The notes beneath the pieces are model-generated. The model was not told the DNA's origin. It was given only the letters and a program-made list of their open reading frames with translations, and did not search any database. DNA of 64,000 nucleotides from a virus, in IMG/VR virus record IMGVR_UViG_3300034683_000117, positions 1 to 64,000 of that record; one strand, given 5' to 3'. Each line of letters opens with the position of its first letter. Within the stretch, counting starts at the first letter, position 1. A program made the translations under genes and the position numbers. Of this stretch, positions 1 through 64,000 are shown in pieces.

Positions 1-2
1 CA

Positions 3-161
3 GCAGTAGATGCGTACTATTTACCATTTATATTTACCATAACAGCAGGCAGCAAATATAAATTAAATTCCGACACAGAAACTACTACATCAGCAAATAC
101 AGTTCTAACAGTTGCTTGCCCTATTACAGGATATATCAAATACAAGAAAGGAAGTTTTTAA
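3..161 (+). CDS. C-terminus of a phage structural protein (partial)
   Basis: An open frame enters from the left edge and stops three bases before the next start codon. The visible 52 residues are rich in Thr, Ser and Ala and end in a Lys/Gly-rich tail. The fragment lies directly before tail genes on the same strand, so a tail-fibre, receptor-binding or other virion protein is likely, but no family can be named from this piece. Confidence 0.5.
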   Translation, partial: AVDAYYLPFIFTITAGSKYKLNSDTETTTSANTVLTVACPITGYIKYKKGSF

Positions 162-163
162 TT

Positions 164-511
164 ATGCGTTACAAAATATGGAACGGTACAGATAATCTAG
201 TTACACCTATAGGAGAGGTATTAACCCCCCAGCAGGTACATGAGAGATTTCCCGCATCGGCTATCGCCGGCATAAAGTGGGTGATAGCCGATAACCCAAT
301 ATCCATGAGTGTGTTTATGGAATTCGAGGCTACAAAGGCTATGTATAAGCAGCAAGGGGCACCGATTACAGATGATATGACAGACCAAGAAGTGCTGGAC
401 GCTATATCAGACTTCGAGGAAAATCCGCCTGCACCCGAACCTACTGCCGAAGAAAGAATAGCGTCTGCATTGGAATTCCAAAATTTAATATCAATGCCTG
501 ACGATGTATAG
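164..511 (+). CDS. Small tail-module protein, unknown function
   Basis: The 115-residue product starts at the ATG preceded by AAAGGAAG; an in-frame upstream ATG at 116 lies inside the preceding gene and has no good ribosome site. It has an N-terminal beta-rich part, a middle region with 'EVLTPQQVHERFP', and an acidic, Pro-rich C-terminus (around residues 90-105). Its place immediately before an XkdX gene suggests a tail-associated accessory protein, perhaps linked to the fibre or its chaperone. Family not recognised with confidence. Confidence 0.7.
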   Translation: MRYKIWNGTDNLVTPIGEVLTPQQVHERFPASAIAGIKWVIADNPISMSVFMEFEATKAMYKQQGAPITDDMTDQEVLDAISDFEENPPAPEPTAEERIASALEFQNLISMPDDV

Positions 512-522
512 GAGGTGTAACA

Positions 523-663
523 ATGACATACGAGATGATAAAGAAAAACTATGATAGAGGGCTGTGGAATAAACAAATGGTGGCTGTAGCAGTTAAAAAA
601 GGTGTAATAACGCCTGAACAATATAAAGAGATAACAGGAGATGATTATCCAATTCAACAATAA
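523..663 (+). CDS. XkdX family phage protein
   Basis: A 46-residue protein with AGGAGGTG seven bases before its ATG. It carries the typical XkdX pattern: an N-terminal 'KKNYDRGLW' followed by 'VKKGVITPEQYKEITG'. XkdX proteins (named after the B. subtilis PBSX gene) are small proteins of unknown biochemical role found next to tail-fibre genes in Bacillota phages. Its position between two tail genes agrees with that. Confidence 0.85.
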   Translation: MTYEMIKKNYDRGLWNKQMVAVAVKKGVITPEQYKEITGDDYPIQQ

Positions 664-697
664 GGCGGTGAAATAACAGTTTTATACTGTTAACGCT

Positions 698-1774
698 ATG
701 TATAATAGTTATGTATATAATGGAGCGATGTACAATGATACATCGTTCCAAACAGTCCAAAGTAATATTACAAGTAACTCGATTATAGTTTGCAATACAT
801 CTGTCAAAATGGTCAGTCATGCATTATTAGCAAGCAATACATTGTGTGATATTCAAATTATTAAATCTGTATTTGGGAATAGTCTAATATCCAGCAACAC
901 CAATGTTCAGGATATAATATATCAACGTATACGCCGCACTAATATGCTGCAGTTAACTGCAAATATTATGTTAACAATTAATACGCGGCGTGTATTATAT
1001 GTGTATCCTTACGTTGTGAGTGCAGTTGCTGATATATATGGTACAGGTGTTGCGGCTAATTATGTTATAACTACCGACGGAATATTATATCCATTTGGTA
1101 TGTATATTATGTCAGATTACAGACTTGATATAATGCCGTCTACTAAAGATTATGTTGAAACAATTCCTGGGCGACATGGTGAATTAGATTTTGGTACTGA
1201 TTATGCTGCTCGCGCTATCAATTTACATGGTATTATAGAATCTAACAATGCAGAACGTACTAATGCATTAAAAAGACAGATGGCTCAATCTTTAAATCCA
1301 TCAATGGGTAATAAAACGTTGATATTTGCAGACGATTATCAGAAAGTGCATTATGTCAAATATAGTGGGCAAATTGATTTAGTGCAATACCCAAGCGGAT
1401 TTGAAGTGACTATACCGTTTAAAATGAATGACCCGTATATATATGCAACATTCACTCAAACACATATCGGTGATGGTGTTATTGTTAATAATGGAAATAT
1501 TGCATGTCCTATGTTAATAACAATTTGTGGGCCTGCGAATTCTACTATATCTATTAAAATAAATAACCAATTTATTGTATTTAGTCATTCTATATTAGAT
1601 GGTGATATATTGAATGTTGATACACACAATCTTACGGCATATATTGGCGATAACAATGTGGTTGGCTATGTTGACGGTATTGATTCTAAACTTATACCTG
1701 GTGATAACGTTGTTACAATACAGGGCGTCGATCCAGCGGCAGTAACAATCACATATAGAGAAAGATGGGTGTAA
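698..1774 (+). CDS. Distal tail protein (Dit-like, siphovirus tail family)
   Basis: The 358-residue product has the features of the Dit/Sipho_tail family. The middle carries 'PGRHGELDFG' and a stretch on replacing residues in a ring-forming N-domain ('ARAINLHGIIE'), followed by a galectin-like beta-rich C-terminal part. Dit forms the hexameric hub joining the tail tube to the baseplate. The first 90 residues look like an added Tyr/Asn/Thr-rich extension. The only ribosome-like site (GGCGGTGA at 664-671) is about 26 bases upstream of the ATG, so the true start is uncertain. The next gene follows at once, as Tal follows Dit in siphoviruses. Confidence 0.75.
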   Translation: MYNSYVYNGAMYNDTSFQTVQSNITSNSIIVCNTSVKMVSHALLASNTLCDIQIIKSVFGNSLISSNTNVQDIIYQRIRRTNMLQLTANIMLTINTRRVLYVYPYVVSAVADIYGTGVAANYVITTDGILYPFGMYIMSDYRLDIMPSTKDYVETIPGRHGELDFGTDYAARAINLHGIIESNNAERTNALKRQMAQSLNPSMGNKTLIFADDYQKVHYVKYSGQIDLVQYPSGFEVTIPFKMNDPYIYATFTQTHIGDGVIVNNGNIACPMLITICGPANSTISIKINNQFIVFSHSILDGDILNVDTHNLTAYIGDNNVVGYVDGIDSKLIPGDNVVTIQGVDPAAVTITYRERWV

Positions 1775-1776
1775 AC

Positions 1777-3936
1777 ATGTTAATAATCAAACACGATGGA
1801 CTGCCTTTAGCATATATTACTCCGGAATCCGATAATCTAAAAGATGTATGGATAGACAAACAGCTCAATGGCCCATGTACGTTGTCATTTTCTCTCCCAT
1901 TAAGCAGCAGTAAATGGCAATATATTACTCCACAGAATGTTATCGAATGTGATGGAAAAGATTTTATAATACTAAACGAGTCTGCAATTGAACACACGCG
2001 TGAAGGGCGTACTGTGTGGGGAACAGTGCAAGCTGAGGAAAGTTGGATATTATTAAGCAAAAATTTTCCAAGCATCCCCCCCGCAGGGACACCAGTTGGC
2101 GAATTAATTGTAACTATTCTATCGTCAAGTGCGTATACAGTACTATCCAAACTGTTGCAAAATACTGATTGGACCGTTGGGTCTGTTGACAGTAGCGATA
2201 TTCATGACTTAGAAACAGAAAAATTGTCTACCCTTGCTAATATAAATGAGGTGCAAAAAATATGGGGCGGATATTTAGTTTGGGACAGCTTCGCACACAC
2301 TGTGAGCCTACGCAGCGAAGATGCGTGGCAACCTTATACTGGATTCCGTATACAATATGCTAAAAATGAGAAATCCATTACTCGTACCACAGATTGCAAT
2401 ATAACTACCAGATTATATCCGTTTGGTAAAGAGGATTTGAATATTGCTAACGTTAATAACGGCATCTTATATTTAGAGAACTACCAGTATACCGATCAGG
2501 TATTAGAGGATATCATGCAATATCCTGATATTGACAATCAAACAGAACTCAAAAACAAAGCCATAGAAGATTTAGCTAAATTATCAAAGCCCCGCGTTAA
2601 TTATAAGGTCAGTATTGTAGATGTGCGTACATTACCTGGGTATGAACACGAAATATTTGATATCGGTCATATTGTCGATATATATGATCCAGAGTTATCA
2701 CCAGACGGTGCGCATGTGCGAATTATCCGCTATAAATACAATGTATTACAACCATGGCAATGTGAACTCGAGATCGGCGACCCAATGGAAACTATTGAAT
2801 CAATTTTAGCTGATTCGTCACAAACGTCAGACACTGTAACTAATAATAAAGATAAATGGGATAGTGCACCTGAAAACCTTAATAAACTGGTCAACGGACA
2901 GTATGTTGGTGGTACGTTTATCGACGGTACCAGCGTAATATCTCCAACAATAGGTGGCAACAATGGTAAGTTTATTGGTACTGTAACGGTTGGTTCTGGT
3001 AGTCCTATTGTAATTGATGGTGTAAATAAAAAAATTAGCATTAATTCTACTAATTACATTGATACTAATGGGATTCATGTTGATGCAGCATACATTAGAG
3101 GCACGCTTGATGCAAGTATTGTTAATGTTACAAATATAAATGCTAGTAATATTACTACTGGAACACTAACAGGTATAACATTAACTGGTGTCACCATATA
3201 TGCAACTGGTGATATGAATGTGGGTAAGAATATTATATTATATAAAGATTATGGTGGTATTGGAGGAGTTTTACAGTTTGGGCCATCAAACAGCGCACCA
3301 AAAGTAGCAACATTTGGAAATACACTTGCTATAGTTGGATATGACGGTAGTGGGGACGTTACTGTATATGGAACTCTAGGGAGTACGCATTTACGGAGTA
3401 ATAATATATATACAGATTATTTATACGGAAGTCATAATTCTGATCAAATATATATTGGTTCATATGGTTGTCGTATTGATACTACTAGTGGAATATTGCG
3501 TTTACAACAATCAACAAGCGATTATATATCTATAGATTCTAGCGGGAATGTAGCGATTTATGCTGGTGGCACTGTAAAGCATAGGTTTAATTCCGATGGT
3601 ACCAAAACTGGCGGTAGTATTGTTATTGATGGTGTAAACTTAGGTATGTCGCCTATTGATGCTCCGGAAATTTTAATAGCTGATATAATGCGCAATGTAT
3701 CGCTAATAGCAGGTGACAATGAAATATTACTAGACGACAAAACTGCGCAAGCTTTATATGACTATTCGGTATTTATAGAAAATAATAATGGGGTAGGAGT
3801 TATGAGTAAACAATATGATAAATTTATAGTACATTCCGATATACCAAAAACAGTCGATATATTAGTGGTCGGACGTCGTGTTGAACACGAAGATACGCGA
3901 TGGATTCAGATGGATAATATACAAGAAGGGAGTTAG
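1777..3936 (+). CDS. Tail-associated protein Tal (prophage endopeptidase tail family) with fibre-like C-terminus
   Basis: A product of about 719 residues. The N-terminal half (to about residue 340) matches the phage tail endopeptidase/Tal family that forms the baseplate spike below Dit: a 'DGKDFIILNE' strand, a long alpha-beta region and 'VDIYDPELSPDG'. From about residue 380 the sequence becomes Gly/Ser/Thr/Asn-rich and repetitive, as in trimeric fibre stalks. An ATG at 1765 overlaps the Dit stop; the ATG at 1777, four bases behind GGGTG, is preferred. Likely role: host cell-surface contact and local wall passage. Confidence 0.75.
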   Translation: MLIIKHDGLPLAYITPESDNLKDVWIDKQLNGPCTLSFSLPLSSSKWQYITPQNVIECDGKDFIILNESAIEHTREGRTVWGTVQAEESWILLSKNFPSIPPAGTPVGELIVTILSSSAYTVLSKLLQNTDWTVGSVDSSDIHDLETEKLSTLANINEVQKIWGGYLVWDSFAHTVSLRSEDAWQPYTGFRIQYAKNEKSITRTTDCNITTRLYPFGKEDLNIANVNNGILYLENYQYTDQVLEDIMQYPDIDNQTELKNKAIEDLAKLSKPRVNYKVSIVDVRTLPGYEHEIFDIGHIVDIYDPELSPDGAHVRIIRYKYNVLQPWQCELEIGDPMETIESILADSSQTSDTVTNNKDKWDSAPENLNKLVNGQYVGGTFIDGTSVISPTIGGNNGKFIGTVTVGSGSPIVIDGVNKKISINSTNYIDTNGIHVDAAYIRGTLDASIVNVTNINASNITTGTLTGITLTGVTIYATGDMNVGKNIILYKDYGGIGGVLQFGPSNSAPKVATFGNTLAIVGYDGSGDVTVYGTLGSTHLRSNNIYTDYLYGSHNSDQIYIGSYGCRIDTTSGILRLQQSTSDYISIDSSGNVAIYAGGTVKHRFNSDGTKTGGSIVIDGVNLGMSPIDAPEILIADIMRNVSLIAGDNEILLDDKTAQALYDYSVFIENNNGVGVMSKQYDKFIVHSDIPKTVDILVVGRRVEHEDTRWIQMDNIQEGS

Positions 3937-3942
3937 CAATTT

Positions 3943-4092
3943 ATGGATGTAGATGTAAATAAAATAATAGAGAAATTACAGATGATTATAGGACAACAGG
4001 CCGTACAAATTGCAGCACTGCAAGTTGTCGTAGATGAATTACAAGCCAAATTAGGTGATAATAATGGCACAAAACAAGATAGTCAATCCTGA
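3943..4092 (+). CDS. Small coiled-coil protein
   Basis: A 49-residue protein with GGGAG before its ATG. Its middle is one long predicted helix with a heptad-like pattern (IIEKL, MIIGQQ, IAALQ, VDELQ). It overlaps the start of the recombinase gene by about 29 bases in another frame, so the two are probably translationally coupled. A small oligomerising tail or regulatory partner is possible; family not recognised. Confidence 0.6.
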   Translation: MDVDVNKIIEKLQMIIGQQAVQIAALQVVVDELQAKLGDNNGTKQDSQS

Positions 4093-5047
4093 TGAATTCC
4101 AAACTAAAGTATCACGTGAAAACAAGGCGTTGATACAAGACTTTTTAGATGAAAAAAGGGCGCAAGGTAAGCGCCCTAAAACTATATATCAGTACGAACA
4201 TGACATGAGAATTATTGTCACATTATTATATCGGCATTTTGATAATAAAAGTTTACTCGAATTAACACGTAAAGATATACGCAAATTGGTTTTGATATTC
4301 CAAGATATGGGTATGTCAAATGCTAGAATTAATAGATTGGCAAGTTGTTTACGTTCTGCTTTAAGTTATTTTGAAGAAGATGATGAGATAGATTATCAAA
4401 ATAATGTGGCACATACAATAAAAGGGTTGCCTAAAGACCCGGTTAAAGAAATTGTATTTTTAAAAGATGAATGGATATATATGTTGCGTGATGAGCTTAT
4501 TAGACGCGATAATTTGCTTGTTGCTATGTATTTAATGTTATCATATATTACGGCAGGCCGTAAGAACGAAATTCTGCAAATATTGAAAAACGGATTGCTT
4601 GATGGTTATACAACAAACATGGTAGTCGGCAAACGTGGCAAAAAATTCAGGTTATATTATGACCAAGATACGCAGGATATTATTAGGGAGTATTTAAAAC
4701 AACGCGGGGACGATGATATTGAGGAACTGTTTGTTAAAGTTAAAAAAGACGGCAGCAAAGAAGTGTGCGGTTATGGTTCGCCTGACTATTGGTGCCGTTA
4801 TATGTCTCGTATTTTAACTCAATTGCTTAACACACAAATTAAATTTAACCCACATTCTCTGCGCCATTCACGCTTAGAAAATCTGTCAACTGGCAATAAC
4901 AAATATGGAATTAAAGTTGACCTTAGCGATTTACAAGTATTGGCAAATCATTCTGACCCTGGAACAACTAAAAACTATATCATGGAACACAAAGAAGATT
5001 CATTAAGTAAGATTTTTAGGATAGACCCTAATCAATTCGTATTATAA
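4064..5047 (+). CDS. int: Tyrosine recombinase / phage integrase
   Basis: The 327-residue protein has an N-terminal SAM-like core-binding domain (about residues 10-120) and a C-terminal catalytic domain. Visible catalytic residues are Arg in 'TAGRKNEI', His-x-x-Arg in 'PHSLRHSR', His in 'LANHSDPGTT' and the nucleophile Tyr in 'KNYIMEH'. The ATG at 4064 is six bases behind AGGTG; an ATG at 4055 is less well placed. The gene is read in the same direction as the tail genes and sits inside the late operon, an unusual place for an integrase. It could work in integration, resolution of multimers or inversion of a segment. Confidence 0.85.
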   Translation: MAQNKIVNPDEFQTKVSRENKALIQDFLDEKRAQGKRPKTIYQYEHDMRIIVTLLYRHFDNKSLLELTRKDIRKLVLIFQDMGMSNARINRLASCLRSALSYFEEDDEIDYQNNVAHTIKGLPKDPVKEIVFLKDEWIYMLRDELIRRDNLLVAMYLMLSYITAGRKNEILQILKNGLLDGYTTNMVVGKRGKKFRLYYDQDTQDIIREYLKQRGDDDIEELFVKVKKDGSKEVCGYGSPDYWCRYMSRILTQLLNTQIKFNPHSLRHSRLENLSTGNNKYGIKVDLSDLQVLANHSDPGTTKNYIMEHKEDSLSKIFRIDPNQFVL

Positions 5048-5060
5048 GAGGTACAGACAT

Positions 5061-5324
5061 ATGGAAGAAAACAATTGGTATGATAATAAATCTCTCTTTG
5101 AAATGCTGCAAGAGGTCAAAGCCGACATATCAGAAATGCGTACAGAAATGGCAGAAACACGTACGTTAATTAGAGATTATAATGGCTTGAGGACAAAGGT
5201 GGAAGAAACAGCAAGAGCTACAGAAAGAATTGCTGGACAATTAGCTGGGGCAATTAAAATTCTATCTATAGTTATATCGGGAATAAGTATACTTTTTGTT
5301 ATACTTAATTTTGCCATAAAATAA
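5061..5324 (+). CDS. XhlA-like membrane protein (lysis-associated)
   Basis: An 87-residue protein with a charged coiled-coil N-terminal half and one hydrophobic segment near the C-terminus (about residues 66-86). This is the layout of the XhlA/hemolysin family, which acts with holins in lysis by PBSX-type phages. It follows the recombinase by 13 bases and is the last gene before a strong terminator. The main lysis genes lie elsewhere (46.5-48.2 kb). Confidence 0.65.
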   Translation: MEENNWYDNKSLFEMLQEVKADISEMRTEMAETRTLIRDYNGLRTKVEETARATERIAGQLAGAIKILSIVISGISILFVILNFAIK

Positions 5325-5339
5325 CAAATGTGTTATATA

Positions 5340-5375
5340 ACGGGTTGTTGGTGTATGCTGACAACCCGTTTTTTA
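5340..5375 (+). terminator. Rho-independent terminator of the tail/int operon
   Basis: A perfect nine-base stem (ACGGGTTGT / ACAACCCGT) is followed directly by six T residues on the + strand, 15 bases after the XhlA-like gene. It should end the late transcript. Confidence 0.9.
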
Positions 5376-5404
5376 TTGACAATTAAGATTATTAGCTATA
5401 TAAT
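5376..5404 (+). promoter_or_regulatory. Sigma-A-type promoter before recombinase relic
   Basis: TTGACA at 5376-5381 and TATAAT at 5399-5404 are 17 bases apart. It starts right after the terminator and is followed by GGAGGA and an ATG at 5440, so an expression unit remains although the gene behind it is broken. Confidence 0.7.
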
Positions 5405-5439
5405 AGTGTGCAAAAGTATAATAATTGGAGGATAAAATT

Positions 5440-5693
5440 ATGACACCTTATGGGAAGATAAATTTAATCAGGCTGATATTGATACACAAAAATCTATGTT
5501 GAGCTTTATTATTGATAAAATAGTCGTTTATAAGGATAATATAGATATTACTTTGAATATGGATATAGAAAAATATTTACAAATTGTAGGGGTGCAAAAC
5601 TATAGTGGATGTCCTCCCGCTGAACTACTGCCCCGTAGTCAGTGCATTATCTATTATACGCATGTACATATGAAAAGTCAACATGTCAAGTAA
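5440..5693 (+). pseudogene. Remnant of a site-specific (probably large serine) recombinase
   Basis: The ATG at 5440 has a good ribosome site (GGAGGA), but that frame stops after 20 codons. A second frame, open from about 5436, gives '..FNQADIDTQKSML' and 'FIIDKIVVYKDNIDITL', like the C-terminal end of large serine recombinases ('..FIdKIvVydd.I.i.f'). The catalytic N-domain is absent. A frameshift joins the start to this tail, so this is read as an internally deleted, frameshifted relic with its promoter intact. The family call rests on a short match. Confidence 0.5.
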
Positions 5694-5723
5694 AAAAAAT
5701 AGCAGCCCTATTTGGCTGCTAAT
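5692..5723 (-). terminator. Terminator of the leftward early operon
   Basis: On the minus strand TAGCAGCC / GGCTGCTA form an eight-base stem with a six-base loop, followed by seven Ts. The stem overlaps the last codons of the gene ending at 5708. It faces the rightward transcript, so the two units converge here. Confidence 0.85.
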
Positions 5724-5896
5724 AACTGTAATATATAATTATTATCTATATCATTATTATTAAAGCGTACTGTTACCCACATTTTAGATTTATCGTCATA
5801 TCGTTTGAACACTTTATTGTTTGTATCATACGTATATTCTACACCATTAATTATTACACGTGTTATTGGATTAGTTTGTAATAATTCTACCGACAA
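5708..5896 (-). CDS. Small protein of unknown function
   Basis: 62 residues, beta-rich: 'RVIINGVEYTYD..NKVFKRYDD'. It overlaps the end of the nuclease gene upstream by ten bases and is the last gene of the leftward operon. The overlap and the terminator in its 3' end support it as a real gene; no family recognised. Confidence 0.65.
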   Translation of the reverse strand: MSVELLQTNPITRVIINGVEYTYDTNNKVFKRYDDKSKMWVTVRFNNNDIDNNYILQLLAAK

Positions 5897-6258
5897 GCTT
5901 CTCTATCTCCTTTCGGGGCTGTATTAGAAGCTAATTCTATAAATTCATCTATATCCATAATGACAATCCATTTTCCTCTGTCGGCACGAAAGAATACATA
6001 ATTGCTGTTTTCGTCCTCATTTAGCCATTTTTGTATTGTGGCTAACTCATTCTTACGACGTTTTACTTCTATACGTTTACCATTTCCCATTACAACATCG
6101 CAACTATATTTTTGTGTTTTAAGAGAACCTGACAACGGAATACGTTCGGCCTGTATTCCGTTATTTTGCAGAATTTTTACAACCTCGTTTTCACCAGTCC
6201 TCCCTTTTGCTTTACTACGCTTACCTAGCCTGCTCCTGTCAATAGGTTGTTCAGACAT
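5887..6258 (-). CDS. Holliday-junction-resolvase-like PD-(D/E)XK nuclease
   Basis: The 123-residue protein has a basic N-terminus ('GKRSKAKGRTGENEV') and the nuclease core: Glu25 in the first helix, Asp54 in 'CDVVM', and Glu64-x-Lys66 in 'IEVKRRK'. The order matches the Hjc/phage resolvase type of PD-(D/E)XK enzymes, which cut branched DNA. It lies 14 bases behind the DNA polymerase gene, so a role in resolving replication or recombination intermediates before packaging is likely. The substrate is inferred. Confidence 0.7.
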   Translation of the reverse strand: MSEQPIDRSRLGKRSKAKGRTGENEVVKILQNNGIQAERIPLSGSLKTQKYSCDVVMGNGKRIEVKRRKNELATIQKWLNEDENSNYVFFRADRGKWIVIMDIDEFIELASNTAPKGDREACR

Positions 6259-6272
6259 AACTATAATCCTTC

Positions 6273-9200
6273 CTATACACTATATTTTTGCACAATAGCG
6301 AACGATGATATATATTCATCTATATCACCCGTCTCCACCCATTCCTCATCTTTTTTATAAACCTTTGGTCTTTCATAAATATTGTTAATGCGTATAATGT
6401 CATATTTATTAACCAACAGCCGCACTTGCGGATTATCGTGTGTTGGATTTCCATACAATATGTCTCTTTTGACTTTATATACTTTTGACTCGCCATTACA
6501 TAGCAATACTACATTTAGTCTGGGCGTATATTTAGTATTAATATCTGTTATCATTGCGTATTCTCGGCCAAGGCTTTGAGCTGTAGTTTGCACATAGCCG
6601 AGATATTCCATTTCAGCTATGATCTGTTCCTGTATTGGCAATGGTTTATCATCAAGTGTTTGTGCATATTGTCTAATTTCTTCCAGTCGTTTTCGTTTAG
6701 TTTTATCAACATAAGTTGTTTTATATCGTTCTGTAAATTTATTAAATATATTGAGTAATTTACCATTGTGTCCAAATTCACTAAAAAAGTTTAAAGTAAT
6801 CAGTATTTTTAATTGTTTGGTATTAATCTTGGTATTTTCTATAATATCTACTAATAAATCTATAAAATTACTATATTGTTTGTTACTGATTTTCTGCAAT
6901 TCGTCGGCAATTTGGATGTTGCAATGCTTAATCAATCCGATACCATAACGAATAGCATTATTATCTACTGTACATAACGCGGAGCACTTTTTATATGAGC
7001 TTGGTAAAAACGTAATTTTATGTTCAATTATATCAATCCCATGCTCTGAAATTTTATCAAATTTGCCAGCATACGAGTTTAATAAGGCACAAAAGAATTC
7101 TACCGGATGATGCACTTTCAGCATAGCTGTAATATATGCTGTAATAGCATATGCGTAGCTATGAGCACGATTGAATGAATACTTTGCAAAATCCAGCATA
7201 TCATTCCACAATTGCTCAATTTGGTCGTCTGTCCATCCGCTCTTTAACAGTCCTTCTTGCAATTCAGGTTTAATCTGATCCATGAGTTCAGGTATCTTTT
7301 TTGCACAAGCTTTGCGTAAGTTATCGGGGTTACGTAGGCCAGCCAATCTGCCTATATCAATTAATTCCTCTTGGAATACGATAATACCAAATGTAGATTT
7401 TAATATAGGATCTAGGTCTGGGTGAATATAACTATACGTTTCTTCCCCATGTTTACGTGCTATATAATTGTCAATATATCTTTTTGCCCCTGGCCGATAT
7501 AACGCATTGGCTACAGCAAGGTCATCAATACATGTTGGCTGCATCTTTTTGAGCACTTGACGCATACCACCACTTTCAAATTGGAATATACCGCTGGTGT
7601 CGCCTTGGCAAAACATATTCCATACTTCCGAATCATTAAAATCAATATTAAGTGGCGAAATATAATTGTAATCTTTGTGTATCATTGCCAGCGTGTCATA
7701 TATAACATCCAACGTACGCAGACCTAGCAAATCAATTTTAACCAATCCTAAATCTTCTGCATCGTGCATATCGCACTGCAACACTAGTTCACCGTTATTT
7801 TCGCCAACAGCGTTATAATATTCCATATCGCGATTAGCTATAATTTTGCCCGACGGGTGTACGCCAAAACTACGCGGTAGTCCTGACACTGCTTTAGCGT
7901 ATTTAAATAATTTCGGATATTGTCTGGCGTATTTGTTTATTGTTTCTTCTATACCATAATCGTCAATCATTTTGCTTATGGCATCTGTTTCGGCATACGG
8001 TATATCTAATACACGCCCTATATCTTTAATAGACAATTTATCTTGCATATATGTGAATTGGCCTATGCTAACAACTCTATCTGCACCATATTGATTGACT
8101 ATATGTTGTAATACCTTTTCTCTGTCCAGTACACCAAAGTCAAGGTCTACGTCAGGTACTTTTATTTCTTCTGGCTTAATTTGGCCTTGTTCTAATGCAT
8201 CTAACATAGATACATCTATAAAACGTTCAAAATATAAACCATATTTAATAGGGTCTATATCTACTATATGCATTAAATACGCTACTAACGAACCACCACT
8301 ACTCCCTCTGGCTATGCCACGACGCTGTACAGCATTAGAATAACTATATACCAGTAAATAATAACCCGCAAATCCCATTTTGTCGATGGCATTAAACTCA
8401 TATAGCAACCTGTCTAAATAAATTTGTTGTTGTTCTTTGTTTAGTTTATGAATACCGCGGTCAAGCCATCCTTTGCGACATATATCTTTTAAATATTCCA
8501 TTTCAGACGGATATTTGGCGGGTATATCTATATGTGGCATAATAGGGGGCGATAACGGTATATCAACGTTACACTTTGATGCAATAACATCTGTATTATT
8601 GATTGCTGCATCAATATCTTCTATAGGCAAGTGCGTTGCTAAAATTGACCGTACTTCATCTTCGCTTTGTAAATAACAGTCATTGTATGTTTCGCCAGCT
8701 TCACGCGCTTCTCCTATTTTGACAAATATATTATGAATTTCTTGATCTTGTTTATTAACATAATGATTATCTGTAGTAACTACCCATTGTATGCCTAAAT
8801 CTTTAGCTAATGCTACAATTTGCTGATTTAGTTGTTGCTGTACAGGGTCTGTATGGCTTTGTATTTCTAGGTAGTAATCATTACCCCATACTTGTTTATA
8901 TTGGTTTGCAATACTTCTTGCTAAATCTAAATTATTAGCCAATAATGCTCTTGATATTTCGCCAGCCATACACGCCGACGATATAACCAGACCTTCATGG
9001 TATTGTTGCAGGAGTTGAAAATCAATGCGTGGTTTATAATATTTACCCTCTAAATGCGCTTTAGTAAGCAAAATATTCAGGTTCTGCCTGCCAGTTTCGT
9101 TCTTAGCTAATACAAGTAAATGTGAATAACGGTTATTTTTATCATGAATTTTAATATCATCACATATATAAAACTCACAACCATAAATAAATTTAATATT

Positions 9201-9374
9201 ATATTTTTTACATAGTTTATACATTTTAATTGCGCCATACACGTTACCATGGTCAGTAAGAGCTATGGATGAATGACCTAGCTCTTTGACTTTAGATACT
9301 ATATCTTCTAATCGGGATATTGAATCTAATAATGAATAACATGAATGAGCATGTAGGTGTACCGTATATACCAC
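6273..9374 (-). CDS. dnaE: DNA polymerase III alpha subunit, DnaE type
   Basis: A 1033-residue C-family replicative polymerase. The N-terminal PHP domain shows 'HLHAHSCYSLLD' (residues 6-17) and 'TDHGNVYG'. The palm has 'ARGSSGGSLVAY' near 355-366 and the metal-binding 'PDVDLDFG' near 407-414; 'YRPGAKRYIDNYI' and 'FNRAHSYAYA' lie in the fingers region. It is shorter than bacterial DnaE (about 1100-1180), with a reduced C-terminal tail. No 3'-5' exonuclease domain of the PolC type is seen. The start is GTG with GAAAGG upstream. With the phage helicase, primase and SSB it gives the phage an almost complete replication fork. Confidence 0.95.
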   Translation of the reverse strand: MVYTVHLHAHSCYSLLDSISRLEDIVSKVKELGHSSIALTDHGNVYGAIKMYKLCKKYNIKFIYGCEFYICDDIKIHDKNNRYSHLLVLAKNETGRQNLNILLTKAHLEGKYYKPRIDFQLLQQYHEGLVISSACMAGEISRALLANNLDLARSIANQYKQVWGNDYYLEIQSHTDPVQQQLNQQIVALAKDLGIQWVVTTDNHYVNKQDQEIHNIFVKIGEAREAGETYNDCYLQSEDEVRSILATHLPIEDIDAAINNTDVIASKCNVDIPLSPPIMPHIDIPAKYPSEMEYLKDICRKGWLDRGIHKLNKEQQQIYLDRLLYEFNAIDKMGFAGYYLLVYSYSNAVQRRGIARGSSGGSLVAYLMHIVDIDPIKYGLYFERFIDVSMLDALEQGQIKPEEIKVPDVDLDFGVLDREKVLQHIVNQYGADRVVSIGQFTYMQDKLSIKDIGRVLDIPYAETDAISKMIDDYGIEETINKYARQYPKLFKYAKAVSGLPRSFGVHPSGKIIANRDMEYYNAVGENNGELVLQCDMHDAEDLGLVKIDLLGLRTLDVIYDTLAMIHKDYNYISPLNIDFNDSEVWNMFCQGDTSGIFQFESGGMRQVLKKMQPTCIDDLAVANALYRPGAKRYIDNYIARKHGEETYSYIHPDLDPILKSTFGIIVFQEELIDIGRLAGLRNPDNLRKACAKKIPELMDQIKPELQEGLLKSGWTDDQIEQLWNDMLDFAKYSFNRAHSYAYAITAYITAMLKVHHPVEFFCALLNSYAGKFDKISEHGIDIIEHKITFLPSSYKKCSALCTVDNNAIRYGIGLIKHCNIQIADELQKISNKQYSNFIDLLVDIIENTKINTKQLKILITLNFFSEFGHNGKLLNIFNKFTERYKTTYVDKTKRKRLEEIRQYAQTLDDKPLPIQEQIIAEMEYLGYVQTTAQSLGREYAMITDINTKYTPRLNVVLLCNGESKVYKVKRDILYGNPTHDNPQVRLLVNKYDIIRINNIYERPKVYKKDEEWVETGDIDEYISSFAIVQKYSV

Positions 9375-9397
9375 ACCTTTCTATACCATTAGTTGTC

Positions 9398-10018
9398 TTA
9401 TTTAGTTAAGGTAGTTTCTTGTGCATATTTGCACTGATTATTGCACGTTAGACATGGTGTTGCGAACCCAAAAATACAGCTATAATCTTTCATTAATATT
9501 TGCCATATATTAAAAGCCAAGTTAAAGTGTTCTGGCTGAACTTTGGCTTGGCATAAGCGTTTTTGCAAGTATTCAAACCATGCTCTACCATTACCAGCAA
9601 CCACCATATTAGTTGCTGTTGCATTTGGCAGTACATATCGCGCATCTTCTTTAGGTATACCATTATCCAATAAGGCATCATATAGGATTTGAGATTGACC
9701 TATAAATGCATTATATGAATCTATCAAATTAGCGTTCGCATATATAGAATGTGGCACTATAAACATATCTGGTTCTACATGTCTTTGGCTTTCAACCATA
9801 AAACTAAAATGTCTGTGTCGTGTTATTTCAGCTAACACAACACGCGAAATATCTTTTATCTCAAACGCAAACCAGCAAAACTCTAAACATGCTAATTCGT
9901 TATTGCGTATACACCGTTTAATTGTTTGTTCAGTACATTCCTTATTGCGGCATTTATTTAATGCTTTTATTACAGTTTCTAAACCATGAGTGTTCGCATC
10001 TATCAGTTCAACCTGCAT
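9398..10018 (-). CDS. thyX: Flavin-dependent thymidylate synthase ThyX
   Basis: 206 residues with the ThyX signature RHR-x2-S-x4-SQR ('RHRHFSFMVESQRH', around residues 67-80). ThyX makes dTMP from dUMP with FAD, NADPH and methylene-tetrahydrofolate. A Cys-rich C-terminal tail ('PCLTCNNQCKYA') extends beyond the core. AGGAGG precedes the ATG. It sits between the polymerase and ribonucleotide reductase genes in a dNTP-supply operon. Confidence 0.95.
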   Translation of the reverse strand: MQVELIDANTHGLETVIKALNKCRNKECTEQTIKRCIRNNELACLEFCWFAFEIKDISRVVLAEITRHRHFSFMVESQRHVEPDMFIVPHSIYANANLIDSYNAFIGQSQILYDALLDNGIPKEDARYVLPNATATNMVVAGNGRAWFEYLQKRLCQAKVQPEHFNLAFNIWQILMKDYSCIFGFATPCLTCNNQCKYAQETTLTK

Positions 10019-10028
10019 AACATGCCTC

Positions 10029-10223
10029 CTATATATTATTGCAATATATTATTATATTGCCACAGTCACGGCATTTACCTTCAAATTTGAACATGCCATG
10101 TTCATTATTATCAGCAAGTCCGCCTTTAATAACGTCCCAATGCCTGGTCTTACATTGAGGGCAGTATGGTTTGCCCTCAATGTATGTGGCCTGTAATCTT
10201 TTTGGTTTTTTAGCTCTGCCCAT
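10029..10223 (-). CDS. Small zinc-ribbon protein
   Basis: The 64-residue product has two Cys pairs, 'CPQC' and 'CRDC', about 30 residues apart, as in zinc ribbons, and a very basic N-terminus ('GRAKKPKRLQ'). The start is the ATG seven bases behind GGAGG; a longer reading upstream runs into the next gene. A nucleic-acid-binding role is possible. Confidence 0.7.
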   Translation of the reverse strand: MGRAKKPKRLQATYIEGKPYCPQCKTRHWDVIKGGLADNNEHGMFKFEGKCRDCGNIIIYCNNI

Positions 10224-10227
10224 ATTA

Positions 10228-10464
10228 TTATTTCCTCCGTTCTTGATGTGCAGGGAAATACATGTCGCATGTTGTACAATAGCTGACTGGGATAAACGAA
10301 CCGTAGGTATCGCTATTTTCATCAGTGCATATATTATCGATACACAGCACTTCACTGTTTCTATCGGCCCAAAGAAACCAGCATTTGTGGCACAGGCGAC
10401 CAGCTTCTTCGTGTGCCTGGTACCATTTCTGATATGCTTCAGTATCTTGATACTGTTTAGACAT
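10228..10464 (-). CDS. Small Cys-rich protein, unknown
   Basis: 78 residues with 'CHKC' and 'YCTTC', plausibly one zinc site, in an otherwise acidic chain. The ATG has AGGTG six bases upstream; a GTG nine bases earlier lacks spacing. It is four bases upstream of the zinc-ribbon gene and one base behind the Nudix gene, so it is part of the same transcript. Confidence 0.65.
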   Translation of the reverse strand: MSKQYQDTEAYQKWYQAHEEAGRLCHKCWFLWADRNSEVLCIDNICTDENSDTYGSFIPVSYCTTCDMYFPAHQERRK

Positions 10465-10465
10465 G

Positions 10466-11059
10466 TTAATCACCTATCAGTGTGTCATTATATTCACGAA
10501 AGGCACTATATACTATTTGCGACCACGATTCTAATTTGTCATATATAGCACCAATTTCGTCTAACGTCATCCATTGACCCTCTAGCTCATCTTCTAAGCA
10601 CTGAATCTTACTGATATATGATTGTTCTGGTTCAATAATGCATACTACGGCTAAATGCACTCTATCAACGTCAGTTATAGCAGACTGAATAGTACCGAGT
10701 ACATTTATATCATATTCATTAAATCCTAAGCCCACTTCCTCATTAAGTTCGCGCAATATTCCATTGTAAATTGTTTCTGGCTCTCTAATATGACCCCCCG
10801 TTCCGAGGGAATATTGATTCAGTAATCTATCATCTCCACCGCTGACACGATGTGTAACAAATATATTATTAGTAGCATTATCTAGAATGACACAATATGG
10901 TATAATTTGTAAATAATTATAATCATGCTCGACATCGCCACGTCGCATATATTTAATATTTTTATTAATATTAAATAATAAATCTGATACTTTATCAGTC
11001 CTATATCTAAATGCTAATGATTGAGCAGGAACAACCATAACTTTTTCTTCTGGATTCAT
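10466..11059 (-). CDS. Nudix hydrolase
   Basis: A 197-residue protein with a full Nudix box, G-x5-E-x7-RE-L-x-EE-x-GL ('GGHIREPETIYNG' then 'ILRELNEEVGLG', about residues 88-112). Nudix enzymes split nucleoside diphosphates linked to another group. An N-terminal domain of about 50 residues precedes the fold. Its place in the nucleotide-metabolism operon suggests pool cleaning or removal of modified nucleotides; the substrate cannot be read from sequence. Confidence 0.85.
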   Translation of the reverse strand: MNPEEKVMVVPAQSLAFRYRTDKVSDLLFNINKNIKYMRRGDVEHDYNYLQIIPYCVILDNATNNIFVTHRVSGGDDRLLNQYSLGTGGHIREPETIYNGILRELNEEVGLGFNEYDINVLGTIQSAITDVDRVHLAVVCIIEPEQSYISKIQCLEDELEGQWMTLDEIGAIYDKLESWSQIVYSAFREYNDTLIGD

Positions 11060-11095
11060 AAATATAACGTTGTCCTTTCTTAATTATTTAAATTT

Positions 11096-13720
11096 TTAAT
11101 TACATCTACTCCATCCACAATCTGGGCATTGTACGCATCCAGACTCGTGTATAAGCACAGTGCCACACTCAGGGCATTTGCCGTTATCATTAATAGGTCC
11201 TATATTTGGTATATCATGAACAACATTTGGGACATTGTCCAATTGCTTGTGTTGTTTGGATAAACCCTTTAGCACATTAGCGATAGCCGATGCACACGAT
11301 TTACCAGGGCTAACTTGTTCGCCTTTACCTTTTGCAAATTGATACGCAGGACATGCTCCCGCGGATACCAATTGGTCTATAACTTTTTCAAGCGGTATAC
11401 CACCACGTAAAGCTAGTGATATTAGCCTGCTAGTTGCTTTTGTAAATACTTGGCATCCGCCATTGGCCGATTCGATAAATGTTTCTGTTATATTGCCTTC
11501 ATCATCAAAAGATACATTACAATATAACGTACCGCATCCAGTACTGAGTTTATATCTCACGCTTTTAGCTATATCGGCAGCAGGTGTGACATACCCACGC
11601 TGTAATATTTGTTGCGATTTTGTATCCGTCTTTGTTGTATTCAACACTTGATTGTCTCGACTCCCGTCTACATACACAGTACACCCCTTGCATCCGTTTT
11701 GCCACGCCATAAGATATGCGTCCCACACATCCTGGACTGTAGCACTGGAAGGCATATTAATTGTCTTAGAAATCGCATTGGTCATATGTCTTTGTATAGC
11801 AGCCTGCATTAACACGTGATCTTGCCATGAAATTTCCAACGCCGTCTTGAATAAATATCGCATGTCTATTGGAATAGCATCTATGCCGCGACAGCTCCCA
11901 TTATTGTCTATAATCTGCTTAATAACGTCGTCTGTCAGCCAACCTTCCTGTGTACCTATATCCTTAAACGTCGAATTGATTATAGTCACCATTTCACCGC
12001 GTATATTACGCCTTGTAACGAGAGAATATATAGGTTCTATGCCGCTACTACCGCATATTTCTGATAGTAGTAATTGCGTCGCACCAGTAGGTTGACCGCT
12101 TGTAACAGATAAATTGCGAAGTGGCACACCTTGTTTCTCATACGTGCTACCATACCATGCAGACGGCAAATCACGCCCGAATTCTGTAACCAGCTTAGAA
12201 GAATACGCAATAGCCGTATTAGTAATGCGTTCTTGTAACCACGTAGCAACTTTGCGACCTTCCGGTGAATCGTATTCAAAATTCATGCGTATTAAAGCGC
12301 CATGGACACCCATGTTGCCTATGCCGAGTTTACGAGTCCTTAAAACCGCCTCCTTGATAATATTATCCGGATAGTTATTAACTTCAATAGCATCATCTAA
12401 AAATCTTACAATTGTCTCAACTATATAATCAAGTTTATCCGTATCAAACCTTTTATTCTTGATAAACATTTCCCAATTAATTGCAGATAAGTTACAAGCT
12501 TCATTGTTATATAATGGAATTTCAGAACAGTTGCCCGTTACTACTCCGTTAAAGCATCCTCTATGCCTCTTAGGTTCATTAAAGCAGTACACAACATCGC
12601 ATAGATCGGGTTCGATCTTAATATCTATAATACTGATATCATCGCATACTTGGCCATCTGGTAATGCAAATGGTGCAATCATATCTCTAACTGCTAATTC
12701 TCTAGCTTGCTTGCATACCGTATTACATCCATCTTGTATATAAAATTTATGATAATCAGTACAGCGCAAAATTTTCCCATTATCAAAATAAATACAATAT
12801 ATTTGTTTATTATATCCTGTAATCTGTGGCACAACTGTGGAAAATTCATAACCATTCCAAACATTAGTAGTCTTACCAGCAAGTTGGGCTATCGGGACAT
12901 ATCCTTTATCAGTTAAAACCATCGTTTCGCCCGTAACGCAGGCATTTACTGAATCAATTGGTCCAAGCACATCTAAGGTGGGATTGTCGCGATTAATAAC
13001 ATCTTTAAAAATAATTCCTGGCTCTGCGTGTCTATACGCATTGTCTGTTATCATTTTGAATATATTACGCGCTTTAACGGTTTCGGTCACATACCCTAAA
13101 GGACTACGCAGATCAATATCTCTGTCATTCACAACAGCATCCATAAAATTATCATCTACAAGTACACTCAGATTAAAGTTAGTTATGTCTTTGTGATCTT
13201 GTTTGCAGGTAATAAACTTCTTGATATCGGCATGGTATACATCCATTACTATGATACCTGCACCGCGACGTCTTGCTTGCATGACAACATCTAGCGTAGT
13301 ATTGAATATTTTCATAAATGATACTGGGCCGGATGATTTACCGCCTGTTGAACCTATAGGTGCGCCTTCTTCGCGCAATCGGCTGACGTTTAACCCGATG
13401 CCGCCACCCATTTTGGTCACATTAGCAGCACGCTTATTTACATCAAATATTGAGTTTAAGTCATCTTCAATCTGGCCGATAACAAAACACGAACTGAACA
13501 TATTATTGCGCCCAGCGTTCATCAAAAATGGAGTAGCGGGAATCCAATAACCTTCTATCATCGTATCATAAAAACGTTTTGTCCAATATTCCCGATCTTC
13601 TTCTTTTTCTGCTTGAGCAATAGTTTTCGCCACACGCATAAACATTTGTTCGGGTGTTTCACCATCTAGCAGATAATCTTGTTTGAGCAAATTCATTGCT
13701 ACATCATTAATCTTATACAT
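11096..13720 (-). CDS. nrdJ: Adenosylcobalamin-dependent (class II) ribonucleotide reductase with a mini-intein
   Basis: 874 residues before splicing, 737 after. The host protein is a NrdJ-type reductase: 'KMGGGIGLNVSRLR' and 'NACSEIPL' (joined over the intein), the thiyl-radical region 'ACNLSAINW', 'QPTGATQLLLSEICGSSGIEP' in pieces, 'GCTVYVDGSRDNQ', and a C-terminal zinc ribbon with 'CPECG' and 'CPDCG'. There is no NrdB partner nearby, as expected for the B12-dependent class. The intein interrupts the first active-site Cys. The start ATG has GGAGG upstream. It supplies deoxynucleotides with ThyX and the deoxyribosyltransferase-like gene. Confidence 0.95.
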   Translation of the reverse strand: MYKINDVAMNLLKQDYLLDGETPEQMFMRVAKTIAQAEKEEDREYWTKRFYDTMIEGYWIPATPFLMNAGRNNMFSSCFVIGQIEDDLNSIFDVNKRAANVTKMGGGIGLNVSRLREEGAPIGSTGGKSSGPVSFMKIFNTTLDVVMQARRRGAGIIVMDVYHADIKKFITCKQDHKDITNFNLSVLVDDNFMDAVVNDRDIDLRSPLGYVTETVKARNIFKMITDNAYRHAEPGIIFKDVINRDNPTLDVLGPIDSVNACVTGETMVLTDKGYVPIAQLAGKTTNVWNGYEFSTVVPQITGYNKQIYCIYFDNGKILRCTDYHKFYIQDGCNTVCKQARELAVRDMIAPFALPDGQVCDDISIIDIKIEPDLCDVVYCFNEPKRHRGCFNGVVTGNCSEIPLYNNEACNLSAINWEMFIKNKRFDTDKLDYIVETIVRFLDDAIEVNNYPDNIIKEAVLRTRKLGIGNMGVHGALIRMNFEYDSPEGRKVATWLQERITNTAIAYSSKLVTEFGRDLPSAWYGSTYEKQGVPLRNLSVTSGQPTGATQLLLSEICGSSGIEPIYSLVTRRNIRGEMVTIINSTFKDIGTQEGWLTDDVIKQIIDNNGSCRGIDAIPIDMRYLFKTALEISWQDHVLMQAAIQRHMTNAISKTINMPSSATVQDVWDAYLMAWQNGCKGCTVYVDGSRDNQVLNTTKTDTKSQQILQRGYVTPAADIAKSVRYKLSTGCGTLYCNVSFDDEGNITETFIESANGGCQVFTKATSRLISLALRGGIPLEKVIDQLVSAGACPAYQFAKGKGEQVSPGKSCASAIANVLKGLSKQHKQLDNVPNVVHDIPNIGPINDNGKCPECGTVLIHESGCVQCPDCGWSRCN
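12530..12940 (-). other. Mini-intein (no homing endonuclease) inside nrdJ
   Basis: Residues 261-397 of the NrdJ precursor (137 aa). It starts with Cys in 'CVTGETMVLTDKG' (block A), has 'TDYHKF' (block B, T-x-x-H), a block F around 'DVVYCFNE' and ends 'NGVVTGN' followed by Cys+1 of the extein. The usual penultimate His is Gly here. There is no room for a LAGLIDADG or HNH domain, so it cannot home by itself. The insertion point is the conserved 'NxC-EIPL' active-site cysteine. Confidence 0.9.
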
Positions 13721-13735
13721 ATTTCCTCCTTACAC

Positions 13736-14143
13736 TTATAAAATTGATATATATTCACAAGCCTCGGTTAAGTTATCTGATATGATGTCTATATTCCCTA
13801 TTAACCAAGGGTGATTTAACTGCTGGACATCACCAATAGCAATAACTAATTTACCAATAGTGTGAGCATATATAACCTCTCCAAGAGTACCAATACTAGT
13901 TTTGGCCTCGGGTAACGTAAAATCTGCTAATAATATATCGGAAATATTGATTTGGTACTTATTAGAAACAAAAATTAGTTGTGGATCATATTGTTCTGGG
14001 TTATCAATATCAAACCCGCACAATGGATCAATAAATGATATATCATACATAGCTAATGTGTTTTTGATATTGGTGCGATACTGGTTGACTATACCAGTCG
14101 GTAATCCGCTTAATGGTCCTGCGATATAAACCCTTTTCTGCAC
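13736..14143 (-). CDS. Nucleoside 2-deoxyribosyltransferase-like protein
   Basis: 135 residues with the N-terminal 'RVYIAGPLSGLP' strand-loop and 'SDILLADFT..AKTSIGTLGEVIYAHTIGK', the pattern of the deoxyribosyltransferase/DUF4406 fold. Such enzymes exchange bases on deoxynucleosides or hydrolyse nucleotides. It starts with GTG behind AGAAGG, 15 bases upstream of nrdJ, and is the first gene behind one of the four conserved promoters. The exact substrate is unknown. Confidence 0.75.
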   Translation of the reverse strand: MQKRVYIAGPLSGLPTGIVNQYRTNIKNTLAMYDISFIDPLCGFDIDNPEQYDPQLIFVSNKYQINISDILLADFTLPEAKTSIGTLGEVIYAHTIGKLVIAIGDVQQLNHPWLIGNIDIISDNLTEACEYISIL

Positions 14144-14186
14144 ACTTGAACCTTCTTTCTAAATATTATCTATCCCTTATAGTATA

Positions 14187-14215
14187 ATTATATCATACGA
14201 TACTCTGATTGTCAA
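14187..14215 (-). promoter_or_regulatory. Conserved phage promoter, copy 1
   Basis: TTGACA (14215-14210) and TATAAT (14192-14187) with a 17-base spacer containing ATCGTATGAT, a near-palindrome touching the -10. The leader down to the ribosome site of the next gene is nearly identical to that of the + strand copy at 45053. It drives the nucleotide-metabolism and polymerase operon. Confidence 0.85.
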
Positions 14216-14258
14216 GCGTTATTTTAGTGAAGCATAAAACATTATTAACAAAATGGTG

Positions 14259-14426
14259 TTACTTTACATATTTTATTGGCAAATTCCGTTTTCTTATTTC
14301 GTTCATTGCCTTATCATAGACCGAGTGGCTTAAATATGCGGTATTAAACAGCACTATGTCGGTATTATCAAATATTGCCGTGTCAAAGTTTTTGGCATCT
14401 GCGCTAATAAATATAAAATTAATGTT
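14259..14426 (-). pseudogene. C-terminal relic resembling a DUF2325 protein
   Basis: A 55-codon open frame without a start gives 'FISADAKNFDTAIFDNTD', 'IVLFNTAYLSHSVYDKAM' and 'IRKRNLPIKYVK', the pattern of the DUF2325 C-terminus ('D.vv.fT.yiSHs.yyk..k.akk.nipv.y'). Just upstream, another frame begins ATGGATAAAAC and stops soon, which suggests a frameshift. It lies between the promoter and the Cys-rich gene, in a 330-base stretch with no other gene. Confidence 0.4.
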
Positions 14427-14547
14427 TTATCCATAAAAATCATGGTACAAGGAGGGCAAACGCAAACATAGTATGAATTCTATATCCATACCATGCTATA
14501 CTTACATATGATAATTAGAACAATATACCTAATTATCTGAATTAAAC

Positions 14548-14781
14548 CTATATCTTAACTTTATGCATCAAAAAATCTATTATATAATCGCAACCATTTT
14601 CTACATGCGGTAAATTACAATTACTGCAATCCTTAATACCGTTGGATAATATGATATAGTTTCCTTGGCACTCATAATTGTATAGTGGACAATAACAAAA
14701 TAAACAATTTAGCGTATCTATATCATGGCATGGGAAAAATTGACATTCTGTATTTGCAAAATATCTATATGAATTCTGCAT
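14548..14781 (-). CDS. Cysteine-rich small domain protein (PF04071-like)
   Basis: 77 residues with nine cysteines in the arrangement 'FFPCHD..NCLFCYCPLY..CQGNY..GIKDCSNCNLPH', which matches the cysteine-rich small domain. This presumed metal-binding domain is known from proteins tied to cobalamin biosynthesis. The neighbouring reductase needs adenosylcobalamin, so a link to B12 supply is an attractive but unproven idea. It is the last gene of the methyltransferase operon. Confidence 0.75.
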   Translation of the reverse strand: MQNSYRYFANTECQFFPCHDIDTLNCLFCYCPLYNYECQGNYIILSNGIKDCSNCNLPHVENGCDYIIDFLMHKVKI

Positions 14782-14794
14782 TGCATACTCCGAT

Positions 14795-15574
14795 CTATTG
14801 TGTTATAAACCTATCTTTACCCTTTCGGCAATACTCAATTTCTTTCTCTATGCATATCCACCTTCTGTTTGTGTTCTCTGCCGCAACACCTGTTGTGCAT
14901 ACGCCCGCTGTATTGTCTAATACCAAATCATCTAGATTAGAATATGTTTTAATTAGATATTCAAGCAATGCAACAGGCTTTTGTGTAGGGTGCAAATTAG
15001 ATTTATAATGTATATTATCTCTGGCAAATTTCAAAACTGTTGTTGGTGTTCTTTTGCCATCATTGACCCATAAGCCTGAATTGTCTGATTTAAAATTTAA
15101 ATCTTCGTCGTTATTATTTCTATAATTCTTTTTAATATAAGGTTCACCATGCAAATATTGAATATTATAAGTTGGTTGATGTTTATAAAAAAACAATATA
15201 TTCTCATGTGCGTTTAAAAACTTGCGATTAGCGTTGCCGAAATCCGTTCCTTTATCTTTTTGCCAAATAGCTTCATATCTAAATAATTGCAAATTGGAAT
15301 TAACTAATTGGCTAGTAAAAGGTTGCTTAGCGAATAATATTATAGCTCCATTGTCTTTAATAATGCGTTCATATTGTTCCCACAACTTATCTAACGGTAA
15401 TATACTGTCCCACTTACACTTTGTCGTACCGTAAGGTAAATCTGCTAGTATTAAATCTATGCTTTTATTAGGTATATATGGGAATATATTAAAACAATCA
15501 TCATTGATTATAACGCCATAATCAGTTTGAAAATATATGTTTAGAAACCAAGATGTGAACTCTATAATTTTCAC
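14795..15574 (-). CDS. DNA methyltransferase (N6-adenine/N4-cytosine, beta-type order)
   Basis: 259 residues. Catalytic motif IV is 'LADLPYG' (DPPY variant) near residue 42; the AdoMet-binding motif I is C-terminal, 'LVLDNTAGVCTTGVAA', after 'LHPTQKP'. That order is the beta class used by many phage 'site-specific DNA-methyltransferase' proteins. Motif I is irregular (DNTAG for DPFxG). The start is GTG close behind AGGGG; no better start is seen. First of four methyltransferase genes in a 5-kb run. Confidence 0.8.
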   Translation of the reverse strand: MKIIEFTSWFLNIYFQTDYGVIINDDCFNIFPYIPNKSIDLILADLPYGTTKCKWDSILPLDKLWEQYERIIKDNGAIILFAKQPFTSQLVNSNLQLFRYEAIWQKDKGTDFGNANRKFLNAHENILFFYKHQPTYNIQYLHGEPYIKKNYRNNNDEDLNFKSDNSGLWVNDGKRTPTTVLKFARDNIHYKSNLHPTQKPVALLEYLIKTYSNLDDLVLDNTAGVCTTGVAAENTNRRWICIEKEIEYCRKGKDRFITQ

Positions 15575-15599
15575 CCCCTAATACTTGTTAAAATTAAGG

Positions 15600-16853
15600 T
15601 TAAAATAAGTCGCATCCTTGTCGTTTAAAATCTTCTACATATTTATTCCATGTGTTTTCATCCATACCATATTGTTTTTTTAAGCATTTTTTGCAATAAA
15701 ATATATTAGTTTGTCTACCATTAAGTTTAAGATTCATAGCTATAACTTGACTTCTATTAATCTTTTTACCACATTCAATACATGTATGATTGAAAAATCT
15801 TTGAGCAACCTGATAATCTAATCCTTTATATTCCGCAAATTCTTGTATTACTTTATCGGACGGTTCGTTGGTAAATACGCCTAATTTCCAACCCCCATTC
15901 AGGAATTGTTGTAAAGTACAATGTAAGGCTATCCATAATTCCTTCGATGTAAAATAATCAATTAGTAATTGGTTCCATCGTTCTATAGTTTTAGGGAACC
16001 AGTATCGATTTAACGCATCTTCAAGATGCGTTAAAAATGGACATACAACACAACCACATCGTTTATATCCGTATCTATACATTGGATTAAAATTTAAATT
16101 TTGATAAAATATATACAACCATATATCTAATTCGTCCCATTGCCTAATTGGTAGTCCGGCCATCCAGTTTTCTGGATAATAAGAATATCTATATTCAGTA
16201 GTATAATCTGCTCTTGTTTTACTCTCTGAATTACGCACACCCATAAATAAAAGATATTCTTTATGAGTATCTAAATTTTTAGTAGTCAATTCATGCTTAA
16301 ATTTAGCACAACACCCTCTGCTATGTTGACTCGGAACAAAGTTACTCCTTTTTATCCATTGCCAAAATCCTTCTTTAGGATTTACTATCCAAACATTATC
16401 AAAAGATTTAATAAACTTATAGGTGTCAGCAGATTCGTTTGATGTATTATTAAACATAATTTGTATAGTTGGATCTACGCTGCGTACAATATTGGTTAAT
16501 ACTGTACTGTCTTTACCACCACTGTGACAAATATACTTATTATAATCTGCATATTGATCTAGCAAATATTTTACGGCCTCTATACTGTCTGCTTCTAATT
16601 GTTTTAGTCGGTCAATATTAAATTGAACTAAGTCATCCCAAGACATTAATTTGTCATAATTAATTGATTTCTTCTGTTTATATGTTATCTTAAAATCATC
16701 ATCAACATGTAGCCTACCAAAATTTTGCATTTTACCATTTTTATCAAAACCTTCAATATACAATCTGTTTTGCCACAGATATCCTTCGCGTAACCCAATG
16801 TCTATACCATTGTCTTTTAGAAATGCGATATATTCACTAAAAATTGGTTGCAT
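15600..16853 (-). CDS. PAPS-reductase-like PP-loop protein with C-terminal zinc motif
   Basis: 417 residues. The PP-loop 'HSGGKDST' lies near residue 111. It is followed by 'SRGCCAKFKHE', 'MGVRNSESKTRADY' and 'GYKRCGCVVCPF', as in the phosphoadenosine-phosphosulfate reductase family that includes DndC-like enzymes. A C-terminal Cys2...Cys2 motif ('CIECG' / 'CKKC') is added. Known relatives activate substrates with ATP or reduce PAPS; the phosphorothioation enzyme DndC belongs here too. Its place among four DNA methyltransferases suggests DNA modification or sulfur use, but no dndB, D or E partner is seen. Confidence 0.7.
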   Translation of the reverse strand: MQPIFSEYIAFLKDNGIDIGLREGYLWQNRLYIEGFDKNGKMQNFGRLHVDDDFKITYKQKKSINYDKLMSWDDLVQFNIDRLKQLEADSIEAVKYLLDQYADYNKYICHSGGKDSTVLTNIVRSVDPTIQIMFNNTSNESADTYKFIKSFDNVWIVNPKEGFWQWIKRSNFVPSQHSRGCCAKFKHELTTKNLDTHKEYLLFMGVRNSESKTRADYTTEYRYSYYPENWMAGLPIRQWDELDIWLYIFYQNLNFNPMYRYGYKRCGCVVCPFLTHLEDALNRYWFPKTIERWNQLLIDYFTSKELWIALHCTLQQFLNGGWKLGVFTNEPSDKVIQEFAEYKGLDYQVAQRFFNHTCIECGKKINRSQVIAMNLKLNGRQTNIFYCKKCLKKQYGMDENTWNKYVEDFKRQGCDLF

Positions 16854-16965
16854 AACAACACTCCTTTTGTAATAAAATTCAGATTTTATAATGAAATTCG
16901 TACTGTAGAATGGCTATTTCAAGCCATTCTTACAGCCTAAAAATTTTTTTGTGAACAAAATAATT

Positions 16966-17826
16966 TTATGCACCACAATTTGGTGACAACCAGATATTTT
17001 CTGTGCGTGGTTGTTTTTGTTTGGCTGAACCTTTCCCTAAAATACCTGTACCTCTAGTTCTGCCTGCCGCGGTACATGCTGTTTGGAATTCAATGCGTTG
17101 CCATCCATTATCTTCTAATACTGTATAACATGGATGATTATATCCCGATAGTACTACTTTGCCTTTTAGATTAAGCAATATATTAATCAATTCCTCGTGG
17201 TCTTGTAATGTCATTTCACAATGATATTTGCCACCCTTTCTGGTATTTGGTATATATGGGGGATCGCAATAAAATAATGTTTCTGGTGTATCATATGTTT
17301 TGAATATTGTGCGAAAGTCGTTATTCTCAATTTGCACGCGTAACAATCTATCGCTAACCTGTGGCAACATATCAATAGTAGATAACCACGACGAACATGG
17401 ACCAGCCATATTGCGGCACGAAGTTGTAACAACATATCCCCAATTACCACTTGTAAAATCACCACCAAAGCTCATCCTTGCTACTACAAACCACCTGTAT
17501 GCACGTTCAATTTCATCATCAATATTTTGCCATGTATCACGACAAAAATAATATTCTTCTCTGCTATATGGTGTTAAACATACTTTTTGATAAAATTGTT
17601 CAAACTTTTCTTTATCGCGTAACACTCGAAAAAAGTTTACTAACCCACTATCTAAATCATTATATACTTCAACTTTAGATGGCTCTTTCGCCAGTAATAT
17701 ACTAGCACCGCCACCAAATGGCTCAACATATATATTATGCTGTGGTAATAAAGGTAAAATCTTGGCTACCATCTTTCCCTTCCCTCCAAACCACCAAATT
17801 GGTGAACGTAATCTCTTAGATGCCAT
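16966..17826 (-). CDS. DNA adenine methylase, D12 class (Dam-like)
   Basis: 286 residues with motif I-type 'WWFGGKGKM' and 'YVEPFGGGASILL', the catalytic 'FYCDPPYIPNTRKG' and 'LSGYNHPCY'. This is the alpha (D12/Dam) order. The C-terminus has 'AGRTRGTGILGKGSAKQKQ'. The target site cannot be read from sequence. A stretch of 110 bases without a gene separates it from the PP-loop gene; that stretch holds a GAATGGCTATTT...AGCCATTC inverted repeat. Confidence 0.9.
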   Translation of the reverse strand: MASKRLRSPIWWFGGKGKMVAKILPLLPQHNIYVEPFGGGASILLAKEPSKVEVYNDLDSGLVNFFRVLRDKEKFEQFYQKVCLTPYSREEYYFCRDTWQNIDDEIERAYRWFVVARMSFGGDFTSGNWGYVVTTSCRNMAGPCSSWLSTIDMLPQVSDRLLRVQIENNDFRTIFKTYDTPETLFYCDPPYIPNTRKGGKYHCEMTLQDHEELINILLNLKGKVVLSGYNHPCYTVLEDNGWQRIEFQTACTAAGRTRGTGILGKGSAKQKQPRTENIWLSPNCGA

Positions 17827-17835
17827 ACATACCTC

Positions 17836-18714
17836 CTAATAATTTGTGATTAATACTTCTTGCGTAAACGCAGTGTTATTTTTGCGGTGACTGTTATTAT
17901 TTGTATAAGCAAAATCAAGATTATGGACTATATACTGTTTTGCCCACTCATTTAATACCGTGTTTCCTTTATCGCGATACACAGAAACATTACTCAAAGC
18001 AAACTTAACATGTTGTGTATTAAGCATATCCAAATATTGATACATACGCATTTCATCATTTATAGTCCAATTGTTATTTTCTGTATAGGCGGTTACAGTT
18101 GGATAATACGGAGGGTCAAGATACACAAAATCATCTTGATTGAATTGGTTAAATTCTGTAAAATCCTTATTATAAAATTCTATATTTTTGCATTTAGCAG
18201 CATAATTAAATTGCTTAAATCTATCTCGCATGTTTTGACTAAAACTTCTATTGCCACAAGATTGATTAAACAAGCCACTACGATTAAATCTAATACTGTA
18301 GTTTAAAGAAAAACATGATAAGATAAATAATAACCTTGGTGATGGGTTTTGATTATAGACCATGTCTCGAAAATAATAATATTCTTTTTTAGTGTTTTTA
18401 CCTAAATTATATTGCTGGATGATCGTGTCGATTATATTTAATTCCTTATCAACATCGCAAGTAGCTAAATATTGGACTAATTCAGCAATAAATTTGTTTC
18501 CATCATTATAAACAATCTTATTTGCGTTAACATTAATCGCAACATTACATCCACCACCAAACAAATCATAAAAAATATTAATATGCTCTGGGAATAGTGG
18601 CAATATTTGTGGTAACAGCTTAAACTTACCGCCAGTATAGTTAAGTGGAGATTTAACTAATTGTAAAGAATCAAAATATATTTTAATACCCCCATTCGAA
18701 GTTACATAGAACAT
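17836..18714 (-). CDS. DNA adenine methylase, D12 class (second, DpnM-like)
   Basis: 292 residues with 'SPLNYTGGKFKLLP', 'YDLFGGGCNVAIN', the catalytic 'VYLDPPYYPTVTAYTE' and 'FALSNV'. It is clearly a different D12 lineage from its neighbour. The conserved core begins at about residue 20; the ATG at 18714 has only a weak ribosome site, so the start is uncertain. Confidence 0.88.
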   Translation of the reverse strand: MFYVTSNGGIKIYFDSLQLVKSPLNYTGGKFKLLPQILPLFPEHINIFYDLFGGGCNVAINVNANKIVYNDGNKFIAELVQYLATCDVDKELNIIDTIIQQYNLGKNTKKEYYYFRDMVYNQNPSPRLLFILSCFSLNYSIRFNRSGLFNQSCGNRSFSQNMRDRFKQFNYAAKCKNIEFYNKDFTEFNQFNQDDFVYLDPPYYPTVTAYTENNNWTINDEMRMYQYLDMLNTQHVKFALSNVSVYRDKGNTVLNEWAKQYIVHNLDFAYTNNNSHRKNNTAFTQEVLITNY

Positions 18715-18767
18715 TTGCAGAGATTTGCACTCTGATAACCTACAACTCTGTAAACCACAAAATAGTA

Positions 18768-19646
18768 CTAATTAAGAAACGTTTTAGCTAGTCTGTTATT
18801 AGCAATATCAATATACTCTGGGTTAATTTCAAAGCCTATATAATTCCTGTGTAACCTTTGCGCTACTACAGCAACTGTACCACTACCCATAAACGGGTCA
18901 AGTACAACTCCACCTTCTGGGCATCCTGCTAATATACATAGCTCTGCCAATGCTTCCGGGAATACTGCAAAGTGTGCGCCTTTAAACGGCCTCGTTGGAA
19001 TACTCCATACCGATCTCTTGTTACGCACTGGTACGCCATCTTTCCATTGCCAACGTTCATGCCCCCTATTCGCAAGTTTCTGTTGTTGACCATCTGGCAT
19101 AATAGATGTATGGTATTTACTACTTCCGTGCATTTTTGTATCGTGTCGGCCATCATATGCCGCTGGTTCTTGTATAGCTACATAATCAAAATAGTATTTA
19201 GGAGATTTGGCCAATAAGAATATATGTTCATGAGCTGTATTACACCTATCTTTAACAGATGATGGCATTGCATTGGGCTTGTGCCATATAATGTCCTGCC
19301 GTAAATACCAGCCGTCATTGCGCAAAGCGAACGCAACCAACCATGGAATACCTATTAAATCTTTCCGCTTATAACCTGCTAATCCTCCTGTGCCACAATA
19401 ACTATCTCCTAAATTTAACCATAACGTGCCATCTTTACGTAACACACGTTTTGCTTCACGAAAAATTTGAACCAATTGATCTACATATTGTTCTGGCGAA
19501 CTCTCTAATCCAATTTGACCATCAATACCATAATCTCTTAGAGCATAATACGGAGGTGATGTGACTATGCAATTAATACTATTGTCTAACAATTGTTGTA
19601 ATCCATGTAAACAATCCATATTATAAATTTGATTTAATTCTAACAT
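18768..19646 (-). CDS. DNA methyltransferase (beta class, TSPPYY)
   Basis: 292 residues from the ATG behind GGGAG at 19646; an upstream in-frame ATG lies inside the next gene. Motif IV is 'VTSPPYYALRDYG' near residue 26, motif I is C-terminal 'VLDPFMGSGTVAVVA'. The TSPPY form is common in N4-cytosine and some N6-adenine enzymes. Fourth methyltransferase of the cluster. Confidence 0.9.
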   Translation of the reverse strand: MLELNQIYNMDCLHGLQQLLDNSINCIVTSPPYYALRDYGIDGQIGLESSPEQYVDQLVQIFREAKRVLRKDGTLWLNLGDSYCGTGGLAGYKRKDLIGIPWLVAFALRNDGWYLRQDIIWHKPNAMPSSVKDRCNTAHEHIFLLAKSPKYYFDYVAIQEPAAYDGRHDTKMHGSSKYHTSIMPDGQQQKLANRGHERWQWKDGVPVRNKRSVWSIPTRPFKGAHFAVFPEALAELCILAGCPEGGVVLDPFMGSGTVAVVAQRLHRNYIGFEINPEYIDIANNRLAKTFLN

Positions 19647-19659
19647 TGTTGTCTCCCAA

Positions 19660-20046
19660 TCAATATAAATACTCTTGTATTGAAGATGCGACAATAGACT
19701 GAATTAGGCCATCAATGTCAGTGAACTTAATGGCTAATATATTTCGCATATATTCGGTTAGTTGGCATTGCACCATATGGCAAATTTGCGGGGATAATTG
19801 CGTTAATATGTTGGTCCCAGACGCAGTTTCAATGCGTATTTTACGCTCCTGCACCAGTTGAGCTATAATATCTTCCGTAAGCAAACGAATATTATCAACA
19901 GTGTCGTCAACTAACTGACTAACGTTTTGATTGCTAATTATTTCAATTTCTATAGTTGATTTTTGCATTAATAGGTGAATATAAAATGTAGCATATATAC
20001 CGAATATAACGCCAACACCTAATAGTAATTCGATTAAAAGTTGCAT
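19660..20046 (-). CDS. LLH-holin-like membrane protein
   Basis: 128 residues: one N-terminal membrane segment (about 2-24) and a long helical tail. The pattern 'IISNQNVSQLVDDTVDNI...LAIKFTDIDGLIQSIV' aligns with the LLH-type holin at 47820-48242 ('IGNSNVRKIIDDAIYRV...LALEFNDVYALVVTLV'). The two are therefore paralogs. A holin-like gene between a methyltransferase and a nuclease in the early region is out of place; it may be an antiholin or a membrane anchor. Confidence 0.65.
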   Translation of the reverse strand: MQLLIELLLGVGVIFGIYATFYIHLLMQKSTIEIEIISNQNVSQLVDDTVDNIRLLTEDIIAQLVQERKIRIETASGTNILTQLSPQICHMVQCQLTEYMRNILAIKFTDIDGLIQSIVASSIQEYLY

Positions 20047-20109
20047 ATTACACTCTCCTTGTTCTAATAGTTGTATTTATATATCTGATACTTGTATTGA
20101 AACATATAT

Positions 20110-20880
20110 TTAGAAACGATTATGACACTGACCCCAATATCCACACCATTTGGGCGAACATAAAAAATTATCTTGTTCTTTCGGGTAGAATATTTCATTT
20201 TTTATACTATTTACGACACCGTGTGCCGTATTAATAAATCGGTTTATATCAGTCTGTGTCCTGTATGTTTCCATACGAATAATTTTAGGCTGTTTAGTTT
20301 TAACTAAACAATCTAATGCTAACTTAACGGGGACTCCACCGTATAAATAATTATAGGCTAATGCGTAAGCCGACAATTGTAAATCAGTTTGCACATGATT
20401 GTCTGTAGGAGTTTTTTTATATACTTTATGGTCTATTACCTGTTGTTTGTCGTCTACTAAGTCAATATACCCCAGTAGAGGCACATCTTCAGCAATTTCT
20501 GGTATAATAATAGTGAACTCTTTTTCAACTGCAACAGGCTGAATCATAGGCGCATGAGTACGCTGGTATAAATCTACAATAGCTACACCAGTATCTTTCA
20601 GTTCCCCAGGTTTTTCATCTTCTGTAAATTGTGTTTCTGCCGCACCTTTATCGAACACATCGGCAAAAACTTCTTTAACATCTTCAACAGGTAAATCTTC
20701 ATGAGTATCTATCTTTTGTGAATAATTGTATTCAAATGCTTCATGCACACTCTTACCCAATGTCAATGCCCCAGACGGGGGTATTTTTAATCCCTCCACA
20801 TACCGAAAATAATACTGTGCTGGGCATCGTAAATACATATTAATTTGTGTCACCGATATATGTTCTTGTGGAAAATTCAT
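20110..20880 (-). CDS. RecB/Cas4-like PD-(D/E)XK nuclease
   Basis: 256 residues from the ATG behind GAGGT. 'LRCPAQYYFRYVEGL' near the start, then 'GKSVHEAFEYNY', 'PLLGYIDLVDD..QVIDHKVYKK' (the D-x(n)-D-x-K core), 'QTDLQLSAYALAYNYL' (QxxxY motif) and a C-terminal Cys pair ('CSPKWCGYWGQC') with an earlier Cys, as in the Cas4/AddB-type iron-sulfur nuclease domain. It lies ten bases downstream of the primase. Likely a recombination or DNA-end-processing nuclease of the phage replisome. Confidence 0.8.
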   Translation of the reverse strand: MNFPQEHISVTQINMYLRCPAQYYFRYVEGLKIPPSGALTLGKSVHEAFEYNYSQKIDTHEDLPVEDVKEVFADVFDKGAAETQFTEDEKPGELKDTGVAIVDLYQRTHAPMIQPVAVEKEFTIIIPEIAEDVPLLGYIDLVDDKQQVIDHKVYKKTPTDNHVQTDLQLSAYALAYNYLYGGVPVKLALDCLVKTKQPKIIRMETYRTQTDINRFINTAHGVVNSIKNEIFYPKEQDNFLCSPKWCGYWGQCHNRF

Positions 20881-20890
20881 TGCTTTTACC

Positions 20891-21901
20891 TCATACTTTC
20901 TGTTTAAAATTTTTGTATAATATTTCCCATATATCTTTTCTATCGCAAGGCGATTCTTTACTCTGTAATAATCCCCATTCATCTTTTATAGTGTAAATAT
21001 TTGTAATATTAACAGGTAATTTGAGTTTATCAATATTACTCTGTAATTCTTCGTCAGTTACATCTTGGTCGAGCGCAAATACTATGTCAACATTCATCCG
21101 TAATAATTTTTCTGCCTGAGCATCTGATAACTCCTTCCCTCCAATCGCAACTGCGTTGTGATAACCAAAAGAATCTAGCTTTAATACAGATTTTTCGGCT
21201 TCTACCACAATACACTCATGCTGTTTGGTAATTGCATCTTGGTTTTGATAATACCCATACAATATTTGTGATTTAGGACAAGGATATAGATACAAGTATT
21301 TAGGTTCTATATTATCTATTGCCCTGCCCTTCACACCTACTAATTGGCCAAATTCATCACGAATAGGAATAACTATACGCTCACTATCTATATCTATGCA
21401 AATCTCAAATTTATTTTGGGTATTGCAACAAATACCCTCATTATACCATATAATATGTGGTATTTTGATGTATTGTGTGAGTATATTTTCAGGTAAAATA
21501 GTCATTTTATTGAAATCATCTTTTTTGTTATTTTCTACAAAATTTAACCATTTTAAAATCTCTGGAACCCCGTCATCTTGCGATATATACGCTATATCAC
21601 ATACTTGACATATAATATCTATTGCTTGTGTGAACCCACAATTTTTTGTATATTGCACAAAAGAAACAATGTCTTTGTATGCATAATTATGCATAAATTC
21701 TGGACGTGTATAATCATTAACATTCCACTTATCAGTATATACACATACCGCGTTAGGATTATCTCCATCAGGGTTAGAGCATCGTATCTGGCCGCGATGT
21801 ACTGTAATATGTTGGCAACCAAGATACTCAAGCAACCCAAGCGCCTTATCAATATCAAGTTGCCGCTTAACATCACTGGCCAGCAAGACCTCACCACCCA
21901 T
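20891..21901 (-). CDS. DNA primase (TOPRIM)
   Basis: 336 residues. An N-terminal region with 'CQHITVHRGQIRCSNP' and later 'DYTRP' resembles a reduced CHC2-type zinc finger region. The TOPRIM domain is seen as 'CIVVEAEKSVLKLDSFGYHNAVAIGG' in pieces (Glu near residue 212) and 'VDIVFALDQDVTDEE' (the DxD-like part). It is about half the length of bacterial DnaG and lacks the helicase-binding tail. It is next to the helicase and nuclease genes. Confidence 0.8.
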   Translation of the reverse strand: MGGEVLLASDVKRQLDIDKALGLLEYLGCQHITVHRGQIRCSNPDGDNPNAVCVYTDKWNVNDYTRPEFMHNYAYKDIVSFVQYTKNCGFTQAIDIICQVCDIAYISQDDGVPEILKWLNFVENNKKDDFNKMTILPENILTQYIKIPHIIWYNEGICCNTQNKFEICIDIDSERIVIPIRDEFGQLVGVKGRAIDNIEPKYLYLYPCPKSQILYGYYQNQDAITKQHECIVVEAEKSVLKLDSFGYHNAVAIGGKELSDAQAEKLLRMNVDIVFALDQDVTDEELQSNIDKLKLPVNITNIYTIKDEWGLLQSKESPCDRKDIWEILYKNFKQKV

Positions 21902-21915
21902 CTATTATATATTAA

Positions 21916-23409
21916 TTATTCGGCGGTATCTTCTTTACCTTCGGATATATTTTCTTTAGCGGTAGCTTGGTATCTGGTTGCCCATCCTAACTCTTTAAAT
22001 ATGACTTTGCCCCTATCAACTTCATATATAATTTCCTTGTGGTCTTTACCACCACGATTTTTGTCAATAACACATAAATAGTAGTCTTTATGCATATCAA
22101 GATTAATTACTTGATTATTAAATGGATTGCCTGGCTGATAAATCCTGCATTGTATTTTTTGTTTATCATCATAATCCAGTTGCCTTGACATTTTGAGAAA
22201 ATCAAGGTTGTGCTTAATTTGTTTACCACTAGCAATACTTGATGAATTTAGTATCTTATTCATCAAGCTTTCATCAGTGAGCTGAAACGTGAGCCATAAA
22301 CACATATTAAGGCCACCCTTTTTCTCACTTCCTACTATGCGCTTTAGTTCTTCTGACGCTGCTACAAATTTTTCCCATGAATCCATACCTGCATTACCTT
22401 TGCGAAATGGTTTAAATGTGTCTATAATTGCAAAATTAATTCCGCGTAACTTGTGCTTTTTTAGTAATATTTTTAACGTTGTGTAATCATATACATCAGT
22501 TTCTATAAATTGTATCTTACTATTTTCTTCTATATACTTAGCGGCTTCTTGGCATATTTTATCTTCTGCCGCATTGCACTTACCCATTAATATTGTATCT
22601 TCATCTATTGTGATTCCTGTTTTAGGTGCAAACACGTTATTGACCACACAGGTTAGTAACATGCTGCGCCATTCTTCTTCATCTTGCTCGTTAACAATAA
22701 CTAGGGCAGGCACATGGTTAACAATACTTGTAAACGTCAATATATATGCCGCCTCACGACTTTTACCGTACCCTGAATGCATACCACTCGCATATACCTT
22801 ACCTAACCTCAATCCTCTGGCCAATGTATTGACTATTGGAAATGGTAATGGATATCCAATATCAGGATTAGCCTTTAGGGATTCATAAAATTCTGTCATG
22901 CCATCCCCTATAGGAATACTGTCATGCACATTTTTAATCTGACTACCTACTTGTGCTAATTGCATTTCATATGATTTTAGTATTTGATCAGGTGTCAAGG
23001 TAATTAACTTGTCAATATGTGGCAATACGTTAAATCCACGTTTATCAAGTTCCCGCAGCAGTGTATAAGTTTTAAGTTGATTATACAGCGGTTGCAACGA
23101 CTGTTGTACGTGTGCAACATCCATTAATCGCTTATACGTATCATAGCCGCCAAGCTTATTAAACATCTCTTGCTGTTCACGTGTTAGCTTGCTTACTTCA
23201 ATATTAATTGCAGTAGCGTCAACCACGTCGTGATTAAGGAAAGCATTAGCTAATATTGTATATAAAAAACGTAAATTATTATCTGTAAAATCTTCCTCAG
23301 GGTTAATCAATTCTATATATTCTGTTAGTAACTGTGGTTCACGTGAAATAATACCGAGTACCAGTGATTCAGTCGCAATATCTTGGATAATAGCTACCAC
23401 ATCCTTCAA
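21916..23409 (-). CDS. Replicative DNA helicase (DnaB/RecA-fold)
   Basis: 497 residues. The N-terminal part (about 1-120) resembles the DnaB N-domain ('TESLVLGIISREPQLL'). The RecA-fold has a Walker A variant 'GMHSGYGKSREAA' near residue 216, 'VIVNEQDEEEWRSM' (motif 1a), 'FAIIDTFKPF' (Walker B) and 'LWLTFQLTDES' (sensor region). It should unwind the phage fork. It overlaps the upstream gene by four bases (ATGA). Confidence 0.85.
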   Translation of the reverse strand: MKDVVAIIQDIATESLVLGIISREPQLLTEYIELINPEEDFTDNNLRFLYTILANAFLNHDVVDATAINIEVSKLTREQQEMFNKLGGYDTYKRLMDVAHVQQSLQPLYNQLKTYTLLRELDKRGFNVLPHIDKLITLTPDQILKSYEMQLAQVGSQIKNVHDSIPIGDGMTEFYESLKANPDIGYPLPFPIVNTLARGLRLGKVYASGMHSGYGKSREAAYILTFTSIVNHVPALVIVNEQDEEEWRSMLLTCVVNNVFAPKTGITIDEDTILMGKCNAAEDKICQEAAKYIEENSKIQFIETDVYDYTTLKILLKKHKLRGINFAIIDTFKPFRKGNAGMDSWEKFVAASEELKRIVGSEKKGGLNMCLWLTFQLTDESLMNKILNSSSIASGKQIKHNLDFLKMSRQLDYDDKQKIQCRIYQPGNPFNNQVINLDMHKDYYLCVIDKNRGGKDHKEIIYEVDRGKVIFKELGWATRYQATAKENISEGKEDTAE

Positions 23410-23972
23410 TCAAACATATGTTCATAATCTATATTATCTTGTACATTTTGAACATAATTTGTATTATCGACAAATTCTATATTAGTATCTGGTGTCTGTA
23501 CCGATTGTTTCAATTTATCTTGCTCGTATTGTTTGCTAAAACTATCTATATTTCCCTGTATAGCTTTCATAATATATCTGCATTTTGCAACGTCATTCTT
23601 AAATTGTATTTGCGACATACGCTTAGATAAATACGGTTCTAAACTTTTTAAGCAGGCCAATATGGTATCATAGCTATACCCTGCATATCGACGAGTTTTG
23701 TTAGCATACGTATTACCATTGCGCAGGTCGCTCATACTTGTATACATTTCATGAGGAATCATTTTGTAAAAATACTTATCTTGGATATATTGATATAAAG
23801 CGTCTTTTTCTTTATGTTCTTGTGATACAAATTCATAGCACCGTTTATGATAGGGCGCGCATATTGGCTGCCCGTCAGGGCGAAGATAAATTACACCCTG
23901 ACGATTACGTTTTGGAACTTGCACTAGATCATTTGGCGCAATCTCGCTATGGCAATACACACATTTAGACAT
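23406..23972 (-). CDS. Zinc-finger protein of the replication operon, unknown
   Basis: About 188 residues. The N-terminus has 'CVYCHSEI' and 'YHKRCYEF', likely one zinc site; the C-terminal half is helical with Lys/Gln-rich stretches. Start ATG at 23972 (another ATG lies two codons earlier). It overlaps both neighbours, so it is co-translated with the helicase; a helicase loader or origin-binding role is possible but not shown. Confidence 0.65.
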   Translation of the reverse strand: MSKCVYCHSEIAPNDLVQVPKRNRQGVIYLRPDGQPICAPYHKRCYEFVSQEHKEKDALYQYIQDKYFYKMIPHEMYTSMSDLRNGNTYANKTRRYAGYSYDTILACLKSLEPYLSKRMSQIQFKNDVAKCRYIMKAIQGNIDSFSKQYEQDKLKQSVQTPDTNIEFVDNTNYVQNVQDNIDYEHMFD

Positions 23973-24234
23973 CAGCATCGCCTGTTATATCTTGTTCTGC
24001 GCTGTCTGGCAATACCCCAAGTTCAACATCAACTTCTTTGTCTTTATTCACTTGTATTTTCCGTTTTGGCTTATTAACTGGTTCAACCACATCAGTACTG
24101 ACCCATTGCGGCCACTTTACTTTATATCCTTTATCATCGACTACATTGACTTCTATAAGAATTGCATTATCAGATACCTGTATTACTGTATACACCTGAT
24201 CGCCAAACTTAACCTTATCGCCTACTTCAAACAT
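23965..24234 (-). CDS. Small KOW-like protein, unknown
   Basis: 89 residues. The first 55 form a beta-barrel-like pattern ('EVGDKVKFGDQVYTVIQVSDNAILIEV'), followed by a charged tail. First gene behind the conserved promoter at 24267; GGGGATAG precedes the ATG. Confidence 0.65.
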   Translation of the reverse strand: MFEVGDKVKFGDQVYTVIQVSDNAILIEVNVVDDKGYKVKWPQWVSTDVVEPVNKPKRKIQVNKDKEVDVELGVLPDSAEQDITGDADV

Positions 24235-24266
24235 ATTCTATCCCCTTTCTATACCCTTATATTATA

Positions 24267-24295
24267 ATTATATCATATGATGGTTGGATTGTCAA
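24267..24295 (-). promoter_or_regulatory. Conserved phage promoter, copy 2
   Basis: TTGACA (24295-24290), TATAAT (24272-24267), spacer 17 with the perfect palindrome ATCATATGAT. It drives the replisome and methyltransferase operon (24234 to 14548). Confidence 0.85.
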
Positions 24296-24392
24296 GCATT
24301 ATTTTAATTTTATACACACCTATTTATAGGTTTTATACAAAAAATATTCTGTTATGCCAAGCAACAATAACAATACTGGAATTGACAACTTG

Positions 24393-24550
24393 AACCTCCC
24401 ATTACTAAAGTAATAGGATTCCTGTTTCATCGATTTCGTAACCTCCATCTCCACAGGCTTAAAATCCGACAGTTCCTGCCGTACTTGTTTTGTTACTGTT
24501 ATTCATGATACAGCTCTTTACTCATGACTGAAGTCACGAACGTACAAAGC
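24393..24550 (-). ncRNA. Orphan omega-RNA / right end of a lost TnpB element
   Basis: On the minus strand the sequence has the TnpB-element signature: GGATTTTAAGCCTGTGGAG, a middle part, then a terminal hairpin (CCTATTACTTTAGTAATGGG) ending in AGGTTCAA. The same GGAATTTAAGCCTTTGGAG motif follows the intact tnpB gene at 49559. No tnpB reading frame is left beside it. An upstream TGACTTCAGTCA hairpin lies at 24524-24535. Confidence 0.6.
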
Positions 24551-24559
24551 TTTTTAACA

Positions 24560-24865
24560 TCAATTGGAATGTATAAGATATACAAAATGGCCGAATAGTC
24601 CAAGTGCGGTTATATAACCGTTTGGGAAATCTGTCCTGTACAAGCTGAATACCAGATAGTTGGAAAACTCTGTTGATGTATGCAGATATTCGCTTATTAT
24701 ATCGCTGGACATTCCATTAGTGAATAAATGCAGTGGAGAGTCCCCATTGATTTCTTTTGCCATTTCCCGCTCGGCAAAATCCTGCATCCAAGTAATATAA
24801 CCGTGCCATGACGGGTTTGAAATCATTGCCATAGCTATGATGACTATAATACAGATTATTGCCAT
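24560..24865 (-). CDS. DUF4359-like membrane-anchored protein
   Basis: 101 residues with an N-terminal membrane segment (about 2-16), then 'NPSWHGYITWMQD' and 'SNYLVFSLYRTDF..GYITALGLFGHFVYL', the typical layout of DUF4359 proteins. Function unknown. It lies between two orphan transposon ends, so it may have come in as cargo. Confidence 0.6.
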   Translation of the reverse strand: MAIICIIVIIAMAMISNPSWHGYITWMQDFAEREMAKEINGDSPLHLFTNGMSSDIISEYLHTSTEFSNYLVFSLYRTDFPNGYITALGLFGHFVYLIHSN

Positions 24866-25019
24866 AATGATACTACTGATTTTATCTATACATAAACCCT
24901 CCTATCTGGCCTGCTGGTTGGGCAGTGCATTTTGTATCACATATGATTTATACCCCTTTGTTAGATAATATTTGCAGGTGCTATGATGCGGATAACGTAG
25001 GCATTATGCCTTGGTCTAG

Positions 25020-25066
25020 TCAATTAAGGCTTTTTACAAGCCTACGACTTTAGTCGTGGGTAGTTC
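25020..25066 (+). mobile_element. Orphan right end of an IS200/IS605-type element (+)
   Basis: ACAAGCCTACGACTTTAGTC then GTGGGTAGTTCA forms the terminal hairpin (CCTACGAC / GTCGTGGG) known from right ends of TnpB elements. No tnpA or tnpB lies upstream on this strand. The 130 bases before it hold no gene and may be the remaining omega-RNA scaffold. Confidence 0.6.
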
Positions 25067-25166
25067 ATTCCCCTCAATACAAACATCTTTAGTATGCATA
25101 TTAACATACAAAACAGCTAATCGATACTTAATATTATTGCTGATTTGACGTATTATATTAACTATA

Positions 25167-25388
25167 TTACTTTTCAATATTGTACGTGCTCCTTTTCCAC
25201 GAAATAATGCCATGGATATTCAGTATAGAATAACATATAAATAACACCACTTGTGCCATATTAGGCGTTTTGAACGCTATAATAACCCACAGGATATTGC
25301 TGAGTATCCAAACATAGAAGCCTTCAACCCGCTTTTTGTTAACTAGCAGATTACCAGTCAAACTTAAAACAGTTGCGATCCAAGACAT
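25167..25388 (-). CDS. Small PnuC-like membrane protein
   Basis: 73 residues with three hydrophobic segments and the PnuC-type pattern 'LSLTGNLLVNKKRVEGFYVWILSNILWVIIA' in pieces. Full PnuC (nicotinamide riboside transporter) is about 240 residues; short phage versions are common. A role in NAD precursor uptake is only inferred from the family. Confidence 0.65.
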   Translation of the reverse strand: MSWIATVLSLTGNLLVNKKRVEGFYVWILSNILWVIIAFKTPNMAQVVLFICYSILNIHGIISWKRSTYNIEK

Positions 25389-25434
25389 ACGAATTCCTTT
25401 CTATATGCTATGAAATGCCGTCGGGAATATACCC

Positions 25435-26025
25435 CTATTCAAAACATATGATGTTATTAATATCGCCGACTACATCTTCTATAGTTCTATCTGCATTAAT
25501 TACATAATCGCACTTAATACAATTGAATTTCTCCGCATCATGAGCATATCTTTGATATACCTTGTTTATATCGTCTTGCGTTATAGCATTGGCTCGTTTA
25601 AGCATTCGTTCCATACGCACACTGGCTGATGCATATAATGCAATAGTGATGATTCTTGCGTCAAATACAGTGTATTGCAGTTGACTCGCTCCATACGGGT
25701 CTATTACGTAAATAGATATATCATGTCCGCGATATTGTTCTTTTGTAGCCCAATAATAATGCCCATCGAACAAGGTCTCCGCCATGATAATGCCATGTTG
25801 CTTATGCTGCTGATACATAGACTCGTCTGTAAATATATGTCCCCACTCATCATCGCCACGTGGTGGCCGTGTGGTATATGATTGGATAACATTGTACCCT
25901 TGCTGAGCCAACTCTTTTGCAACAGTTGTTTTGCCTGTACCACTAGCGCCTATTAAACATACAAGCTGGGGCAAATTATTTTGAGAAAATAACGTACCAA
26001 ATTCAGCATCTTCTAATGTTTGCAT
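25435..26025 (-). CDS. Guanylate-kinase-like NMP kinase
   Basis: 196 residues with P-loop 'IGASGTGKTTVAKEL' near residue 26, then 'SYTTRPPRGDDEWGHIF' (GMP-binding motif), 'MAETLFDGHYYWATKEQ' and 'VIDPYGASQL'. This is the guanylate kinase fold. It would convert (d)GMP or a modified nucleotide to the diphosphate in the dNTP supply route. Confidence 0.8.
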   Translation of the reverse strand: MQTLEDAEFGTLFSQNNLPQLVCLIGASGTGKTTVAKELAQQGYNVIQSYTTRPPRGDDEWGHIFTDESMYQQHKQHGIIMAETLFDGHYYWATKEQYRGHDISIYVIDPYGASQLQYTVFDARIITIALYASASVRMERMLKRANAITQDDINKVYQRYAHDAEKFNCIKCDYVINADRTIEDVVGDINNIICFE

Positions 26026-26084
26026 AATCTACTCCTTTGCGAGCTATTTTGAATTTATATAAATAAATACTTCATAATAATCTT

Positions 26085-26198
26085 TACCCGTGAGGAAACC
26101 GCTACTTTAGTGGTGATATGAGCGGGTTTCCTCCTTTCTTATAAGATTATTCTAACAATAAGACTTTTACAAGCCTACATCTTCAGAGGTGGGTAGTT
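26085..26198 (+). mobile_element. Second orphan IS200/IS605-type right end (+)
   Basis: ACAAGCCTACATCTTCAGAG then GTGGGTAGTTAA repeats the hairpin end at 25041-25066 with changed stem bases that keep pairing (CCTACATC / GAGGTGGG). An upstream stem GAGGAAACCGCT...AGCGGGTTTCCTC lies at 26092-26134. No coding sequence remains. It could be a scaffold remnant. Confidence 0.5.
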
Positions 26199-26227
26199 AA
26201 CAATAATATTTGTCCATCCCCCTTCTA

Positions 26228-26383
26228 TTAAGGTTGACGCAATTCTTTTTGCAAAGCTTCTATGGTCTCAATCAGATCGAGGCCGTCTGTTGATAATTTG
26301 CTAACCAACGACGATATATTACCTTTTTTACAACGCGTGAAATATTCCTTCATATCTATTATTTGTTCATCGCTCAACCTCAT
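26228..26383 (-). CDS. Small helical protein, unknown
   Basis: 51 residues ('MRLSDEQIIDMKEYF', then 'KKGNISSLVSKLSTDG', ending 'ALQKELRQP'). GAAAGG precedes the ATG. It ends before the guanylate kinase operon and starts 17 bases after the next gene. Helical and charged; no family recognised. Confidence 0.55.
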   Translation of the reverse strand: MRLSDEQIIDMKEYFTRCKKGNISSLVSKLSTDGLDLIETIEALQKELRQP

Positions 26384-26399
26384 AAAAATATTGACCTTT

Positions 26400-26705
26400 C
26401 TATCTCTTAATCATTGCGCGCACAGATCGCATAGCTGCATACACACTATGAGATTCTCTATCAATCGTATAATCGCGACTAAATGTAGTCGACCAAGGTT
26501 TTACCTGCATGTTTGTAGACATACTATATATAGCATCGTTCAAATCGCCAACAGCATCATGAATTTGTGTTGCTTTATCTGTTTTACCTTCCGCAAATAA
26601 CCTTGACGCTATATTATCCGCTATATAAGCAAACTGTTCTGCTTCGGCAATGACGTTATTGCCAAGAGTCGTTGAATTAATATCATAATTTGATCCACAT
26701 AACAT
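26400..26705 (-). CDS. Hypothetical protein
   Basis: 101 residues, mostly helical ('NNVIAEAEQFAYIADNIAS', 'KATQIHDAVGDLNDAIYS'), with a basic C-terminus. GAAGGACAT precedes the ATG. No family recognised. Confidence 0.6.
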   Translation of the reverse strand: MLCGSNYDINSTTLGNNVIAEAEQFAYIADNIASRLFAEGKTDKATQIHDAVGDLNDAIYSMSTNMQVKPWSTTFSRDYTIDRESHSVYAAMRSVRAMIKR

Positions 26706-26744
26706 AATTATATGTCCTTCTTTCTATTACTGTATGAAGCAATT

Positions 26745-26951
26745 CTATGCAATTTGATACGCTTTGCCATAAATACCGTATACATCATCTACAAGAACCA
26801 GATCACCAGTAGCTATCCAAGTATCATTGCCATCATCATCTGCAACAATAGATCCATCTTCTTCATATAACTGGAAGATGTCACCCTTTTTCAGATCAAC
26901 AAATGACATTTTTACCCATTGTCCATTATATAAAACCTTCGCTGTACGCAT
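26745..26951 (-). CDS. Hypothetical small beta-barrel-like protein
   Basis: 68 residues, beta-rich: 'VLYNGQWVKMSFVDLKKGD', 'GNDTWIATGDLVLVDDV'. AGGAGG precedes the ATG. Possibly an SH3-like fold; no family recognised. Confidence 0.65.
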   Translation of the reverse strand: MRTAKVLYNGQWVKMSFVDLKKGDIFQLYEEDGSIVADDDGNDTWIATGDLVLVDDVYGIYGKAYQIA

Positions 26952-26961
26952 TTTGTACCTC

Positions 26962-27360
26962 CTATATATTCAATGTGTTTTGCATATATTCCAACAAAAG
27001 CTTACCGATTGGATGTTTTTCCAATTTCTTTTGAAAATCTAACATTGTTATTCCAGTTATTTCGTCGTTTTCTAAATCTCTTAATACAACAATGCCTGGT
27101 GTATCTTCTTCACCATACGATGGACGCGGTTGTCCAAAACTGATATATATGGTGTCGGTCTCTTTATCGTAATTAATACTAATTTGTTCAACTACATCAT
27201 GGTGTATATCTAGCGATATATCAACCTGTTTGTTGCTATCATCATTTAACTTATTACTATTATTCATAGCAAAGTCTGTCTCCGACAAATTCAAACAATC
27301 TCCAACTATATCTCCGTTGTTACATGGTTTCAAAATAATGTTTATATCTTTATATTCCAT
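26962..27360 (-). CDS. DUF2283-like protein
   Basis: 132 residues. The C-terminal half has the DUF2283 pattern: 'ISINYDKETDTIYISFGQPRPSY' in pieces, 'TPGIVVLRDLENDEITGITML'. The first 50 residues are an extra segment. DUF2283 proteins are small and of unknown role, common in phages and near toxin genes. Confidence 0.7.
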   Translation of the reverse strand: MEYKDINIILKPCNNGDIVGDCLNLSETDFAMNNSNKLNDDSNKQVDISLDIHHDVVEQISINYDKETDTIYISFGQPRPSYGEEDTPGIVVLRDLENDEITGITMLDFQKKLEKHPIGKLLLEYMQNTLNI

Positions 27361-27361
27361 G

Positions 27362-27685
27362 TTAATCCCACCATTCAGTTAAATTTTGTTTAATTGTGTC
27401 ACACAATTTGTCAATATTCTCCTGTTCTCCTTCGCCCAAGTAAATAGCGTCTATATAAGCAATGCATTGGCGGATCTCTGTCGCATACTTATCACTATCA
27501 GCAGCATGACCGTATTTTTCAAAATAGTTGGCCATGTTCTTTAGCTTATGCTTCAAAAGAGCCAGGAAATACCAATAATCTATATCAGAGTCGTACCATA
27601 TAACTGGTAACCAATTAAATAAATTGCGTACTCCATTGATAAGCAAGTGCCATGCATCAGAAATATGATATAATAAATGTTTCAT
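27362..27685 (-). CDS. Hypothetical protein
   Basis: 107 residues from the ATG behind GGAG. Trp/Tyr/His-rich N-terminus ('YHISDAWHLL..LFNWLPVIWY'), helical C-terminus. It overlaps the upstream gene by four bases (translational coupling). No family recognised. Confidence 0.6.
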   Translation of the reverse strand: MKHLLYHISDAWHLLINGVRNLFNWLPVIWYDSDIDYWYFLALLKHKLKNMANYFEKYGHAADSDKYATEIRQCIAYIDAIYLGEGEQENIDKLCDTIKQNLTEWWD

Positions 27686-27954
27686 AATACAATGAACTCC
27701 AAACCGTGCGCATTGCAAAATTCTTTGACTATGTTTAAATTATTAATATTAACAATAGCTACAACCATTGGATCTCGCATTATTATTTTATCAACTTGGT
27801 TATCTGTCTTGTCCTGTTTAACAAGCGTTGACTCAATAAGCTCTGCAGCGTTATAACATGTATCGCCACAACCAGGCCAATCCGTAGGCTGTCTATAGAG
27901 TGCATCGCCCAATTCTCGCAAATCTATGATAATCTGATTCATATTGTTATCCAT
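27682..27954 (-). CDS. Hypothetical protein
   Basis: 90 residues from the ATG behind AGGAAAGG. 'IIDLRELGDALYRQPTDWPGCGDTC' in pieces, then 'MRDPMVVAIVNINNLNIVKEFCNAHGLE'. No family recognised. Confidence 0.6.
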   Translation of the reverse strand: MDNNMNQIIIDLRELGDALYRQPTDWPGCGDTCYNAAELIESTLVKQDKTDNQVDKIIMRDPMVVAIVNINNLNIVKEFCNAHGLEFIVL

Positions 27955-27967
27955 TGTTTCCCTTTCC

Positions 27968-28189
27968 TTATTCCTGTGGCATATAGAATACATAGCCGTC
28001 AAACTTGGCTATTTCATCCAGCACTTCTATTGCACGCGCCATGGATTCATATGCTCCTAATAAGATAAATGTTTCGTTATCACTAGCTAAAGAATATGCA
28101 ACAATCTGATACGACGTATTAGGAGTAATTTCAAGACATATCCCAGCCGTATCCAATAACCATTTATTATTTTGACTTTTTATCAGCAT
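27968..28189 (-). CDS. Hypothetical protein
   Basis: 73 residues, 'KWLLDTAGICLEITPNTSY', 'ILLGAYESMARAIEVLDEIA'. The second half resembles small phage proteins with a YjcQ/DUF-like alpha-beta fold, but this is not certain. AGGAGG precedes the start. Confidence 0.6.
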   Translation of the reverse strand: MLIKSQNNKWLLDTAGICLEITPNTSYQIVAYSLASDNETFILLGAYESMARAIEVLDEIAKFDGYVFYMPQE

Positions 28190-28249
28190 GATAAATTCCT
28201 CCTATAAAATTAGTGACTACTCCACACCACCAGTTATAAAGCTTTCTGC

Positions 28250-28415
28250 TCAGTCGTCAGATGGTTCTGTATCTGTAGTTATCTGTTCATTACCATCCCG
28301 CATCCGTCTATTCAACGCTAACTGTAATGTATCTCGCAAATATTGTTCTGTGACAGTGCTGAATAGTTAGATCATCGCCTTCTCTTAAAATAACAATAAC
28401 TTGCTTATCATCCAT
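28250..28415 (-). pseudogene. Frameshifted small gene
   Basis: The ATG at 28415 opens a frame ('MDDKQVIVILREGDDLTI') that stops at 28308. After one base shift, near 28362, the neighbouring frame continues as a plausible protein end ('STVTEQYLRDTLQLALNRRM') to a stop at 28250. The joined product would be about 55 residues. No slippery heptamer is seen, so decay or a sequencing error is likelier than programmed shifting. Confidence 0.45.
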
Positions 28416-28444
28416 AATTTATACCCTTTCTTTGATAATTTCTA

Positions 28445-28518
28445 TGGAGCACCTGTGGAGACTTGAACTCCAATTAATGGATTACAAATCCAACGTTCTA
28501 CCGTTAAACTACAGGTGC
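28445..28518 (-). tRNA. tRNA-Thr(UGU)
   Basis: The 74-nt minus-strand cloverleaf has a seven-base acceptor (GCACCTG / CAGGTGC), a D-arm GTTTAACGGTAGAAC, anticodon loop TTTGTAA giving TGT, T-arm TGGAGTTCAAGTCTCCA and an encoded CCA end. The first anticodon-stem pair is a T-T mismatch. Confidence 0.92.
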
Positions 28519-28521
28519 ATA

Positions 28522-28540
28522 GCGGAGATATAATCTCCGC
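28522..28540 (-). terminator. Stem-loop before the tRNA
   Basis: A perfect eight-base stem GCGGAGAT / ATCTCCGC with a three-base loop, four bases from the tRNA 5' end. It lacks a T-run, so it may be a processing or weak termination site rather than a strong terminator. Confidence 0.45.
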
Positions 28541-28587
28541 ATATATAAAACGCTCTAGATCAGGAGACGATGCCTTTAAAGAACGTT

Positions 28588-28974
28588 TTAAACATATGGT
28601 ATTTCTGTGGTCTTGTCATATGTCGGTCGATATTCCATACGATATTTAGTTGTACGAATCTTCCCAGTATAACTTCTTAATATTTCCATACAATCTGGAC
28701 ATATTACTTCAATGTTGTTAAAAAAGATAAATCTTCTTTTAGGATATATACGCCTACGTACTATTGCATTCGAAAGCCTTTTGACCTCTTCCGCTTTTTC
28801 ATAGCGTATACGTCTAAACAACTTATGTTTACCATGATAAAATAACCAATCTTCTTGTTTTAACTCTTTACGGTTAAAATCAGTTGCTTCATATAAATAT
28901 ATTGTTCCTTTACATCTATCGCACTGTATTTCAACACATTCTACAGGTATATGTTTTATTACAGTCTGTTCCAT
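28588..28974 (-). CDS. Zinc-ribbon protein, unknown
   Basis: 128 residues with 'CDRC' near residue 18 and 'CPDC' near residue 92, a split zinc site, around a very basic middle ('RRRIYPKRRF'). It could bind nucleic acid. It follows the 3D-domain gene by eight bases. Confidence 0.65.
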   Translation of the reverse strand: MEQTVIKHIPVECVEIQCDRCKGTIYLYEATDFNRKELKQEDWLFYHGKHKLFRRIRYEKAEEVKRLSNAIVRRRIYPKRRFIFFNNIEVICPDCMEILRSYTGKIRTTKYRMEYRPTYDKTTEIPYV

Positions 28975-28982
28975 TTTGCCTC

Positions 28983-29546
28983 CTATTTTATGATCTTAAC
29001 TTTCAAATTTCTTCTTCCAAAATTTAATGCTTCTTGTTTTGTAGCCATAAATATATCTATATCATTGCCCGTTATTGCCCCGCCACGATCTTCAACCACA
29101 AACACGCAATCGAAGCCTTCTATCTTAACTTTTGTACCGAATGGGTATTTTTTACTCATGGCAATTGTATGATACGGACGGGCTTTTACTCCACTTGCTG
29201 TTATACCTTTGCCATTCATGCCTTCATCATACGCGGTATAAGCCGTAACCTCGGCAATAAAATCGTACCGCGTCTCTTCTCTGCTTGGTTGAGCAGGTTG
29301 CTTCTTCGGTTTGGGTTGATTCTGCACAGGCTGTATTGGCTGAACTGGTGTTGCTTGCACCGCAGGCTCCTCTTTTACATTAATATCTGGCATTTCGTTT
29401 TGTATGCGGCTGACAAATTCCTGCCGTGTTTCTATTTTAGGCAATTGAATTGGTATTGTATGCTGCGTTTTTTCCATCATCAGTAATAATATAAATAATC
29501 CTAAAACAAGTAAACAATATGATACAAGTTTTCTAATCGTGCTCAT
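28983..29546 (-). CDS. Membrane-anchored 3D-domain protein (MltA-like fold)
   Basis: 187 residues: an N-terminal membrane anchor (about 6-27), a Pro/Gln/Lys-rich linker, then a C-terminal 3D domain with 'VTAYTAYDEGMNGKGITASG' and 'FVVEDRGGAITGNDIDIF', named after its three Asp residues. Related domains act as lytic transglycosylases in cell-wall turnover. Here it could modify the wall of the infected cell (superinfection block or lysis). The ATG at 29546 follows a GCGGGG site. Confidence 0.8.
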   Translation of the reverse strand: MSTIRKLVSYCLLVLGLFILLLMMEKTQHTIPIQLPKIETRQEFVSRIQNEMPDINVKEEPAVQATPVQPIQPVQNQPKPKKQPAQPSREETRYDFIAEVTAYTAYDEGMNGKGITASGVKARPYHTIAMSKKYPFGTKVKIEGFDCVFVVEDRGGAITGNDIDIFMATKQEALNFGRRNLKVKIIK

Positions 29547-29625
29547 TACGCCCCGCAGCAGCACACAACGCAGCAACAGTAAACCCAAAGAGAAATCCTA
29601 TTCCTATACCTAATATAAACAACAT
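29533..29625 (-). CDS. Small one-pass membrane protein (DUF3789-like)
   Basis: 30 residues, 'MLFILGIGIGFLFGFTVAAL' followed by 'CAAAGRNEHD'. This is the pattern of DUF3789 proteins, common in Bacillota phages. GAAAGGA precedes the ATG, and it overlaps the 3D-domain gene by 14 bases. Confidence 0.6.
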   Translation of the reverse strand: MLFILGIGIGFLFGFTVAALCAAAGRNEHD

Positions 29626-29667
29626 ATTATATATCCTTTCAATTATCATAATCTAAATTATGATTCT

Positions 29668-29693
29668 GTAGTATAGGGTTTGCCCTATACTAC
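29668..29693 (-). terminator. Strong stem-loop at the 3' end of the Sak4-like gene
   Basis: An 11-base stem GTAGTATAGGG / CCCTATACTAC with a four-base loop overlaps the stop region of the gene ending at 29690. A second inverted repeat (ATCATAATTTAGATTATGAT) follows. No T-run, so RNA stabilisation or partial termination is possible. Confidence 0.5.
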
Positions 29694-30625
29694 AATTGGC
29701 TTATTTCTGACAATACATTATTTGCAATTCCAGCATCAGTTAACATATTGGGATTTTGCACATTGTATTTAGTTAATATATCCATCACTTGTTTTGCTTT
29801 GCCATTAGACGCTTTCTCATTGGCAACAGCTTTAATTTCTGTAATCAAATTTTCTAGCTCCACATCGTCAAACTGTGTCGTATCTTGTTCAACACCCTTG
29901 TTTAAATCAATGTCTCCCACTGGCGCATTGGCTGATTCTTCAAATATTGCCTTCCAGTTATCGAATGATGGATTGTCTATCTCGTCACCAATATTGTATA
30001 AACGGGTACGGTCTTTCTCTACAACAGCATATCTACGATTCTGTTCTTTATCGTATACAAGTTTTATTACTATATCAAAATCAAAATCTAGCCCTTTCAC
30101 ACCGTCGTATTTTTCCCCAACTTTAACCCACTCGTCTCCAACATGTGTTTTTTCTTCTGATAAATGAGCAGTAACTACTACATTTTTGCCTTTTGCGGCA
30201 AGATTAATTAATTTAGCATTAATACGTTTATGCACTAATTTAATCTTACCCCACTCACGCTGCGATAAGCCTTCGCTAAATGGATTACGCCCATTTTCTC
30301 TGGCTCTACGCTCCACAACCACTAACCCTGAATGTTGCAGGTTTTCATACATTTTGGTTTCACTGTCTAGTACAACTGTATCTATATCATTAAAATATTG
30401 CCTAGACAATTCATCAATTGCATCTTCAATCTCTTTAGCCGATGTCGTAACTAAACGCAACGCCATATTAGGATTGTCAACATAGTGAACTGTCCCATCT
30501 TCTGTATCAATTACAGCGCATCTTGGAAATGTTAAAGCAAACCAGCTCTTGCCAACACCCGAATTGCCATAGACTAATATCTTGACACCTCTTTTTTCCT
30601 TTTGCGGTTTTTGAAATAATCCCAT
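29690..30625 (-). CDS. Sak4-like RecA-fold recombination ATPase (AAA_24)
   Basis: 311 residues. P-loop 'VYGNSGVGKSWFALTFP' near residue 18, 'AVIDTEDG' soon after, Walker B 'VVLDSETKM', 'NVVVTAHLSEEK'. This is the phage Sak4 type, a short RecA-fold single-strand annealing/recombination protein. It lies directly behind the SSB-like gene, its usual partner. An acidic C-terminal part (about 245-300) is extra. Confidence 0.82.
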   Translation of the reverse strand: MGLFQKPQKEKRGVKILVYGNSGVGKSWFALTFPRCAVIDTEDGTVHYVDNPNMALRLVTTSAKEIEDAIDELSRQYFNDIDTVVLDSETKMYENLQHSGLVVVERRARENGRNPFSEGLSQREWGKIKLVHKRINAKLINLAAKGKNVVVTAHLSEEKTHVGDEWVKVGEKYDGVKGLDFDFDIVIKLVYDKEQNRRYAVVEKDRTRLYNIGDEIDNPSFDNWKAIFEESANAPVGDIDLNKGVEQDTTQFDDVELENLITEIKAVANEKASNGKAKQVMDILTKYNVQNPNMLTDAGIANNVLSEISQL

Positions 30626-30647
30626 TAATCATATCCTCCTTGTTTTC

Positions 30648-31556
30648 TTAAAATGGTAACGTATTTTCATCACTAAATAACCAGTCAGAGTTATTATCTT
30701 GCGATTCTTTAACACCAAACAAATCATCAAGTGTATATTTATTATGTTCTAGTGTGTCTGGATTAGCGCCTGTTACCTCCATCGCTCGATAGATACGTGT
30801 AGCCACCTTCTCTTTTGTGCCCCATCCATCATCGACTTGTATATTTTCAACAATTTGTTCATTGCGAATGATACCATTGACCCTAATTTTGTCACCAGAT
30901 TGTAACTCCAGCATGTTACGAGCAAATGCTTGATCCTTTGTTGCTTCGATGACCATAGTAGTAGCCACTGTACTCTTATATGGGTCCGTAATATAAGCAT
31001 GAATATATAGCTTATCACCATCAATTTCCATAGTATCAACTATAATATCTTGCGAAAAGCTATTATTTTCCTTAAAATTTGGACTATTAAAATCTATATC
31101 GTTAGTTGCCTTATACATTTGTCTAATAATATAACGTGTTTGCGGAACAGTATCTCCATTTTTATTGACATATTGGCTAAATTGAGGTTCCCCAATTACT
31201 ACAACACTATCACCATCATGAAACGACTCATGAATTATTTTGACTAAGTCATATTCAGGAATAATCAGACTATAACCTTCATCTGGTTTGTTATGGCGTA
31301 TTCCCCATGCTACTTTTTTCGATACCTTTGTTTGGCGATTATATAAGACAGCAGTATCCCTTTCAGACCCAAATAATTCTACTGGTATAATATTGGTTGG
31401 TGATGTCTGTACTAAAAATCTTATGCTACGATATTTCCGCACTTTGCCATTCTTGTCTGTAAATTCACCTTCTTTATATCCGTTGTTGTTACTTGGATTG
31501 TCTTTGCCTCTAATGATACCAGCCACTCTAAAAGAACCTTTACATTTTTCCAACAT
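30648..31556 (-). CDS. SSB-like single-stranded DNA-binding protein
   Basis: 302 residues with two OB-fold-like regions (about 5-130 and 155-235) and a disordered end closing with 'DWLFSDENTLPF', which matches the acidic tip with PF end of bacterial SSB proteins that recruit partners. No full family name can be given, but position before the Sak4 gene and the tail speak for an SSB. First gene behind the conserved promoter; AAGGAG precedes the ATG. Confidence 0.65.
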   Translation of the reverse strand: MLEKCKGSFRVAGIIRGKDNPSNNNGYKEGEFTDKNGKVRKYRSIRFLVQTSPTNIIPVELFGSERDTAVLYNRQTKVSKKVAWGIRHNKPDEGYSLIIPEYDLVKIIHESFHDGDSVVVIGEPQFSQYVNKNGDTVPQTRYIIRQMYKATNDIDFNSPNFKENNSFSQDIIVDTMEIDGDKLYIHAYITDPYKSTVATTMVIEATKDQAFARNMLELQSGDKIRVNGIIRNEQIVENIQVDDGWGTKEKVATRIYRAMEVTGANPDTLEHNKYTLDDLFGVKESQDNNSDWLFSDENTLPF

Positions 31557-31604
31557 TAGTTAAACACTCCTTAAGTTAAAATTTTATCTATCCCCTATAT
31601 TATA

Positions 31605-31633
31605 ATTATATCATATGATGGTTTGATTGTCAA
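31605..31633 (-). promoter_or_regulatory. Conserved phage promoter, copy 3
   Basis: TTGACA (31633-31628) and TATAAT (31610-31605), spacer 17 with ATCATATGAT. It drives the SSB-like/Sak4/3D-domain operon. Confidence 0.85.
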
Positions 31634-31686
31634 GCATTATTTTTAGAACATAAAATATTTTTGCAAAGTAGCCGTTGCAACACGGC

Positions 31687-31929
31687 CTACGTGGAAACGA
31701 TAGTATTTGGGTCCACACACAATAAATCCAACCATCCAAAACATTTATCAGTAAGCAGGGTAGCATCTCTATATACTTGCGCATTAAACAAAAACGTAAC
31801 CAAACATCCGCTAAATGTATACCCATGACATGTTTCATAATAACCAGCAGACAATAATTCCTGTAGAACGTTGTCGCGTTCTTCGGGCGAAAAGTTAATA
31901 ATTCCACTATCATATAAATCTTCAATCAT
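31687..31929 (-). CDS. LexA-controlled small protein, unknown
   Basis: 80 residues ('MIEDLYDSGIINFSPEERDN', then 'GYTFSGCLVTFLFNA'). GGGAGGATAAATC precedes the ATG. Another frame over the same DNA is open but lacks a ribosome site. The promoter upstream carries a perfect SOS box, so the gene should be turned on by DNA damage or prophage induction. No family recognised. Confidence 0.7.
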   Translation of the reverse strand: MIEDLYDSGIINFSPEERDNVLQELLSAGYYETCHGYTFSGCLVTFLFNAQVYRDATLLTDKCFGWLDLLCVDPNTIVST

Positions 31930-31954
31930 GATTTATCCTCCCGTTATACAAATC

Positions 31955-32004
31955 CGAACATATGTTCGCACTGATATAATAGCATATACTGAAATAGTTG
32001 TCAA
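31955..32004 (-). promoter_or_regulatory. SOS-regulated promoter with LexA box
   Basis: TTGACA (32004-31999), 17 bases, TATTAT (31981-31976), then CGAACATATGTTCG at 31955-31968, a perfect Bacillus-type LexA operator (CGAAC-N4-GTTCG) just behind the -10. Confidence 0.85.
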
Positions 32005-32079
32005 TGAATATTTTATGATCACCAAATACCAATATATTGCTATGTTATACTTCTATAATTACACTGATACTGCGATTAT

Positions 32080-32127
32080 ATCACATAACCATGACACATC
32101 ATTTTTGTGTGTCATCGGTTATGTGAT
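32080..32127. terminator. Long inverted repeat between convergent/back-to-back units
   Basis: ATCACATAACCATGACACA pairs with TGTGTCATCGGTTATGTGAT over 19 bases with a single bulged C and a nine-base loop. It overlaps the 3' end of the gene 32099-32632. There is no T-run; it could terminate, stabilise the message or be a protein-binding site. Confidence 0.5.
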
Positions 32128-32632
32128 ACTTTTTCTTCGCAATATATTGTAGCCATGTTAAGCCACTATAATTCTTGAAACCATACAATGCCCCTACTGT
32201 CACGATATCATATTCTGGTCTTGATAATAGCCATATCAGCCGACTACGCCTAATATCATTAACAGTGATTCTTTCTAAATCAATGCCCTCGCAGCGAACA
32301 TTATTATTATACATGGCCGCTTGTATGGCATGTGATGGATTATCCAAGTGTTTTTTATTGCTTTTAGTACCATATTCTGTAGCCTTAATTAGCATATCAG
32401 AATCTCTAAACGGTACTAATTTCTGTATACCATTCCTGTCTGTCACCAAATATCGCACCTCACGCTGTACTCTTTTGATATCAAAGACTACTTCCGCATC
32501 TTCGATACGTACAATGCGTTTTGGCAAACGCAATAGTGCTATATCGTGTTTTAACATATCGTTGTGCTGAAATTCTATATTTTCTTCTTTTAATATCTTT
32601 ATTTCTGCCTGTGTTAATCCCCACCACGCCAA
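32099..32632 (-). CDS. Hypothetical protein, possible DNA-binding regulator
   Basis: 177 residues, basic. 'LTQAEIKILKEENIEF' at the start, 'PSHAIQAAMYNNNVRCEG' and 'IDLERITVNDIRRSRLIW' in the middle, 'YSGLTWLQYIAKKKY' at the end. The only start in frame is TTG at 32632 with a weak ribosome site; a 27-codon frame beginning GTG upstream overlaps it and may couple translation. A truncated N-terminus cannot be excluded. Confidence 0.55.
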   Translation of the reverse strand: MAWWGLTQAEIKILKEENIEFQHNDMLKHDIALLRLPKRIVRIEDAEVVFDIKRVQREVRYLVTDRNGIQKLVPFRDSDMLIKATEYGTKSNKKHLDNPSHAIQAAMYNNNVRCEGIDLERITVNDIRRSRLIWLLSRPEYDIVTVGALYGFKNYSGLTWLQYIAKKKYHITDDTQK

Positions 32633-32756
32633 ATTGTATTAACATTTATTTGCCTGCGCCGTCCCTCCTTCATCAGTTCCTCTAATTTCTGTATCACGAA
32701 TACTTTTTATCTCCTTTCTTTTGTATATAATTATTTTATATGCCCTTTATAATGTT

Positions 32757-32784
32757 ATTATAACACAAACAATATCATTGTCAA
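32757..32784 (-). promoter_or_regulatory. Sigma-A-type promoter
   Basis: TTGACA (32784-32779), 16 bases, TATAAT (32762-32757), upstream of a GGAGA site and the gene 32099-32632. It starts just downstream of the end of the recombinase gene. Confidence 0.65.
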
Positions 32785-32820
32785 TAGTTTTATAAAAATA
32801 TTTATAAAATTCTGTTTTTA

Positions 32821-33717
32821 TTAAATCGTTGCAACAACATCCAACGGACTGCGATTTACTGCGGTTTTTAAAGCATTGCTATCAACATGTGTATATATTT
32901 GCGTTGTGGATATATTACTATGTCCTAAAATTTCCTGCAACTGTCTGATATCCATATTGCCACTCTGATAATTCAGTGTCGCAAATGTATGTCGTAAAGT
33001 ATGAACAGCAACGCCGCGTTTGTTCTCTATATTTAACCCGCTTCGACCTATTGCGTTCTTTACGATACGTTCAACCACATCATGAGATATGCGATTGCCG
33101 ATTTCTGACACAAACAGCGGCCTGTTCGGATCGGTGCAGCCCTGCGTATAATCTGCTAACTGTTTAACCATGTTATCGCTTAAATATACATTACGCTCTT
33201 TCCCTCCCTTCCCTTTGATAACAATATACCCATCTTTTATATCACCAACATTAATAGACACAAGCTCAGATAGTCTCATGCCGGTTGTAAGCAATAAGCT
33301 TACTATCAGTCTATCTCGCACCATGTTGCGCCCTTTGATATTATCAATAAGCTGTCGGCACTGTTCTATGGTGAAGTACCTTGGTATGGTTTTATCTATT
33401 TTAGGCGCATCGATATCCTGCATTATATTGTTATCTATAATCTTACGCATATGCAAATATGCAAAAAACGATCTTAAAGACGCAATCTTTCTACGCCTTG
33501 TAGAAGCGCTGCATCCGTCTTGCGATAATTTATATAACCATGCATAAATATGATCTATTGTGACGTCTTTTAACGCTAATGAGTCAATCGCAAAATAATT
33601 GTTGGCCATATACGAATACCACGATGCTATATCTTGTATATATTGTTTAATGGTATTGTCACTTTTATTAACACCAACTAAATACATTTTATAATCATCT
33701 AATATCGTACTGTACAT
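32821..33717 (-). CDS. XerC/D-like tyrosine recombinase
   Basis: 298 residues. SAM-like N-domain ('YKMYLVGVNKSDNTIKQYIQD') and a catalytic domain with Arg in 'TTGMRLSELVSI', Lys in 'GKGGKERNV', His-x-x-Arg in 'VHTLRHTFATL', His in 'LGHSNISTTQIYTHV' with the Tyr nucleophile. It is close to XerC/XerD in length and motif spacing and not close to the recombinase at 4064. It could integrate at a chromosomal dif-type site or resolve phage multimers. Confidence 0.9.
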   Translation of the reverse strand: MYSTILDDYKMYLVGVNKSDNTIKQYIQDIASWYSYMANNYFAIDSLALKDVTIDHIYAWLYKLSQDGCSASTRRRKIASLRSFFAYLHMRKIIDNNIMQDIDAPKIDKTIPRYFTIEQCRQLIDNIKGRNMVRDRLIVSLLLTTGMRLSELVSINVGDIKDGYIVIKGKGGKERNVYLSDNMVKQLADYTQGCTDPNRPLFVSEIGNRISHDVVERIVKNAIGRSGLNIENKRGVAVHTLRHTFATLNYQSGNMDIRQLQEILGHSNISTTQIYTHVDSNALKTAVNRSPLDVVATI

Positions 33718-33901
33718 TTTTATCCTCCTTTGTATTAGTTTGTGTATACCTGCTCACGCTGTTTATCTGTAAAATCGGGTCTACTTTTGGACCCTGCATA
33801 TTCTTACTATGTTTCGTTGCCGATATAATTAACCCCAGCGCAGGTTCAATCATACTCCATAATAATACCATGGTTAATAATGCAAATGCTGCTGGATTCA
33901 T
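33695..33901 (-). CDS. Small membrane protein
   Basis: 68 residues with one hydrophobic segment (about 5-27, 'FALLTMVLLWSMIEPALGLI') and a polar tail. It overlaps the recombinase gene by 23 bases. Function unknown. Confidence 0.5.
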   Translation of the reverse strand: MNPAAFALLTMVLLWSMIEPALGLIISATKHSKNMQGPKVDPILQINSVSRYTQTNTKEDKNVQYDIR

Positions 33902-33902
33902 A

Positions 33903-34526
33903 CTATCGCCTCCACAATGAAATTTTTGTTAGCATCTCTTGTTGGCATTCTGGCGAGCACACCGCATACGGGAACATTGCATCGCCTACCCAATATTGAT
34001 GCTCTGTCATACCTTTATGGATATGTTCACCGCAATATTGGCAATAGTCTACCTGAATTGGTTGATAATATTGACATGCCTGACCTGTACAGGTCTGCAC
34101 GTGTTTATTATCGCACCCGTATATATTATTTTTCTTATAACCATACATACAATTATCGCACTTTACATTTTGTGTTTTAGTTATAATCTTATTATCAGCT
34201 TTGTGAATTTCGCTTTGCGGGCCACCTGTCACAATGCACCCAACCTCATAATTTTCACTCTTAATACCCAGTTGTTTATCTGGATATGTGTTAGTGTTAT
34301 AAAAATGTACTGTGCTATTCAAACGAATATCATGAGTCATATTAGGTTCTGTTTTATTTATAACATGTATCATAATATGGCTATTATATGGATTAATATT
34401 TACAATAAGCTTATCAACGCAATTATATTCAAAATAACCATTATATTTGAATTTTGTCCCGTCTGTGACCTGTACGCTTGCCGGATTAAAAACAGCTAAT
34501 ACAAAATATGGTCTTGTTACCACCAT
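33903..34526 (-). CDS. Cys-rich protein with zinc motifs, unknown
   Basis: 207 residues from the ATG behind AGGAGG. The first 110 residues are beta-rich. The rest carries about twelve Cys in pairs ('CDNCMYGY', 'CTGQACQYY', 'YCQYCGEH', 'CSPECQQ'), so at least two zinc sites. No family recognised. Confidence 0.65.
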   Translation of the reverse strand: MVVTRPYFVLAVFNPASVQVTDGTKFKYNGYFEYNCVDKLIVNINPYNSHIMIHVINKTEPNMTHDIRLNSTVHFYNTNTYPDKQLGIKSENYEVGCIVTGGPQSEIHKADNKIITKTQNVKCDNCMYGYKKNNIYGCDNKHVQTCTGQACQYYQPIQVDYCQYCGEHIHKGMTEHQYWVGDAMFPYAVCSPECQQEMLTKISLWRR

Positions 34527-34585
34527 TGTATAATCCTCCTTATATATTTTATAAGTACATATGCACAATTTATTTTTCATATTTT

Positions 34586-34867
34586 TTATTTATATTCTAA
34601 TCTCCAATTAATCCATGGACACCAAAAAATGTCTTTAGCACTTTGTGTACCGTCAATTTTTATAGCGTATTCTGGTTCAAGACAAAAATGTAATACACAT
34701 GTATTGTCAATATTATCACAAATTAATGGAATAAATTTACCATATGCACACCAATTTTGGCCTTTTAATTCGCCTTCAATATAATCAACGTAAAAATCTC
34801 CTATCATGCCTAGGTCTGCATGGTTGTACCCTAATAATTTATCTTGCGGTAAAAAATTTATTCTCAT
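34586..34867 (-). CDS. Hypothetical protein
   Basis: 93 residues; start ATG six bases behind AAAGG (the ATG just before is too close). 'GDFYVDYIEGELKGQNWCAYGKFIPL' in pieces, Trp-rich end 'FWCPWINWRLEY'. No family recognised. Confidence 0.55.
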   Translation of the reverse strand: MRINFLPQDKLLGYNHADLGMIGDFYVDYIEGELKGQNWCAYGKFIPLICDNIDNTCVLHFCLEPEYAIKIDGTQSAKDIFWCPWINWRLEYK

Positions 34868-34922
34868 CATATGCCTTTCTTGCACCACGTTGTAGCTCAT
34901 GTGCCGCTAAATTTTATTTTTA

Positions 34923-35132
34923 TTATATATTATTTTCCACATAATCACATGGTGGATAACATTCATCTATTATTTTTTTCATGATATTAGCATCCTCCCA
35001 TGATTCAAACCACCCAATAATATCACCTATATATATTTCACCCTCCTTTAGTTCCTCCCATTTATTAGGTTTACCAGTGCACAATATATATTGGTCTTTA
35101 ACCTTTTTTATCATCAACCCTTTGTATTCCAT
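34923..35132 (-). CDS. Hypothetical protein
   Basis: 69 residues, 'YKGLMIKKVKDQYILCTG', 'GDIIGWFESWEDANIMKKII'. Compact alpha-beta pattern with AGGAGGCG before the ATG. No family recognised. Confidence 0.6.
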   Translation of the reverse strand: MEYKGLMIKKVKDQYILCTGKPNKWEELKEGEIYIGDIIGWFESWEDANIMKKIIDECYPPCDYVENNI

Positions 35133-35146
35133 ATAACAACGCCTCC

Positions 35147-35602
35147 TTATATCTGTCTATGTCCCCATATATGAGCTACACCATCAATTACTTCTATAAC
35201 TTCAACTTCTTCTATATCGCACCCAAAATCCCAATCTGCCGGAATATCTCTCCAGCTTGCGTATTCGTATACAGCATCACTTTCAACATCGTGTACAACA
35301 ACCGCTCCATCCCAATCACACAAATATATTGTATCGCTGTCATCTCCCGCATTGTCTACAATTTCAATCAAATGCTCTACAGCATCATCAAAATCATATT
35401 CATATGGATTTAACAAATCTTTCAACTCATCGGTATTAACCAATATTTCTGCCCGATGGTTATATACTGGCTCGGCAATTCCTAAATTGTCTCCCCGTGA
35501 TATATTAATTTTATCTCCATATTTATATATCAACGGATAACCACTATTTGCCAATGATTCTCTGGCTGTTTCCAGCAATTCCTTAGCTTGTTCTCTTGTC
35601 AT
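35147..35602 (-). CDS. Acidic hypothetical protein
   Basis: 151 residues from the ATG behind AGGAGG. Strongly acidic C-terminal half ('NAGDDSDTIYLCDWDGAVVV', 'DWDFGCDIEEVEVIEVID'). Such charge can mimic DNA or bind basic partners, as in some anti-defence proteins, but no family is recognised. Confidence 0.6.
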   Translation of the reverse strand: MTREQAKELLETARESLANSGYPLIYKYGDKINISRGDNLGIAEPVYNHRAEILVNTDELKDLLNPYEYDFDDAVEHLIEIVDNAGDDSDTIYLCDWDGAVVVHDVESDAVYEYASWRDIPADWDFGCDIEEVEVIEVIDGVAHIWGHRQI

Positions 35603-35616
35603 TGTGATACCTCCTT

Positions 35617-35892
35617 TCAATCTTCGGCTACTAAATATATAGATTCTAACCCCGCCCATGGCGCATTAGCTGTTCCACTGTTCAACTTAAACGCATTAGC
35701 TATTGCTTCCTTGTCAAAATCGCCCACCCAGTCCAATGCGTCATCATCGTCGCTAAATTCGACATTATCTGTCCAATCATATTCTACCCATTCACCATCG
35801 GGTATCTGATAACTAACATTTGTATAAAACTCTATATCATCAAGCTTATAATCTGACAAATCTTCACCATCTTCAAAAAAAACATGTACCAT
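35617..35892 (-). CDS. Very acidic small protein
   Basis: 91 residues with about 27 Asp/Glu and few basic residues ('DWTDNVEFSDDDDALDWVGD'). DNA mimicry is conceivable. It overlaps the upstream gene by 20 bases. Confidence 0.6.
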   Translation of the reverse strand: MVHVFFEDGEDLSDYKLDDIEFYTNVSYQIPDGEWVEYDWTDNVEFSDDDDALDWVGDFDKEAIANAFKLNSGTANAPWAGLESIYLVAED

Positions 35893-36082
35893 TGTTCATA
35901 TACTCAATAACTACTGGTTCATCGTCTATTTTGACGTTTACAAATACATTGCCGAACATGCCTTTTTGTTCCTCTTCCTGAATTATTTCGTGCAAACCTT
36001 GTTGCGAAATATATTCGGCCAAATCGTTTAACATAATATAATCCGCTAAATCCATCATGTTTTCTTTTTTCAGTTTTAACAT
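35873..36082 (-). CDS. Small protein, unknown
   Basis: 69 residues, helical start ('LADYIMLNDLAEYISQQGLH') and a beta end ('NVFVNVKIDDEPVVIEYM'). AGGAGG precedes the ATG. Confidence 0.6.
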   Translation of the reverse strand: MLKLKKENMMDLADYIMLNDLAEYISQQGLHEIIQEEEQKGMFGNVFVNVKIDDEPVVIEYMNNGTCFF

Positions 36083-36094
36083 TTTTATTTCCTC

Positions 36095-36532
36095 CTATTC
36101 CCATTCCAGTCCATATTGTTCTACTAAGTCTATAAAATCACCATCAATGCTCGTATCAACATATACAGCCGTTCCATCATTATCTTCATCATCAATAACA
36201 ACAAGGCCCGCGGACAACCATCCTTCCACCTTTCCATTGTTTAAGAAATCTACCATTTCAACAGAATCATTTTTCCAATATAAATTAAAATGTTTCATGT
36301 TCTCTAACAGCTCGCTTGATTGGTTGATAGCCCAATCATAATTATCTATTGCATATTGTGCATCTTCTATATCTTCAGGAATAGTTGTACTATCCGCTGT
36401 CCATATAGTATCCGATGTTGTCCCATTGTCCCAAGTTGCAGCCAGTACCTTCGCTCCATCCCTTGTATGCGCTATAAAAAATGTATAGCGATCACCATCA
36501 TCCAATACAAATGCTGTTTCTTTATTTGCCAT
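36095..36532 (-). CDS. Acidic hypothetical protein
   Basis: 145 residues, net negative, beta-rich N-terminus ('ETAFVLDDGDRYTFFIA') and acidic end ('DFIDLVEQYGLEWE'). First gene behind a GTTTAAA-class promoter; AGGAGG precedes the ATG. Confidence 0.65.
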   Translation of the reverse strand: MANKETAFVLDDGDRYTFFIAHTRDGAKVLAATWDNGTTSDTIWTADSTTIPEDIEDAQYAIDNYDWAINQSSELLENMKHFNLYWKNDSVEMVDFLNNGKVEGWLSAGLVVIDDEDNDGTAVYVDTSIDGDFIDLVEQYGLEWE

Positions 36533-36568
36533 TTTTAATTCCTCCTAAATATTTTTTATTTTGTATCT

Positions 36569-36602
36569 ATAATATAGAGTCTCAACGCTCTATATTTTAA
36601 AC
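36569..36602 (-). promoter_or_regulatory. GTTTAAA-N19-TATATTAT promoter-like element 1
   Basis: GTTTAAA (36602-36596) and TATATTAT (36576-36569), 19 bases apart, about 36 bases before the ATG at 36532. The spacer ends in ACTC, as in most other copies. Confidence 0.7.
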
Positions 36603-36617
36603 CCTGCATAAAAATAT

Positions 36618-36797
36618 TTATTGTTTATTATTTTGATATTCGTTTATATATTTATCATAATTTTGCCATATATTGCCTAAATTGATGTCTTGGCATAATA
36701 TACCATCCACAATTGCATAATATAATTTTAGCACAATTTGTTTGTCTAGTAAATCCTGCACCGCCTTTCTAATTAGAAAATCTTGTAATTCTGTCAT
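36618..36797 (-). CDS. Small protein, unknown
   Basis: 59 residues from the ATG behind GAAAGAAG: 'LIRKAVQDLLDKQIVLKLYY', ending 'YDKYINEYQNNKQ'. Helical. It starts three bases after the small membrane protein gene stop. Confidence 0.5.
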   Translation of the reverse strand: MTELQDFLIRKAVQDLLDKQIVLKLYYAIVDGILCQDINLGNIWQNYDKYINEYQNNKQ

Positions 36798-36799
36798 TT

Positions 36800-36925
36800 T
36801 TAATCTTCTTTCCAAAATATAGAAGTTTTGTCATAATACAACCGTATAATATCTTTGGCTGTATTATATAAACCATATAGTGTGATTATAAGTATTGATA
36901 CTGTAATTATCTTTTGCAATAACAT
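36800..36925 (-). CDS. Small membrane protein
   Basis: 41 residues with one hydrophobic segment ('IITVSILIITLYGLY') then a charged tail. AGGGTG precedes the ATG. It fits exactly between its neighbours. Confidence 0.55.
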   Translation of the reverse strand: MLLQKIITVSILIITLYGLYNTAKDIIRLYYDKTSIFWKED

Positions 36926-36929
36926 ATTA

Positions 36930-37295
36930 TCACCCTTGAATATAATTTACTGCATCAATATACTGGTCAACTATATTTTGGAACCTTGCAATAGCTTCTT
37001 GTAGTGTAATACGCCCCATAAACTCCACCCCGCAATCTTTATTATTTGCATCTATACGTTTGATTTCTAGTCCATAAAACGTATATGATAATACAAATAT
37101 ACTATCGCAAGCATGTACTACAAGCGGCAAATCGCTTTGCGTTATTTCCATAAACCAATTTAAAGCCTCCTGTAAATTATTTTTAGCTTCTGTTTTGGTT
37201 TTACCATATTCTTTCCATGGTCCCAAAGCGGCGACATATCCGCTGTGTTTACGCATCAACGTATCTTTATATTCTGTTATGTCAATTTTTAACAT
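36930..37295 (-). CDS. HicB-like or similar small protein
   Basis: 121 residues from the ATG behind AAGGGGTG. The N-terminal part 'GYVAALGPWKEYGKTKTEAKNNLQEAL' in pieces resembles the HicB antitoxin fold (strand, G-x-G turn, helix). The C-terminal half is different and no HicA toxin is adjacent. A solitary HicB-fold regulator is possible. Confidence 0.5.
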   Translation of the reverse strand: MLKIDITEYKDTLMRKHSGYVAALGPWKEYGKTKTEAKNNLQEALNWFMEITQSDLPLVVHACDSIFVLSYTFYGLEIKRIDANNKDCGVEFMGRITLQEAIARFQNIVDQYIDAVNYIQG

Positions 37296-37314
37296 AATAT
37301 CACCCCTTATTTTT

Positions 37315-37393
37315 TGGTGGAGCTGCGGGGAATCGAACCCCGGTCCGGAGTTTTGCACGTTGGCCTTTCACTCCGTCGATACCTTCCAGCCCC
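37315..37393 (-). ncRNA. tmRNA-like minimal RNA: tRNA-like domain without mRNA part
   Basis: A 79-nt RNA on the minus strand. The 5' end GGGGCTG pairs with CAGCTCC over seven bases, with a G3-U70-type wobble, discriminator A and an encoded CCA, the alanyl-tRNA synthetase identity set. It has GGTATCGACGG, the tmRNA-type replacement of the D-arm, and a T-arm CGGGGTTCGATTCCCCG. Where tmRNA carries its P2 helix and message, there is only a six-base helix (CGGAGT / ACTCCG) closed by an 18-nt loop. No tag frame or pseudoknots fit. It lies between two genes of the leftward operon. Confidence 0.75.
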
Positions 37394-37398
37394 TATCT

Positions 37399-37728
37399 TT
37401 ACACTCTTGCTAATGCCCTACACCCTATGATCTTACCCTGGTCATCTCTGACAGAATCATCTGGTATAACCAAATCTTGCCTATCTTTAGCAGCTTGGGC
37501 CACTAAAGCAGATACTATATACAATGTATCTGGCGCAGGATCTGGCAATCCGTCAACAGTACCATATAATGTCTTATTAATATTAACATTGATACCATTA
37601 ATATTAATAACATCTATAGTTTGTCTTGTCGTTGCGCACCTAGCCACTTGACCTGATGCTGGGATTGTTATATCCCCAGCATCTGTCAAGATATTGATAT
37701 CGTGAGGTGTTAAGTTAATTATCTTCAT
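37399..37728 (-). CDS. Conserved phage protein, unknown
   Basis: 109 residues: 'IINLTPHDINILTDAGDITI', 'PASGQVARCATTRQTIDVI', 'YIVSALVAQAAKDRQDLVIP'. The 'NLTPHxI' start and 'IPxSGxxAR' motif mark a family often met in phages of Bacillota, with no known role. It overlaps the next gene upstream by four bases. Confidence 0.75.
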   Translation of the reverse strand: MKIINLTPHDINILTDAGDITIPASGQVARCATTRQTIDVININGINVNINKTLYGTVDGLPDPAPDTLYIVSALVAQAAKDRQDLVIPDDSVRDDQGKIIGCRALARV

Positions 37729-38201
37729 ATTTTCACCTTCTCTATAATAAAATCTTTTACTGTTTGTTCAATATCTTCAAAATCGTATAAATACATGTTA
37801 CATGCAACATCCCAAATGTCGGCTACATCATCATCAGTCAATTTATCCACATATTCTGGGTAATGATCCTTTATATATTTTATTGCATGGTTATACAAAA
37901 TAGTTTCTCTGTTTTTGTCTAAAATATATTCATTATACATATACCATGCGTTTTGTATATCTTTAAGTATATCACCGCTAAAGTCTACAATACCTATTGC
38001 CTCATTGTAAAACCCAGCGTTATACAATTTTTCAAGATTGTTAAACAATTTATGTGAATATATACTTACGTACAAATCCGCAACTGTATTTATCGCGTCC
38101 TCTATATAGCCTTCATATTCAAATGCCACCTCATCGCACATCATGGCATCATCTTGTCCCTGTAACAGATTCTCTACATCGTATTTTTTATATTCTAACA
38201 T
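37725..38201 (-). CDS. Paralogous small protein A, unknown
   Basis: 158 residues from the ATG behind GGAGGGAAG. The start 'MLEYKKYDVENLLQG' matches that of the protein at 39212-39694 ('MLKFKKYDVENLLGE'), and both share a helical plan and ends ('AIKYIKDHYPEYVDKL' / 'AVRIIQDRYPEFVDKI'). They are tandem-type paralogs separated by 1 kb. Function unknown. Confidence 0.65.
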   Translation of the reverse strand: MLEYKKYDVENLLQGQDDAMMCDEVAFEYEGYIEDAINTVADLYVSIYSHKLFNNLEKLYNAGFYNEAIGIVDFSGDILKDIQNAWYMYNEYILDKNRETILYNHAIKYIKDHYPEYVDKLTDDDVADIWDVACNMYLYDFEDIEQTVKDFIIEKVKI

Positions 38202-38235
38202 TTTTCTTCCCTCCAATTTTATTATTTATGTATCT

Positions 38236-38269
38236 ATAATATAGAGTTTTGATACTCTATATTATAAAC
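38236..38269 (-). promoter_or_regulatory. GTTTAAA-class promoter-like element 2
   Basis: GTTTATA (38269-38263), 19 bases, TATATTAT (38243-38236), about 35 bases before the ATG at 38201. One base differs in the upstream box. Confidence 0.68.
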
Positions 38270-38288
38270 CCTACACAAAAATTTTTAT

Positions 38289-38582
38289 TTATTCTTGCCA
38301 CCCTTCAAGGAGCATGGCCACACCATATGGTATATGGCTGTCTTGATTTGGACTATTCAATAGCCATACCAACGGATCGCCACCATTACATATACAATTA
38401 GCAAATAAATGATCGGCAAATGCTGGATTAACAACCACTTTCGCGGTGTTTACATCACTTTTTCCATTCCAACCTATAGCCTTATAAAAATCGACTATAG
38501 AGTGAATAGATACCTTGCCTACACGTACCAACCTAGCGTTCTTAAATACGCTGGGCAATCTTGGTTCTTGCAATTCTACCAT
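38289..38582 (-). CDS. Hypothetical protein
   Basis: 97 residues: 'LVRVGKVSIHSIVDFYKAIG', 'NPAFADHLFANCICNGGDPL'. It follows the next gene by one base. No family recognised. Confidence 0.6.
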   Translation of the reverse strand: MVELQEPRLPSVFKNARLVRVGKVSIHSIVDFYKAIGWNGKSDVNTAKVVVNPAFADHLFANCICNGGDPLVWLLNSPNQDSHIPYGVAMLLEGWQE

Positions 38583-38583
38583 G

Positions 38584-39084
38584 TCATTTTACCTCCTGTA
38601 AAACGTTATTTTGATTAACAAGTTTTAATTCAAATATTCTATTTTTATCTAGCTTTCTTTTTACATCTTGACGTTCTATAGTATTATAACTACCGTCAAG
38701 TATACCTTGCGTGTACTCTGTTATTTCCCAATTCCTAGCCTCAAAATATTGTTTAAATGTTTTATATGCCACCAGCTTTTGTTGCATATCGTATTTATTA
38801 GCTTGTAATTGTCTAATATAACGATATGTATACTTGTCGTTTAACTCAAACACACCATAACAAATCTTATTATTATTTATTTGTGTATTCTTGCGATAAA
38901 TTCTTTTTAATTCATCTATTACTTTTTTGCTTTGACCGCATATTGCCCAATATCCCAACTGGTTACGCATATCATAATCTAAATTAAACATCATCTTTTT
39001 GTTACCGATTATAACATATGCCTTGAACGATTCCGATGCATACCTGTAACAAGTATATGCATAATTAATTTTATCCTTAGCCAT
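38584..39084 (-). CDS. Hypothetical basic protein
   Basis: 166 residues, Lys/Tyr/Asn-rich, alpha-beta. 'NDKYTYRYIRQLQANKYDMQ' and 'KQYFEARNWEITEYTQGILD'. GGAGG precedes the ATG. It has a sigma-A-type promoter of its own and a structured leader. Confidence 0.6.
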   Translation of the reverse strand: MAKDKINYAYTCYRYASESFKAYVIIGNKKMMFNLDYDMRNQLGYWAICGQSKKVIDELKRIYRKNTQINNNKICYGVFELNDKYTYRYIRQLQANKYDMQQKLVAYKTFKQYFEARNWEITEYTQGILDGSYNTIERQDVKRKLDKNRIFELKLVNQNNVLQEVK

Positions 39085-39111
39085 TTGATAAAACCTCCAT
39101 TTTATTTTATA

Positions 39112-39148
39112 TTGCCGTGTTTTGGCGATTTGCTCAGGTACACGGCAA
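39112..39148 (-). promoter_or_regulatory. Leader hairpin
   Basis: TTGCCGTGT and ACACGGCAA form a nine-base stem with a 19-base loop in the leader, about 28 bases before the ATG at 39084. It may control translation or stabilise the message. Confidence 0.45.
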
Positions 39149-39179
39149 ACCTACTCTTTAATAAGTCTTGTATACTAGA

Positions 39180-39208
39180 ATTATATTATATAATAGTTAT
39201 ATTGTCAA
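39180..39208 (-). promoter_or_regulatory. Sigma-A-type promoter
   Basis: TTGACA (39208-39203), 17 bases, TATAAT (39185-39180). It starts right behind the end of the gene 39212-39694 and drives 38584-39084. Confidence 0.7.
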
Positions 39209-39211
39209 CTA

Positions 39212-39694
39212 TTATTGATCACCTCCTTTTATCCATTCCACCAATTCATCAACGATGGATTCGATATCTGCGAACTTGTTTCCATCATCAATATTTGTTA
39301 GTGCTAGTGCTAGATCGCTGACTTTTATTTTGTCTACAAATTCTGGATAGCGATCTTGAATAATTCTAACTGCATAGTTAAACACTATCTCGTCAAAGTT
39401 ATTATAAATTTGCCGCTCGGTATAATAGTACCATGCTTGTCCAATGTTTTTGATTAAGTCTCCAGCATCGCCATATTCTTGTATAACATCATCATAATTG
39501 CCACTATTATACAGTATTGGAACAGCTTCAAATAATACATCGTTCCATATACTGACCGATGAATCAGCTGTCTCTGTTATTGCTTCTCTAATTTCAACAT
39601 CACCAGCCACATCTAACACGCGGTCAAGGACTTGTTCGTCGTCCTGCAATTCCCCTAACAGATTCTCTACATCGTATTTTTTAAATTTTAACAT
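39212..39694 (-). CDS. Paralogous small protein B, unknown
   Basis: 160 residues from the ATG behind GGAGG; paralog of 37725-38201 with the same start motif and acidic middle. 'NSGNYDDVIQEYGDAGDLIK' aligns with 'NAGFYNEAIGIVDFSGDILK'. It ends with 'VDELVEWIKGGDQ'. Function unknown. Confidence 0.65.
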   Translation of the reverse strand: MLKFKKYDVENLLGELQDDEQVLDRVLDVAGDVEIREAITETADSSVSIWNDVLFEAVPILYNSGNYDDVIQEYGDAGDLIKNIGQAWYYYTERQIYNNFDEIVFNYAVRIIQDRYPEFVDKIKVSDLALALTNIDDGNKFADIESIVDELVEWIKGGDQ

Positions 39695-39728
39695 TTTTAA
39701 TTCCTCCAATTTTATTATTTTATTTTAT

Positions 39729-39762
39729 ATAATATATAGTATTTAACAATGTATTTTTAAAC
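39729..39762 (-). promoter_or_regulatory. GTTTAAA-class promoter-like element 3
   Basis: GTTTAAA (39762-39756), 19 bases, TATATTAT (39736-39729). The whole leader is nearly identical to that of element 5 (40624-40657). Confidence 0.7.
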
Positions 39763-39805
39763 CTTGCCTCAATTTTTTTACCAGCATTTTTATTGAACGG
39801 TTCTA

Positions 39806-40054
39806 CTATTTTTTAACATAATAACTGGGATAACGTCCCAACTCATTAACACAATTGTAATAAATAAAAGCGTTAACTACAATGTTAAAATCTTCATTAT
39901 CGCTATTATCTTTATTAATAGCGATAGGATAGCCTAATATACCGTTTAATCTTGCATTACATGGCGCTATGTATATAGTATTGCCATTATCATATATTTT
40001 TTTTGCTATTGTTTTATTTATCCTTTTATATCCATCAACTTCTATTTGTCGCAT
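39806..40054 (-). CDS. Small protein, unknown
   Basis: 82 residues from the ATG behind GGAGGG. 'MRQIEVDGYKRINKTIAKKI', 'GILGYPIAINKDNSDNEDFN'. Compact; no family recognised. Confidence 0.55.
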   Translation of the reverse strand: MRQIEVDGYKRINKTIAKKIYDNGNTIYIAPCNARLNGILGYPIAINKDNSDNEDFNIVVNAFIYYNCVNELGRYPSYYVKK

Positions 40055-40094
40055 TTTTAAACCCTCCAATAATTTTTAATTTTATTCTTTATCT

Positions 40095-40128
40095 ATAATA
40101 TAGAGTCTTTATATACTTGTTTTTAAAC
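40095..40128 (-). promoter_or_regulatory. GTTTAAA-class promoter-like element 4
   Basis: GTTTAAA (40128-40122), 19 bases, TATATTAT (40102-40095), before the gene starting at 40054. Confidence 0.7.
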
Positions 40129-40191
40129 CTGCTTAAAAATTTGCTAGACTTGTTTTAAGTCGATTCTTGCATAATATTATATTAATATAAG

Positions 40192-40225
40192 CACAAAAAC
40201 TGTCAAGAGGTTTTAACCTCTTGAC
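40192..40225 (-). terminator. Terminator after the gene 40239-40589
   Basis: GTCAAGAGGTT / AACCTCTTGAC form an 11-base stem, then AGTTTTTG on the minus strand. The right arm contains a TTGACA with a TATAAT 19 bases on, so a weak promoter may start here as well. Confidence 0.75.
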
Positions 40226-40238
40226 TAAGTACAACATA

Positions 40239-40589
40239 TTATTGTCTAGTGATCTTTAAAATCAGTCCTGCAGCTTGATATAACGCCCTTGCCTGAACGT
40301 CAAGCCATATCTCATGATTATTCGGCTGCAAATCTCCACCATGTTTGCGCTTTAACTCTGATGGTGAGCATAGCCTCTCGGCTATATCACAATCATAAAT
40401 TAAAGCATTGCCACTTTCTGAATACTCGTGCCAACTTTTGGCACCATTTAATAACTGTTGTTTATCTTGAATATCTTGATCATCATTAAAATAACTCAAG
40501 ATATCCATCGCATATAGCTTAACACCTTTTTGCCATGCACTGTTTGCCTTTACGCCATTTATAGCTTCCCTTAATTCTTTTACTTTCAT
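40239..40589 (-). CDS. Hypothetical protein
   Basis: 116 residues from the ATG behind GGAGGATAAAAAG. 'LREAINGVKANSAWQKGVKL', 'NALIYDCDIAERLCSPSELK'. This resembles small phage proteins of unknown role with a helical core. Confidence 0.6.
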   Translation of the reverse strand: MKVKELREAINGVKANSAWQKGVKLYAMDILSYFNDDQDIQDKQQLLNGAKSWHEYSESGNALIYDCDIAERLCSPSELKRKHGGDLQPNNHEIWLDVQARALYQAAGLILKITRQ

Positions 40590-40623
40590 CTTTTTATCCT
40601 CCAATTTTATTATTTTATTTTAT

Positions 40624-40657
40624 ATAATATATAGTATTTAACAATGTATTTTTAAAC
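40624..40657 (-). promoter_or_regulatory. GTTTAAA-class promoter-like element 5
   Basis: GTTTAAA (40657-40651), 19 bases, TATATTAT (40631-40624). The GTTTAA overlaps the last codon and stop of the upstream gene (40652-41005), which shows how tightly the module is packed. Confidence 0.7.
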
Positions 40658-41005
40658 CTTATATTTGTATAGTGTTAATGCTATATCGTTATTGATCCAG
40701 TCAATTAACAATACGTATTCGTCGCCTAACAGATTATTAAATTGGCTATTGAAGTAATTGTTTATTTCATCAATTGCTTTATCGACAAGCAATATTTGCT
40801 CGTCAAAGTCATGAGGCACTTTATAACCTAACCATGTTAAAAATTCATTGCAGGCATCTTGTCCTGCTTGACTGGATACTATTGTCTCAATTATATACGT
40901 GTTGTCGTATAAGTAACCGTCAGCTTCTAGTTCTTTTTTGGCTTTCTCTATTGCTTGAACCATATTATCCTTGTTTATCAGTTTATCTATTGCTATTCTA
41001 TCCAT
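40652..41005 (-). CDS. Hypothetical protein
   Basis: 117 residues, acidic and helical ('MVQAIEKAKKELEADGYLYD', 'DACNEFLTWLGYKVPHDFDE'). GGAGG precedes the ATG. No family recognised. Confidence 0.6.
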   Translation of the reverse strand: MDRIAIDKLINKDNMVQAIEKAKKELEADGYLYDNTYIIETIVSSQAGQDACNEFLTWLGYKVPHDFDEQILLVDKAIDEINNYFNSQFNNLLGDEYVLLIDWINNDIALTLYKYKV

Positions 41006-41042
41006 TTTAATTCCTCCAATAAAATTTATTTTTTATGTATCT

Positions 41043-41076
41043 ATAATATAGAGTATTTAACTAGCTTATTTTAAAC
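41043..41076 (-). promoter_or_regulatory. GTTTAAA-class promoter-like element 6
   Basis: GTTTAAA (41076-41070), 19 bases, TATATTAT (41050-41043). TTTTTTGCGTAAG lies just upstream, similar to the sequence before elements 1, 2 and 4. Confidence 0.7.
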
Positions 41077-41130
41077 CTTACGCAAAAAATTTTTATATGA
41101 ATATATAAGTATATATTCATATAAAAAACA

Positions 41131-41158
41131 TAAAAAAATAGCTGCTATATAGCAGCTA
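41131..41158 (-). terminator. Terminator of the sigma-like gene
   Basis: TAGCTGC-TATATA-GCAGCTA followed by seven Ts on the minus strand, 14 bases after the gene ending at 41172. Transcription of the downstream small genes must therefore start anew, which fits the GTTTAAA element placed right behind. Confidence 0.85.
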
Positions 41159-41171
41159 TGTAATAAAAACA

Positions 41172-41708
41172 TTATTTTATTGAGTAGCCAGCTTCATTAA
41201 GTGCCTTTTTTATGAGTTTGAATTTTTTGGAAATAGCCATAACCGATACACCTTGCAGTTTGGCTATTTCTGTCATGCTTAAACCAGCCAGCTTAAGTTT
41301 GATTATATCGTGATACTTTTTTGGAATTGTATCCCAAGCTTCATAATCGCTATCAAACTGACTACTAACAGCCAGTATATCACGTGTAGCAACTAGATCG
41401 TCGCTTTCTGATTCACGCTCACGCGTGATATAGTCTAGCGACTCATGCATGATATTATATTTATACTGATGTTTCATAGCATTATAAGCGCAAGTCGCTA
41501 GATATGTAAGGCCGGGTATAAATGCGTGTTTTTTGTCGTTAGTCACAAACTTGATCATAATGTTATCAACTATATCTATAGCTTCATCAAAAGTTAAACG
41601 ACAAACTTTACTGATATACTTAATAGCCAACCGATATTGCTCCTCATTATATAAATCGATCGCTCCTTTCGCAGCTTGTACATATTGATACTGTTTGTTG
41701 TTATCCAT
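41172..41708 (-). CDS. Sigma-70-like factor or HTH regulator
   Basis: 178 residues from the ATG behind GGAGG. 'DEAIDIVDNIMIKFV' and 'LTYLATCAYNAMKHQYKYNI' look like a reduced region 2; the C-terminal 'KYHDIIKLKLAGLSMTEIAKLQGVSVMAIS' in pieces is a region-4-type helix-turn-helix. It is the first leftward gene next to the noncoding region and has its own terminator. A candidate to read the GTTTAAA promoters just downstream. Confidence 0.65.
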   Translation of the reverse strand: MDNNKQYQYVQAAKGAIDLYNEEQYRLAIKYISKVCRLTFDEAIDIVDNIMIKFVTNDKKHAFIPGLTYLATCAYNAMKHQYKYNIMHESLDYITRERESESDDLVATRDILAVSSQFDSDYEAWDTIPKKYHDIIKLKLAGLSMTEIAKLQGVSVMAISKKFKLIKKALNEAGYSIK

Positions 41709-41748
41709 TTTTTGCATCCTCCATTTTTTATATTTATTTTATGCTTCT

Positions 41749-41794
41749 ATTATAATGCTTGATTGTTTGATTTGCAATGCGAACATATACGAAC
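41749..41794 (-). promoter_or_regulatory. Promoter of the leftward sigma-like gene with GTTCG repeats
   Basis: TTGCAA (41777-41772), 17 bases, TATAAT (41754-41749). Just upstream lies GTTCGTATATGTTCG (41794-41780), two direct GTTCG half-sites one turn apart, similar to but not a true LexA palindrome. Confidence 0.6.
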
Positions 41795-42142
41795 AAATTG
41801 TAAACTTTTTATTAAGGCAATTTTTACCAATAGCTAGTAATACCAGTGTTTCGATAACAATTATTAACAATTAATACATATCATGTATAATTACATTTAT
41901 ATATATTTATGTTATATGTTTACAGTGAATATGTTACATAATTAACATTATATATGTTAAATAGGTTACAAATGGAAAATGTCAAATAATAACAAGTGGC
42001 TATAAGAGGCATTTTTAAGCGTTAGAATTGATTTTTTAAGGCAAGGTAAAATCATACGAGCACTATTCAAAAAATCGATTATAGCAAACGGTAGGATTGT
42101 AAAAGATGTAAAATGTTAGGTGAAATGCTAACATATATATGC

Positions 42143-42170
42143 AATACTAACATATAGTGTTAGTATTTTT
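42143..42170 (+). terminator. Terminator-like hairpin in the noncoding region
   Basis: AATACTAACA / TGTTAGTATT with a five-base loop and a following T-run on the + strand. An inverted repeat AATTGATTTTTT...AAAAAATCGATT lies upstream (42030-42079). Together they could be the 3' half of a small RNA; no clear promoter is seen. Confidence 0.45.
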
Positions 42171-42637
42171 ACAGTTTGTGTTATACATATATTAACATGT
42201 ATGCATATGCTATTATTACATATTATATACATTAATATGTAATATGTGGTAATTACATAAGCATAACGATCACAATATCAAGTTATATATTATTATTTTA
42301 GTATGAATTATATTATATATAGTATAGTGCTTTAGTTATATTTATTTATGTTATAGTATATCAATTTACTATGAATTTATCAACCGATTGTTAACCATTG
42401 TTAAAAATTGGATTGACAATTGCCTTAAGGCCAGAATGCTGTAATCATTATCCAATTATGTTATATAGATTATTAATTGTAAAATATTAGTAATAAGCAG
42501 GCTACTACCCAGAATCGGATACTCATTATACATTTTTTACATTATTGTAATTGATTGACAATGGATATAAATGTTAATAATATCCTTTTTTTTGCTATTG
42601 TGTAATATACAAATATTGTATATAAATATATGTTGAT

Positions 42638-42726
42638 ATGAATATATGAATATATGAATATGTGTTGAAGTATGAATATATTGTATATATAGATATTAAC
42701 ATATGAATATATGAAACTATGAATAT
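42638..42726. repeat. ATGAATAT iteron-like repeats
   Basis: Six copies of ATGAATAT at 42638, 42646, 42654 (head to tail), 42672, 42703 and 42719. Such short tandem AT-rich repeats are typical of origins or strand-opening regions. Confidence 0.5.
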
Positions 42727-43922
42727 GATATTGTTAAATGAGTTAACAAAGTCTTGTTAAAATTGACAATTCTTGCTATTTCCTTTTATTTATTTTTATT
42801 TACGATTTTTTACGATTATTTATTTTTTTGATTGTTTCCATTTCCTTCCATTACTTGCGTCATAACATATATTATAACGTATGTTTATATTATCCAGTAT
42901 ATACCCACTACAGGTATATAGTTAGAAGTGGCTTGAAATAGCGGTTTGTATCCCATATACGGGGGGGATATTTTACTGTTAGCAGTTGTAAAAAATGGAA
43001 ATCAGAGGCGCTACCTCTTTTCCTCCCCCTCTCACCTCAATTTTTCACCCCCGTTTTTGCACAATTTTATTTTTACGGTTTTACTGATTTACTGCTTATA
43101 TTTTGGCCTAACAGCATAACAACTCGCATCTCTGCGGTTTGAACCATATCAAATCTCGCTCTGCCTCGTTTTTGCTATGCTATCTGTATATTTTCCCCGT
43201 AATATTTACGTTAGCTTATTGTATTATCCCCGCATTTTTTATCACCAAATTTTATAATTAATACTAAAAAATAGAATTAATAATTAAATAAATACTAATT
43301 ATTTGATTAAAAATTGAATTAAATTTCAATTAATTTGCCCTGTTTTTGTTCAAAAATCATTGATTTTCGATTAAATTTGGCCTATTTTTAATAAATTTTG
43401 ACTTATTTTGAATTAAATCCATATTTTATATAAAAAATATAATTTATTCTATTTTTGGGTCTATTTTTTATTATTTTAATCATCTCCGTAGCCAATAAAT
43501 ATAAAAAATAATTATATCCGTTAATGCTGATACCATATCGTTGCCCCCGACTATGTTCGCACAAACTTTCATACGTGAGTTTTGATGTACTCTCCATTGT
43601 GGGTCCACGATGAATGCATTTATTACTGGCGGGTTTTATTGCTCCATATCTTCGTCTTTAGCTTCATTGTCGCCGCAGCGACCTAAAACTAATTTATACT
43701 AAACTAATATGTTATTATATATTTAACATACTAATCATTTGTATAATATATACAAAATAATATAAGTTTTATTGATATTTATTTGTGCAATATGGAGAAT
43801 TTTTAATAAGGGGGTTGTAATAGCGTCGTTTTGCGGTCATATATTATGTAAGGGTATCGATAGAAAGACACTAAGAATAATAAATATATATAATATATAT
43901 AATAAATAATATTAGTACTGGT

Positions 43923-43983
43923 GGGGGCGCTACGCCGCCTCCCCACACCCCCCGGCGCATTCGTTCGCTAACGCTCACGAATG
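43923..43983. repeat. GC-rich hairpins inside AT-rich DNA
   Basis: GGGGGCG...CGCCTCC and CATTCGT...ACGAATG inverted repeats stand next to each other in a run of C and G that differs sharply from the surroundings. It may be a structural element or a transferred piece. Confidence 0.4.
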
Positions 43984-44253
43984 ATAACCAATTAATAAAT
44001 CCTAATCCTTCGAAACTAAGAAATATGTGTTAATAAATAATCAGATACGAATAATCAGAACTAATCCAAACCAAGAGTGAATCAATAATAATATAATAAA
44101 TATATATAATAATATATATAATATATATAGTATTAGTATCTCAATCTCCTAAGTAAATAAGTGGCAACTGATACGGTCCAGCTCCTAAGTAAGAGAGTGC
44201 GTTGGTAAAATTTATATTTTTTTAATTGTTAAATTTTGTATTAAAAATTGTTC

Positions 44254-44281
44254 TTGACAACTCAAAAATATATAATATAAT
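44254..44281 (+). promoter_or_regulatory. Sigma-A-type promoter of the rightward early unit
   Basis: TTGACA (44254-44259), 16 bases, TATAAT (44276-44281). The leader of about 170 bases contains the large inverted repeat at 44369-44420. Confidence 0.65.
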
Positions 44282-44368
44282 GGTATTATAATATGTATAT
44301 ATAAGATATAAGAGGCAAAGTCGAACGAAATGTCAGTTTTGCTTGATTTAATGCGTGTTTGCGGATTT

Positions 44369-44420
44369 GACTATAGTGCCAAATTTGGCACATTACCCTG
44401 TCACTTTTGGCACTATAGTC
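44369..44420 (+). promoter_or_regulatory. Large inverted repeat with TGCCAAA sites (operator or leader structure)
   Basis: GACTATAGTGCCAAA and its exact complement TTTGGCACTATAGTC are 22 bases apart; between them TGCCAAATTTGGCA is itself a 14-base palindrome. It lies just before the winged-helix gene. Two alternative pairings are possible in RNA, and the repeated TGCCAAA could bind a protein dimer. Confidence 0.6.
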
Positions 44421-44453
44421 CCCCTGTGATATTAAAAATAAAGGAGATTGGGT

Positions 44454-45056
44454 ATGAAACGTATAGTTATTATGGAGTTAGAGACTACAGCAAGTAATAT
44501 TGAGTGGCTACAGCAACATGCTTTATCTGTTGTGGATAAGGACACAGGCGAAATAATTCATGGTCGTATTGTGCAAGATATTACTGATGATGTCGACAAA
44601 AGAGCTATATTAAAGATGACTAATAAGGTTCGTGATATATTTATGAAATTATATGTTAAAAATAATTTATGTGACATAGTGTTGTCACATATGCTGTCAT
44701 TACAAGAAATGGGACTATTATATGCACTGATGCTATTGACAGGATGGCAAAATAATTATGTTATACATCCACATACCAAGCAATATATGAGCTGTGCTGA
44801 TTTAACGGATATTACCAATATACCACATCGTACTTTGATAAGATATTTAAACAGTTTGTCTGATAAAGGGTTGATTGCGGTTGTTAATGAGCCAGGCAAA
44901 GGCCATATTAACCACTATATTGTTAATACCAATTTATCGCTTAAAGGTTATACCCTGTCTGATTCGTCGCAGCAAGATATATTTAATAATAAAGATTGGC
45001 TATACCAGCCGTCTACTCAAATAAAATATCGTCATTTTCTTAAAAATAGTACTTGA
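44454..45056 (+). CDS. Winged-helix DNA-binding protein, possible replication initiator or regulator
   Basis: 200 residues from the ATG behind AAAGGAG. The C-terminal half has a MarR/RepL-like winged helix: 'LTDITNIPHRTLIRYLNSLS' (recognition helix), 'DKGLIAVVNEPGKGHINHYI' (wing). The N-terminal part ('SVVDKDTGEIIHGRIV') is like that found in plasmid replication and phage regulators. Its own upstream inverted repeat could be an operator or a binding site. Choice between initiator and repressor is open. The stop codon overlaps the next promoter. Confidence 0.65.
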   Translation: MKRIVIMELETTASNIEWLQQHALSVVDKDTGEIIHGRIVQDITDDVDKRAILKMTNKVRDIFMKLYVKNNLCDIVLSHMLSLQEMGLLYALMLLTGWQNNYVIHPHTKQYMSCADLTDITNIPHRTLIRYLNSLSDKGLIAVVNEPGKGHINHYIVNTNLSLKGYTLSDSSQQDIFNNKDWLYQPSTQIKYRHFLKNST

Positions 45057-45081
45057 CAATCAGACCATCGTATGATATAAT
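45053..45081 (+). promoter_or_regulatory. Conserved phage promoter, copy 4 (+ strand)
   Basis: TTGACA (45053-45058), 17 bases with ATCGTATGAT, TATAAT (45076-45081). The following leader to AGAAAGAAGG is nearly the same as in copy 1 at 14187. Confidence 0.88.
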
Positions 45082-45125
45082 TATAGTATAGGGGGTAGAT
45101 AATATTTTAGAAAGAAGGTTTTGAT

Positions 45126-45293
45126 ATGTTTCAAATATGCCCTATCAAGGCTAATAGCAAGGATACATTTTGTGTGCGCAAGGGCTGCGCTTGGTGGGCT
45201 GATGGTATGTGCGCCATTACAGCTATCGCAATATCACAACAAAATAAGGTTAAAACACTTGATTTCAGTGTCAATGGCACTCAAAAGAAGTAA
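45126..45293 (+). CDS. Small Cys-rich protein
   Basis: 55 residues: 'MFQICPIKANSKDTFCVRKG', 'CAWWADGMCAITAIAIS'. Four Cys may hold a metal. AGAAGG lies eight bases before the ATG and the frame is the first after the conserved promoter. A longer overlapping frame lacks a ribosome site. Confidence 0.65.
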   Translation: MFQICPIKANSKDTFCVRKGCAWWADGMCAITAIAISQQNKVKTLDFSVNGTQKK

Positions 45294-45357
45294 ATCGCAT
45301 CAGACAATGCGACTATCTAATATAACAATATTATCATATTAGAAAGAGGTTTTTATT

Positions 45358-45588
45358 ATGTATATGACTATAATAGCTAATGACCAAAAGAATAGGCCGC
45401 AGGCGTGGATTATTGAAGAACATGTTCACAATTCGTATCGTGTGCGTCATGATTTTGTGATTACACACATTTCCGAATCTCACACATATGTGCAAGATAA
45501 TCAATTGTATTGTACTGATAACGTATATTTGCCTTTTAATTGTATGTTACCAGTCAGCGAAGATGAATTAACCTATCTTTTATCATAA
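45358..45588 (+). CDS. Hypothetical protein
   Basis: 76 residues, His/Tyr-rich ('EEHVHNSYRVRHDFVITHIS'). AGAGG precedes the ATG. No family recognised. Confidence 0.6.
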   Translation: MYMTIIANDQKNRPQAWIIEEHVHNSYRVRHDFVITHISESHTYVQDNQLYCTDNVYLPFNCMLPVSEDELTYLLS

Positions 45589-45606
45589 GAAAAAGGAGCG
45601 GTAAAA

Positions 45607-45918
45607 TTGCAGCAGGAAAATAAATCTAATATCGAAATGACAGCATCTGACTTATCTAAACAGGTGTACAGCATGTTGGACTATAGCCTCAAAACATCCG
45701 ACGAGCGTAAGGCTGTAGTACAAAAAATTCAAGACGAATACGGACTAGAGATAGAATCAAGATATGAATATTATGCGGGTTCTAATCTCAATAAATACGA
45801 CAATTACCAGCAGTATCAGGCTATTACGCGACTGATGGAAGCTATGGCTGATTATGTGTTAATGTCCGATGATGTAAAAAAAAACAAGACGTGGACTTCT
45901 ACACGGAGAAACAAATGA
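45607..45918 (+). CDS. Hypothetical helical protein
   Basis: 103 residues starting with TTG behind AAAGGAGCG. Helical and charged; the end 'ITRLMEAMADYVLMSDDVKK' resembles small proteins that stand before sigma-like genes in Bacillota phages. It overlaps the next gene by ATGA. Confidence 0.6.
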   Translation: MQQENKSNIEMTASDLSKQVYSMLDYSLKTSDERKAVVQKIQDEYGLEIESRYEYYAGSNLNKYDNYQQYQAITRLMEAMADYVLMSDDVKKNKTWTSTRRNK

Positions 45919-46301
45919 ACCGCAAGGTAAGCAGAGTTAAAACTGTGCAGCTAGATGATTATGCAGTACAAAAACGGCAATTTGACGATTATGTGGAAAT
46001 GGTTGCCGCACTGGATGTTGATATGTCTAATAAACAACATGTTAAAGGTGTTGTGAAAACTTATATTGAGGATAAAAACAGCGTAGCTCTCGAGGACGTG
46101 GTAATGGAATTTTGGGATACTGTAAACAGTATCAATTTAACACTCCTAGAGCGGCAAGTCCTTGATTTGTACCACAGACAAGAAATGTCGCAACAGGATA
46201 TCGCTAAAGAGCTAAATATATCACAACAGCGAGTTAGTTTTATCATAAGAAGGATTATTAAAAAGGTTGTAAGATATAGTAAAAATCAGGGAGTAAAATA
46301 A
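45915..46301 (+). CDS. Sigma-70-like late gene regulator
   Basis: 128 residues from the ATG overlapping the preceding stop. The C-terminal region-4 helix-turn-helix is clear: 'LLERQVLDLYHRQEMSQQDI', 'AKELNISQQRVSFIIRRIIK'. The N-terminal part is basic and lacks a full region 2. Such proteins (like ArpU or phage sigma-like factors) switch on late genes. It precedes the lysis and head genes. Confidence 0.75.
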   Translation: MNRKVSRVKTVQLDDYAVQKRQFDDYVEMVAALDVDMSNKQHVKGVVKTYIEDKNSVALEDVVMEFWDTVNSINLTLLERQVLDLYHRQEMSQQDIAKELNISQQRVSFIIRRIIKKVVRYSKNQGVK

Positions 46302-46306
46302 TTGCG

Positions 46307-46497
46307 ATGGATGGGTTAATATCAATTAATTTTGACAGGCAGACGATTAGTGCTAGAGAGTTATGGGAAAGGTTAGATAGGCCATATACGAAATTCACGA
46401 TGTGGTTTAATGCCTATAAAATTATGGTTTTATAGAGGATCAAGATTATCGCAGGGTGTCAGTAAAAACTTACACCCCAGCAGGCGAACATAATTAA
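46307..46497 (+). pseudogene. Frameshifted AntA-type antirepressor
   Basis: The ATG at 46307 opens 'MDGLISINFDRQTISARELW' and 'ERLDRPYTKFTMWFN', an AntA/AntB N-terminus, but stops at 46435. From about 46424 the neighbouring frame continues 'YGFIEDQDYRRVSVKTYTPA' to 46497, as AntA should. One lost or gained base breaks the gene; the C-terminal half of the protein is also missing. Confidence 0.65.
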
Positions 46498-46522
46498 TAA
46501 TTCAAATAAGGAGTATGATAAT

Positions 46523-47560
46523 ATGGCGTATAGAATTTTTCTTGACCCAGGTCATGGTGGCTCAGATAGGACTAACAAAGGTCCGACCGGATATGTAGAG
46601 GCTGATGGTGTATTAGACATAGCGTTACGTCTACGTTCTGAATTGCAAGACTTAGGCTTTGTGGTAGGTATGAGTCGAGACAAAGATGTCAGCGTAAGCT
46701 TATCGCAACGTGGCAAAATGGCAGGACAATTTAAGGCAGATTTATTTTTGTCCATACATTCTAACGCTGGTCCGGCTGCTGCGTCTGGTACAGAAGTATA
46801 CTATTCGGTGGATTTACCGCAAACCAAGGCAATTGCCGCCAAAATGTCAAAAGCAGTAGCAGATGTTTTAGGTATTCCAGATAGAGGGGCAAGAGTTAGA
46901 GAATCGCAGAATTACAAAGGCGAAGATTATTATACGGTAATTGATGCCGCACAGGACGCTGGGGTGCCACGTGTGTTTTTGATTGAAGTTGCATTCCACA
47001 GCAATCCTAAAGAAGAAGCATTGTTGAAACAGCCTAATATCAGAGAAAAAGTTGCTGATGTATTAGCCAATGTTATTGCAGATGCATTTGGCATTAAAAA
47101 AGCAGATGCGAACATACCTATAGTGCCGATAAACAATAGGCGTGGTATAGTGAATGTTAACGGTAATTTAAATGTGCGCAATGGTCCAGGTGAGCAGTAT
47201 GCAGTAATTGGAAAATTGCAAAATAATGATGCGGTTACCGTTACAGGTGAATCTGTTGGTTGGTACAGGATTAATTACAATAATGGTGTAGGTTATGTTA
47301 GTAGTAGATATGTAGTATTAGACAATTCAAGTAATAATTCAAATCAGAAAGAAGAGGATGATGTAGTGGATACGATAATAGTTTATTATGGTGACATTGA
47401 TGCGTTAGCGGCTATAGTATTAGGCCAAAAATACAAAGCCCCTGTAATGCGTAAGTCTGATTTTGATGCCAGTGGTATCAAGGCTAAAAAGGTTATACAA
47501 GTAGGTGGAGGTGAAGGTGATAGGTTTGACACGTTCAAACGAGCCGCACAATTGCTCTAA
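46523..47560 (+). CDS. Endolysin: N-acetylmuramoyl-L-alanine amidase with SH3 domain
   Basis: 345 residues. Amidase_3 domain (about 1-185): 'IFLDPGHGGSD', Glu in 'GYVEADGVLD', 'LFLSIHSNAG', catalytic Glu in 'FLIEVAFHSN'. Then an SH3b domain (about 205-270: 'GNLNVRNGPGEQYAVIGKL'), then an unassigned alpha-beta domain (about 285-345). It cuts the bond between muramic acid and the stem peptide. GGAG precedes the ATG; lysis genes follow. Confidence 0.92.
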   Translation: MAYRIFLDPGHGGSDRTNKGPTGYVEADGVLDIALRLRSELQDLGFVVGMSRDKDVSVSLSQRGKMAGQFKADLFLSIHSNAGPAAASGTEVYYSVDLPQTKAIAAKMSKAVADVLGIPDRGARVRESQNYKGEDYYTVIDAAQDAGVPRVFLIEVAFHSNPKEEALLKQPNIREKVADVLANVIADAFGIKKADANIPIVPINNRRGIVNVNGNLNVRNGPGEQYAVIGKLQNNDAVTVTGESVGWYRINYNNGVGYVSSRYVVLDNSSNNSNQKEEDDVVDTIIVYYGDIDALAAIVLGQKYKAPVMRKSDFDASGIKAKKVIQVGGGEGDRFDTFKRAAQLL

Positions 47561-47801
47561 TAAGAGTACACGTTTTTCTAAAAAGATAGTAACATTAGTT
47601 GTTGTGCTTAATATTGTATTTACTTTATTATTTTTGTTGGCTTTCGTTAAAACTGGCGACGAACCTGTATCTCTAATCGCTGCATGGTTTGGTTTCAGTA
47701 CGGGAGAACTATGGATGTTGTCAGGTATTAAGAAGACAGAGTTGACTAGTACAAATAACCAAAATTCAGCTTCAGAAAATCAAGAAACAATCAATATTTA
47801 A
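47517..47801 (+). CDS. Holin-like membrane protein with two segments
   Basis: 94 residues from the third of three GTG codons, behind GGTGGAGG; it overlaps the amidase gene by 44 bases. A basic start, a hydrophobic segment ('IVTLVVVLNIVFTLLFLLAF') and a second, weaker one ('LIAAWFGFSTGELWML') suggest a holin or antiholin. No family name. Confidence 0.6.
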   Translation: MIGLTRSNEPHNCSNKSTRFSKKIVTLVVVLNIVFTLLFLLAFVKTGDEPVSLIAAWFGFSTGELWMLSGIKKTELTSTNNQNSASENQETINI

Positions 47802-47819
47802 TTTTGGAGGTTAAATTAT

Positions 47820-48242
47820 ATGTCAGAGGTAATTAACGAAGCGTTGGTAAATATATTAATAGCCCTTATATCATTGGGTGCTGCCTACGCGGTATATTAT
47901 ATAAACACGTTGGCACATAAAGTCAGTGAAGAAGCTAAAGATATAGGTAATAGTAATGTGCGTAAAATAATAGACGATGCAATATACAGAGTATCGGAAT
48001 TAGCAAAAGAGACTGTTACTAAATTTGAACAAACCATAGCTGCTGACTTAAGAGAACAGGTCAAGGCTGGCAAAGTTGATAGAAATGCGTTGTTGGCAGT
48101 TGGTCAAAAGGCTTATGATGAAGTGTATAATCAGCTATCAGATGATGTTAAAAATTTATTGGCTTTAGAATTTAATGATGTATATGCACTTGTGGTTACG
48201 CTAGTTGAGGCTGAAGTGTATAAACTTAAGCGGGGTTTATAA
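47820..48242 (+). CDS. Phage holin, LLH type
   Basis: 140 residues: N-terminal membrane segment (about 10-27), then a long helical part with 'NVRKIIDDAIYRVSELAKET' and 'KNLLALEFNDVYALVVTLVE'. This is the LLH holin plan. GGAGG precedes the start. It opens the membrane for the amidase. A paralog lies at 19660-20046. Confidence 0.82.
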   Translation: MSEVINEALVNILIALISLGAAYAVYYINTLAHKVSEEAKDIGNSNVRKIIDDAIYRVSELAKETVTKFEQTIAADLREQVKAGKVDRNALLAVGQKAYDEVYNQLSDDVKNLLALEFNDVYALVVTLVEAEVYKLKRGL

Positions 48243-48371
48243 GAAAAATTTTGAAATTATTTTTGTAGATAGGTTGTAAAAAAGTCGATTTCCGGTAATA
48301 TATAGTAGAGGGGGTATATAAATTTTTAGATACAAATAATAATTTTTATGATACAAAGGAACTCACTCAAA

Positions 48372-49559
48372 ATGATTAAAGCATATAAAGTAATGCTATT
48401 ACCGAATAATAAACAACAAACCAAGTTATTTGAATGTGCTAGTGTTGCTAGATGGGCGTATAATTGGGCACTAGAACAAGAACAAATTAATTACAAAAAT
48501 GGTGGTAAATTTTTGTATGATAGTGTTTTAAGGAAAAGATTAACTGAGCTTAAGCAAACAGAAGAATATAAATGGTTAAATAATTATTCAAATAATATCA
48601 CAAAACAAGCAATAAAAGATGCTTGTAGCGCTTATAAGAATTTTTTTGATGGTCGTGCTGAATTTCCTAAGTTTAAGTCTAAGAAGAGAAATACGCCAAG
48701 TTTTTATCAAGATACAGCTAAAATAATTATTACAGATACCCACGTCAAATTAGAAAAGTTAACAACTTCGCAGAAAACTAACAAGTTAACATTTAATTGG
48801 GTTAGATTAGCTGAACCAGGGAGAATCCCATGCGGCGAAAATATTAAATATTTTAATCCGCGTATAACTTTTGATGGTTTGCACTGGTGGTTATCGGTAG
48901 GCGTAGAAGAAGATATACAATATAATGATACCACTTATTCTGAAGGCATCGGTATAGATTTGGGTGTTAAAGATTTGGCTATAATCAGTACAGGGCGGGG
49001 GTTTAAGAATATCAATAAATCTGATAAGGTTAAAAAACTCGAAAAGAAACTTAAGCGGCTGCAAAGAAAGTTGTCCCAAAAATATGAACTTAATAAAATT
49101 CAAACAGACGCAGGTAAATACCATTACAGAAAAACTAACAATATAAAGAAGTTAGAATTCCTCGTCCGTAAAACCTATAGAAGGCTTAAAAATATAAGAT
49201 GCGATTATATTCATCAAACAACTACGTCTTTGGTGAGAACCAAGCCAGAGTATGTAGTAATGGAAAATCTGAATGTTTCTGGTATGCTGCAAAATAGAAA
49301 ATTATCAAAAGCTATACAAGAACAGAGTTTCCATGAGTTCAAAAGACAGATGGAATATAAATGCGCGTGGCATGGAATTCCGTTTATACTAGCAGATAGA
49401 TATTATCCATCAAGCAAAACTTGCAGCAGATGCGGTAATGTAAGGGATAAATTATCATTGTCAGAAAGAACATTTATATGCCCCGAATGCGGGTATAAGA
49501 TTGACAGGGATTTAAATGCTAGTATAAATCTTAAAAACTATGGTGAATCAATAGTATAG
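48372..49559 (+). CDS. tnpB: TnpB-type RNA-guided nuclease (IS200/IS605 family)
   Basis: 395 residues. N-terminal recognition part ('KAYKVMLLPNNKQQTKLFEC'), then a RuvC domain with Asp in 'GIGIDLGVKDLAI' (near 196), Glu in 'VVMENLNVSGML', Asp in 'DRDLNASINLKNYG', and the four-Cys zinc finger 'CSRCG...CPECG'. All catalytic residues are present, so the enzyme should be active. No tnpA lies beside it. It is inserted between holin and head genes. AAAGGA lies 11 bases before the ATG; an ATG at 48348 is less likely. Confidence 0.92.
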   Translation: MIKAYKVMLLPNNKQQTKLFECASVARWAYNWALEQEQINYKNGGKFLYDSVLRKRLTELKQTEEYKWLNNYSNNITKQAIKDACSAYKNFFDGRAEFPKFKSKKRNTPSFYQDTAKIIITDTHVKLEKLTTSQKTNKLTFNWVRLAEPGRIPCGENIKYFNPRITFDGLHWWLSVGVEEDIQYNDTTYSEGIGIDLGVKDLAIISTGRGFKNINKSDKVKKLEKKLKRLQRKLSQKYELNKIQTDAGKYHYRKTNNIKKLEFLVRKTYRRLKNIRCDYIHQTTTSLVRTKPEYVVMENLNVSGMLQNRKLSKAIQEQSFHEFKRQMEYKCAWHGIPFILADRYYPSSKTCSRCGNVRDKLSLSERTFICPECGYKIDRDLNASINLKNYGESIV

Positions 49560-49705
49560 CACAAAACGCTGCTATTAATATGTACCCATATGTTAGTGGG
49601 GAATTTAAGCCTTTGGAGTGTCAAACAAACACAAGTAGGTTTATCCAAAAGTGGACATGATGAACAAGGAAGGAAACTTAAACTTTATAAAGTTTTGTAA
49701 GTTTT
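49480..49705 (+). ncRNA. Omega-RNA / right end of the TnpB element
   Basis: The 3' end of tnpB and the region after it hold GGGGAATTTAAGCCTTTGG, then further scaffold, ending in the hairpin AAACTTTATAAAGTTT (49677-49695) that marks the right end. The guide should start just after it. The extent of the 5' end is estimated from the family. Confidence 0.6.
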
Positions 49706-49839
49706 CTGTAACAGTATAACTATTTTTTAAAATTTTTGCCCCTCATGATCGACAAATATTGTCCGCTTTGCCGTCGGCGGCTATACAAATAGACGGCTCT
49801 AAAAAATGTTGGGGCCGAACTCTGTCGGGAGGTCAACCT

Positions 49840-50184
49840 ATGGATGAACAGACCGCAAATCAAATTATACAAGAATTAGGGCAATTGTACGGGAAATACT
49901 GCGACGCTTTCAACGGTTATGAAATTTATGGTCAATATTTTTTGAAATGTATTAATATGGCACAGAAGGCCTGTTGGGAAGAAATAACTTATCAAAATAA
50001 ATATAAACCTTGGGAGACAAATATGCTAACAGAATTATGTAAAACATGCCAGTATTGCAAACAAGGGCATTGTATTATGGGACAAGAAAAATATCGTCAT
50101 ATAACAAAAGCTAGCGTGTGTAAATATTATACTAAAAATTTAATTAACTCAAAAGGTGACACATCGCCTAATTCTGACCAATAA
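49840..50184 (+). CDS. Cys-rich hypothetical protein
   Basis: 114 residues from the ATG behind GGGAGG. The C-terminus has 'LCKTCQYCKQGHC' and 'SVCKYY', a likely metal site. The following 249 bases (50185-50433) contain no gene; they are richer in GC and hold two related GGCATTTTTGG-type words. Confidence 0.6.
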   Translation: MDEQTANQIIQELGQLYGKYCDAFNGYEIYGQYFLKCINMAQKACWEEITYQNKYKPWETNMLTELCKTCQYCKQGHCIMGQEKYRHITKASVCKYYTKNLINSKGDTSPNSDQ

Positions 50185-50433
50185 TATAACTTGGTGTACA
50201 AGACTTTGGCTTGCTATCGCTAAAAACCAGCATTTTTGGGGCATCAGACGTTCTAGAATGCCCTACAAGCGTTCAAAATTTTCAGACGTGTAATCATACC
50301 AGCCTAAAAAAATGAACGCTCTACGCCAAAATCGGCATTTTTGGCGAATCCGAGTTTTGTGCGTCGTGCTGCGGTTTATCGGCATTTGCCAAAGTGTACA
50401 AATTTGCAAAAATAGAAAGAGGTATACCCTGCC

Positions 50434-50712
50434 TTGAATAAGCTACAAAATTTATGTGATAAGAATAATATAACACTTCAAGATATATCAGACAATCTTG
50501 GGGTTTCATTAGATACGGCTAAAGCATGGTCGTCTGGCAGGCGCTTGCCAAAGCCTATAGAACGTCGGCAAATAGAAATGTTGTTGGGTCAAGATGCGTT
50601 TCCTGATATATCTAAATATGCCGATCAATGTATCGGTTGTCAGAAAACATGTAAACAACAATATTGGTCAACGATTGTATATTGTCCCAAATACCAGAAA
50701 GATTCAAAATAA
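50434..50712 (+). CDS. XRE-like helix-turn-helix protein
   Basis: 92 residues starting with TTG. The first 60 residues form a helix-turn-helix ('NITLQDISDNLGVSLDTAKA', 'WSSGRRLPKPIERRQIEML'); the C-terminus has 'CIGCQKTC' and a further Cys. It could be a local repressor or a terminase-side regulator. Confidence 0.65.
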   Translation: MNKLQNLCDKNNITLQDISDNLGVSLDTAKAWSSGRRLPKPIERRQIEMLLGQDAFPDISKYADQCIGCQKTCKQQYWSTIVYCPKYQKDSK

Positions 50713-50732
50713 TGTAAGAAATGAGGTTGAAT

Positions 50733-51593
50733 ATGGCTTCATGCAATTATTCTGGGTTATTAGATATTACTATGACGGACAGCCAACTTGCTGATTTTTA
50801 CCAGGGTGTGTTTGAAGAACCAATATTGACTAATCAATATTTAATTATCCGCAATACTGCGGGTGAAGTTATAGATAAATATATTTATGACGGTCGTGGA
50901 TTTGCACGTATTAAATTTAAGGCTATTGATAATGGCTTTACTAATAAAATTAAACCCCTTAATGTGCGTCAAGAATTATTATTTCACTTATTACAATCGG
51001 GAACAAAAATTCCTGTTAAACTTATAGATGGTTGTTTTGGTGTCGGCAAAAGCTTTGTTGCGTTAAATTGGGCGTTAGAAGCTGTTAATAAACATGATTA
51101 TGATAAAGTTGTGTATATCCGCAACAATATAGAGGTTAAAGATACTGTGTCAATAGGAGCGTTGCCAAATGGCCTAAACGATAAATTATTACCGTTTGCC
51201 ATGCCGATTGCCGATATTGTCGGTGGCTTGGTTGGTTTGGAATATTTACTCAAAGAAAATAAAATTGAGATGGCGCATCTTGGGTTTTTACGTGGACGTA
51301 ATTTTGATAATTCGGTTATTTTTGTTACCGAAGCAGAAAATTTGACAGAGGAACATGTTAAGCTTATCTTATCGCGTTGCGGTAAAAACAGTGTAATTAT
51401 ATTCGATGGTGATGTTGAGCAGGTAGACAAGAGTGTGTTTGCTGACAAGTCAGGTATGCAGTTGCTAATTAATGCTCTTAAAGGTAATCCGTTGTTTGGT
51501 ATGGTAGAGTTGATAGATGTAGAGCGCAGTGATGTGGCAAAACTTAGCGGCGTGTTGTCGGATTATCAAAAATTGTCGTGTGCTAGGAAGTGA
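50733..51593 (+). CDS. phoH: PhoH-like ATPase
   Basis: 286 residues from the ATG behind GAGG. P-loop 'IDGCFGVGKSFVALNWAL' near residue 100, 'YIRNNIEVKDTVSIGALP', 'FVTEAENLTEEHVKLILSRC' (Walker B variant with TEAE), 'VIIFDGDVEQVD'. This is the PhoH core, frequent in phages. Function in phages is unproven; RNA-related ATPase activity is suspected. Confidence 0.85.
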   Translation: MASCNYSGLLDITMTDSQLADFYQGVFEEPILTNQYLIIRNTAGEVIDKYIYDGRGFARIKFKAIDNGFTNKIKPLNVRQELLFHLLQSGTKIPVKLIDGCFGVGKSFVALNWALEAVNKHDYDKVVYIRNNIEVKDTVSIGALPNGLNDKLLPFAMPIADIVGGLVGLEYLLKENKIEMAHLGFLRGRNFDNSVIFVTEAENLTEEHVKLILSRCGKNSVIIFDGDVEQVDKSVFADKSGMQLLINALKGNPLFGMVELIDVERSDVAKLSGVLSDYQKLSCARK

Positions 51594-51597
51594 TTCA

Positions 51598-52734
51598 TTG
51601 CAAAATAAAGAACAAATTATCCATCTATATCAAAACGGTAACAGTTATAGGGAAATAGCTAATGCACTTAACCAACAGTGTGATACGAATTATTGGGATA
51701 GTGAGCGTGTGCGCAATGTTATCAGGCGCTGGCGCAAAAAAAATGAATGTAGTAAAAACACACAAGAAAAACCAATATCCCCACAACCTAATATAACCGA
51801 ATGGGAACAATTACAAATTGAACGACAGAAATTGCGCGATGAAAAAACACAACTTAATGCTGTATTGCGGAATTATTCACGTATTGAATTAATGGGTGAA
51901 TACATTATAGATGCAGTACGCTATTTGCCGCCATTGGATGTATGTATACATCCAGATAAACATAAAAATACTGAGCAACAATTAATTGCGTTATTTTCTG
52001 ACAGCCAGGTTGGTGAAAGCGTTATTCCTGACGAAATAGATGATAGAAACGCATATGATATTGATATATTTAAAGAACGTACAAAACAATATTTTGATCA
52101 GGTTGCCTCGATAGCGCAACATGATGGAATTTATACTATTCATATATTTCTACTGGGGGATATATTAGACGGCATAAATATTTATAAAAATCAAAAAGCT
52201 TATTTGAGCGAAGAAGTAATAGATCAATTAATAATTGCTGCCGAATATTTAAGTCAAATATTTGCGTCTATGTCTAAATATTTTGATATAAAACTGTATG
52301 GTGTTATTGGTAACCATGGGCGTGTGTCTGTGACAGAATCGTTGTCAAGCACCAATTATGAATATTTATTATATCGCTATATGGCCGAGCGTTTAAAAGG
52401 TATACCGTTTGAATATGGCAAAAGCTTCATTTTACAGACATCAATATTAGGTCATAATTACACATTAGTACATGGAGATCATATCAATAACAAAGAAAAT
52501 TCGTTGACACGTTTATACAGTTTATACCCGAATACTGACGTTTTTGTGTTAGGTCATTGGCATGTACCCGAACAAAAGGTAGTTAATAATTTTAAATATG
52601 TGGCTAATGGATGTTTGGTTGGTGGCAATATATACAGTATGAAGCATTTCCAAAGTATAGTTAGGCCAAGCCAGACATGTTTTGTAGTTACGGAAGATCG
52701 TCCTAAATGGGCTACGTACGAAATTGAGTTATAA
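51598..52734 (+). CDS. HTH plus calcineurin-like phosphoesterase
   Basis: 378 residues starting with TTG behind AGGAAGTGA, five bases after phoH. An N-terminal helix-turn-helix (about 1-45, 'YQNGNSYREIANALNQQ'), a coiled linker, then a metallophosphatase domain: 'ALFSDSQVGE', 'FLLGDILDG', 'GVIGNHGRVS', 'LVHGDHIN', 'LGHWHVPEQ'. It could cleave nucleic acids or phosphoesters; the HTH suggests a DNA target. Confidence 0.8.
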   Translation: MQNKEQIIHLYQNGNSYREIANALNQQCDTNYWDSERVRNVIRRWRKKNECSKNTQEKPISPQPNITEWEQLQIERQKLRDEKTQLNAVLRNYSRIELMGEYIIDAVRYLPPLDVCIHPDKHKNTEQQLIALFSDSQVGESVIPDEIDDRNAYDIDIFKERTKQYFDQVASIAQHDGIYTIHIFLLGDILDGINIYKNQKAYLSEEVIDQLIIAAEYLSQIFASMSKYFDIKLYGVIGNHGRVSVTESLSSTNYEYLLYRYMAERLKGIPFEYGKSFILQTSILGHNYTLVHGDHINNKENSLTRLYSLYPNTDVFVLGHWHVPEQKVVNNFKYVANGCLVGGNIYSMKHFQSIVRPSQTCFVVTEDRPKWATYEIEL

Positions 52735-52747
52735 GGAGATATGTTAT

Positions 52748-52966
52748 ATGGAATATAGAATTACTGTTCCCGTTGAAGATATTCGGGAAGAGATATATGA
52801 ATTAGCCAAAGAACACATTGATTTAATCATAGCATCAGGATATGACCCTAAAATGTTGTGTGATTGCTTGATTGATATGTTTAATATTGGTTACCGCGTC
52901 GGTGTAGAAGATCATAAATTAGCTATGTTGTATTTGGTGGAAAATGCCAACATATTAGACGATTAA
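52748..52966 (+). CDS. Small protein, unknown
   Basis: 72 residues from the ATG behind AAGGAGA. Acidic, helical ('EIYELAKEHIDLIIASGYDP'). Located between the phosphoesterase and terminase small subunit. Confidence 0.6.
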   Translation: MEYRITVPVEDIREEIYELAKEHIDLIIASGYDPKMLCDCLIDMFNIGYRVGVEDHKLAMLYLVENANILDD

Positions 52967-52971
52967 TAGCT

Positions 52972-53832
52972 ATGGCTACGGATTTAAGTAAGCGTTTATG
53001 TCAAAGATGCCACCAAAAACGTAACATAGCACGTGACTTCTATATGCATCGTAAATTTGTTGCTGGACGCGGACTTGATTTATGGTGTAAAGAATGTGTT
53101 AGTGAGTATGTGTATAACGAAGAAAGCTTACGCATTTATTTAGCCGCCAATTATCGCGTGTTTCAACCGCAGTTATGGCAAACTGCGGTTAATACTGCTG
53201 TCGAACAACTGCAAAACGATAAAGAGTATCAGTTGTCTCAACCAACGCAAAGACAGAATATGTTGGATGCGGCTGCTGTGAAAATTTATTTACGGCGTAT
53301 GAATCAAAAGCAGTATTATAAAGTTGCGGACGATGCACCAACTGATTGGGCTGATATTGAAGGTGATTCAAACGGTACGCCTGTAGAGTCGATGAAAAAA
53401 ACATATAATCGCAAGTGGCATGGTTATTATACAGACGCTGAAATTGAGTATTTGGATGAATATCTTGAAGGATTGCAGCGCGATTACGAAATAATCACTA
53501 CTAACCATTTAGATTATGCTAAAAAGGTTGCTAAGGCAAGTTTAATGGTGGATAAATGTTATGCCGCTATAGCTGATGGTGGTGACAATGCAATGAAAAA
53601 ATATAAAGATGCAAAAGAAATATTTGACTCGTTATCACAGTCGGCTAAATTTGCAGAAAAGACAAGGTCGCCTAATGAGGTCGCGGGGTTGGGTAGTTTT
53701 GGTGAATTAGTAAAACGTATGGAAAATCAAGGATTTTTACAGACAAAGGTTGAATTTGAGCCTGATGATGTAGATAAAATTTTAGAAGAGTTTAGTCATA
53801 CGATTAAATCTCTGAATGGTGTGGTAGAGTAA
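52972..53832 (+). CDS. Terminase small subunit with N-terminal zinc ribbon
   Basis: 286 residues. The first 45 hold 'CQRCHQKRN' and 'WCKECVSEY', a zinc ribbon. The rest is helical with 'DYEIITTNHLDYAKKVAKAS' and a Lys/Glu-rich end. The gene overlaps the large subunit start (TAATG), and small subunits normally stand there. The family call rests on position and general plan. Confidence 0.65.
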   Translation: MATDLSKRLCQRCHQKRNIARDFYMHRKFVAGRGLDLWCKECVSEYVYNEESLRIYLAANYRVFQPQLWQTAVNTAVEQLQNDKEYQLSQPTQRQNMLDAAAVKIYLRRMNQKQYYKVADDAPTDWADIEGDSNGTPVESMKKTYNRKWHGYYTDAEIEYLDEYLEGLQRDYEIITTNHLDYAKKVAKASLMVDKCYAAIADGGDNAMKKYKDAKEIFDSLSQSAKFAEKTRSPNEVAGLGSFGELVKRMENQGFLQTKVEFEPDDVDKILEEFSHTIKSLNGVVE

Positions 53833-55598
53833 TGTGTGCTTTTGCTAATTTTTCGTTGAATAAGGCCGCGGCACAAAATGGTGCTTATCGGAATTTAGAC
53901 AGCCCATTAGCTCATGACCCTATCAAAAAAATTGAAATTAAAAATGCTGGAGAATGGGAAAAACAAATACAGTTTTACCGAACACATTTAGACGTGTTTA
54001 TCGAAGAAGTATTTGGTGTTAAGTTATTTGATTTTCAGAAAGTTATCGCACGTGCTATTAGTAAGACGAACAACAGCGTGATAATTGAGTGTAGGTCATT
54101 AGGTAAAACATGGGAGCTGGCACTTATTTTATTGGCATTAGGTACGTTATATAGCGATTGTCCGATTGGTGTTGTGTCAGGCAATCGTAAACAGGCTAAT
54201 AATGTAGTTAAAAAAATTGAGCATGATTTTGCTAAAAATCCTAATATAGCACGCGAAATAGTATTTCCAATAAAACTATCAACTGATGAAGGTATCGTTA
54301 ATTTACGTTCAGGGAGCTATATTGAAACATTTGTACTTGGTCATAGTGGTGATAGTGGACGTGGCGGTCGTTATAAAGTCGTATTAATCGATGAGGCCAG
54401 ACTTGTGAAAGAACTCGCTATCAATGAGGTTATTTTGCCCACGCTACAGTATAGCCGTCCTGTTTATTATAAATATAAAGATAGTGGTTATGTAGATTTT
54501 GACAGCAAAATTATACAAACGTCAAGCGCTTATTTAAAAGCTTGTGATTTATATAACAGATTTGAAATTCATATTAATGAAATGCGAAATGATAATGACC
54601 ACTATTTTGCCTGTGCGTTAAATTATGATCCTGGTATTCGTAACGGCATTATTAAAGAGAGCTATATTGAAGATCAGAAGCGTAATATTCCATCATCTGT
54701 ATTCAATTATGAGTGGAATTCTGTATTTGTTGGTAGCCAGGAGAATTCATATTTCCCATATGATTTAACAGAACCTTGCCGTAAGCTACAGCGCGTTGAA
54801 GTAGTTCAACCGCGTGATAGTAAATCAATATATGTAATGGGTGTTGACCCTGCTGTTTCAGGTAATCCAAACACAGATAATGCAATTATTACAGTGTTAA
54901 AACTCAAAGAAAAACCTGATGGTACGTATATTAAAGATTTGGTGTATATGCGTTCGTTACATGGTTATCAACTCGACCAGTTGGCTGATGAAATTAGAAA
55001 AACATATACGCGGTTTCCTAATACTCAAAAAATTGTTGTAGATGTTATGAATGTCGGGCAAGGGTTAATTCCGTTATTAGATATGGTGTGGGTCGATCCT
55101 GTAACAAATAAAGAATATCCACCATTTGTACCAGATGATGACCCAAAACGCATGATGATGCCAGATGCTGTACCATTGGTTAGAGCTGTGTTGCCAAGTG
55201 TGGAATCTAATAATAGGATGGCTACTTATACGCGCTTATGCCTTGAAAGAGAAACGTTAAATCTTCCTGTTTCGTCAAGTAGAATTGATTTTATACGTAG
55301 TAATAATGACGATGATGATAATGATACGCATTTAACAAAGAGCAAGGCGCAAATGCTTGTTGAGGAAAAAGCTATATTTATAGAGGCCGATGCTTTACAG
55401 CATGAAATGGCTAATATTATTCCGGCTCTCACATCAAATGGACGTATTATTTATGATCGTGCCACAAAGTCAATACATCGTGACAGATACACATGTATGG
55501 CAATGACATTAGATTATGTTCGTGAGTTAGAAGAAATTAACAAAGACGAAATTAGATCAGACGGCGAAACAGTGGTAGGTATAGCTTTGCATTTTTGA
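53832..55598 (+). CDS. terL: Terminase large subunit
   Basis: 588 residues. ATPase: Walker A variant 'ECRSLGKTWELALILLALG' near residue 95, Walker B 'VVLIDEARLV', coupling 'IIQTSSAYLK'. Nuclease: 'VMGVDPAVSGNPNTDNAIIT' (first Asp), 'KIVVDVMNVGQG', acidic residues before 'YTCMAMTLDY'. It pumps and cuts DNA during packaging into the prohead. Confidence 0.93.
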   Translation: MCAFANFSLNKAAAQNGAYRNLDSPLAHDPIKKIEIKNAGEWEKQIQFYRTHLDVFIEEVFGVKLFDFQKVIARAISKTNNSVIIECRSLGKTWELALILLALGTLYSDCPIGVVSGNRKQANNVVKKIEHDFAKNPNIAREIVFPIKLSTDEGIVNLRSGSYIETFVLGHSGDSGRGGRYKVVLIDEARLVKELAINEVILPTLQYSRPVYYKYKDSGYVDFDSKIIQTSSAYLKACDLYNRFEIHINEMRNDNDHYFACALNYDPGIRNGIIKESYIEDQKRNIPSSVFNYEWNSVFVGSQENSYFPYDLTEPCRKLQRVEVVQPRDSKSIYVMGVDPAVSGNPNTDNAIITVLKLKEKPDGTYIKDLVYMRSLHGYQLDQLADEIRKTYTRFPNTQKIVVDVMNVGQGLIPLLDMVWVDPVTNKEYPPFVPDDDPKRMMMPDAVPLVRAVLPSVESNNRMATYTRLCLERETLNLPVSSSRIDFIRSNNDDDDNDTHLTKSKAQMLVEEKAIFIEADALQHEMANIIPALTSNGRIIYDRATKSIHRDRYTCMAMTLDYVRELEEINKDEIRSDGETVVGIALHF

Positions 55599-55615
55599 TA
55601 GAAAGGGGTGATTAA

Positions 55616-57118
55616 GTGGCACGACGTAATAGACAACAGCAAGAGCAGGTACAAAAGGATGATAATATGGTCCTTGGTGTTCGGACCAGCACTACTCCTA
55701 CAGATGTTGTTATTAATGTATATGAGCCTAATCGTAACTATAGCTCAAGCGGAAGCTTGAAAAATTATGATATAGATCAAATATTACAACGCAAACAGGA
55801 TAACATATACAAAATATATGAATTAATGTCATTTTATGTAGATGCTGATAGTATATTTTCAGGAGCTATTAAACGTATATTAGTGCCGTTTAGTTCAAGT
55901 AAATGGTATTTACAAGGTAAAAATGAGGCAGCTAAACGCAAATATGAACAATGGTTCAACGATATTAAGCTTAATGATTTAATAAAAGGACTATTTTATG
56001 ACCTGTATTTATACGGGCAAGTGTTCCTTTATGACCGAGGAAGTTGGATTGACATATTACCTCCGCACAAAATTCAAATTATGGACATGGGGGTTAATGG
56101 CGAACCTGTGCTTGCGTTTAAGATAGAAGAATTTGCTACACGTGGATATGCTGCGATTGATGAAAAATTTATTAACACATTGTTAAAAAAATATGAAGGC
56201 TATCCTGAAGAAATACAAGAGGGTATTAAGAAGCGTCAACAGTGGGTGCAGTTAAATCCAGCAAACACATATGCAATACAGGGACAAAAGTCGCTGTGGG
56301 AAAAATACGCAATGCCATTCGGGGTTTCTGCATTAAAAGCTTTTGCTAAAAAACAACTGATTAGCGAATATGAAAACGCTTTGTTGAACTTAATGGTCAA
56401 AAGCTTTTTACATGTCAAAGTTGGTGATAGTAACCATTACCCTAAACCAAGCGTTGCTGAGTTATCAAATATCGGTAATATATTTAAAGACGCCATTAAC
56501 GGTTTCCCATTAGCTGTTACCACATGGAATATTGATGCGGAATGGGTTAGATTAAACGACAGTAATTTTGATATATCGAAAAATAAATATGTTGAAGTTA
56601 ATACAGAGATATTAGAGAGTTGTGGTATATCAAGTCTGATTGTCAGCGGTCAAGGCGACAGCAGCTCAAGTTATGCGCAGGCACAGGTTAATGTTAATGT
56701 GTTGGTTGAGCGTATAGAACAAGCCCAACGTGATGTTATAGATTTTATAAATACTATTATGCGGAAACGGGCTGCTGAATGGCGTGTATCAGATACACGT
56801 ATTCCTGAATTTCATTTTGAGGAAACGTCGTTGCGTGACGATACTGCGTTCCGCAAAGAAGTATTGTCATTATTCCAGAACGGATTACTTGGCTATCGCT
56901 CTACGCTTGAGCGCCTTGGGTACGATTATGAACAAGAAAAATCGCGTAAACAAGATGAAAATGAAAGTGCTGACCGTAATGTTTTTGTAGTGCCTCCTAG
57001 TTTTTATATACAGACACCAGATTCGGATGCTGGCCGCCCTACTACGCCTGATAATGAGCGTGTCTCTGATCCTAATGATTCAAAGAGCGGGGCTGCACCA
57101 AAGCCGTCTGGGTCATAA
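55616..57118 (+). CDS. Portal protein
   Basis: 500 residues; GTG start behind GAAAGGGG. 'YDLYLYGQVFLYDRGSW', 'ILPPHKIQIMDMGVNGEP', 'AMPFGVSALKAFAKKQLISE', 'SIIVSGQGDSSSSYAQAQVNV' in pieces, and a Ser/Asp/Pro-rich tail: the general plan of phage portal proteins. It forms the ring through which DNA passes. It stands between terminase and protease. Confidence 0.85.
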   Translation: MARRNRQQQEQVQKDDNMVLGVRTSTTPTDVVINVYEPNRNYSSSGSLKNYDIDQILQRKQDNIYKIYELMSFYVDADSIFSGAIKRILVPFSSSKWYLQGKNEAAKRKYEQWFNDIKLNDLIKGLFYDLYLYGQVFLYDRGSWIDILPPHKIQIMDMGVNGEPVLAFKIEEFATRGYAAIDEKFINTLLKKYEGYPEEIQEGIKKRQQWVQLNPANTYAIQGQKSLWEKYAMPFGVSALKAFAKKQLISEYENALLNLMVKSFLHVKVGDSNHYPKPSVAELSNIGNIFKDAINGFPLAVTTWNIDAEWVRLNDSNFDISKNKYVEVNTEILESCGISSLIVSGQGDSSSSYAQAQVNVNVLVERIEQAQRDVIDFINTIMRKRAAEWRVSDTRIPEFHFEETSLRDDTAFRKEVLSLFQNGLLGYRSTLERLGYDYEQEKSRKQDENESADRNVFVVPPSFYIQTPDSDAGRPTTPDNERVSDPNDSKSGAAPKPSGS

Positions 57119-57142
57119 TATTATTCGTGAAAGGAGGTGAAA

Positions 57143-58642
57143 TTGTTGATAGACAAACTAAAATTTGACGCACAGCGTATCTTGTCTTTGTCTGATACTA
57201 ATGATATTTACATGGAAGCAAAAGTGCTTTTTCTTACTGACCAAACAAACTTAAATGGTACAAGATTTACAGGTAGTTTTATTAATAGTGTTGTAGAACA
57301 AGATTATAAGTACCAAGGACTACCTTTGGTTGTGGATATGGAGAAGTTGGAAAGTAAAAAATATAATCAGCTAACGCATAAATTAACACCAGAGGGATTT
57401 GGCACACAAATGATTGGTGATTTTATACAATTCTATCAGGAGAATGTAGATAATGGTGCGTTGGGTTTGTTTGGTATTGTAAGAATTTATAAGCGCTTTC
57501 CTGCTACGTGTGCTGCTATATTAGATTTATATAGTCGCGGCTTACTAAGATTCTCCGTAGAGGTGCTTGTCGGAGAGTATTACATTAATGACGATGGCAC
57601 AAAGGATGTGCCTGCATCCGATGAAAACACATTGATGGGTGTGGCAATTGTATCAAATCCCGCAGAGCCACGTTCGCAGGCTTATTATTTAGTAGCGGAG
57701 GCGCTGTTAGAAGATCAGAAAGAGGTGAAAACAATGGCTGAAATAAATATTGATAATTCTGCTGAAAAGGCGTCTGATGTACAGTGGGGCGATGTTGATT
57801 TAACGGATTTGCGTGATAAGCTGATGGAGGCCGACAATAAAGCCGAGTTAGTGCGTGAGGCTTATTTGGTAGTTGAAGAAGGCTGGGAGACTGCTCCGTC
57901 GCAACACTTGAAATATCCGCATCATGTTATTGAAAACGATACGCTTGTTGTCGCAGTTAACGGGTGTCAAGCAGCATATCAAAGGCTTATGCAAAATGAC
58001 CCTAATAACGATGAAGCATTAAGTCATCTAAAAAGACATTATGATGAACTTGGATTAACAATGGAAAAAGCGGATACCGAAGCAGATGTTGAAGCGTCAG
58101 ATAATAAAGAGATTGAAGTCCAAGCGCAAGACAATAAAGAGATTGAATCTCAAATACAAGATGTAGCACAAGAATTGCAAGCACTACAAGAGGAACTGGC
58201 TAAATGCAAAGCAGAATTGCAGGACAAAATTAATGAGTTGGCTGAAGCCAAAAACCTAATATCCCAAAAAGAAGCGGATATTGTGTCGCTTGGTGAAGCC
58301 ATATCAAACAAAGATGCAGAAATAGCATCATTGAATGAAATTAAAGTCAAATATGACCAGATTGTAGCCGAGCAAGAAGAAAGTGCTAAACAAGCTAAGA
58401 AATCAGCATTGACTGAAAAGTTAGCTAAGTTCTTTAAAGCTGACGAATTGACGCAACCAGAAATTGCTCAAGCGATTGAGTCGCTTGATGAAAATGCTGT
58501 CAATAAGTTGATAGCTGACAAAGTTGTTGCGCAAGCACAAAATGACAATTATAAACGTTTTGTAACACGCATTACTGCTGATATTAAACCTGGTGATTCG
58601 GCAGATGTCGTGTCAAAATATATAACTATTTATAACAAATAA
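57143..58642 (+). CDS. Prohead protease fused to scaffold
   Basis: About 499 residues; TTG start behind AAAGGAGG (a GTG lies two codons earlier). The N-terminal part (about 15-190) resembles a HK97-type maturation protease ('TLMGVAIVSNPAEPRSQ' at its end). The middle has 'REAYLVVEEGWETAPSQHL'. From about 310 to 450 a long coiled coil ('LQEELAKCKAELQDKINEL') is a typical internal scaffold. Both functions in one chain are common in phages. Confidence 0.75.
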   Translation: MLIDKLKFDAQRILSLSDTNDIYMEAKVLFLTDQTNLNGTRFTGSFINSVVEQDYKYQGLPLVVDMEKLESKKYNQLTHKLTPEGFGTQMIGDFIQFYQENVDNGALGLFGIVRIYKRFPATCAAILDLYSRGLLRFSVEVLVGEYYINDDGTKDVPASDENTLMGVAIVSNPAEPRSQAYYLVAEALLEDQKEVKTMAEINIDNSAEKASDVQWGDVDLTDLRDKLMEADNKAELVREAYLVVEEGWETAPSQHLKYPHHVIENDTLVVAVNGCQAAYQRLMQNDPNNDEALSHLKRHYDELGLTMEKADTEADVEASDNKEIEVQAQDNKEIESQIQDVAQELQALQEELAKCKAELQDKINELAEAKNLISQKEADIVSLGEAISNKDAEIASLNEIKVKYDQIVAEQEESAKQAKKSALTEKLAKFFKADELTQPEIAQAIESLDENAVNKLIADKVVAQAQNDNYKRFVTRITADIKPGDSADVVSKYITIYNK

Positions 58643-58654
58643 GGAGGAAATAAA

Positions 58655-59086
58655 ATGGCTTTTTTATTGAATATGGGCAACGACCTATATTTAGGAACTT
58701 TAAATGCCGCCGCTGCGGTGAAACCTGGTGTGTTCGTAGTGCCTGACTACAGCGCTGGTACTGTCGCTATAGCTGATGCAACTTCGGGTGATGGTGATGT
58801 ATGGGTTGTAGCTAACGACATAGATACTGTTGCTGAACAAGGTATAAATGACCTTGACTACGAAGTGGCCGCTGGAGAGAAAGTTAAAATACACAAACTA
58901 GTACCTGGCGAAGTGTTTACGGTTGATTTATTCAACGGCACGCCTGCTGTTGGCGATGTAGTCGCCGCAGGTGTAGGTGGCAAACTTGAGGCTGTGGGGA
59001 CAAGGACGCCCGACTCGTCTTTCACCGTTATAGAGAAACCCGTTTTATGGGGCGTACAATGCATTAAATGCGTTGTGAATGACTAA
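58655..59086 (+). CDS. Capsid decoration / head protein
   Basis: 143 residues, beta-rich and small-residue-rich ('NAAAAVKPGVFVVPDYSAGT', 'GTPAVGDVVAAGVGGKLEAV'), AAGGAGG before the ATG. Position between scaffold and capsid and composition suggest a decoration (gpD-like) protein. Confidence 0.65.
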   Translation: MAFLLNMGNDLYLGTLNAAAAVKPGVFVVPDYSAGTVAIADATSGDGDVWVVANDIDTVAEQGINDLDYEVAAGEKVKIHKLVPGEVFTVDLFNGTPAVGDVVAAGVGGKLEAVGTRTPDSSFTVIEKPVLWGVQCIKCVVND

Positions 59087-59107
59087 TAGAGAAGGGAGAT
59101 TAGAAGA

Positions 59108-60082
59108 ATGGCTTTAAAAACTGATAAGGCTGTAGAAGTCTTTACTGCAAGCATATTGCATAAAGCGAATGATAAGGATATAGAGATAGAGGAAGCCCGT
59201 CAAGCTATACGTACGTTGGCGCAGACGCCCAGTCCTGCTAACCGTTGGGAAATAGCACAGATAATGGGCTTTGTTATTGACAATGTATTAGCCGAGCGTA
59301 TGAATTATTTAGATTATATAGCCGATGTGAAGAACGTTGGTATGGGTGAAAAAGCCCAGTTTGCTATTGAACTTGACGGTCTGCAAGCATTTATAATCGC
59401 TAAAGGTGCTACCGTTGAGAGAAGCAAGGTATTAAATAAATATATAACCGTAGATACTGAAGCAGTTGGTATACGCCCGTTTGTGAACTTTACCGAATTA
59501 GCATCTGGTAAGGTAAATTTCGACAGGTTGGCTGTACAGGCTGCTGACAAAATGGAACAAAAAATGATACAGCGCATAGAGGCAGTATTGTACAGTGCGT
59601 TTGCTGGATATGCTGCTCCGAATTATGCATCTGGTTCTGCTGTTGTGCCTGCAACGTTTGACCAGCAGTTACGTGCGTTCCAGCGTTATGGTGATGTAAG
59701 TATAGTTGGCGATATAGATGTTATATCTCAATTAACCAGCTTAACCGGATTCAATAATGTGGTAGCCGATCCATTAATGGTAGAACATAATCAGAACGGA
59801 TTTATAGGCACATATAAAGGTGCCAATGTGGTTAAGTTAATCAACCCGTTTGCAGACGCCAATATGTCTGGTACTGTATTGCGTAATGATTTGTTATATA
59901 TAGTGCCTAGCGGAGACCCTGCTATGCGTCCGTTAAAAGTCGTATTTGAAGGCGGCATACAGTCTATGGACCAAACCAATATAAACGATTTGTCTTATGA
60001 AATGAGATTTGATCGTTTGTTTGGTGTTGGTATAGCGGCTGGCGTCAACCTGCTTGGCGTGTATGAGGATACTTCCATATAG
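59108..60082 (+). CDS. Major capsid protein
   Basis: 324 residues. 'EARQAIRTLAQTPSPANRWE' N-arm, 'YIADVKNVGMGEKAQFAIEL', 'RPFVNFTELASGKVNFDRLA', 'ADKMEQKMIQRIEAVLYSAF'. HK97-like plan without the scaffold part, which is on the gene before. GGGAG precedes the ATG. A strong hairpin follows, typical for highly expressed capsid genes. Confidence 0.82.
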   Translation: MALKTDKAVEVFTASILHKANDKDIEIEEARQAIRTLAQTPSPANRWEIAQIMGFVIDNVLAERMNYLDYIADVKNVGMGEKAQFAIELDGLQAFIIAKGATVERSKVLNKYITVDTEAVGIRPFVNFTELASGKVNFDRLAVQAADKMEQKMIQRIEAVLYSAFAGYAAPNYASGSAVVPATFDQQLRAFQRYGDVSIVGDIDVISQLTSLTGFNNVVADPLMVEHNQNGFIGTYKGANVVKLINPFADANMSGTVLRNDLLYIVPSGDPAMRPLKVVFEGGIQSMDQTNINDLSYEMRFDRLFGVGIAAGVNLLGVYEDTSI

Positions 60083-60084
60083 TT

Positions 60085-60115
60085 GTAGGGAGGATCACCT
60101 CCCTACCCTATTTTA
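60085..60115 (+). terminator. Hairpin after the capsid gene (partial terminator)
   Basis: TAGGGAGG-ATCA-CCTCCCTA followed by CCCTATTTTATT. The shape fits partial termination or 3' end protection of the capsid message. Confidence 0.65.
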
Positions 60116-60133
60116 TTGTAAAGGAGTGGTTGA

Positions 60134-60571
60134 ATGGCGAAACTTGTGAAGGTAATTAACCCTAATAAGTTTGATGTCGGTGTAAAACTCATGGATGGTA
60201 TCCGTTCGATTAATATACGTCATGGCGCATTTACTATGCTTGATGAAAATGAGGTATATTATATAAACCAAGTCAGCGGACTATTTAAGCGCAAAATGTT
60301 AGTAGTTGAAGATGAGGACGTTGTGCAAAATATGGGGTTTGCTCCCGATGAAGCTAAAAATTTGACTGATGATGAAATTGCTACATTACTCAAAGGCAAT
60401 CATTTAAAGATGAAAAAAGAGCTAGAAAAAATTACCGAGCCTCATATTAAAGACAGAGTGTATAATATCGCTAAAACGCTCGACTTGTCCGCGTCTAAGC
60501 TTAAAATTATATCTGATTTTGTAGGTAGACCGATTGAATTAGATGATATATCGTCTGACGATACAGATTAG
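60134..60571 (+). CDS. Head protein, unknown
   Basis: 145 residues: 'VINPNKFDVGVKLMDGIRSI', 'LTDDEIATLLKGNHLKMKKE', acidic end. AAAGGAG precedes the ATG. Small head or capsid-associated role inferred from place. Confidence 0.6.
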   Translation: MAKLVKVINPNKFDVGVKLMDGIRSINIRHGAFTMLDENEVYYINQVSGLFKRKMLVVEDEDVVQNMGFAPDEAKNLTDDEIATLLKGNHLKMKKELEKITEPHIKDRVYNIAKTLDLSASKLKIISDFVGRPIELDDISSDDTD

Positions 60572-60582
60572 AGGTGGTGGTT

Positions 60583-61008
60583 ATGGCAACCGCCTTAGAA
60601 CCAATTGTTGATGAATTGCAACAAAGCATGAGGTTTTATCCCACACCGATAGTATATGATCGCGATGACTATAGACGTTTTGTTAAAAATGGTGTTAGCA
60701 GATTATATAATGATATGTTGTGGGATAATTTTGATAGTGACATATATACCGAAGAGGTCAATGGTGAGCAGCAATATTTTTTGCGGCGTGATTTAACTAA
60801 TATACAAAAAGAGTATGTATTAATCGAGTCTGAAATTTTGTTTAAAGAACAGGTCAAAGAGCATGTATCTGCGTTAGTTGGCTATACCACCGACGCATTG
60901 AGCATTACCAAAAGCGACCAGCCATACCGTAATCTTAAGGATGATATCGCTGATTTGGAACGAAGGTTGGTATTGCTGTTTTTCAAAATGACTATGGGAG
61001 GGAAGTAG
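60583..61008 (+). CDS. Head-tail connector-like protein
   Basis: 141 residues; ATG behind AGAGGTGG (a GTG start lies at 60574). Helical, 'DYRRFVKNGVSRLYNDMLWD', 'YRNLKDDIADLERRLVLLFF'. Position after the capsid genes fits an adaptor such as gp6-like. Confidence 0.6.
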   Translation: MATALEPIVDELQQSMRFYPTPIVYDRDDYRRFVKNGVSRLYNDMLWDNFDSDIYTEEVNGEQQYFLRRDLTNIQKEYVLIESEILFKEQVKEHVSALVGYTTDALSITKSDQPYRNLKDDIADLERRLVLLFFKMTMGGK

Positions 61009-61009
61009 T

Positions 61010-61648
61010 GTGTATGTTTATATCCCCCCTACCCTGCAACAAGATTTTGAAGATGTGTTACAAAGCCCACTTGCCAAAAGCTATACTGTTAATTTTGATT
61101 TAACCAACGTTGTGCGTGCGATATTATACGAACCAAGTAACTCACAATTTAAATCCCCTGATGGTAGTTTTATGTTGCGCGCCAGTGATAAAAGCGTAAT
61201 AAAAAAGGGTGACTATTTAAGTATTGATAATACCGTGTACTTGGTTGTATGGGCTATTAATGAAACATTGCCAAACAGCATCAAAAGCCGTGTTCAGCAA
61301 TGTAATGCCAAGATTGATATTAAGCGTTGGCACGATGCTGTTTTAGATAGTAACGGTATGTTCATTGACGAGGCAGGATATAATGACATTGTTAAAGACC
61401 TGTGGGCTGTTGTATACAATGGCGGCAGGCCAACATTCAGTCTTAGCAACGGTGTGGTTGGTATTGTGCCTTCTAATGATGTTGTAGTAGCTGTTCAATA
61501 TAATGTCAGTACCCAACAAATTAAACCAGATGACGTATTAATTATTAATAATGATTCGTGCAGAGTTATTGGGATTGATTATACACAGCTCAATACTGAT
61601 GGTCAAAGCGGTATGTTATTGATTACGTCACAAAAGATTCCAAGTTAG
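61010..61648 (+). CDS. Head-closure-like protein
   Basis: 212 residues, GTG start one base after the preceding stop. 'MLRASDKSVIKKGDYLSIDN' and 'TLPNSIKSRVQQCNAKIDIK' recall the beta-barrel stopper proteins of siphoviruses; the second half adds an Ig-like 'NGVVGIVPSNDVVVAVQYNV' region. Confidence 0.6.
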   Translation: MYVYIPPTLQQDFEDVLQSPLAKSYTVNFDLTNVVRAILYEPSNSQFKSPDGSFMLRASDKSVIKKGDYLSIDNTVYLVVWAINETLPNSIKSRVQQCNAKIDIKRWHDAVLDSNGMFIDEAGYNDIVKDLWAVVYNGGRPTFSLSNGVVGIVPSNDVVVAVQYNVSTQQIKPDDVLIINNDSCRVIGIDYTQLNTDGQSGMLLITSQKIPS

Positions 61649-61660
61649 GAAGTGGCTTAT

Positions 61661-62260
61661 ATGCAGCTTAATATGTTAAAGTTCGATACACAACGTTTAA
61701 CTAATGACTTTTTAGATGCGGTTGACAAAGAATTGGATATTGTTGCACAACATGCTGTAGAATATATGCAACAGGAAATAAGTCAAATTCCCAACGGACC
61801 ACATTATGCATCCCGATGGAATGACAATGTCAAAAATGCTATTAAATATACAGGGATGCGAACAGCTACAAGCATATTAAAAAAAGTGGGTATTATTGAC
61901 CAAGACAATTTGTTAGTGTTGAATCAGGCGTTGGCTACTAATTATGGTATTGGTAGTACGTTAAGTACTGACAATCCATATCTTGAAGAATTTGAACAGT
62001 CAGAATACTTCAATAAGGCACGTAAGTCTTTGGGATATACAATAGTAACACGCCCAGGTCAATATGTATATGATTATGATTTAGGCACATGGTATCAGAG
62101 CAGGGCAAAAAGTGTGTATACACTAGATTGGTTGTACCAATATCCAAGTTACTTTTTTGAAAATGCTATGAAACTTGTCCAAGACGAATATGATCGTGTA
62201 TTAGAGCGTGTGTTTGATCGTTTTGATTTTTCAAAATATCTGATTACTGATAGTAAATAA
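61661..62260 (+). CDS. Tail completion-like protein (gp10-type)
   Basis: 199 residues from the ATG behind GGAAGTGG. 'DAVDKELDIVAQHAVEYMQQ' start helix, 'GPHYASRWNDNVKNAIKYTG'; mixed alpha-beta. Place in the connector block suggests a tail completion protein. Confidence 0.6.
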   Translation: MQLNMLKFDTQRLTNDFLDAVDKELDIVAQHAVEYMQQEISQIPNGPHYASRWNDNVKNAIKYTGMRTATSILKKVGIIDQDNLLVLNQALATNYGIGSTLSTDNPYLEEFEQSEYFNKARKSLGYTIVTRPGQYVYDYDLGTWYQSRAKSVYTLDWLYQYPSYFFENAMKLVQDEYDRVLERVFDRFDFSKYLITDSK

Positions 62261-62321
62261 CCCTCTCATGGGTTAATTCTATTTTTCACCCTTCCAAGGG
62301 TTACCTTTTGGAGGTGGTTCA

Positions 62322-62774
62322 ATGGCTAATATTGCCGCAGACTATGCTGCAATATTAAAAACTCTTATTAATGATAATGAGTTAAAAGAATTGATGTTAA
62401 TTCCGTTTAGTGAACAAAGCAATTTTGCTAAACTGCGTAGCACGTATTTTGTTGAATCGTACACATCTGATGTAATGACTACAGAGCAACTTTGTAGATT
62501 GGTGATCCACCCTGCCCCGCAGGGTTCGACTGGCAATCCAATGATCAGAGATGACAGTGTCATTATCGAGATATTTGTGCCTGTTCAACAAGATGCCATG
62601 GAAGGATTTGAGCGACGTGTGCTAAAGATTGCCGGAAGGATAATCAAATTACTTCATCGCCAACGCATGAACGACAGGTTGTTATGGTTGACTGGACAGA
62701 ATGAGTTATTTAGTAGTATCGAGGGTTTCCGCAGGTACTACGTGAGGTTTAATTACAAACGAGCCTATAGTTAA
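62322..62774 (+). CDS. Tail terminator-like protein
   Basis: 150 residues with GGAGG before the ATG. 'DSVIIEIFVPVQQDAMEGFE', 'RRVLKIAGRIIKLLHRQRMN'. Place directly before the tail tube gene suits a tail terminator. The 60 bases upstream contain small GGGTT/AACCC hairpins. Confidence 0.6.
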   Translation: MANIAADYAAILKTLINDNELKELMLIPFSEQSNFAKLRSTYFVESYTSDVMTTEQLCRLVIHPAPQGSTGNPMIRDDSVIIEIFVPVQQDAMEGFERRVLKIAGRIIKLLHRQRMNDRLLWLTGQNELFSSIEGFRRYYVRFNYKRAYS

Positions 62775-62792
62775 ATTTAAGGAGGAAATGAA

Positions 62793-63560
62793 ATGGCGAC
62801 TCAACGTGGTTTTATAATTGATGCACCAAATGCATTGGTTGAACCTTTTGACGGCGGCGATATAGTACATGTGCTTACCGCTACTAGAGGTGAAGTAACA
62901 TTCGCCGGAGAATCTGTTGATGTTAATGGTGGCTGGGGGTTCTACCCGTTGGCATCTATACCTACTACCCGTACAATTACTGTAAATCTGTCTGATGCTG
63001 AATGGGATTTGCAGTATCTAAGGATGGTAACTGGTGGTACAGTATCAACTGGAGCAGATGAATTCACATATTTTGGTGATAAATATGTTATAGACGATAC
63101 CACATATAAAATTACCATTCCTAAAGTTGTGGTAACTGGGAGTGTAAAAATTGCCGGATATACGGAAACGACAGAAGTCACACCAACTGGCCAACAGTTT
63201 AAAGTTACGGTAGCTGCAGATTCTACCGAAGTATTATTCGCATCTACCGAAGCTGGCAAGGTGGTTATGCCGTCGTATCGTGTGAGTATAACGGATGCAG
63301 TTGCGCTTGCAACCAAGACAAACGACTTCCCAAAAACCGCTGCTGTCACTTTAATGTTCCCGATATATGAATCAGAAAGCGACGACGCAACTATAACGGG
63401 ATATGGTGAGCTAATTATATACAAAGCCAGAATAATGGCAGATTTCACGATTGGTGGCGATGCTAAATCAGCATATGCACCAAGCGTACAGTTCTCTGCG
63501 CTTGATCCGAAGCGCCCTGACAAAAATATGTTCAAATTTGTTTATGCTCCTGTAGCCTAA
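62793..63560 (+). CDS. Major tail (tube) protein
   Basis: 255 residues, beta-rich, Thr/Val/Ala-rich ('GGDIVHVLTATRGEVTFAGE', 'TIPKVVVTGSVKIAGYTETT'), no Cys. AAGGAGG before the ATG, a large hairpin behind. Abundance-type codon and signal use and its place fit a tail tube protein. Confidence 0.75.
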   Translation: MATQRGFIIDAPNALVEPFDGGDIVHVLTATRGEVTFAGESVDVNGGWGFYPLASIPTTRTITVNLSDAEWDLQYLRMVTGGTVSTGADEFTYFGDKYVIDDTTYKITIPKVVVTGSVKIAGYTETTEVTPTGQQFKVTVAADSTEVLFASTEAGKVVMPSYRVSITDAVALATKTNDFPKTAAVTLMFPIYESESDDATITGYGELIIYKARIMADFTIGGDAKSAYAPSVQFSALDPKRPDKNMFKFVYAPVA

Positions 63561-63614
63561 TAAGTTAGGCTAGTAATGATTCATGGGGAGTGTCTGGCTG
63601 CACGCCACCTCCCC
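63555..63614 (+). terminator. Hairpins after the tail tube gene (partial terminator)
   Basis: GCCTAATAAGTTAGGC and GGGGAGTG...CCACCTCCCC stand in a row. The second, with its CCTACCCTATT trailer, resembles the hairpin after the capsid gene. Confidence 0.6.
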
Positions 63615-63631
63615 TACCCTATTCAATTTTA

Positions 63632-63662
63632 CAATTCAAATTTGCAATTCAAATTTGCAAAT
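63632..63662 (+). repeat. CAATTCAAATTTG direct repeats
   Basis: Two perfect 13-base copies (63632-63644, 63645-63657) and a partial third lie just before the ribosome site of the next gene. They may arise by slippage or serve as a leader element. Confidence 0.5.
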
Positions 63663-63678
63663 CAAGGAGGCTATTTAG

Positions 63679-64000
63679 ATGGCAAACTCTTCTAAAAATC
63701 TTACTGTTAATGATGCTAACACAGTAGTTATTAATGGCAAACCTTATAAATTACAAATGGTTACAATGAAATATATAAAAGACGGATTTTATAGCAATTT
63801 TATATTGCTGAATAAGTTTAGTTTAGTCCGTATGGGTGGTTTTGAAGATGGCCCAGATATTATAAAAAAGTTTTTATTGGCTGTTTTTCAAGACGAACAA
63901 ATAGTTGATGAAATATATGATGTTTTAGATGCCAAAATATTCAAAGAAATATTAAACAAAGTTAAAACGATGAATGAACTTGAGGATGAAGAAGAACTAA
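63679..64000 (+). CDS. Tail assembly protein (partial, runs off the edge)
   Basis: 107 residues visible, no stop before the edge. AAGGAGG before the ATG. 'VVINGKPYKLQMVTMKYIKD', 'MGGFEDGPDIIKKFLLAVFQ', acidic end. Place after the tube gene fits a tail assembly chaperone, which often has a programmed frameshift near its end. Confidence 0.65.
   Translation, partial: MANSSKNLTVNDANTVVINGKPYKLQMVTMKYIKDGFYSNFILLNKFSLVRMGGFEDGPDIIKKFLLAVFQDEQIVDEIYDVLDAKIFKEILNKVKTMNELEDEEEL

Follow-up and report, generated by a model that had tools for sequence, protein, structure and literature searches.

The minus strand of a 64-kb viral window (the whole stretch of 64,000 nucleotides analysed here, which belongs to a virus record of 77,064 bases) encodes, at positions 37315–37393, a 79-nt RNA that consists solely of the tRNA-like domain (TLD) of tmRNA and has an encoded CCA as its 3′ terminus. 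This mini-tmRNA is a member of a large RNA class whose fold is conserved with compensatory changes and whose alanine identity is invariant. Since more than 100 differing relatives keep both the fold and the alanine mark, the class is probably a working tool, one that would jam the host rescue of stalled ribosomes. We favour, with moderate confidence, a functional TLD-only tmRNA of phages that would act as an alanine-chargeable decoy, using the SmpB of the host and blocking trans-translation.

Structure and genomic site of the RNA

Read from 37393 to 37315, the RNA has the sequence GGGGCUG GAAGGUAUCGA CGGAGU GAAAGGCCAACGUGCAAA ACUCCG GAC CGGGG UUCGAUU CCCCG CAGCUCC A CCA. The 5′ strand of the acceptor stem (GGGGCUG, 37387–37393, with G3 at 37391) forms seven of seven pairs with the 3′ strand (CAGCUCC, 37319–37325, with U70 at 37321), which is followed in the sequence by the discriminator A (37318) and the encoded CCA (37315–37317). 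The segment GAAGGUAUCGA (37376–37386) is a deformed D-arm of the tmRNA type, composed of GGUAUCGACGG and the first bases of P2. The two strands of P2, CGGAGU (37370–37375) and ACUCCG (37346–37351), form a six-base-pair helix in the fold and close a loop of 18 nt (37352–37369) without a tag reading frame. This loop is the site of the inner three-base-pair hairpin of the class, which in the 79-nt RNA itself is weak (GC/GC). The T-arm (CGGGG-UUCGAUU-CCCCG, 37326–37342) is supported by both the RF00023 match and the fold. An earlier, sequence-only reading of this DNA had described the acceptor stem, the G3–U70 wobble, the A discriminator, GGUAUCGACGG, the T-arm, CCA, P2 and the 18-nt loop, and all of them lie where it had placed them.

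A seven-base-pair acceptor stem with G3–U70, A73, a T-arm and a deformed D-arm are the features of the tRNA-like domain of tmRNA, and the minimum-energy fold of the 79 nt is the structure expected for this domain. The folding energy is not unusual for the composition of the RNA (z −1.23); it is comparative evidence, and not folding energy, that sets it apart from chance.

The tmRNA identity is also supported by covariance models, a scan that the sequence-only reading had proposed for both tmRNA and tRNA. With cmscan, the RNA is covered by RF00023 (65.9 bits, cut-off 47, E 1.9e-23) in an end-to-end match that spans model positions 1–374 and skips the middle as a deletion; the pseudoknots and the long P2 of tmRNA, which fall in this deletion, are absent. 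A class covariance model (R1) built from 11 other viral sequences, with the RNA of the window kept out of its training, finds it as the sole match in the 64 kb (71.2 bits, E 9.6e-16). Identity as a tRNA was rejected, given that there is no RF00005 match, that ARAGORN makes no call at the site, and that the anticodon arm and the cloverleaf are lacking. A two-piece (permuted) tmRNA was rejected as well: the 5′ strand, P2, the T-arm and CCA stand in the normal order, and the next gene begins 19 nt downstream of CCA, where a permuted tmRNA would have the 5′ strand of its acceptor stem. The absence of the message, which had been noticed for the tag frame and the pseudoknots, is confirmed. Tag reading frame, resume codon and stop are not present in the RNA, and a frame running from Ala to a stop was sought in the 18-nt loop, which contains only a UGA in frame 3. 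A short hidden tag was likewise sought among 117 relatives, of which 23 have an Ala-to-stop frame, none of them conserved. Neither a full-length tmRNA elsewhere nor an SmpB gene was found in the 77,064-base virus record. The phage gene is, in short, a tRNA-like domain with no message.

Two co-directional phage genes leave a gap of 103 nt, which the RNA fills. The upstream gene (37399–37728, minus strand, 109 aa, phage family phrog_30542) has its stop codon 5 nt ahead of the RNA; the downstream gene (36930–37295, minus strand, 121 aa, without a family match in the searches) starts with an ATG 19 nt after CCA, preceded by AAGGGGUGA. No convincing terminator was found at the site and, since both neighbours are close and on the same strand, the RNA is probably excised from a longer transcript. 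Near the RNA, two minus-strand genes (37725–38216 and 39212–39709) weakly resemble ocr-like anti-restriction proteins (phrog_2568, E 2e-5 and 2e-4); elsewhere in the window, a TnpB-type gene (48348–49559, plus strand) is followed by a RAGATH-18 RNA (49610–49671, plus strand), a pairing known as the IS607 TnpB/guide-RNA arrangement (PMC11061315).

Conservation and covariation of the class

The search for relatives was anchored on the U-C-G-A-C of the D-arm, whose consensus in the class is GGUUUCGACGG. A first pattern, in which the D-arm motif and the T-arm were separated by a short gap, matched 47 virus contigs; about 20 of its matches, read individually, had a matching acceptor stem and P2, neither of which was part of the pattern. 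A second pattern gave 101 contigs with about 60 distinct RNAs, a third one, silent on the 5′ acceptor strand, gave at least 93 distinct sequences, and a parse that set no condition on position 70 gave 134. After removal of L212, a full-length tmRNA caught by mistake, 117 distinct relatives remained, about 100 of them from virus or phage records, which sustains the sequence-only reading on a point that it had made decisive, namely conservation in related phages. CCA is encoded in 33 of the 117, and 45 of the 49 virus records with relatives exceed the RF00023 cut-off. Of 118 class members, 115 (97%) receive no overlapping ARAGORN call, which explains the lack of annotation; the Rfam model does find members of the class. 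When viral sequences were scanned narrowly for close relatives, L044 was the single match, and its 99.99% identity over 9.2 kb shows it to be the same virus. The BLAST matches in the phages Yeezy, Salinibacter SRUTV-1, PA_L9 and Moorella MCACPph1 were low-scoring and were not counted, and Kumao was rejected as a carrier because a full-length tmRNA is found there.

When 65 distinct members were aligned to the class model, 94.9% of the pair cells were paired, against 37–57% when slid, and the covariation was 0.531, against 0.03–0.07 in the controls. Two-sided changes amounted to 312 cells (94 in shuffles) and affected acceptor pairs 4–7, six of the seven P2 pairs, two of the three inner-hairpin pairs and three of the five T-stem pairs. 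Acceptor pairs 1–3 are invariant, and pair 3 is G–U in all 65 members. Because this alignment had been fitted to the model, the test was repeated in a model-free fashion. Among the matches listed for the third pattern, 93 of 93 have all seven acceptor pairs and 93 of 93 have G3, and in the parse that left position 70 free, G3–U70 is present in 133 of the 134 distinct sequences. Such invariance suggests that charging matters. In that same parse, P2 was selected only for the first three variable pairs, and the next three pairs are formed in 108, 102 and 96 of 118 members.

Paired changes can also be followed between single members. L318 and L338 have the same acceptor stem and T-arm and differ in P2 by paired changes (GUCUGUG/CGCAGGC versus AUCCAUG/CAUGGAU), and P2 of Poribacteria copies that agree in acceptor stem and T-arm reads GGAG/CUCC or GGUG/CAUC. 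The second, inner hairpin of three base pairs inside the P2 loop, a feature of the class, is CCG/CGG in L342 and CCA/UGG in L355, which likewise agree in these two parts. The nearest relative of the 79-nt RNA outside its own virus, L276 from a Clostridia genome, has CCGGGU/ACCCGG in P2 instead of CGGAGU/ACUCCG. The compensatory changes that had been proposed as a check of the acceptor stem and the P2 helix are thus found among the relatives and, together with the conservation, they bear out the earlier opinion that the RNA is not a product of simple decay.

The sequence-only reading had also considered that the RNA could be an integration-site copy or a deletion relic of the ssrA gene of the host. 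tmRNA genes are common attachment sites, and a tyrosine integrase gene is located at 32821–33717, 3.6 kb from the RNA. An attachment site, however, needs neither a covarying P2 nor the 5′ strand of the acceptor stem, and here covariation extends to both strands of the acceptor stem, P2 and the T-arm across more than 100 distinct sequences, which makes such an origin extremely improbable. In genomes with both genes, moreover, the ends of the mini and the full-length tmRNA differ, and the members in cultured phages sit in capsid and tRNA gene clusters. The first 19 nt of the 79-nt RNA (with at most one mismatch) are absent from the full-length tmRNAs of 391 Clostridia genomes, where the only matches are a related mini gene in genome G151 and one sequence without tmRNA context. 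The covariation, the gene context and the comparison with ssrA therefore speak against both alternatives; the last of these, made in genomes with both genes and in the 391 Clostridia, gave no match and is an indirect comparison.

Carriers in phages and bacteria

Several cultured phages carry a mini-tmRNA. It is located between tRNA genes in the Streptomyces phages LuckySocke and GiJojo (66.8 bits), BRock (62.2 bits), pSt2308 (61.1 bits) and Alone3 (41.4 bits), beside tRNA genes and upstream of the primase gene in Stenotrophomonas phage Jojan60 (72.0 bits), and between the prohead protease and major capsid genes in Pontimonas phage phiPsal1 (59.5 bits); Vibrio phage D239 has a copy of 43.4 bits. 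In none of these cultured phages is a tmRNA annotated at the site. About a quarter of the viral members (20/78) have tRNA genes within 2 kb. A full-length tmRNA and SmpB are both absent from all 49 virus records that carry the mini form, the SmpB search being positive in 10 of 10 bacterial control genomes. The mini-tmRNA is also found in one virus contig of a Prochlorococcus single-cell assembly and in two of the 391 Clostridia genomes sampled, and the consensus query matches one of 72,556 plasmids.

Some of these carriers show particular arrangements. One Clostridia genome (G262) has four near-identical mini-tmRNAs (L277, L278, L280 and L282, in regions L283–L286) in what appear by eye to be prophages; the copies have in common the RNA and mostly about 450 bp downstream, and differ upstream. 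A mobile element was rejected in this case, since the copies are spread over several prophages; where nearby genes can be recognised by eye, these are replication or terminase genes. In the other one (G151), each of the three mini-tmRNAs (L276, L279 and L281) adjoins a Mahella-1 RNA (RF03007), and two of the three have a changed D-arm, UUCAUCC. About twenty virus contigs (for instance L059, L063 and L112) contain a marine form of 63 nt, or 66 nt when CCA is counted, in which the P2 hairpin is shortened and the inner hairpin is missing. Some virus contigs bear two different mini-tmRNAs (L114: 981–1043 and 2020–2095; L103: 1565–1638 and 5111–5183). Finally, the complete chromosome of Planctomycetes bacterium syqfu contains a mini-tmRNA (L237: 7523–7604) and a full-length tmRNA with the same acceptor stem.

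In Poribacteria, nine assemblies (loci L135, L140, L161, L164, L180, L188, L190, L214 and L217) have a form of 83–85 nt with a longer inner hairpin, and in a sample of the phylum the mini form was present in 10 of 59 genomes. Eight of the nine copies end beside a convergent gene for a 543-residue protein (85–98% identical), by eye a PLP-dependent decarboxylase, and their other flanks differ. An origin in prophages was rejected on account of this conserved neighbour, and the Poribacteria mini-tmRNA has the look of a chromosomal gene passed on vertically. In seven of the nine assemblies a second, separate tmRNA (about 355 nt) was seen; given that these copies coexist with a full-length tmRNA, not every member of the class is an anti-host device.

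Proposed function and relation to known systems

G3–U70 and A73 serve the alanyl-tRNA synthetase (AlaRS), and the T-arm and acceptor stem serve EF-Tu and RNase P. As a decoy, the mini-tmRNA would share a transcript with its neighbouring genes, be matured by RNase P and 3′ nucleases, and receive alanine from the AlaRS of the host. The charged RNA would be bound by host SmpB and EF-Tu and would rival host tmRNA for SmpB and stalled ribosomes. If accommodated, it would take the nascent chain yet offer no reading frame, so that the tag-and-degrade rescue of the host would be blocked, either during infection or during lysogeny.

The deformed D-arm is the part of tmRNA that contacts SmpB (PMC3985003). 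According to a statement in Hudson et al. (2014; PMC4131195), repeated in Nawrocki et al. (2025; PMC11915505), a TLD-only-like molecule strongly inhibits tmRNA whether or not it can be charged, and titration of SmpB may be the cause; the reported inhibition in E. coli is credited there to Mao et al. (2009). Considering the kept tRNA-like features, the lost message and this reported inhibition, a decoy acting via host SmpB is the best explanation. It is important to note that the reported inhibition has no need for charging and yet G3–U70 is invariant, so a passive SmpB sponge alone would be insufficient to explain the conservation; the near-absolute retention of this pair speaks for a competitor that is charged and gets as far as the ribosome. 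The mini-tmRNA may, in addition, gain entry to stalled ribosomes and accept their nascent chain, leaving it untagged. A broader and tentative proposition, which we regard as possible, is that the large class of phages and a Poribacteria clade would be alanine-charged and accept stalled nascent chains without tagging them, as a phage override of tag-and-degrade.

A complete tagless rescue is unlikely. In it, the charged mini-tmRNA would enter stalled ribosomes with host SmpB and receive the chain as an alanyl ester, the complex would be dismantled by peptidyl-tRNA hydrolase, ArfB-like or RQC factors, and phage proteins would stay unmarked for proteolysis. We know of no step by which such a complex, lacking a reading frame, would let go of the chain, which counts against this outcome, even if the invariant G3–U70 and the discriminator A suggest selection for charging and the Poribacteria copy, beside a normal tmRNA, fits a helper role better than sabotage. 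Message-less mitochondrial and plastid forms do persist, as described in Nawrocki et al. (PMC11915505), but the effect of a similar RNA given in Hudson et al. is inhibition of tmRNA (PMC4131195).

Still less probable is a decoy or regulator independent of SmpB, which would tie up AlaRS, EF-Tu or RNase P, or would mark a processing site between genes. G3–U70 is sufficient for AlaRS, and both the tight fit between two co-directional genes and the proximity of about a quarter of the viral members to tRNA genes would suit such a role. The class keeps, however, a tmRNA-type D-arm and P2, which are dispensable for AlaRS, EF-Tu and RNase P, and the deformed D-arm is the SmpB contact (PMC3985003).

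The preferred decoy via SmpB, an idea already raised in the sequence-only reading, has a published precedent that this reading had not named. The TLD-only kind is already known, from one phage: the tmRNA of Mycobacterium phage DS6A (tmID 11587) is classed as 'TLD only' in the published descriptions (PMC4131195, PMC11915505). The likeness (tRNA-like domain only, phage-encoded) is drawn from these descriptions and not from the sequence, and the DS6A kind is reported from a single phage, while the present members come from many kinds of virus and several cultured phages; the large conserved class is new. With one-piece ssrA (RF00023), the mini-tmRNA shares the acceptor stem with G3–U70, the A discriminator, the deformed D-arm (UCGAC), the T-arm and the start of P2; unlike it, it has neither tag frame nor pseudoknots, and comprises 79 nt, with P2 closed by a short loop, instead of about 350 nt. 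The jakobid mitochondrial and the ~65-nt Mallomonadaceae plastid tmRNAs have also kept the tRNA-like domain and lost the message. These organellar forms are presumably the sole tmRNA there, whereas the phage genes act beside a full-length host tmRNA. The SmpB co-crystal 2CZJ contains an artificial Thermus TLD fragment in which the two tmRNA ends are likewise linked by a shortened P2 capped with a small loop (PMC3985003); that fragment has no CCA, whereas the phage RNA is natural, has a longer P2 and often encodes CCA. In the open-access papers covered by our search, no description was met of the breadth of the class, of the conservation of P2 and the inner hairpin, of the invariance of the alanine signal or of the Poribacteria copy.

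To our knowledge, few means by which phages counter bacterial ribosome rescue have been described. A TLD-only RNA once listed for one mycobacteriophage now appears as a widespread, structurally constrained class that standard annotation has overlooked. Three questions follow: do phages switch off trans-translation, what keeps the alanine signal invariant, and what does a message-less domain do on the ribosome once it is charged? Cultured carriers such as the Streptomyces phages LuckySocke, GiJojo and BRock make them directly testable. If true, the acceptance of untagged chains would be a separate outcome of ribosome rescue.
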